A stretch of 20,135 nucleotides of DNA from a virus. Below, piece after piece: positions 1 to 20,135 of this stretch. The stretch spans positions 1 through 20,135 of IMG/VR virus record IMGVR_UViG_3300012203_000069, one strand, 5' to 3'. The notes beneath the pieces are model-generated. The model saw only the letters and a program-made list of their open reading frames with translations, ran no database searches and was not told the DNA's origin. Within the stretch, counting starts at the first letter, position 1. The number at the start of each line of letters is the position of its first letter. The position numbers were made by a program, and so were the translations under genes.

Positions 1-1
1 G

Positions 2-826
2 TTTCTGCCCTATGATGCCGAGGAGGTGATCTTTTGCAGTCTGTCCTATGACGGAACGAACTATGTCCGGCTGACCTATCGGGAACGTGACTGGATCGAG
101 CGCTTCGCGGCACCGGTGTTCACATTACCGGGCAACACGCCTTGGTTTTACCGGGCGGAAAACTTGGCCTGGCCTTATTTCAGCCCTGGCCGGTTCACGT
201 TTACCTCGAGTGAACAGAGTCCTTTTAACATGTATATCGCCGGCCGGGACGCTAACGATTTCCCGATCAGTGAATCTTTTATCCTCCAGGGAACGATTAA
301 CCCGGATCAATCGGTTAACCCGGCGAGTATTTCGAGCGTCAACTCGTACAAACTGGTGACTGTGCTTTCCAAGGATGTCACCGCGACATCCTTGTCGATT
401 AGTGCCGAACATCCAATCTCCGCGGTTGCGATGCAGATGCCGCCGGCGCTAACCGAGCTGGTGTTTACCCAGATTATTCTTTATCCGCCACCAACCTTTC
501 CGGCTGGATCGCCTGTCTATGTGCGGATCCAGGTCAAGGTCAAGCCCGATAATCTCAACAACGATATGAGCGTGCCGCGGATCAGTCATATCTGGGATGC
601 GTTGATCAGTTTCACGACATCAGCGCTCTACCGGCGGCTGCAGCAGGTGCAGAAGGCCCAAGCCAGTGAGCAGGAAGCAATGGGGCATATCGCGGCAGCG
701 GTAAACGTCGAAAAGCACCAGTCCGAGATGCGTCAGCAGGCCGTGCCGACCGTGTACGAATCAGGCAATTATTTAGATGGTGGTTATGCTGGGGCAGTCA
801 GTTACAATCCTTTTGGAGGTCCGTGA
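2..826 (+). CDS. phage structural (tail/head completion) protein, 5' partial
   Basis: The reading frame is open from the first complete codon of the window, so the gene begins upstream. A GTG at 26 follows an AGGAGG-like stretch but probably lies inside the gene, because the upstream codons read naturally (F-L-P-Y-D-A-E-E-V). About 274 residues are visible. The product is rich in beta-prone segments and ends in a helical stretch (about residues 195-240 of the visible part, rich in Q, A and E) followed by a Gly/Tyr/Pro-rich tail ending FGGP. I recognise no enzymatic motif. It directly precedes a nozzle-like gene, where T7-like phages have the tail gatekeeper (gp11) or a head-completion protein, so a virion role is inferred from position. 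The next gene's ATG lies 4 bases after the stop. Confidence 0.6.
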   Translation, partial: FLPYDAEEVIFCSLSYDGTNYVRLTYRERDWIERFAAPVFTLPGNTPWFYRAENLAWPYFSPGRFTFTSSEQSPFNMYIAGRDANDFPISESFILQGTINPDQSVNPASISSVNSYKLVTVLSKDVTATSLSISAEHPISAVAMQMPPALTELVFTQIILYPPPTFPAGSPVYVRIQVKVKPDNLNNDMSVPRISHIWDALISFTTSALYRRLQQVQKAQASEQEAMGHIAAAVNVEKHQSEMRQQAVPTVYESGNYLDGGYAGAVSYNPFGGP

Positions 827-830
827 ACCA

Positions 831-2378
831 ATGCCGCTCTACAACCCCCAGCTCGATGACGAGGTCCTTTTTGATGCGAGTGTACCGATTCAGGGGGTCA
901 ACAACAGTCTGCCACCCAGTGCCATTGACCGGACAGCTAGCGAAGATGCCGAGAACCGCCTGACTCAACGGGACGGGCTCAACCGGCCGCGGCCCGGTAT
1001 CATCCGGTTAAAAAAGAGCAGCCCGACCGGCAGCCTGGATTCGATTCATCACGTTGGGACCGGAGTGTTTTTGGCCAATGACGCTACTGCCTGGTATAAG
1101 TTCGATAATCGGGCCAATACGCTTTCCAGTGCCGCTGGCGGCCCGGCCTACGCGCCTGGAGCGCAAGTCTATTCAGCGCTGGCCAATGATGTTTTGTATT
1201 TCAGTAGCGGCACGACCTTAAACAAGTATTCGGTTGCGGCCGGCTTTGGCAGTGTGGCGTTGCCAGCCAACGGGCCAACGGCCAAATACCCAATCTGGGC
1301 GGTTGAACGCCTCATCTACGCGTACCAGAACACGTTAATTGTCAGTGACGCGCTCAACCCCGAAGTGTTCGATGTCGCGACGGGTTCAGTAACCATTGAC
1401 CCGATAGCGAGCGATGTAATTACCGGTCAATGTCTCTGGCAGACGCAGCGCCTTGCAGTGTTTAGAAACGGAGCGACCTATGTGATCGAGACCGGGCCTG
1501 GGTTGAATGTGCCTGATTGGGCGATTAATCGGGTCAGCGGCACAATTGGCTGCCGGTGTCACGGTACAATCGTACAGACTGAGACCGATGTGATCTTTCT
1601 CTCGGAGACCGGACGCGGGGTTTACCGCTGCAGCCAGGCGCCGGCCAGCGATCAGCAGGGGATCTGGCGGCCGGCCAGTGCGGACGTGCAAGGTTATATC
1701 GATCGGATCAACTGGAGTGCCTGTGATAACGCGCGCGCGACATTCTGGAACGATCTTTATATGCTCTCCGTGCCGCTGGACAATTTTACGTATAACAATT
1801 TCTGCCTAATTTACTCAGTCTCTCTCGACAAATGGCAGGGTACCTGGTGTTTCGATATCGGGGGAACAGACGTAGCGGTACGCGATTTCGCCCGTGACCG
1901 GACCGATCTCAATTATACGGTGCTCCTGGCAGCGACTCGAGACGGGATTATTTCGCGGTTCACTTATCCGGTCGAGCGCCGGTATTACGATCAGAATATC
2001 GATAACTCCCAACAGGTTTATAAATCCTTTCTGCGCAGCCGGTCATTTACGTTTGGCGAGAACATTAACCAGATCAGGCCGCACTCGGCCCGGTTCCAGT
2101 TTCTAGAATCTGATGATGCTGTTGATATCACGGTGATTGCCGATCGGGCGACTGAACTGATTAAACGCAATACGCCAACCAGTAACTCCCTGCTTTCGCT
2201 GCCAATTCCCCGGTTCTCGTTTGATCTGGATCGGGAAGGATTCATGAACGTGCCGATCGGACTTCTTGGGGTAGGGATCTGCACGGAGCTCCAGTTTTTG
2301 TTGGAAGGAACGGGTAATTGGTCCCTGTTCCAAATTAAGGTAGCGGCGTTTGAATCGATGCCACTTTTAAGCACGTGA
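831..2378 (+). CDS. putative tail nozzle / packaged-DNA stabilisation protein, beta-propeller-like
   Basis: Start chosen at ATG 831 because GGAGG (815-819) lies at a suitable distance; the longer frame from 777 would overlap the upstream gene by 50 bases. The product is 515 residues. The middle is a series of short beta-rich blades with recurring hydrophobic/aromatic strands (for example LIYAYQNTLIVSDA, QRLAVFRNGATYVIE, DVIFLSETGRGVYR, YTVLLAATRDGIISRF), the look of a beta-propeller as in T7 gp12 or P22 gp10 nozzle proteins. Its place before a GNAT-like gene and the internal virion genes matches gp12 in the T7 order. No catalytic motif is seen. The stop overlaps the next start (GTGA, 2375-2378), suggesting coupled translation. 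The fold is inferred from pattern and position, not shown by a search. Confidence 0.6.
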   Translation: MPLYNPQLDDEVLFDASVPIQGVNNSLPPSAIDRTASEDAENRLTQRDGLNRPRPGIIRLKKSSPTGSLDSIHHVGTGVFLANDATAWYKFDNRANTLSSAAGGPAYAPGAQVYSALANDVLYFSSGTTLNKYSVAAGFGSVALPANGPTAKYPIWAVERLIYAYQNTLIVSDALNPEVFDVATGSVTIDPIASDVITGQCLWQTQRLAVFRNGATYVIETGPGLNVPDWAINRVSGTIGCRCHGTIVQTETDVIFLSETGRGVYRCSQAPASDQQGIWRPASADVQGYIDRINWSACDNARATFWNDLYMLSVPLDNFTYNNFCLIYSVSLDKWQGTWCFDIGGTDVAVRDFARDRTDLNYTVLLAATRDGIISRFTYPVERRYYDQNIDNSQQVYKSFLRSRSFTFGENINQIRPHSARFQFLESDDAVDITVIADRATELIKRNTPTSNSLLSLPIPRFSFDLDREGFMNVPIGLLGVGICTELQFLLEGTGNWSLFQIKVAAFESMPLLST

Positions 2379-2824
2379 ACCACGCCAAAGAGTACATCAA
2401 AGTAATGCGAACGCTTGAGCCCCTGTTCCGGCAAGCGAAGCGCCACGAGCATTGGCGGTTCGAAGAGATTTGTGATTGGACTGCCTACTTTTGGAATAGG
2501 GGCACAATCGCTTGGGTGATTGACGATTGGGGCGTGGCCAAGGGTGTATGCGTTATTAAATTCTTTCGGCGACTCGAACAATTTCTGAAACCGTTCGTTC
2601 ATGAACCTAATGGGCCTTTTTGCATGATTGAGCTTTTGATTGCTGATGGGCCCGAGATGCATGGGTGGTTGCTTGAGGATTTAATCAGGCGTTGGGGTTG
2701 GCCGGAAATAATGATGTGGGATAGAGGGGATAGAACAGAGGGTGGGGCACCTCGGATGTATACTCGTGCACAATTTATGAAATTGTCTCGCAGATTTACT
2801 AAAGGAGTGACACTAAATGTGTGA
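2375..2824 (+). CDS. small GNAT-like phage protein (T7 gp13-like position)
   Basis: 149 residues, starting at GTG 2375, which overlaps the stop of the nozzle gene by four bases. The product is aromatic-rich (many W, F, Y) with alternating helices and strands: an N-terminal helical part (residues 1-35), a strand pair around WVIDDWGVAKGVCVIKFF, and a C-terminal segment with ELLIADGPEMHGWLLEDLIRR. The last resembles the strand-helix of a GNAT acyltransferase fold, but the usual acetyl-CoA loop (Q/RxxGxG/A) is absent, so catalysis is doubtful. In T7-like phages the gene after the nozzle, gp13, is a small protein needed for virion assembly and has been linked to a GNAT-like fold. That is the best guess, made from position and weak pattern. 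Confidence 0.5.
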   Translation: MNHAKEYIKVMRTLEPLFRQAKRHEHWRFEEICDWTAYFWNRGTIAWVIDDWGVAKGVCVIKFFRRLEQFLKPFVHEPNGPFCMIELLIADGPEMHGWLLEDLIRRWGWPEIMMWDRGDRTEGGAPRMYTRAQFMKLSRRFTKGVTLNV

Positions 2825-2928
2825 AGCCATCGATCATAAGAAACCCACGTTCTGTGCGCGGCTTGATCAAGCGGGAACGCTCAAGAGTGATATCCCTTGG
2901 GCGTCTCCTTGTAAAGGAGGGTACTAAG

Positions 2929-3462
2929 ATGGGCGGTCAAGGCAGCAGTCAACAGCCTGAGGTAATTCATCCGGGGGAAGCGGCTCAAGCAGCTGTTGGT
3001 ACAGCTGGGGCTGGCGAAATGATGTCCATCGCTAACCAACCTATAGAACAGTACGCGAATCTGGCGACTACCAGCGCCCTTGGGCCGGCCGAGATGCAGA
3101 CGCAGCAAGCGCTGGCTGCCCGGGGTGCGCTTCAGGGCGCGCAGGCTCAACAGGATATTCAATCTCGGGTCGATCCGATGGCGTATGCGCAGCGTCAGAT
3201 GCGGCTTAAAGCTGCTACGGATCGCTTGGGCCAGCTTTACGGACAAGACCCGACTGCGTTTACCTATAACGCGCCTGGCGTTTACGCTGTTCCCGGAACA
3301 TCTAGTCTGCCCGGGTTAACTGATTTGCGGAATCAAGGCTCAGCGATCGCGTCTCAGTTATCGACTGGCGCGGTGGACCGGTCCGGGAGTAATCCGCGTC
3401 TGGTCGGACCGGCTAAACCGACGCTACCGGCACTGACCCAGCAAGGGACTTACCTTGTCTAA
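2929..3462 (+). CDS. putative internal virion protein (small, Ala/Gln-rich)
   Basis: Start chosen at ATG 2929, which has a good ribosome site (AAAGGAGG at 2913-2920); the frame is also open from GTG 2821, but that start has no such site and adds a basic, unrelated-looking stretch. The product is 177 residues, low in complexity, rich in Ala, Gln and Gly, and mostly helical (residues 10-110), with a Pro-rich C-terminus. No known domain is recognised. Its place between the GNAT-like gene and two more Gln/Gly-rich genes resembles gp14 in the T7 internal-core series. A role in the internal core or ejectosome is inferred from position and composition. Confidence 0.5.
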   Translation: MGGQGSSQQPEVIHPGEAAQAAVGTAGAGEMMSIANQPIEQYANLATTSALGPAEMQTQQALAARGALQGAQAQQDIQSRVDPMAYAQRQMRLKAATDRLGQLYGQDPTAFTYNAPGVYAVPGTSSLPGLTDLRNQGSAIASQLSTGAVDRSGSNPRLVGPAKPTLPALTQQGTYLV

Positions 3463-3470
3463 AGGCTAAC

Positions 3471-4622
3471 ATGGCAATAGCAGCAACTCAGATATCACCT
3501 AGCGCATCTTTGCCGCAATGGCAGGCTTGGTACGGTCAGAACATCGGCAAAACGATGATGGTCGGCGGTCAGCCGGTTGTAATCGGGCAGGATATCGGGG
3601 CAGACGATCTGTTATCGGCGTTCCGCAGTAACACGATTGGCTGGGGTGGCGGTGCACAGCAACCCTCTGGTGCAATCGGCGGAGGCCAGCAGCCTGAGAG
3701 TGCCGCGCTGCAGCAGATGCAGCAGATTGATCCTACGGGTGAAGCGTTGCGCCAGGGGCTCGGGCAAAGTTATCTCTCGCAACTGGCCAAAACAACGAAC
3801 CCGCAAGCTAGCGATTTTCAGTCGTACCTGGACATGTACAAACAGGTTGACCCGCAAGGCTACGCCCAGCGGGTTTCGCTGGCTGGCGGCGTGGATCAGT
3901 TCGTCAAGCAAATGCAAGATCAGGCTGCGCTCGGCAGCCAGCTCGATCCCGGCACGGTGCGCGAGGTTGAGCAAGGCACTAGGGCTGGCCAGATCGCGCG
4001 CGGCAACGTGTACGGCACGCCGCAACTGGTAGCTGAGACTATGGCCCGAGGGTCTGCTGGCGAACAACGTCGGCTCCAGCGTCAGCAACAGTTGCAGGGC
4101 GCTTTAGGTCTGCAGCAGGGTTATCTGGGAGCTGGGCTCGGACTTGGCGATGTCGCGATGAGTCTCTATAACCAGCAGGCAAACCAACTTCGCGCCAGTC
4201 AAGGTGCGGGTCTGGGCTATTTAGGGAGCGGCCAGACGCCGTATCAAGCGGGCGCGTCTTATTTGAATATGGCTGAACAACGGGCAGCGGCCGCGGGGCA
4301 GGGCGGCCCGCAATATAACCCGTCGAGTTTGGGCCAACAGTACACCGGAGCCGGCGCGCCATCATTCCCGCAGTACGGGCTAGATATGAGCCAGCTAGCT
4401 GGGAATTGGTATAATAACATCAACCAAGCCAACCTCCAGGCCTACGGGCTGGGACAAGCCTATGGCCAGAAGAGCGGCGGCAGTGGAATGGGCGCGGCGA
4501 CTGGGGCCTTAGGCGGAGCGGCTTCTGGAGCCCTAGCAGGAAGCGCACTTGGCCCATGGGGAACGGTTATAGGCGGGGTCGGAGGAGCAGTTGCGGGCGG
4601 GTTGTCCGGCTATTCTAAATGA
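3471..4622 (+). CDS. putative internal virion protein with C-terminal glycine-zipper segment
   Basis: 383 residues from ATG 3471, eight bases after the previous stop; the ribosome site is weak. The protein is rich in Gln, Gly, Ala and Tyr with long helical stretches. The last 45 residues are a hydrophobic Gly/Ala repeat (from GMGAATGALGG to VAGGLSGYSK) with GxxxG and GxxxA spacing. That glycine-zipper pattern is found in membrane-inserting proteins. In a phage virion block it suggests a protein that is ejected and enters the host membrane to help form the DNA channel. I recognise no family. The membrane role is inferred from the zipper and the neighbours. Confidence 0.5.
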   Translation: MAIAATQISPSASLPQWQAWYGQNIGKTMMVGGQPVVIGQDIGADDLLSAFRSNTIGWGGGAQQPSGAIGGGQQPESAALQQMQQIDPTGEALRQGLGQSYLSQLAKTTNPQASDFQSYLDMYKQVDPQGYAQRVSLAGGVDQFVKQMQDQAALGSQLDPGTVREVEQGTRAGQIARGNVYGTPQLVAETMARGSAGEQRRLQRQQQLQGALGLQQGYLGAGLGLGDVAMSLYNQQANQLRASQGAGLGYLGSGQTPYQAGASYLNMAEQRAAAAGQGGPQYNPSSLGQQYTGAGAPSFPQYGLDMSQLAGNWYNNINQANLQAYGLGQAYGQKSGGSGMGAATGALGGAASGALAGSALGPWGTVIGGVGGAVAGGLSGYSK

Positions 4623-4646
4623 GCCGGAGCATTAACAGGAACATAT

Positions 4647-4811
4647 ATGCCATTAAAAAAAGGAACGAGCAGGCAAACGATCAGTTCCAATATTTCGGAA
4701 ATGGTTAAAGCTGGTCATCCCAGGAATCAAAGCGTCGCTGCGGCTCTTGATACGGCCCGCCGGAGCGGGGCAAGGATCCCCAAGAAGAAAAAAGGAGGTT
4801 CGTACTACTAG
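4647..4811 (+). CDS. small conserved phage protein (DUF6496-like)
   Basis: A 54-residue basic protein beginning [20 protein letters not shown] and continuing with [19 protein letters not shown] and a lysine-rich tail ([11 protein letters not shown]). This is the typical look of a small phage family in which MPL-K-S-x(3)-I-x-x-NI is followed by an EM-x-x-G-x-P-x-x-QAVAIAL-like helix. Its function is unknown. AGGA at 4637-4640 is a suitable ribosome site. The AAGGAGG inside its 3' end (about 4793-4799) probably serves the next gene. It sits between internal virion genes, as this family often does. Confidence 0.75.
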
Positions 4812-4813
4812 TT

Positions 4814-6190
4814 ATGCCAGCCAGAATTCAGGCTACTCATCCTTGGTATCCACGGCTTCGGTTTCCCTATCAACGCCAACCGGCGCAAGCAAGAGGGGGC
4901 GGTGGTGGTCGCGGTGGTGGAAAAGGCGCATTGGGTGGTGCGATTGATACTTCGCCTACTGGCAACGTTGGCGGCGATCTGGCCAAGGCTATCATGAACA
5001 CGATTGCGCAGAATCGGCAGAACGCGGCTGCTAACGCGATCTTGAACACGCAGACACCGCCACGGGCTGGGCTGGTTGCGCCGGGGGTAAGCCCGGCTAC
5101 GGGTGCGCCAAACGTGATTGCGCCGGGGACACCGACTTTTGGCTCAGCCCCGCAGACCGGCGGCGCGGGCGAGCTTGCGATGCGCACTCAGCAGAACCAG
5201 CAAGATTTAGCCGATCAGTTGCAGAAGGCCAAGATCGCAGCGGAGCTTGCCCTGGTTGGGCAGCGCACGCGGCGAGGTGGCGGTGGCGGCGGCGGCGGAG
5301 GAGGCGGTGGCGGCGGCGGAGGAGGCAATGCGAGCCGGTGGCAGCAATATCTGGGTGGCGACCAGGGGAAAACGGCAAAAGCCGGGAAAGCGGCAGCGTA
5401 CGAGCCTGGGTCGATCGATCCCTTGACGGATCCGAATGCGGACAAGTTTCAGTATGTCCAAGCTGACTTTGACGCGAAATACGGCAAAGGCGCGTATGCC
5501 AGGATTGCGCCGAATTTGGCGAATGCGAGCGTAGACGACAAAGGTAATTACACCATTACTGAGCCTGGGACTGCTGATAAACCGGGTAAACAGATTATGA
5601 CGTTGCCAAAGGATCAGGCTAATTATTGGCTTTCCCGGTATAACGCGGCGAGCGTCAGGTCAGGGCAACAACCTCTTTTCACCGACAAATTTCCGAGTGC
5701 CAACCCCACCAGCGGGCAACCGGGTGGCACGGAAGTCAATCCCTATAAGCCGACTAATCAGCTGGAAGCTAGGTCGTTACCGTACAAGTCTTTTTTTATC
5801 GATCCGAATACCGGCCAGGTCGGGCAAAAGCTGCCCGAAGAGAAACAGGCGCCACCAGCGGGCCAGAAAACCAGCCAGATCAATACTGGTGACCAGGGGC
5901 TGGCTGATGTCACTGGAGCACAACAGCCGATTCAGCCGCAACCGGCTCAAGCGGATTCGCAAGACAGGAGTTTAGCTGATGCGATTGCTCAAAGCAGAGC
6001 AGCCGATCAATTAAAGGGAACAACAATTCCGGCACAACCGCCCCCGCAACTGGCAGCTTTAACGCCTCCGAGCACACCTGGAAGTTTTGATCTGGGGCAG
6101 CCGCCAACCGGCGGGTTACCGCAAGATACGGCACTGGCTGACGCGATTGCTCGGGCGCGGACTCAGGATCAATTAACGGCTGCGGCATGA
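4814..6190 (+). CDS. putative internal virion protein, Gly/Pro/Gln-rich with polyglycine linker
   Basis: 458 residues from ATG 4814, two bases after the stop of the small gene; AAGGAGG at about 4793-4799 is slightly distant. The N-terminus has Gly clusters, then a helical segment (about residues 110-150, AMRTQQNQQDLADQLQKAK), a run of about 17 glycines (residues 155-171), a mixed domain (172-330, with DPLTDPNADKFQYVQADFD), and a disordered Pro/Gln-rich tail. The tail carries two related peptides, LADAIAQSRAADQL (about residue 386) and LADAIARARTQDQL (about residue 441). No known family is recognised. Context suggests a linker-like virion protein packaged with the large ejected protein that follows. 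Confidence 0.5.
   Translation: MPARIQATHPWYPRLRFPYQRQPAQARGGGGGRGGGKGALGGAIDTSPTGNVGGDLAKAIMNTIAQNRQNAAANAILNTQTPPRAGLVAPGVSPATGAPNVIAPGTPTFGSAPQTGGAGELAMRTQQNQQDLADQLQKAKIAAELALVGQRTRRGGGGGGGGGGGGGGGGGNASRWQQYLGGDQGKTAKAGKAAAYEPGSIDPLTDPNADKFQYVQADFDAKYGKGAYARIAPNLANASVDDKGNYTITEPGTADKPGKQIMTLPKDQANYWLSRYNAASVRSGQQPLFTDKFPSANPTSGQPGGTEVNPYKPTNQLEARSLPYKSFFIDPNTGQVGQKLPEEKQAPPAGQKTSQINTGDQGLADVTGAQQPIQPQPAQADSQDRSLADAIAQSRAADQLKGTTIPAQPPPQLAALTPPSTPGSFDLGQPPTGGLPQDTALADAIARARTQDQLTAAA
5276..5326 (+). repeat. polyglycine-coding GGN tract
   Basis: Seventeen consecutive GGN codons (GGT, GGC, GGA mixed) inside the 4814-6190 gene. Being a multiple of three, it keeps frame. The mixed third positions show it is not a pure slippage product. 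It probably encodes a flexible hinge between two parts of the virion protein. Confidence 0.9.
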
Positions 6191-6191
6191 T

Positions 6192-9100
6192 ATGGCTGAC
6201 ACAGCGGTAGCTGATGAGATTCGTAAACGCAAAGCGGCTGCGGCGTTAAACGGGCAAGACGACGAGGACACGACTGATACAGAGGCCCTCGACTCGAGCT
6301 CGGGCCGAGAGTCTGCCGATACGTCCGATGAACAGCCGACGGATGAAGGATCGGCTGTACTGGCCGAGGAGGAGACAGTTGACCAAGCGGTTGTTCCCGC
6401 CGAAAAAGCTCCATCGCTAGGGTACAGATTTGTGCCGGTTGCGCCGCAGAATGTTTCGCGTGGAACATTTCGCGGTATGGGCGAGGAAGGGCTCGATGTG
6501 CCGCCTGAAACGAGACCGGTTCGACCGCCCGCGGTACCGTCGCCCTTACCTGGGTTAGAGCCTGAATATGCCGGTATTGCGGAAGGACCGGCACCGGAGA
6601 AGTTGACTCAGGTTGAGCGCGGCGAGCTGGTCAAGCCATCGGTTGAACCGGCACCTGATAAGCTGGAACAAGTTGAACGGGCGGAGTTAGTCAAGTTGCC
6701 ACCGGAAGCTCCAAGTCAACTGCCTCAGGTTGAGCGTGGCGAACTGGTAAAAGTTCCTCCGGGTACGGCGCCGCGTGCTCAAGCGATTCCTACTGCGCCA
6801 GCTGTTGGTCCTGCCGGGGCTGTAACACCTTTCATGGGCGAGGAAGGCTTGGATGTCACGCCTACCCCGCCAAAGGTTCAGCGGGCTTTAGGCTACAAGT
6901 TTGTGCCGGTAGCGCCGCCAGCTCAGCCGCTCGGCCCTGGGACAGAGGCTGATGTTACCAAGCCGCAAGTGCCGCAGCCAGGGACACAAGCTGATGTTGG
7001 CGGGGTAAGAACGCCAGCAACCGGGCAGGCTTCTGATTTCGCTAATCGAGCCCAGCAATGGCAGACGGCCATGCAGGCATACGGATTTAATGCGCGAATA
7101 AACCCAGACGGGTCGTGGGTGGGAACCGGGCCTGAGGGCAAAGAGGTGACGCCGGAGCAAAACAAGGGACTCTATCAGTTCGGGGCGCTCCTTTCGAAGC
7201 AGTACGGATTCAGTGGGCAGGAAACGAAAATTGACCAATTAGGGGATGTTAGAGCGCCAGCCAAGCCAGTTACCCAAGCCAAGGCAGAGCAGGTAGTTAC
7301 CGAAGAGCCAGCGATCACTAACCAGGCGCAGCCAGGATCTTATAGGCCGTATCAGGGTGCAGGCCAGCGAGTAATAAAGAACATCATCATTCATTCTAGT
7401 GACGGGTCTGAGAAGGGCGATATCAACACCCTGACTGGCGGAGACCCCGATCACAAGGTGTCCGCCCATTACTACACGACCAAAGATGGACGCAGTCTCC
7501 ATTTCGTTGCTGACAATGACATTGCTTATCATGCTGGGGATAACATCAATCCATCGCAGTATAGTAACGGGGTCACAATCGGGATTGAGCAGGAACACAT
7601 TGATGGCCAGCCGTGGGCAGAGGCGGAAGTCAAGCGCACGGCTCAGACTGTTGCGGAACTCCTGCGGCGGAATCCAAATCTGACGATAGACAATGTTTTA
7701 GGCCACTCGGATATTGCACCCGAACGTAAACAGGACCCGCTTAATTTCCCTTGGGACCGGCTTCGCGCGTATGTTGCGGCGGACTTAAAGCAAGGCGCAC
7801 AACCCGGTCAGGCGACTGAAGCGCTGGGTGCTGCGCCACAAGCCCAGCCGGCAACCAAGCAGGCCAATGGGCTGTACGAGAACGAAAAGCCGCAAGATTT
7901 CCTCACCGGAAAAGCGACCACGTTTGCTACGCCCGAAGATTTGAAGAGCGGAGCCGACAACGGGGTAGGTGCATCGCGACTGGGTGGGCTCGATACAACC
8001 CAGGTGGCTGGGGTAGCGGTCCCCGAAGAAGCTTTACGGGCCAAGTACGGCAACAATTACGCGGCTTGGCGCACGGCGCGGGTTGATGTGATCGATTTAG
8101 CGACCGGCAAACGGTTGCGAGTGCCGATAGTCGATCTGGGGCCGCGAGGCGACCTGGATGCCATAGTCGACATGACGCCCTCTATTAGCAGTTACTTCGG
8201 CGGTGACAAAAACTTGTCGGTCAAGCTGGTCGATAAAGCCGGGCCGGATGTGAACAAGAATCCGCAATTGTTCGCGGATGAACAGGCAGCAATTAAGCAG
8301 GGGTTTGATTCCAGCACGTTGCAGCCCGGGGTGCAAAAGATTGTGCCCAAACTTGGGTACAAGTTTCAGCCGCAAAGCCCGGAAGGCGCTGCTCAGGCGC
8401 AGAAGGATCTGCAAACGGGAATCCAGCAGCAACAGGACACCATCTCGAAGCTACCAGAGTCAAGCAGCGGCAACGTCATCGGGTTATACAAGCGATTGGA
8501 TCAACCGGTGGAGGGTACCACATCGCAGAGCCGGGAAGCAGCTCAGGCTAGTCTCAAGACGCAGATTATCGCGGCAATGCGGGAGAAGTATCCGGAGATC
8601 AAGACCGACGATGAGGCTTGGACTAAAGCCCAGGGTACCACCGGTCCGCTGGAACTCGGGGCTGAATTTGGTTCCAAAATAATGGGATACATCCAGCAGA
8701 TTGAGTCTGTAACTAGGAAAGCTAGCGCCGGTACCGATCAGTTTGCAGTTAACCGGTTTCTTGAGACCGTGCTGCCCAAGGGCAGTGATGCCGATAAACA
8801 GGATCTCTTAACCAAGCTCTATGCGATGCCGCCTGATCAACGGGCTGCTGAGATCGAGAATCGTTTAGGCCCCGGATTCGTCGAGCCGGGTAATCCGAAT
8901 AAAGATCCCTTATACCTTTCTCAAGCTTTGACCCGGTTGCATGATCCAGCTTTCCAGCAGCGTAAAGCCGATGAGCTAACCAAATTGCAGGCTGAGATGC
9001 GTCACAATCTCAGTGATGATCCCCGGCTCAAAGGCACGCTGGCTGAAAAGGTGGTAAATAACGCGGCTCAATTAGTGACGAGCCTCCCGCAGTTTGCTAC

Positions 9101-10856
9101 CCCGGCTATGTGGCCATTGGCTTTGGCTCAGATCAACGCTCAGATGCGTGAGGCGGTTAAAGCTGAACATCCGGAGTGGGATGAAAAAACACTGGCGGAG
9201 AATGCTTCCAGAGCAACGCTCACGATGTTTTTCGGGCAATTGGGCGCTAATAAACTCATTGCGATGGGGATCGGTCCGTTGCTCGGTGGGGCTATGTCGT
9301 CCGCTAAACGCATTATTGCTCAGGCATTAGCTGCGGTTGGAGGTGGGCCGGCGATTGCTGGCGGGACGCAGGCTGCAACTAACATCGCCACTGGTCAGCC
9401 AGTCGGCAAAGGTGTGGGCGAAGCAGCCGAAAGCGGTCTGATTCAAGGTGTTTTAGGCGGATTGCCGCATGTTGGGGGAGAGATTATCGCCGCGCGTCGG
9501 GGTGCACCGGTTACCGGGCGGCCGCCTGTCACCGAGCAAGCAGCGCCGGTTACCGAGCCTCTTTCGGTCACTGAGCAAGCAGCGCCCGCGCCCGCGATGC
9601 CACCGACCCGGCCGCTGACTGCGGCTGATGTGTTAGTTGAACATCCCGATGACATCAAAGCGGCGCAAGGGGATGTGCTCAACGTGGTTGCGCACAATGT
9701 TTTTCCGGATTTAACGACTAGCGAAGCCAGGGCGGTAGCGGATCGGGTTGCACTATTATCGACCAGGAATCTCGAGACTGAACGGTTCCGGTATGAACTG
9801 GAAAAATCCTTGCCGCAAGGGGTGCCGTATAATTTCGGGGTGACTACACGCCTAATGCAGGCGTATCGCGCTTTCCAGGAAGGTCCGAGCGGATATACCG
9901 CCAAGGAAATAGCGAGCGCTGAACGGGCGTTTAACGCGCTGCGCAACCCGCAGGCCGGGATGCCTGGAGCGTTACATTTGCCAATCATGTGGCGCGAGTT
10001 ACAAGCCCGCATCCCGGAGCCAGAGCAAACTCAGCCGCCTAATCCAAAGGTCACCCAGGAAGATGTAGCGCGGCGAACGAGTGAACTATATGACGAACGC
10101 ACCAAAAATGGGCAACCCGGCACCGCTCTCTCTGATTGGACGCAAGCCCAGAAAGAACTTAGTCAGGCTACAGAACCGCCTCCGGTGACCCAGGGAGAAG
10201 CTGAACCGTGGGTGTCGGCAATCGCCAACCGGTTTACGGCTGAGCGCACGGCCAGCGGCGTACTTGGGGATGTGATCCCTGGGGAAGGATATTCTAAGGA
10301 AGAATTGTTGGCCCGAGGATTACAGATGGGCCCTGAACAAATTGCCCAGCATGTCAGCGACTTGATGAATAACCGGGGGGGCGATCCGAAGGCCCAAGCA
10401 GGAGCAGTAAGGGCCGAAGAAGCCCGGCTTAGCCAGCGATCCAATGCTGCCTCCCGCGCCTCGGAGGCTAATCCAGCCAATGGGCAGTTGCGTACTGATG
10501 CCGATAACGCGTTCAAAGATTTAACCGATTTCCACAACGGGCCGGTCGCGAAACTTAAAAACAATTGGCACGCTCAAGGCATGACGCTTCAGGGCGAAGT
10601 TCCAATCGACTTGTCCACTTTCAATGGTATGCGGGAAAAATTCCTGCGCGATGTTGGTAAACCGCCGGAGCCAAAAATGGAGCCTATCTTGCGCAAGACG
10701 GCGCAAAGAGTGCGCGATTCTGTACTTAATGACGATCAGGCTATGCGTAATTTGGGAGCTGAGATTGAAAGACAGACTGCCAGAAGAAGGTTGCCGACAG
10801 CTGATGAAGTCCGTGCTCGTATTATGGAACGAATGGGAGTGGATCCTTGTCCCTAG
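6192..10856 (+). CDS. giant internal virion protein with Amidase_2 and double-psi beta-barrel domains
   Basis: 1554 residues from ATG 6192, one base after the previous stop. Residues 1-380 are a disordered Pro/Glu-rich linker with repeated peptides (LGYRFVPVAP, GEEGLDV, QVERGELVK). Residues about 396-530 form an N-acetylmuramoyl-L-alanine amidase domain (Amidase_2/PGRP type): NIIIHSSD gives H401, VLGHSDIAP gives H505, and PERKQDPLNFPW gives K513 and D515, matching the Zn ligands (H, H, D) and catalytic Lys of the family. Residues about 570-690 look like a double-psi beta-barrel of the RlpA/expansin type (VPIVDLGPR...IVDMTPSISSYFGG). Residues about 955-1100 contain Gly/Ala-rich hydrophobic helices. 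The size and place match gp16-like ejected proteins that open peptidoglycan during DNA entry; T7 gp16 uses a transglycosylase there, this one an amidase. The C-terminal half is unassigned. Confidence 0.8.
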   Translation: MADTAVADEIRKRKAAAALNGQDDEDTTDTEALDSSSGRESADTSDEQPTDEGSAVLAEEETVDQAVVPAEKAPSLGYRFVPVAPQNVSRGTFRGMGEEGLDVPPETRPVRPPAVPSPLPGLEPEYAGIAEGPAPEKLTQVERGELVKPSVEPAPDKLEQVERAELVKLPPEAPSQLPQVERGELVKVPPGTAPRAQAIPTAPAVGPAGAVTPFMGEEGLDVTPTPPKVQRALGYKFVPVAPPAQPLGPGTEADVTKPQVPQPGTQADVGGVRTPATGQASDFANRAQQWQTAMQAYGFNARINPDGSWVGTGPEGKEVTPEQNKGLYQFGALLSKQYGFSGQETKIDQLGDVRAPAKPVTQAKAEQVVTEEPAITNQAQPGSYRPYQGAGQRVIKNIIIHSSDGSEKGDINTLTGGDPDHKVSAHYYTTKDGRSLHFVADNDIAYHAGDNINPSQYSNGVTIGIEQEHIDGQPWAEAEVKRTAQTVAELLRRNPNLTIDNVLGHSDIAPERKQDPLNFPWDRLRAYVAADLKQGAQPGQATEALGAAPQAQPATKQANGLYENEKPQDFLTGKATTFATPEDLKSGADNGVGASRLGGLDTTQVAGVAVPEEALRAKYGNNYAAWRTARVDVIDLATGKRLRVPIVDLGPRGDLDAIVDMTPSISSYFGGDKNLSVKLVDKAGPDVNKNPQLFADEQAAIKQGFDSSTLQPGVQKIVPKLGYKFQPQSPEGAAQAQKDLQTGIQQQQDTISKLPESSSGNVIGLYKRLDQPVEGTTSQSREAAQASLKTQIIAAMREKYPEIKTDDEAWTKAQGTTGPLELGAEFGSKIMGYIQQIESVTRKASAGTDQFAVNRFLETVLPKGSDADKQDLLTKLYAMPPDQRAAEIENRLGPGFVEPGNPNKDPLYLSQALTRLHDPAFQQRKADELTKLQAEMRHNLSDDPRLKGTLAEKVVNNAAQLVTSLPQFATPAMWPLALAQINAQMREAVKAEHPEWDEKTLAENASRATLTMFFGQLGANKLIAMGIGPLLGGAMSSAKRIIAQALAAVGGGPAIAGGTQAATNIATGQPVGKGVGEAAESGLIQGVLGGLPHVGGEIIAARRGAPVTGRPPVTEQAAPVTEPLSVTEQAAPAPAMPPTRPLTAADVLVEHPDDIKAAQGDVLNVVAHNVFPDLTTSEARAVADRVALLSTRNLETERFRYELEKSLPQGVPYNFGVTTRLMQAYRAFQEGPSGYTAKEIASAERAFNALRNPQAGMPGALHLPIMWRELQARIPEPEQTQPPNPKVTQEDVARRTSELYDERTKNGQPGTALSDWTQAQKELSQATEPPPVTQGEAEPWVSAIANRFTAERTASGVLGDVIPGEGYSKEELLARGLQMGPEQIAQHVSDLMNNRGGDPKAQAGAVRAEEARLSQRSNAASRASEANPANGQLRTDADNAFKDLTDFHNGPVAKLKNNWHAQGMTLQGEVPIDLSTFNGMREKFLRDVGKPPEPKMEPILRKTAQRVRDSVLNDDQAMRNLGAEIERQTARRRLPTADEVRARIMERMGVDPCP

Positions 10857-10863
10857 TTAATTT

Positions 10864-12468
10864 ATGGCATGCTACTCGGGCCCAAATCCAGTTAAAGACG
10901 AAGATCGCATGGCCATTTGGAAATGGGCCAAGGCTAATGGTATCGATCAGGGGCTGCCGTTCGAAAAAGTTCATGCTGCGATCAATAATCACTTTTTCGC
11001 CGGCGCCGCTAAGCCCGAATGGATCACCGATATCCTAAGTGGACGCAAGACGCCTCTTCGGTCTGTGGCTAATGAGGCCTGGCGTACCCAATACAATCGC
11101 CGAGCGATTGTGGAACATGCCAATAAATTGACTCAAGGGGCGGCCATGAGCCCGGCGGGAAAAGCGTTTCACGCACTTTGGAGTCTTCCCCGAAGTGCGG
11201 CAGTTTTCATGCACGGCTGGGTTTTCCCGGTCACCCATGCGGGTGATCTGCTTCTTCGTCCTATAAGCTGGGGCACATTTTTTCGCGGTCTCTTAAACAC
11301 TTACACCAAATCATTTTCCAAGGAAGGCACCGAAAGACTGCTTGAATCCATGCGGCGCAGTGACCGCTATGATCTCGCTTTACGCAGCGGTCTGGATGTC
11401 GGCGCCAAATCGCACGCGGGCAATCTGGTTAATCGTGCGCCTAAAGGTTCTCAGTCAACCCGTGCCTGGGATATCCTGACTACGTTGCGTTTTCAATTGT
11501 GGGACCGCGCGATGGACAAACACATCGATCCAGCGATGGGTCAGGCAGAGCAACTAGATATTGGCAAAAATCTAGCCGAATGGTCAAATCATGCCACGGG
11601 GAGTGCCAAAGGGAAGATTGCCAGTTTAGGTAGCAATGTGTTGTTCGGCCCCAAGCTTACTCAATCCAAGCTTAACCGGATATTCGCGGATCCGGTTAAA
11701 ACAGTTCAGACGTTTGCTAATTGGAGGAATGCTACGACCGGGGAAAGAATTGTCGCACGAACCCGGCTGAGCGGGATGGTGCAATACGGGGTTACCGGCC
11801 TTGGATTTCTAGTGGCTAATCAGGGATTGTTGCAGGCGCTAAATTCAAACCAGAAGATCAACTTTACCGATCCAACCAAAAGTGATTGGCTGAAGTTTAA
11901 AGGGCTTGGGGCGGACGTGGGTTTGCCCGGGTTGCGTTCCGAATTAAAAACAATCGCTCAGATCCTGGCCATCCCGTTTATGCCTGGCAAGGAGGTGAAG
12001 GCGGCATCTTATGGCGCGGCCAGAAGCAAAACAGAATACCTAGAGAAGGTGGTAAAGGACTATGTATTTGGCAAAGTGACGCCGACGATAGGCTTGGGCA
12101 AAGAACTATTTACTGGAGAAGCCTTTCCGCACCGGCCAGTGCCCTGGAGTGCTGAAAAAGGTACGCCAAGCCAGCCTAAAATGTGGGGATCCGAATTTGC
12201 TACGGAGCACGTTCTTCCGATTCTTGCCCAGACCCCAACAAAAATGTTTTTCGAGGCACTACGCAAAGGTGGCACAAATCCCCAGCGATACATTTTTGAT
12301 CAATTACTCAAAGGCGGTATGAGCGCAATTGATGCTACCGCTTTAATGAGAGGACTTATTGTTTCAGTGGTGGGCGCCACCGGATTGCATGCAACAGCAG
12401 AGAAGGAACCGAAGCCAGCCGAGGTGATTAAGCGGCAACGGGTGGCTGCGCAGTTACGTGCGCATTAG
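10864..12468 (+). CDS. putative internal virion / ejected protein
   Basis: 534 residues from ATG 10864, seven bases after the giant gene's stop. It is mostly helical and basic, with a few hydrophobic segments (SAAVFMHGWVFPVTHAGDLL about residues 112-131; YGVTGLGFLVANQGLLQAL about 304-322). The stretch FADPVKTVQTFANWRNATTG resembles what I recall from the C-termini of very large phage polyvalent virion proteins, so this gene may be the detached C-terminal part of such a polyprotein. No enzymatic motif is seen. Its stop TAG overlaps the stop of the convergent small gene on the other strand (12465-12468), marking the end of the virion block. Confidence 0.5.
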   Translation: MACYSGPNPVKDEDRMAIWKWAKANGIDQGLPFEKVHAAINNHFFAGAAKPEWITDILSGRKTPLRSVANEAWRTQYNRRAIVEHANKLTQGAAMSPAGKAFHALWSLPRSAAVFMHGWVFPVTHAGDLLLRPISWGTFFRGLLNTYTKSFSKEGTERLLESMRRSDRYDLALRSGLDVGAKSHAGNLVNRAPKGSQSTRAWDILTTLRFQLWDRAMDKHIDPAMGQAEQLDIGKNLAEWSNHATGSAKGKIASLGSNVLFGPKLTQSKLNRIFADPVKTVQTFANWRNATTGERIVARTRLSGMVQYGVTGLGFLVANQGLLQALNSNQKINFTDPTKSDWLKFKGLGADVGLPGLRSELKTIAQILAIPFMPGKEVKAASYGAARSKTEYLEKVVKDYVFGKVTPTIGLGKELFTGEAFPHRPVPWSAEKGTPSQPKMWGSEFATEHVLPILAQTPTKMFFEALRKGGTNPQRYIFDQLLKGGMSAIDATALMRGLIVSVVGATGLHATAEKEPKPAEVIKRQRVAAQLRAH

Positions 12469-12668
12469 TCCATGTCGTATCCCTGAAAGCCATCGTCGTT
12501 ATTTTCTTCTGCTTCGTCCCATGCATCTAACTGCTGAATCTGTTCAGCTGGGCTTAGGTGATTTAAAAATCCAGTGCGATTTTCAGCGCGATTTTCCTTA
12601 TCCCAATTGAGATAGAAATAAGCACAGATAGCTATAGCTGGATATAGCAAAATCGTACCCTTATTCAT
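12465..12668 (-). CDS. small membrane protein, unknown
   Basis: 67 residues if started at the ATG whose first base is 12668 (MNKGTILLYPAIAICAYFYL). One N-terminal membrane segment (residues 4-20) is followed by a charged, acidic cytoplasmic-like tail (NRAENRTGFLNHLSPAEQIQ... ending DDGFQGYDMD). The longer frame from 12728 adds residues that overlap the preceding gene and has no better ribosome site. It is the last of four leftward genes. A lysis or superinfection-exclusion role is possible but unsupported. Confidence 0.45.
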   Translation of the reverse strand: MNKGTILLYPAIAICAYFYLNWDKENRAENRTGFLNHLSPAEQIQQLDAWDEAEENNDDGFQGYDMD

Positions 12669-12679
12669 CTTTGGTTTGG

Positions 12680-12847
12680 CTATTTCAAAAGATGTTGCGT
12701 TGCGGCCTGATAGCCAAAGCCAAGCCAAACTATTATCAATACAATTCGGGGAAATTCCCAGTATCGTGTATCGAATCTAGTGCTTCCGGTAAACACGTAC
12801 AATCCAGCAAAAACCCATACTGTTAGCCCTATCCAAAAATCGCTCAT
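12680..12847 (-). CDS. small two-helix membrane protein (holin-like size)
   Basis: 55 residues from the ATG at 12847 (MSDFWIGLTVWVFAGLYVFT). Its start overlaps the stop of the gene before it (ATGA, 12844-12847), supporting this start and coupled translation. Two hydrophobic segments, about residues 5-19 and 31-46 (RIVLIIVWLGFGYQA), are joined by a short polar loop with charged residues. Size and topology fit a small phage holin or other membrane protein. No family is recognised. Confidence 0.5.
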   Translation of the reverse strand: MSDFWIGLTVWVFAGLYVFTGSTRFDTRYWEFPRIVLIIVWLGFGYQAATQHLLK

Positions 12848-13029
12848 TTGGCTTCTGATGCGTTTCGTCTGTCGCAGGCTGCGCAAGCTACGGTGAAGCT
12901 GCGGAAGCTTTCCATTATCTCGTCCTTGTACAGAACTACATAGAGCGGCTGGTTAAGATCCGGTCTGGAGATATGGAACTGGCCGCAGGTTGCGATGATC
13001 CCGTTTAGTATTCGTCGGTCTGCTTGCAT
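12844..13029 (-). CDS. small protein with two CxxC-like cysteine pairs, unknown
   Basis: 61 residues from the ATG at 13029 (MQADRRILNGIIATCGQFHI), which starts one base after the stop of the upstream gene (TAG then G then ATG). The C-terminus holds VACAACDRRNASEAK, a CxxC pair that could bind metal together with C15 and H19. No family is recognised. It belongs to the four-gene leftward cassette. Confidence 0.45.
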   Translation of the reverse strand: MQADRRILNGIIATCGQFHISRPDLNQPLYVVLYKDEIMESFRSFTVACAACDRRNASEAK

Positions 13030-13030
13030 C

Positions 13031-13219
13031 CTAGTAACCGTTCTCCCGTAGGTACTCTTCAATGCTTTCCAGGCGCTGCTCTATTTGCGCCTCGTAGATC
13101 GCATCCATCTGGGCTTCGTACATATCCCGTGAATATTGTAAGGAGTCGTCTTGATACCGAAGACCGGCGAACGCCATAGCCGGAGCCAGGGTGAGGATAA
13201 GAAACAAGTATTTGATCAT
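13031..13219 (-). CDS. small exported protein with signal peptide
   Basis: 62 residues. A clear signal peptide occupies residues 1-18 (MIKYLFLILTLAPAMAFAG), with a likely signal peptidase I site after AFA. There is no lipobox cysteine. The mature part is a charged amphipathic helix (residues 25-60: YSRDMYEAQMDAIYEAQIEQ then RLESIEEYLRENGY), probably a coiled coil. It is the first gene of a leftward cassette with two membrane proteins. A periplasmic role in lysis is possible, but it does not match a spanin pattern I can defend. Confidence 0.55.
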   Translation of the reverse strand: MIKYLFLILTLAPAMAFAGLRYQDDSLQYSRDMYEAQMDAIYEAQIEQRLESIEEYLRENGY

Positions 13220-13254
13220 GAACGATACAATACGGCAACGGGTGAGGTATCTTT

Positions 13255-13268
13255 AGCGATTAATCGCT
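13255..13268. promoter_or_regulatory. 14-bp perfect palindrome, operator candidate
   Basis: AGCGATTAATCGCT is a perfect dyad in the 89-base gap between divergent genes (leftward start 13219, rightward start 13309). Its place suits an operator controlling both sides, perhaps bound by one of the small RHH proteins of this window. A weak rightward promoter guess lies just to the right (TTTACA at about 13274 and TATGGT about 18 bases on). Confidence 0.4.
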
Positions 13269-13308
13269 TAAGCTTTACAATATTTCTGCCGTTGGGCTAT
13301 GGTGCGTC

Positions 13309-13710
13309 ATGAGTAAATCAAAACCAATTCTGTGTCTGGATTTCGATGGGGTTATTCACAAATACATAACACCGTGGATCAATGCCGAGACAATATCCGA
13401 CGACATCACAGAGGGGTTTTTTGAGTGGGCCGACGAAGCCTCTCAATATTTCACGCTCGTCATCTATTCGAGCCGTTCAAAAAGCGAGCGTGCCATAGAG
13501 TCTATGCAATTCTGGTTATACGAACAGCGTAAGAAATGGCGAGAATCGGGCGGGACCAGTGTCGCAACGTGGCCGGTCAGTTTCGAGTTTAAGAACGAAA
13601 AACCAGCAGCGTTTCTAACAATCGATGACCGCGCTATTACCTTTGATGGTGACTGGTTAAAGCTTAATCCGGCGAGGCTTGTGCAATTTAAGCCGTGGAA
13701 TAAACGATGA
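13309..13710 (+). CDS. HAD-superfamily phosphatase
   Basis: 133 residues from ATG 13309. Haloacid-dehalogenase motifs appear in order: motif I LCLDFDGVI (D11 nucleophile, D13 acid/base), motif II VIYSSR (S54 or S55), motif III lysine around KNEKP (K98), and motif IV LTIDDRA (D106, D107 for Mg2+). The protein is short and lacks a large cap, like phage-borne polynucleotide phosphatases and small HAD hydrolases. The substrate cannot be read from the sequence; a 5'/3' nucleotide or end-repair role is possible. Its stop overlaps the next start (ATGA, 13707-13710). Confidence 0.8.
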   Translation: MSKSKPILCLDFDGVIHKYITPWINAETISDDITEGFFEWADEASQYFTLVIYSSRSKSERAIESMQFWLYEQRKKWRESGGTSVATWPVSFEFKNEKPAAFLTIDDRAITFDGDWLKLNPARLVQFKPWNKR

Positions 13711-13874
13711 GATGCCCCAACTGCGATATCGAGATAGCCGATGAGCTGGTGATAAAGAGTGCCGCCTCAATTATCGGGGCCCGGGGGCGCGGCGCATCTA
13801 AGGCGCGGGACCCAAAAAAGATGTCGCGAGCCGGGAAAAAGGGTGGCTGGAAAAAGGGGCGGCCGCGAAAATGA
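13707..13874 (+). CDS. small CxxC / basic-tail phage protein
   Basis: 55 residues, translation-coupled to the HAD gene by an ATGA overlap. It begins MRCPNCDIEIADELVIKSAA, with a single CxxC knuckle, and ends in a basic Gly/Lys tail, SRAGKKGGWKKGRPRK, typical of small phage proteins of unknown function with a possible nucleic-acid contact. The DNA coding this tail (13835-13861) is repeated almost exactly at 14595-14621. Confidence 0.6.
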   Translation: MRCPNCDIEIADELVIKSAASIIGARGRGASKARDPKKMSRAGKKGGWKKGRPRK

Positions 13875-13879
13875 TAAAG

Positions 13880-13893
13880 ACCTCACTTGAGGT
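13880..13893. terminator. small inverted repeat between converging genes
   Basis: ACCTCA-CT-TGAGGT lies just after the rightward gene end (13874) and just past the leftward frame end (13900). The stem is short and has no clear T run, so it is only a weak terminator candidate for either direction. Confidence 0.25.
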
Positions 13894-13899
13894 TCCGCG

Positions 13900-14269
13900 C
13901 TAGCCGAAACCGCCGCCGGGTGGTTCTTTTGGCGGTTCCATCCACTCGCTGTGCAGCGGACCATCCCCACGCGTGTGGGGAGAACGGTTGTCCCGCCCGA
14001 TAGGCCATCGCCGCATCCGGACCATCCCCACGCGTGTGGGGAGAACCATGCGCTCGTCAATTGTCTCGTTAGCTAATTCGGACCATCCCCACGCGTGTGG
14101 GGAGAACATTCCGAGGCATGGCGCGTCTGCGGGCGTGTTCTTTGGCCTCTACGCGCTTCGCGTAAGCGGCGAGCCACTTGTTCTGCCGGCGCTTCATGTC
14201 CGCTTCTATGGCGTCTAGGCGTTTAAGGGCTTGGAGGCACTTGGTATCCAGCAGTAATGGTTCGTTCAC
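13900..14269 (-). pseudogene. small leftward gene interrupted by a mini-CRISPR array
   Basis: The frame starts at ATG 14269, overlapping the stop of the holin-like gene (ATGA, 14266-14269). It codes 54 natural-looking, basic, helical residues (MNEPLLLDTKCLQALKRLDA, then a stretch rich in K, R and A ending RRRAMPRN) up to base 14108. The CRISPR array (14107-13957, 151 bases) begins at exactly the next codon; reading into it ends at TAA in spacer 2 (14069). On the far side, base 13956 starts an open frame ([18 protein letters not shown], stop 13900-13902). Removing exactly the array joins both parts into one 72-residue frame. This suggests, but does not prove, insertion of an array into a coding gene. 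The function is unknown; its partner is a holin-like gene. Confidence 0.45.
13957..14107 (-). CRISPR. type I-E mini-CRISPR array, 3 repeats and 2 spacers, no cas genes
   Basis: Three identical 29-base repeats at 13957-13985, 14018-14046 and 14079-14107 are separated by two 32-base spacers (13986-14017, 14047-14078), giving the 61-base period of type I-E. On the minus strand the repeat starts GTTCTCCCCACACGCG and ends TGGGGATGGTCCG, matching the I-E layout (stem CCCCACACGCGTGGGG, 3' end ending in CCG). The array therefore reads leftward, in the direction of the surrounding small genes. No cas1, cas2, cas3 or Cascade gene is in the window. Perfect repeats and exact spacer lengths suggest a recent or maintained array. 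It could be transcribed with the leftward holin-like operon and processed by a host Cas6e. Confidence 0.93.
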
Positions 14270-14493
14270 GGTTTCCAGTGCTGGAGGAAAAAGGTCAGTT
14301 GGGTGAATTTGTCATTCACGTAGAACATCAGGACGGAAACCACGGCGGACCCGACCAAGAGATTGGTCCCGATAATCCAGAGAATCATCTCAACGCGCAG
14401 CCTTTGGAGCTCCTCCTTGGTAGCAAGATGCTTTACAAGCTCTTCGAAGGTCGTGAGCTGCCGGCTGATTCTCTCTTCGGTTTCAGGTGTCAT
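14266..14493 (-). CDS. holin-like / coiled-coil single-TM phage protein
   Basis: 75 residues from ATG 14493. The N-terminal half is a charged amphipathic helix (residues 1-36, ending EELQRLRVE). One strong membrane segment follows (about residues 36-59, MILWIIGTNLLVGSAVVSVL then MFYV), then a short tail. This coiled-coil plus one-TM plan resembles the XhlA-type hemolysin/holin accessory or DUF1640-like phage proteins. Its stop overlaps the start of the next gene. An AGGGGGCGGG stretch lies some 20 bases upstream, farther than usual for a ribosome site. A lysis role is inferred. Confidence 0.55.
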   Translation of the reverse strand: MTPETEERISRQLTTFEELVKHLATKEELQRLRVEMILWIIGTNLLVGSAVVSVLMFYVNDKFTQLTFFLQHWKP

Positions 14494-14520
14494 GTTTTGT
14501 TTGGTTTGCCCGCCCCCTAA

Positions 14521-14667
14521 AAAAAATGTTCCGGTTTGCCGTTAAGCGTGACGCCATCCTGCCAGGTGCCGCAGCCGATCAGGTATTGCCCCTCGAAAAA
14601 GGGTGGCTGGCCAAAGGGGCGCTCAGGGGAAACGCTAAAGAGAGAGAGAGAATCTCTCGCGGGTTAA
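14521..14667 (+). other. open frame with Cys-rich / KKGGW motif, possible gene remnant
   Basis: After a TAA at 14518-14520 the + frame is open for 48 codons and reads CSGLPLSVTPSCQVPQPIRY, then CPSKKGGWPKGRSGETLKRE. Three cysteines and the KKGGWPKGR motif recall the tail of the 13707-13874 gene. There is no ATG; only TTG 14536 or GTG 14548 could start it, and no ribosome site is visible. It could be the 3' remnant of a small phage gene. Confidence 0.25.
14638..14657. repeat. (GA)n tract with short hairpin
   Basis: A run of alternating A and G followed by TCTCTC can fold as GAGAGA/TCTCTC. On the minus strand it lies just past the end of the RHH gene (14668) and is followed by CTCTCTTT, so it might be a weak terminator. 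It is otherwise a simple repeat. Confidence 0.35.
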
Positions 14668-14862
14668 TCACCTCTTTTCCCGGTCAATAAACTGGTCAAG
14701 CGCATCCCGGAAAAGATCGGCTCTGGTGCGGTTGTTGTGATACTTGTGTACGATCAACCAATCGAGGTCATCGAGCTGATCATCAAAAATCCGGACGCCC
14801 ATTTGTCGGGTTTTTCGGTTGGAATCAAGAATTTTCGTATCCATAAAACGGTTGTTATACAT
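14668..14862 (-). CDS. ribbon-helix-helix (Arc/CopG-like) regulator
   Basis: 64 residues from ATG 14862 (preceded by GGGTGG on the minus strand); a later ATG at 14844 is also possible, and the TTG at 14898 is unlikely. The pattern is a short basic strand (TRQMGVRIFDDQ), helix 1 (LDDLDWLIVHKYHNN) and helix 2 (TRADLFRDALDQFIDREKR), the RHH plan of DNA-binding repressors. It is the first gene leftward of the AT-rich control region, where an autoregulator or early repressor would be expected. Confidence 0.7.
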   Translation of the reverse strand: MYNNRFMDTKILDSNRKTRQMGVRIFDDQLDDLDWLIVHKYHNNRTRADLFRDALDQFIDREKR

Positions 14863-15182
14863 TGTGCCACCCAGGATATATCGACGCAAGAAAAACAAAA
14901 TTAAGCGATCTTATGGTTTATTTTGTTTGACACCAATGGGACACATGTTCTATTGTTTGGGACGCGAAGTAAATAATAATCAGTAGAAAATCAGCGCAAG
15001 ATCGGCAAATATTGAAAATGCCGGTAATTAGATAATCGCAACAATATCCTATTTTATATGACATCTATTGTATTTAGTTATCGGTTACACATTGAATACA
15101 TGTTGTGACTCGTTAGTGATGAACTGCGCAAAAGCGGCTTAGCCATCAGCAATTTTAATTAAAAGTTACAAAAGTTCCCGCC
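14863..15182. promoter_or_regulatory. AT-rich gene-free control region between divergent genes
   Basis: About 320 bases with no credible ORF, clearly richer in A+T than the rest of the window, between a leftward RHH gene and a rightward regulator pair. It contains the promoter candidate at 14927-14956, two nearby TGGGAC words (14937-14942 and 14959-14964), and A/T runs toward 15170. It may hold early promoters and operators, or a replication origin; no iteron series was seen. Confidence 0.5.
14927..14956 (+). promoter_or_regulatory. sigma70-type promoter candidate
   Basis: TTGACA at 14927-14932 is a perfect -35 box. TATTGT at 14951-14956 matches the -10 box at 4 of 6 bases; spacing is 18. 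It would read rightward through about 220 untranslated bases to the gene at 15183. The TGGGAC word occurs once between the boxes and once just after the -10 box, which would suit an operator. Confidence 0.45.
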
Positions 15183-15356
15183 ATGCCTAACTTAATAAGA
15201 AAACGTAGCGAATACATATACGAGCTTTCATCCGGGCAACTCGAAGCATTTTTAGAGATTGCCGTGAAACAAGATCGCCCAGTCGAAGAAGTGGTTCTCG
15301 AGGCGCTAGACGAGTATCTTAAACGCGAAAAAGAATCATGCCTAGGGAAGGGTTAG
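15183..15356 (+). CDS. small helical RHH-like regulator
   Basis: 57 residues from ATG 15183: MPNLIRKRSEYIYELSSGQL and then EAFLEIAVKQDRPVEEVVLEALDEYLKREKE. Two amphipathic helices separated by the turn QDRPVEE fit the helix pair of a ribbon-helix-helix protein; the N-terminal strand is poorly defined. It overlaps the next start by 19 bases and is the first rightward gene after the control region. Confidence 0.5.
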   Translation: MPNLIRKRSEYIYELSSGQLEAFLEIAVKQDRPVEEVVLEALDEYLKREKESCLGKG

Positions 15357-15544
15357 AATCGGTTCAATGGGCCAGGGCCAAGCGGATTTTAGCTGAATTC
15401 GGAATCGGTCGAAGCACACTGCGCCGATTAGTTCTAGAGGGTCGAATTGAGTCCAAAGTGATCAAGAGTAAAAGTGCGACGAAGGGTATCCGGCTTTTCA
15501 ACATTGAATCAATCCGCCGGCTGCTTGCGGCGAGCACTCTTTAA
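15338..15544 (+). CDS. MerR/excisionase-like helix-turn-helix protein
   Basis: 68 residues from ATG 15338, overlapping the upstream gene by 19 bases. The segment IGRSTLRRLVLEGRIESKVI, followed by KSKSATKGIRLFNIESIRRLLAAS, has the winged helix-turn-helix pattern of HTH_17/Xis-type proteins: a helix-turn-helix, a basic wing, and a final helix with I-x-S-I-x-x-L. It is probably a DNA-binding regulator or recombination directionality-like factor. No integrase is in the window, so a purely regulatory role is equally likely. Confidence 0.65.
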   Translation: MPREGLESVQWARAKRILAEFGIGRSTLRRLVLEGRIESKVIKSKSATKGIRLFNIESIRRLLAASTL

Positions 15545-15799
15545 GGGTTTATGGGCTTTTTCATCATTTCGTGGCTGTTGCTTAGCGCGCCGGATCCGCG
15601 GCGGGGCCTGGCGCCCGGTATTGCGCGGATCATAGAGCCCGGCAGCCATCAGATCGCGTTCAAACAGGCGGCGCAAGTAATCGCTCCGGCTATCGAGGCC
15701 GAGCTCCACGCAACGCCGGTTGATTGCGGTCTCCATTTGGGGCGGGCAACTGAAGGAAAGAGACACGTAGGTGCGGCCGGCATTCTTCTTGATGGTCAT
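15509..15799 (-). CDS. ribbon-helix-helix regulator with basic tail
   Basis: 96 residues from ATG 15799, immediately after the TAA of the gene before it. Residues 10-50 (RTYVSLSFSCPPQMETAINR, then RCVELGLDSRSDYLRRLFERDL) show the strand-helix-helix plan of the RHH class, with SRSDYLRRL as the second helix. A 40-residue basic, Pro-rich tail follows. The 3' end overlaps the convergent HTH gene by 36 bases. It is probably a repressor. Confidence 0.65.
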   Translation of the reverse strand: MTIKKNAGRTYVSLSFSCPPQMETAINRRCVELGLDSRSDYLRRLFERDLMAAGLYDPRNTGRQAPPRIRRAKQQPRNDEKAHKPLKSARRKQPAD

Positions 15800-16030
15800 T
15801 TACTCGGTCTCCTTTACCGGCATCGGTGGCTGTTCGATCAGTACGCTGCGGATATCTCTGAAAGCGATGAAGGAAGCCGCCGCACCTTCAAAGACTACCA
15901 GGTGCCCAGTATCCGGCGGGAAATAAATCCATTCCGGTCTGCTGACCCGCACGAGGGTGCCACCGCTGGTCTCGATCAAAAACGGCCGGAATGGCCGGTA
16001 AGCCGTCTGTTTGTGAATGAGTTCAATCAT
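15800..16030 (-). CDS. small conserved protein of the 'RPFRPF' type, unknown
   Basis: 76 residues from ATG 16030 (MIELIHKQTAYRPFRPFLIE); the frame extends to 16192, but that part is antisense to an RHH gene. The pattern RPFRPF-x-I-x-(T/S)-x-GG-x(2)-V-x-x-P-E(W)-I, then HLVVFEG and a final strand, is a widespread bacterial family of small beta-rich proteins of unknown function. TAA is followed at once by the ATG of the RHH gene, so the two are coupled. They form a leftward pair divergent from the gene at 16062, with only 31 bases between starts. Confidence 0.6.
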   Translation of the reverse strand: MIELIHKQTAYRPFRPFLIETSGGTLVRVSRPEWIYFPPDTGHLVVFEGAAASFIAFRDIRSVLIEQPPMPVKETE

Positions 16031-16061
16031 ACCCGGTAATAAAATACGACTGAATCGCAAT

Positions 16062-16280
16062 ATGCAAAAGCAGAAAGTTCCGGTGGCCAAATTATCGATC
16101 AGTGTTCCAACCGAGCTCAAACCGCTGATCCGGCAACGGGCCGAAAGTTTGGATCTGACTGTCTCCCAATATATCCGTCGCCTAGTTAACACTGACGAGA
16201 AAAGCCCTTTACTTGGTTATGATTCAGTCGTATTTAGTAATAACCATGAAACTACACTCTCGCATCCATCAAATCAATAA
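16062..16280 (+). CDS. ribbon-helix-helix (CopG-like) regulator
   Basis: 72 residues from ATG 16062 (MQKQKVPVAKLSISVPTELK); the frame is open from 16017, but that would overlap the divergent gene. Strand VAKLSISVP, helix 1 ELKPLIRQRAESLDL and helix 2 TVSQYIRRLVNTDEK give a clean RHH domain. The tail is unstructured. It starts the rightward run leading into the recombination genes and may control it together with the divergent pair. Confidence 0.75.
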   Translation: MQKQKVPVAKLSISVPTELKPLIRQRAESLDLTVSQYIRRLVNTDEKSPLLGYDSVVFSNNHETTLSHPSNQ

Positions 16281-16392
16281 CCGCTGGCGGGCCCGGCGCG
16301 TGCTCAAAGCGCTATGGCTATCTTACCCGGAGCATTCGGAAAGCCGCCGCTACTATGAATGTATCTACGATGCAACTTTTTTCCTTGCCTAA
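16246..16392 (+). CDS. small basic protein, unknown
   Basis: 48 residues from ATG 16246, overlapping the RHH gene by 35 bases in another frame and sharing the A of its TAA stop with the ATG of the ATPase gene (TAATG, 16390-16394). Sequence: MKLHSRIHQINNRWRARRVL and on to KALWLSYPEHSESRRYYECI. It is basic and helical with no known family. The tight overlap at both ends supports a real coupled gene. Confidence 0.45.
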   Translation: MKLHSRIHQINNRWRARRVLKALWLSYPEHSESRRYYECIYDATFFLA

Positions 16393-17240
16393 TGAATAAC
16401 GATAATCAAACAACTACGCTCGAACCGGGGCAGGCAACCGAAGTAAATCCATTTGCCGAGCAAGCTGCCCAAGAAGCGGCTAAGCCCAAGAAGCTCGGCA
16501 TCCTATCCCAGGTTACCACTCGGAAACGGCGCCGTCCGGTGTTTGGCGTGGTCTACGGGCCCCCTGGAATCGGTAAATCGACTTTCGGGACAACTGCTCC
16601 TAACCCGATCTTTCTTCAAGTTGAGCGGGGGCTCGATCAGATCACGATTCCGAAATTGCCGATCCCCAAGGATTTTAACCAACTCTACGTCCAGGTTGAT
16701 GCACTTGACCGGGAAGAACACGGTTACCAGAGTATTATTCTGGATACCTTGGATGCGACCGAGGTCTTGATCTGGCAACGGGTATGTTCTGAGGGCAAGG
16801 TTAAATCAATCGAGGATTATGGCGGCGGGTATGGCAAAGGTTATGTCAGAGCCAGGGAAATCTGGACCGGATTACTAACTAAGTTCAGCGAAATGAGCGA
16901 GCGTTTTAATGTGATCCTGCTCGCCCATAGCCATCTCAAAACTGTCAATGATCCGATGCAGTCTGCAGCCTATGACTTGCACAAGATCAAGATCCATGAC
17001 AAAAGCGCCGAGATAATCCGGCAGATGGTGGATCTGATTTGTTTCGCTAATCTGGATGTATCGATCATCAAGGAGAGCCAGAAAGCCCGGAAAGGGCGCG
17101 GGATAATCAGCGAGGACCGGCTGATGTGGACAGCGCCGACGACTGGGATTGAGGCGAAAAACCGATATGACCTTGACAACCCAATTCCTTTTAGCTGGGC
17201 GGCTCTAGAGAAAGGGGTGAACGATTTTTATGACCGATAA
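16392..17240 (+). CDS. phage RecA-like AAA ATPase (Sak4 / AAA_24 type recombinase)
   Basis: 282 residues from ATG 16392, translation-coupled to the small gene before it. Walker A is GPPGIGKST (residues 56-64), Walker B is in YQSIILDTLD (D118), and NVILLAHSHLK is the downstream strand with a polar sensor. The family is the AAA_24 phage nucleotide-binding proteins, including Sak4, a single-domain RecA/Rad51-like annealing-exchange ATPase used in phage recombination. An SSB-like gene and a RecB/Cas4-like nuclease follow at once, the usual partners. The stop overlaps the next start by 11 bases. Confidence 0.85.
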   Translation: MNNDNQTTTLEPGQATEVNPFAEQAAQEAAKPKKLGILSQVTTRKRRRPVFGVVYGPPGIGKSTFGTTAPNPIFLQVERGLDQITIPKLPIPKDFNQLYVQVDALDREEHGYQSIILDTLDATEVLIWQRVCSEGKVKSIEDYGGGYGKGYVRAREIWTGLLTKFSEMSERFNVILLAHSHLKTVNDPMQSAAYDLHKIKIHDKSAEIIRQMVDLICFANLDVSIIKESQKARKGRGIISEDRLMWTAPTTGIEAKNRYDLDNPIPFSWAALEKGVNDFYDR

Positions 17241-17817
17241 AACTTACAAATACCGAGGCGCGCCCGAATCTCGGGCTTTTGGCGTACTCCAACCAGGTGA
17301 TTATAATTTTGTTATCAGTAGTGCGGACGCGCCATACTACAAGAATAACAAATGGATTTTGGAGGTTAGACTAACTATCCAGCCGCAGAGTGTGTTAGTG
17401 TACGCTCATCCGTGGTCCGGTATCGATAAGAATGGCGAAGACCGCGATGGGATTGCCGAATTTCTCCTGGCGGTCAATCGGGCACCGGCACCGGGCGATG
17501 AACCGGAGTGGGGCGCTTTGATTGGGGCCAAGGGCAAATGCCGGCTAAAAATCGAGCCTGACCAGAATAATATCGACCAAAACAAGGTAGCATTTTTCCA
17601 TCGGCCGAAACAGGCTGGTCCACAAATGACCGGTCAACCGCCACGCGACTATAGCCCGGGAGACGTCGCTCGAGGACATTCGGCTGAGGACATTCGACCG
17701 AGCTCAGTCGAGGGCCTCAGTCGAAGCCCGCAGGCCTCACAGGAAAAGCGATCGGCTGGACTTGGGGGAGGGGAAATCGAACCTAATGATATTCCGTTCG
17801 CTTGTGATCGTGGATGA
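17230..17817 (+). CDS. SSB-like protein (DUF669-type) of the Sak4 module
   Basis: 195 residues from ATG 17230, overlapping the ATPase gene by 11 bases; AAAGGGGTGA upstream serves as ribosome site. The N-terminal about 130 residues are beta-rich (FGVLQPGDYNFVISSADAPY, KWILEVRLTIQ, GKCRLKIEP), fitting the OB-like fold of DUF669 phage proteins that pair with Sak4. The C-terminal part is low-complexity Ser/Arg/Gly. It ends EIEPNDIPFACDRG; the NDIPF resembles the acidic DDIPF tip by which bacterial SSB recruits partners, though here it is not quite terminal. The stop overlaps the nuclease start (ATGA). Confidence 0.6.
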   Translation: MTDKTYKYRGAPESRAFGVLQPGDYNFVISSADAPYYKNNKWILEVRLTIQPQSVLVYAHPWSGIDKNGEDRDGIAEFLLAVNRAPAPGDEPEWGALIGAKGKCRLKIEPDQNNIDQNKVAFFHRPKQAGPQMTGQPPRDYSPGDVARGHSAEDIRPSSVEGLSRSPQASQEKRSAGLGGGEIEPNDIPFACDRG

Positions 17818-18962
17818 AACTTACCATGACCCACGAGACAATCGACGAGCGCATGGGCCTGCCTTCAGCATCTTCATGGAGAAGGTTCGAACTCTGCGCA
17901 GGTTCCTGGCAACTGGAACAGGAAGCCAAACGGTTTAATCAGGAAGCCCACGTGGGGAGCGCTGCAGCCAAACGCGGTGCACTAATTCACGCATGGCTGG
18001 CCGGTGAAGTCGACGAGAGCGGCAACGAAATCAAGCTCGATGACTCGGAAGTAGCCACGGCCGATTTTCTCCAGGAACGCGCGACCGATCAAGTTAAGCG
18101 GATTTTTGGCGATGAACCAACGCAACAACTTTCCGAGAAACGGTTATGGTTCACCCTCAATGGCCAGTTGCGGGCCAGCGGGCAATTTGACCGGTGCATT
18201 TATACGGCGAGCGTCGCCCTGGTCCAGGATTTTAAGACCGGCTGGAGCGAGCCGGACCCGGCGGAGCAGAATGCTCAAATGAAATTCCTTGCCGTGGTCG
18301 TAGCGCTCCATTTGCCGCGAACCTTGCGCAAAGTAATCGTCCAGGTCATTTCCGGGCCGCACGGAGTAAGCGAGGCTACCTATGATTACCCGGCGCTGGC
18401 CACGGCTTACAGTGACATCCTGGGCACGCTGCGGGCCATCCAGGACGAGCGGGCACCGCTGAATCCATCGGTGGAAGCCTGCCGGTATTGCCCGGCAATT
18501 AATGTGTGCCCCGCGGTTAAGAAGCTTGTGCCGACAATGAGCGAAGCCGAGGCGTTGCCCGATGGTACAGGCGCCGCCGATTTGCTTGGTTCACTCGAAA
18601 TACTGCAGAAACGCATAGACGCAATCCGGGAATATTACGCCGGCCGGTTAACCGAAGATCCGAGCTACGAGATCCCGGGATGGGCAATGGTTCCCGGGGT
18701 GGTCCGGCGCGAGGTAACCGATTGGGAGGCCGCCCGCCAGCGCTTAGGCGAATGGCTTGAGATAGAAGATATCCAGGGCGCGGCCAATTACCGGTTGGGC
18801 GATCTGGAAAAGGCACTGGGCAGGAAATTGCAGCTTCGCGGCAAAGAGCTCAAGGCGCGCATGAACGAAATTTTGCAAGGGCTCTTGGAAGAGAAGTCCA
18901 ACGCGGCTAGCCTGAAGCGGATCTCGGGAAAGCCGAAGTTAACTTCACTGGAAAACGTGTAA
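17814..18962 (+). CDS. Cas4/RecB-like PD-(D/E)XK nuclease with Fe-S cluster (DUF2800 type)
   Basis: 382 residues from ATG 17814, which overlaps the SSB-like stop; a second ATG at 17826 (MTHETIDERMGLPSASS) is also plausible. Nuclease motifs run in order: RGALIHAWLAG (H59), ASGQFDRC (D126), VQDFKTG (D139, K141), EQNAQMKFLA (Q155). Four cysteines, C28 in RRFELCAGSW and C223, C226, C232 in CRYCPAINVC, have the 1+3 spacing of the [4Fe-4S] cluster in Cas4 and AddB. This is the DUF2800 phage family, a RecB-like exonuclease likely supplying single strands to the Sak4 pair. The opening codons match CRISPR spacer 2 of this same window. Confidence 0.85.
   Translation: MKLTMTHETIDERMGLPSASSWRRFELCAGSWQLEQEAKRFNQEAHVGSAAAKRGALIHAWLAGEVDESGNEIKLDDSEVATADFLQERATDQVKRIFGDEPTQQLSEKRLWFTLNGQLRASGQFDRCIYTASVALVQDFKTGWSEPDPAEQNAQMKFLAVVVALHLPRTLRKVIVQVISGPHGVSEATYDYPALATAYSDILGTLRAIQDERAPLNPSVEACRYCPAINVCPAVKKLVPTMSEAEALPDGTGAADLLGSLEILQKRIDAIREYYAGRLTEDPSYEIPGWAMVPGVVRREVTDWEAARQRLGEWLEIEDIQGAANYRLGDLEKALGRKLQLRGKELKARMNEILQGLLEEKSNAASLKRISGKPKLTSLENV
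17824..17855 (+). other. degenerate protospacer matching CRISPR spacer 2
   Basis: Aligned to spacer 2 read on the minus strand (from 14078 down to 14047), this 32-base stretch agrees at 24 positions. Spacer positions 10-32 agree at 22 of 23 (core CGAGACAAT(T/C)GACGAGCG), while 7 of the first 9 positions differ. The three bases before it (TTA) do not resemble an AAG-like I-E PAM. In spacer frame the codons read [10 protein letters not shown], in the gene MTHETIDERM. Confidence 0.85.
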
Positions 18963-18975
18963 CCTGAGCTATTTT

Positions 18976-19788
18976 ATGGACCAGAAGAAGAAATCGGAAG
19001 TATCGCGCGAGACCCGTTCGATTCTGTTAGACAAATTGTTGCAAGATTACGAGTTAACAAAAGGGGATATTGCTGACGCAGTCGAACTCTATTATGACGC
19101 CCAAAAACTTAGAATTATCCATGCCAATAAGGAGCGGAGCGAAGGCGTCTCGCCGATGAAAGACTGGTTCGATTACTGGCTAAACATCGGCGAGAAGGTG
19201 TTGATATCCAAGCTTAAGAAATGGGTCGAAAGCCCGGAATCGCCTCTAGAGGCTAAGTGGGCTTACGACCAGTGGGGGATCGGGCCGATTATCGCTTCCG
19301 GGTTAGCTGCGCATATTGATATAGAGAAAGCGGCCACGATTTCGGCTCTCTGGAAGTTTGCCGGACAGGCGCCGGGATTCGATCGTAAAACCAAGGGGAG
19401 CAAGCTGCCGTACAATGGGCGATTGAAGACCTTGTGTTGGAAGCTGGGAGAATCGTTTGTCAAGGTCAGCGGGAAGGAAGGGGCAATCTATGGCGGCTTA
19501 TACGTGCAATTCAAAACTGATGAGGTTTCTCGTAATGAAAATGGCCAGTATGTCAAGACGGCAGCCCTAGAGTTAACTAATAAAAAATTCAAGCCGGACA
19601 CCGTGACCAGGAAACGGTTAGAACAAGGCAAATTGAGTGATGGGCATCTGCATGCCAGAGCTAAGCGGCGAACGATCAAATTGTTTCTAGCGCACTATTG
19701 GCTGAAAGGGCGTGAGGCGAAAGGGTTGCCGGTGACAGACCCATATGTGTTCACGGTAGGCGGACATAGCAAGGAGCATCAAATTTAA
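18976..19788 (+). CDS. Tas-like protein of a TIGR-Tas system (TasA type, IS110/Nop-related)
   Basis: 270 residues from ATG 18976, 13 bases after the nuclease stop. Residues 1-95 are helical and charged (KLLQDYELTKGDIADAVELY). Residues 95-165 resemble the HhH domain of IS110/IS116 transposases: WGIGPIIASGLAAHID, ISALWKFAGQAPG, then KLPYNGRLKTLCWKLGESF. The C-terminus has SDGHLHARAKRRTIKLFLAHYW and DPYVFTVGGHSKEH, a pattern I recall from phage proteins now classed as Tas, RNA-guided effectors with a Nop-type RNA-binding fold. The IS110 DEDD catalytic domain, HNH and RuvC motifs are absent, so it looks like the nuclease-less TasA type. A TIGR-like array begins 12 bases after its stop, which strongly supports the call. 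With no nuclease of its own it may block targets or recruit another enzyme. Confidence 0.8.
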   Translation: MDQKKKSEVSRETRSILLDKLLQDYELTKGDIADAVELYYDAQKLRIIHANKERSEGVSPMKDWFDYWLNIGEKVLISKLKKWVESPESPLEAKWAYDQWGIGPIIASGLAAHIDIEKAATISALWKFAGQAPGFDRKTKGSKLPYNGRLKTLCWKLGESFVKVSGKEGAIYGGLYVQFKTDEVSRNENGQYVKTAALELTNKKFKPDTVTRKRLEQGKLSDGHLHARAKRRTIKLFLAHYWLKGREAKGLPVTDPYVFTVGGHSKEHQI

Positions 19789-19800
19789 GCCATGCTTCAG

Positions 19801-20135
19801 GAGAAACCCACGACGAGCGAGCGAGCCACCCTGACGGAGAAACCCAGGGAAGATGAGCGAGCCAAGACACAGGAGAAACCCAGCGAGTTAGAGCGAGCCA
19901 TATCAACAGAGAAACCCAGGTTTTGAGAGCGAGCCACAGTTTGCGAGAAACCCACTGTAAGGGAGCGAGCCATGATCCATGAGAAACCCAGTGGTTAAGA
20001 GCGAGCCAGAGGGATCGAGTAATCCACATCAAGAAGAACGAGTCACAAGCAAAGAGAAAACCACAAAGAGTGAGCGAGCCAAGCTTGACGAGAAAACCAC
20101 AGTAAGTGAGCGAGCCACCCGGACGGAGAAACCCA
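19801..20135. repeat. TIGR-like array: two alternating decamers with 8-base spacers, runs off window end
   Basis: Ten copies of GAGAAACCCA (starts 19801, 19837, 19873, 19909, 19945, 19981, 20017, 20054, 20090, 20126) alternate with nine copies of GAGCGAGCCA (19819, 19855, 19891, 19927, 19963, 19999, 20036, 20072, 20108). Seventeen of the 18 gaps are exactly 8 bases and one (20027-20035) is 9. Gap sequences look unrelated to each other. The unit is 18 bases and the pair 36, equal to the reported tigRNA length with two short spacers. The decamers share 7 of 10 bases. Variants are GAGTAATCCA (20017), GAACGAGTCA (20036) and GAGAAAACCA (20054, 20090). The last copy ends on the last base of the window, so the array continues. 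The transcribed strand is not known; the Tas-like gene reads rightward into it. Confidence 0.9.

What the first reader, a model, noticed from the sequence alone, without database searches (positions are those of the whole stretch)
19801..20135. Fixed-phase architecture: edge and loop decamers share a core but are kept distinct
The two decamers differ at only positions 4, 5 and 7, yet alternate without error through 19 units while the 8-base gaps vary freely. This strict alternation means the dimer, not the monomer, is the unit of selection, as expected for a guide with one edge motif and one loop motif. The gap length is 8 here if all ten repeat bases count as repeat; functional guides could include a flanking base to give 9.
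Basis: seen in the sequence. Interest (0 to 1): 0.75.

Follow-up and report, generated by a model that had tools for sequence, protein, structure and literature searches.

The report
Phage RNA-guide array with TasA gene
The alternating ten-letter repeats are the start of a phage-carried guide-RNA array of the TIGR-Tas type, sitting directly behind the gene for its DNA-targeting protein, and a related bacterial genome offers a first candidate for what such arrays aim at: a rival phage satellite.

Summary
From 19801 to the contig end, 19 decamers (10 GAGAAACCCA-type, 9 GAGCGAGCCA-type) alternate without a slip. However, 4 of the 19 are variants, one gap is 9 nt, and "19 units" are 19 decamers (about 9 dimers). 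The array starts with a truncated repeat abutting the stop codon of a 270-aa gene.

That protein is TasA, the nuclease-less Nop-domain effector of TIGR-Tas systems (Faure et al. 2025). Its profile hits solved TasR (E=7e-29) and TasH (2e-21), and its predicted fold matches them best. The guide-array reading is therefore supported, but the kind is known.

In related viral loci the same layout recurs. Both predicted edge-repeat base pairs covary. Spacers differ even from the nearest relative (92% identical TasA) in all but one unit.

New leads come from relatives. The nearest relative carries three loop repeats split by hairpins. In Acidobacteriaceae KBS 96, one of six units of a prophage TasA array matches exactly 16 bp in a satellite-like element's excisionase-type gene; a second matches 14/16 in its replication gene, 0.9 kb away. 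This suggests silencing of a rival element. It rests on one genome; tests in two other genomes and in 1.6 Mb of related phages were negative.

The parts
18976..19788 (+). tasA: 270-aa Nop-domain protein without nuclease domain (the effector)
   Evidence: PHROG 4285 'transposase' E=2e-34; profile of 33 relatives hits TasR 9mty E=6.6e-29 and TasH 21kl E=1.6e-21; AlphaFold2 pLDDT 87, Foldseek best hits TasR and TasH
19789..19792 (+). 5'-truncated first edge repeat (GCCA) directly after the tasA stop codon
   Evidence: sequence; truncated first edge repeat is typical of TIGR arrays
19793..20135 (+). TIGR dual-repeat array, 36-nt period, runs off the contig end
19801..19810 (+). loop repeat GAGAAACCCA (first of 10: 19801, 19837, 19873, 19909, 19945, 19981, 20017 variant, 20054 variant, 20090 variant, 20126)
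19819..19828 (+). edge repeat GAGCGAGCCA (first of 9: 19819, 19855, 19891, 19927, 19963, 19999, 20036 variant, 20072, 20108)
   Evidence: pairs 3-8 and 4-7 covary across 16 edge types
20036..20081 (+). unit conserved with the nearest relative L002 (spacers CAAGC[A/C]AA and CAAAGAGT); in L002 its loop repeat is interrupted by a hairpin
16359..17240 (+). Sak4-like recombinase gene upstream of tasA (context)
   Evidence: PF13479 E=4e-42; PHROG 124 E=2e-38
17814..18962 (+). PD-(D/E)XK exonuclease gene directly upstream of tasA (context; adjacency seen only in close relatives)
   Evidence: PF12705/PF10926, PHROG 69; adjacency in L002, L004, L005, L006

Best explanation
This is a phage TIGR-TasA locus. 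The array is transcribed together with or just after tasA and cut in the middle of each edge repeat into 36-nt tigRNAs (edge half, spacer A, loop, spacer B, edge half). A TasA dimer holds one tigRNA through the GA(G)/(C)CA motifs of edge and loop; the two 8-nt spacers pair with opposite strands of one contiguous site of about 16 bp. Because TasA lacks a nuclease, binding most likely blocks transcription or replication rather than cutting, and the likely targets are rival mobile elements in the same host. Shown here: gene identity, array anatomy, covarying edge pairs, spacer turnover. Inferred from the published system: processing, two-strand pairing, DNA binding. Inferred with weak support: the role against rival elements. 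The stated confidence is for the identity as TIGR-TasA guide array; for the rival-element role alone it is about 0.45.
For: Protein. Array. Same architecture in 178 of 215 related locus sequences, many of which are repeat fetches of one contig. Edge base pairs 3-8 and 4-7: 96.9% of cells paired, both with double-sided changes, 0 of 500 shuffles as high. Spacers differ between close relatives while the repeats stay. Target lead in KBS 96: one of six units exact, gap 0, in the HTH_17/excisionase-type gene of an element with integrase, Xre regulator, replication protein, small terminase, capsid and head protease; a second unit 14/16 in its replication gene. Two of 6 KBS 96 units match the element with <=2 mismatches, against 3 of 1069 units from other arrays and 0 of 30 mispaired A/B combinations.
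Against: No expression or binding data for this array. The target lead rests on one genome. Apart from unit 2, the KBS 96 units have no exact site in the genome. Seven Halomonas units found nothing with <=2 mismatches, gap 0, around its integrases, and four Propionivibrio units had no exact host site. About 1,075 spacer pairs are not enriched in capsid-relatives of the satellite, nor 407 in related phages. The window's own spacers have no known target.
Confidence: 0.9

Rival explanations
1. The TasA array regulates the phage's own genes or those of close relatives (self-regulation or superinfection control).
For: TasA is thought to bind without cutting, so self-targeting would not be lethal (inference from the discussion in PMC12045711).
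Against: 407 spacer pairs searched in 1.65 Mb of their own and related contigs: exact and one-mismatch sites in the published geometry are no more frequent than for re-paired spacers or wrong orientations.
Confidence: 0.1
2. The array guides TasA to bend DNA as an aid to phage recombination or integration, in line with its place behind Sak4-like and exonuclease genes.
For: Sak4 and exonuclease genes lie directly upstream in the window and in L004 and L006, and the exonuclease in L002; the paper suggests DNA-bending help to integrases.
Against: By tblastn with the window's proteins the exonuclease was found in only 5 of 228 tasA-bearing locus sequences (distant homologues would be missed), and spacers that change between close relatives do not fit a fixed att-site role.
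Confidence: 0.1
3. A CRISPR-like mini-array or a coding tandem repeat unrelated to TIGR.
For: Short repeats with variable spacers look superficially CRISPR-like.
Against: Two alternating 10-nt repeats, 8-nt spacers, an adjacent TasR/TasH homologue and compensatory changes in the edge repeat; no Rfam hit in the array.
Confidence: 0.01

Closest known systems
TIGR-TasA systems (Faure et al. 2025, PMC12045711; e.g. Flavonifractor plautii FpTIGR)
   Same: Solo Nop-domain protein beside a dual-repeat array, 36-nt unit, truncated first edge repeat, box-D-like/box-C-like motifs in both repeats, extra base pair in the edge repeat
   Different: Spacers of 8 nt rather than 9; box D reads GAN rather than the UG given for TasR arrays; three loop repeats of the closest relative carry hairpin inserts
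TIGR-TasH of Salicola phage CGphi29 (TasH structures such as PDB 21kl, 9w04) and TIGR-TasR (PDB 9mty)
   Same: Homologous Nop domain by sequence and fold; 8-nt spacers in the Salicola array
   Different: No HNH or RuvC domain here: the TasR match starts at TasR residue 120
IS110-family transposases with bridge RNA (IS621, PDB 8wt6/8wt9)
   Same: Nop-like RNA-binding domain (sequence E=3e-4; weaker fold match)
   Different: No DEDD catalytic domain, no transposon ends, and an array instead of one bridge RNA
Nuclease-less CRISPR effectors (type IV, V-M)
   Same: Works like: RNA-guided binding without cleavage, carried by mobile elements against others (comparison made in PMC12045711)
   Different: Unrelated protein and guide architecture

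Membership tests
TIGR-Tas | Nop-domain Tas protein encoded next to the array | tested here: met
   Profile E=6.6e-29 to TasR, 1.6e-21 to TasH; Foldseek top 10 all TasR/TasH; the ORF ends directly before the array
TIGR-Tas | Two distinct 8-12-nt repeats that alternate, separated by about 9-nt spacers, 36-nt unit | tested here: met
   10-nt repeats, 8-nt spacers, period 36; 8-nt spacers are published for SpTIGR
[quoted passage not shown]
   GCCA at 19789-19792
[quoted passage not shown]
   Window array is cut by the contig end; L002 ends with a truncated edge repeat, no clear terminator seen by eye
TIGR-Tas | Box C/D-like motifs shared by edge and loop, with an additional covarying pair in the edge | tested here: met
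   GAN...CCA in both; pairs 3-8 and 4-7 covary in the edge
TIGR-Tas | Array RNA processed to 36-nt tigRNAs bound by Tas | not testable with these tools
   needs RNA sequencing of the pulled-down protein
TIGR-Tas | Two spacers pair with opposite strands of one target | tested here: inconclusive
   One exact and one 14/16 site in that geometry in KBS 96; no target for the window's spacers
TasA subtype | No HNH or RuvC domain | tested here: met
   270 aa, no Pfam hit, all-helical model, TasR alignment starts after its N-terminal nuclease part
CRISPR-Cas | One long repeat type and a Cas effector | tested here: not met
   Two alternating 10-nt repeats; the adjacent gene is TasA
IS110 transposon | DEDD domain and element with bridge RNA | tested here: not met
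   IS621/ISCro4 match by sequence only in the Nop-like part (residues about 39-131 of the profile)

The most novel reading that the evidence does not exclude
Nuclease-less TIGR-TasA arrays of phages are guide libraries against rival elements, phage satellites in particular: the KBS 96 prophage array would silence the excisionase-type and replication genes of a satellite whose capsid protein is 68% identical to that prophage's own. This would be a first natural target of a TIGR array and a function for TasA.
Probability: 0.3. Interest if true: 0.85.

Novelty: new member of a known kind. Interest (0 to 1): 0.5.

Why it matters
TIGR-Tas is a recent class of RNA-guided DNA-binding systems whose natural targets and TasA function the discovery paper calls open questions. 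This locus and its relatives give an 8-nt-spacer TasA clade with clean covariation and an array that mixes plain and hairpin-bearing loop repeats, which the paper treats as separate array types. They also give one testable target in a deposited genome.

Tried and rejected
(1) Codon-phased spacer differences (targets as coding alleles): looked promising on the first set, but with the larger set only 2 of 7 within-spacer difference pairs of two-mismatch units are in phase (expected about 1 in 4), so dropped. (2) Self or related-phage targets: no enrichment. (3) Satellite capsid-relatives in IMG/VR as targets of all arrays: no enrichment. (4) Halomonas NO4 and Propionivibrio arrays against their hosts: nothing beyond chance. 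(5) Database scans for 16-mers: the KBS 96 target occurs in 33 viral contigs in other contexts and the shared unit in at least 120, so such scans mostly return background. (6) Rfam in the array: no hit.

Full report
WHAT IS THERE. The last 335 bases of the window hold 19 decamers that alternate strictly between a loop type (consensus GAGAAACCCA, 10 copies, 7 exact) and an edge type (GAGCGAGCCA, 9 copies, 8 exact), separated by 8-nt gaps except one of 9 nt. 'Without error' is too strong (four variant copies), and the 19 are decamers, not dimers. Before the first full repeat lie one more spacer and GCCA (19789-19792), a truncated edge repeat, directly behind the TAA of the ORF at 18976-19788. 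The window is the complete virus record, so the array is cut off by the assembly.

THE PROTEIN. The 270-aa product of 18976-19788 has no Pfam hit and falls in a PHROG labelled 'transposase'. A profile of 33 relatives (A1) finds the solved TIGR-TasR (9mty, E=6.6e-29) and TasH (21kl, E=1.6e-21), then IS621 and ISCro4 in the Nop-like part only. The AlphaFold2 model (pLDDT 87) has TasR and TasH chains as its ten best PDB matches, followed by IS621/ISCro4. The TasR alignment starts at TasR residue 120, after its N-terminal nuclease part, so this is TasA, the solo Nop form described by Faure et al. 2025 (PMC12045711).

THE FAMILY OF ARRAYS. Scans of viral contigs returned 200-odd tasA-bearing locus sequences, many of them repeat fetches of the same contig. 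In 178 of 215 a dual-repeat array was found de novo, nearly always with a 36-nt period. Chaining gave 2006 units, 1290 distinct, with 4485 of 4708 neighbouring repeats alternating; some of the rest stem from mis-assigned repeat types in my parser. Edge repeats vary between loci (GAGCGAGCCA, GAATGAATCA, GATCGAGACA, GAACGAGTCA, GAGAGATCCA, GAGTGAACCA and others). Predicted pairs 3-8 and 4-7 hold in 96.9% of cells over 16 edge types, with double-sided changes at both pairs. None of 500 shuffles, and none of the slid structures, came close. A caution: edge and loop were told apart partly by pairability and five badly framed or non-pairing edge strings of the 21 were left out, so the percentage paired leans upwards; the range of compensatory pair types (GC, AU, UA; CG, UA, AU) is less affected. 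This matches the published extra edge pair. Loop repeats lack the 4-7 pair in most types.

THE NEAREST RELATIVE. L002 (TasA 92% identical) holds the complete array: 26 decamers, 25 of 25 alternating, ending in a truncated edge repeat. Only one unit is shared with the window (CAAGC[A/C]AA / CAAAGAGT); all others differ. Three loop repeats are split by inserts of 28, 28 and about 55 nt that fold as hairpins (-15.6 kcal/mol, z -2.2, for the shorter; -27.2, z -3.3, for the longer), leaving the flanking GAG and AACCC in place. The window's copy of the shared unit has a plain loop. Similar TTCGAC...GCTCAG palindromes are scattered in that contig, so a dispersed palindrome is a likely source (inference). 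The paper describes dual-repeat and stem-loop arrays as two types with a possible intermediate; this array mixes both.

SPACERS AND TARGETS. Unit pairs that differ at one or two of 16 spacer positions are far more common than for re-paired spacers (19 and 10, against 0 and about 0.2): arrays drift by point changes and unit duplication. By my count from that list, 37 changes fall on spacer positions 3-4 only twice; this was noticed after the fact and not tested on new data. The published targeting rule (spacers A and B on opposite strands) predicts sites [A][rcB]. No excess of such sites was found in 1.65 Mb of the arrays' own and related contigs.

A CANDIDATE TARGET. A genome scan placed TasA relatives in Acidobacteria (MAG, 62%), in Acidobacteriaceae bacterium KBS 96 (41%, a prophage), Halomonas NO4 and others. 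The KBS 96 prophage array has six units. Allowing gaps of 0-2, one has an exact site in the 6.7-Mb genome: TAAAAGCAGAATCGAA at 6329962-6329977, gap 0 (the other five: none). By my arithmetic about 0.02 such gap-0 sites, or 0.06 with gaps 0-2, are expected for six units. The site lies in the first codons of an 86-aa HTH_17/excisionase-type gene of a small element: tyrosine integrase, Xre regulator, two HTH_17 genes, a replication-initiation-like gene, small terminase, HK97 capsid and head protease, with no large terminase or portal gene recognised among the genes tested. I read it as a phage satellite; attachment sites were not found. Its capsid is 68% identical to one in the TasA-bearing prophage contig (L453). 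A second unit matches 14 of 16 bp, gap 0, both mismatches at the first two bases of spacer A, in the replication gene 0.9 kb away. Within the element, 2 of 6 KBS 96 units reach <=2 mismatches against 3 of 1069 units from other arrays and 0 of 30 mispaired combinations of the same spacers. Leaving out the unit that led me there, the other five still match better than random sets (P about 0.006). In 0.9 Mb around the KBS 96 integrases the six units give three such sites in all, no more than random units would (about 4.6), but two of the three lie in this element. This is suggestive, not proof: one genome, chosen after a search, and two other genomes gave nothing.

VERDICT. The finding is real, its interpretation as an edge-plus-loop guide array is right, and it belongs to TIGR-Tas with the sequence-testable features met except the uninspectable 3' end. 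What would be new is not the array but the target lead and the hybrid loop repeats in relatives.

Noticed in passing
L002:1534-1571, 1670-1707, 1733-1797: Three loop repeats of the nearest relative's array are interrupted by hairpin inserts (28, 28, about 55 nt), a mixture of dual-repeat and stem-loop TIGR array types.
   Followed up: partly
L292:9963-9978 and 9053-9068 (KBS 96, about 6.33 Mb): Candidate targets of two units of the KBS 96 prophage TasA array, in the excisionase-type and replication genes of a satellite-like element.
   Followed up: partly
spacers of near-identical units in L002-L275: Differences between near-identical units avoid spacer positions 3-4 (2 of 37 changes), possibly a seed constraint; seen after the fact.
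   Followed up: no
window 20036-20045: Variant edge repeat GAACGAGTCA keeps the 3-8 pair by a G-C to A-U double change within the same copy.
   Followed up: partly
window 17692-17730: A REP-like palindrome (TTCGACCGAGCTCAGTCGA) inside the ORF at 17230-17817; similar palindromes are scattered in the relative's contig.
   Followed up: no
window 18976-19788: PHROG 4285, labelled 'transposase / integration and excision', matches TasA and is probably misnamed.
   Followed up: yes
window 6192-10856: 1554-aa protein with an endolysin/amidase domain inside (residues about 385-640).
   Followed up: no
L051, L055, L064, L153, L155: TasA arrays with a 34-nt period, probably from a shorter loop repeat (e.g. 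GAACATCA).
   Followed up: no
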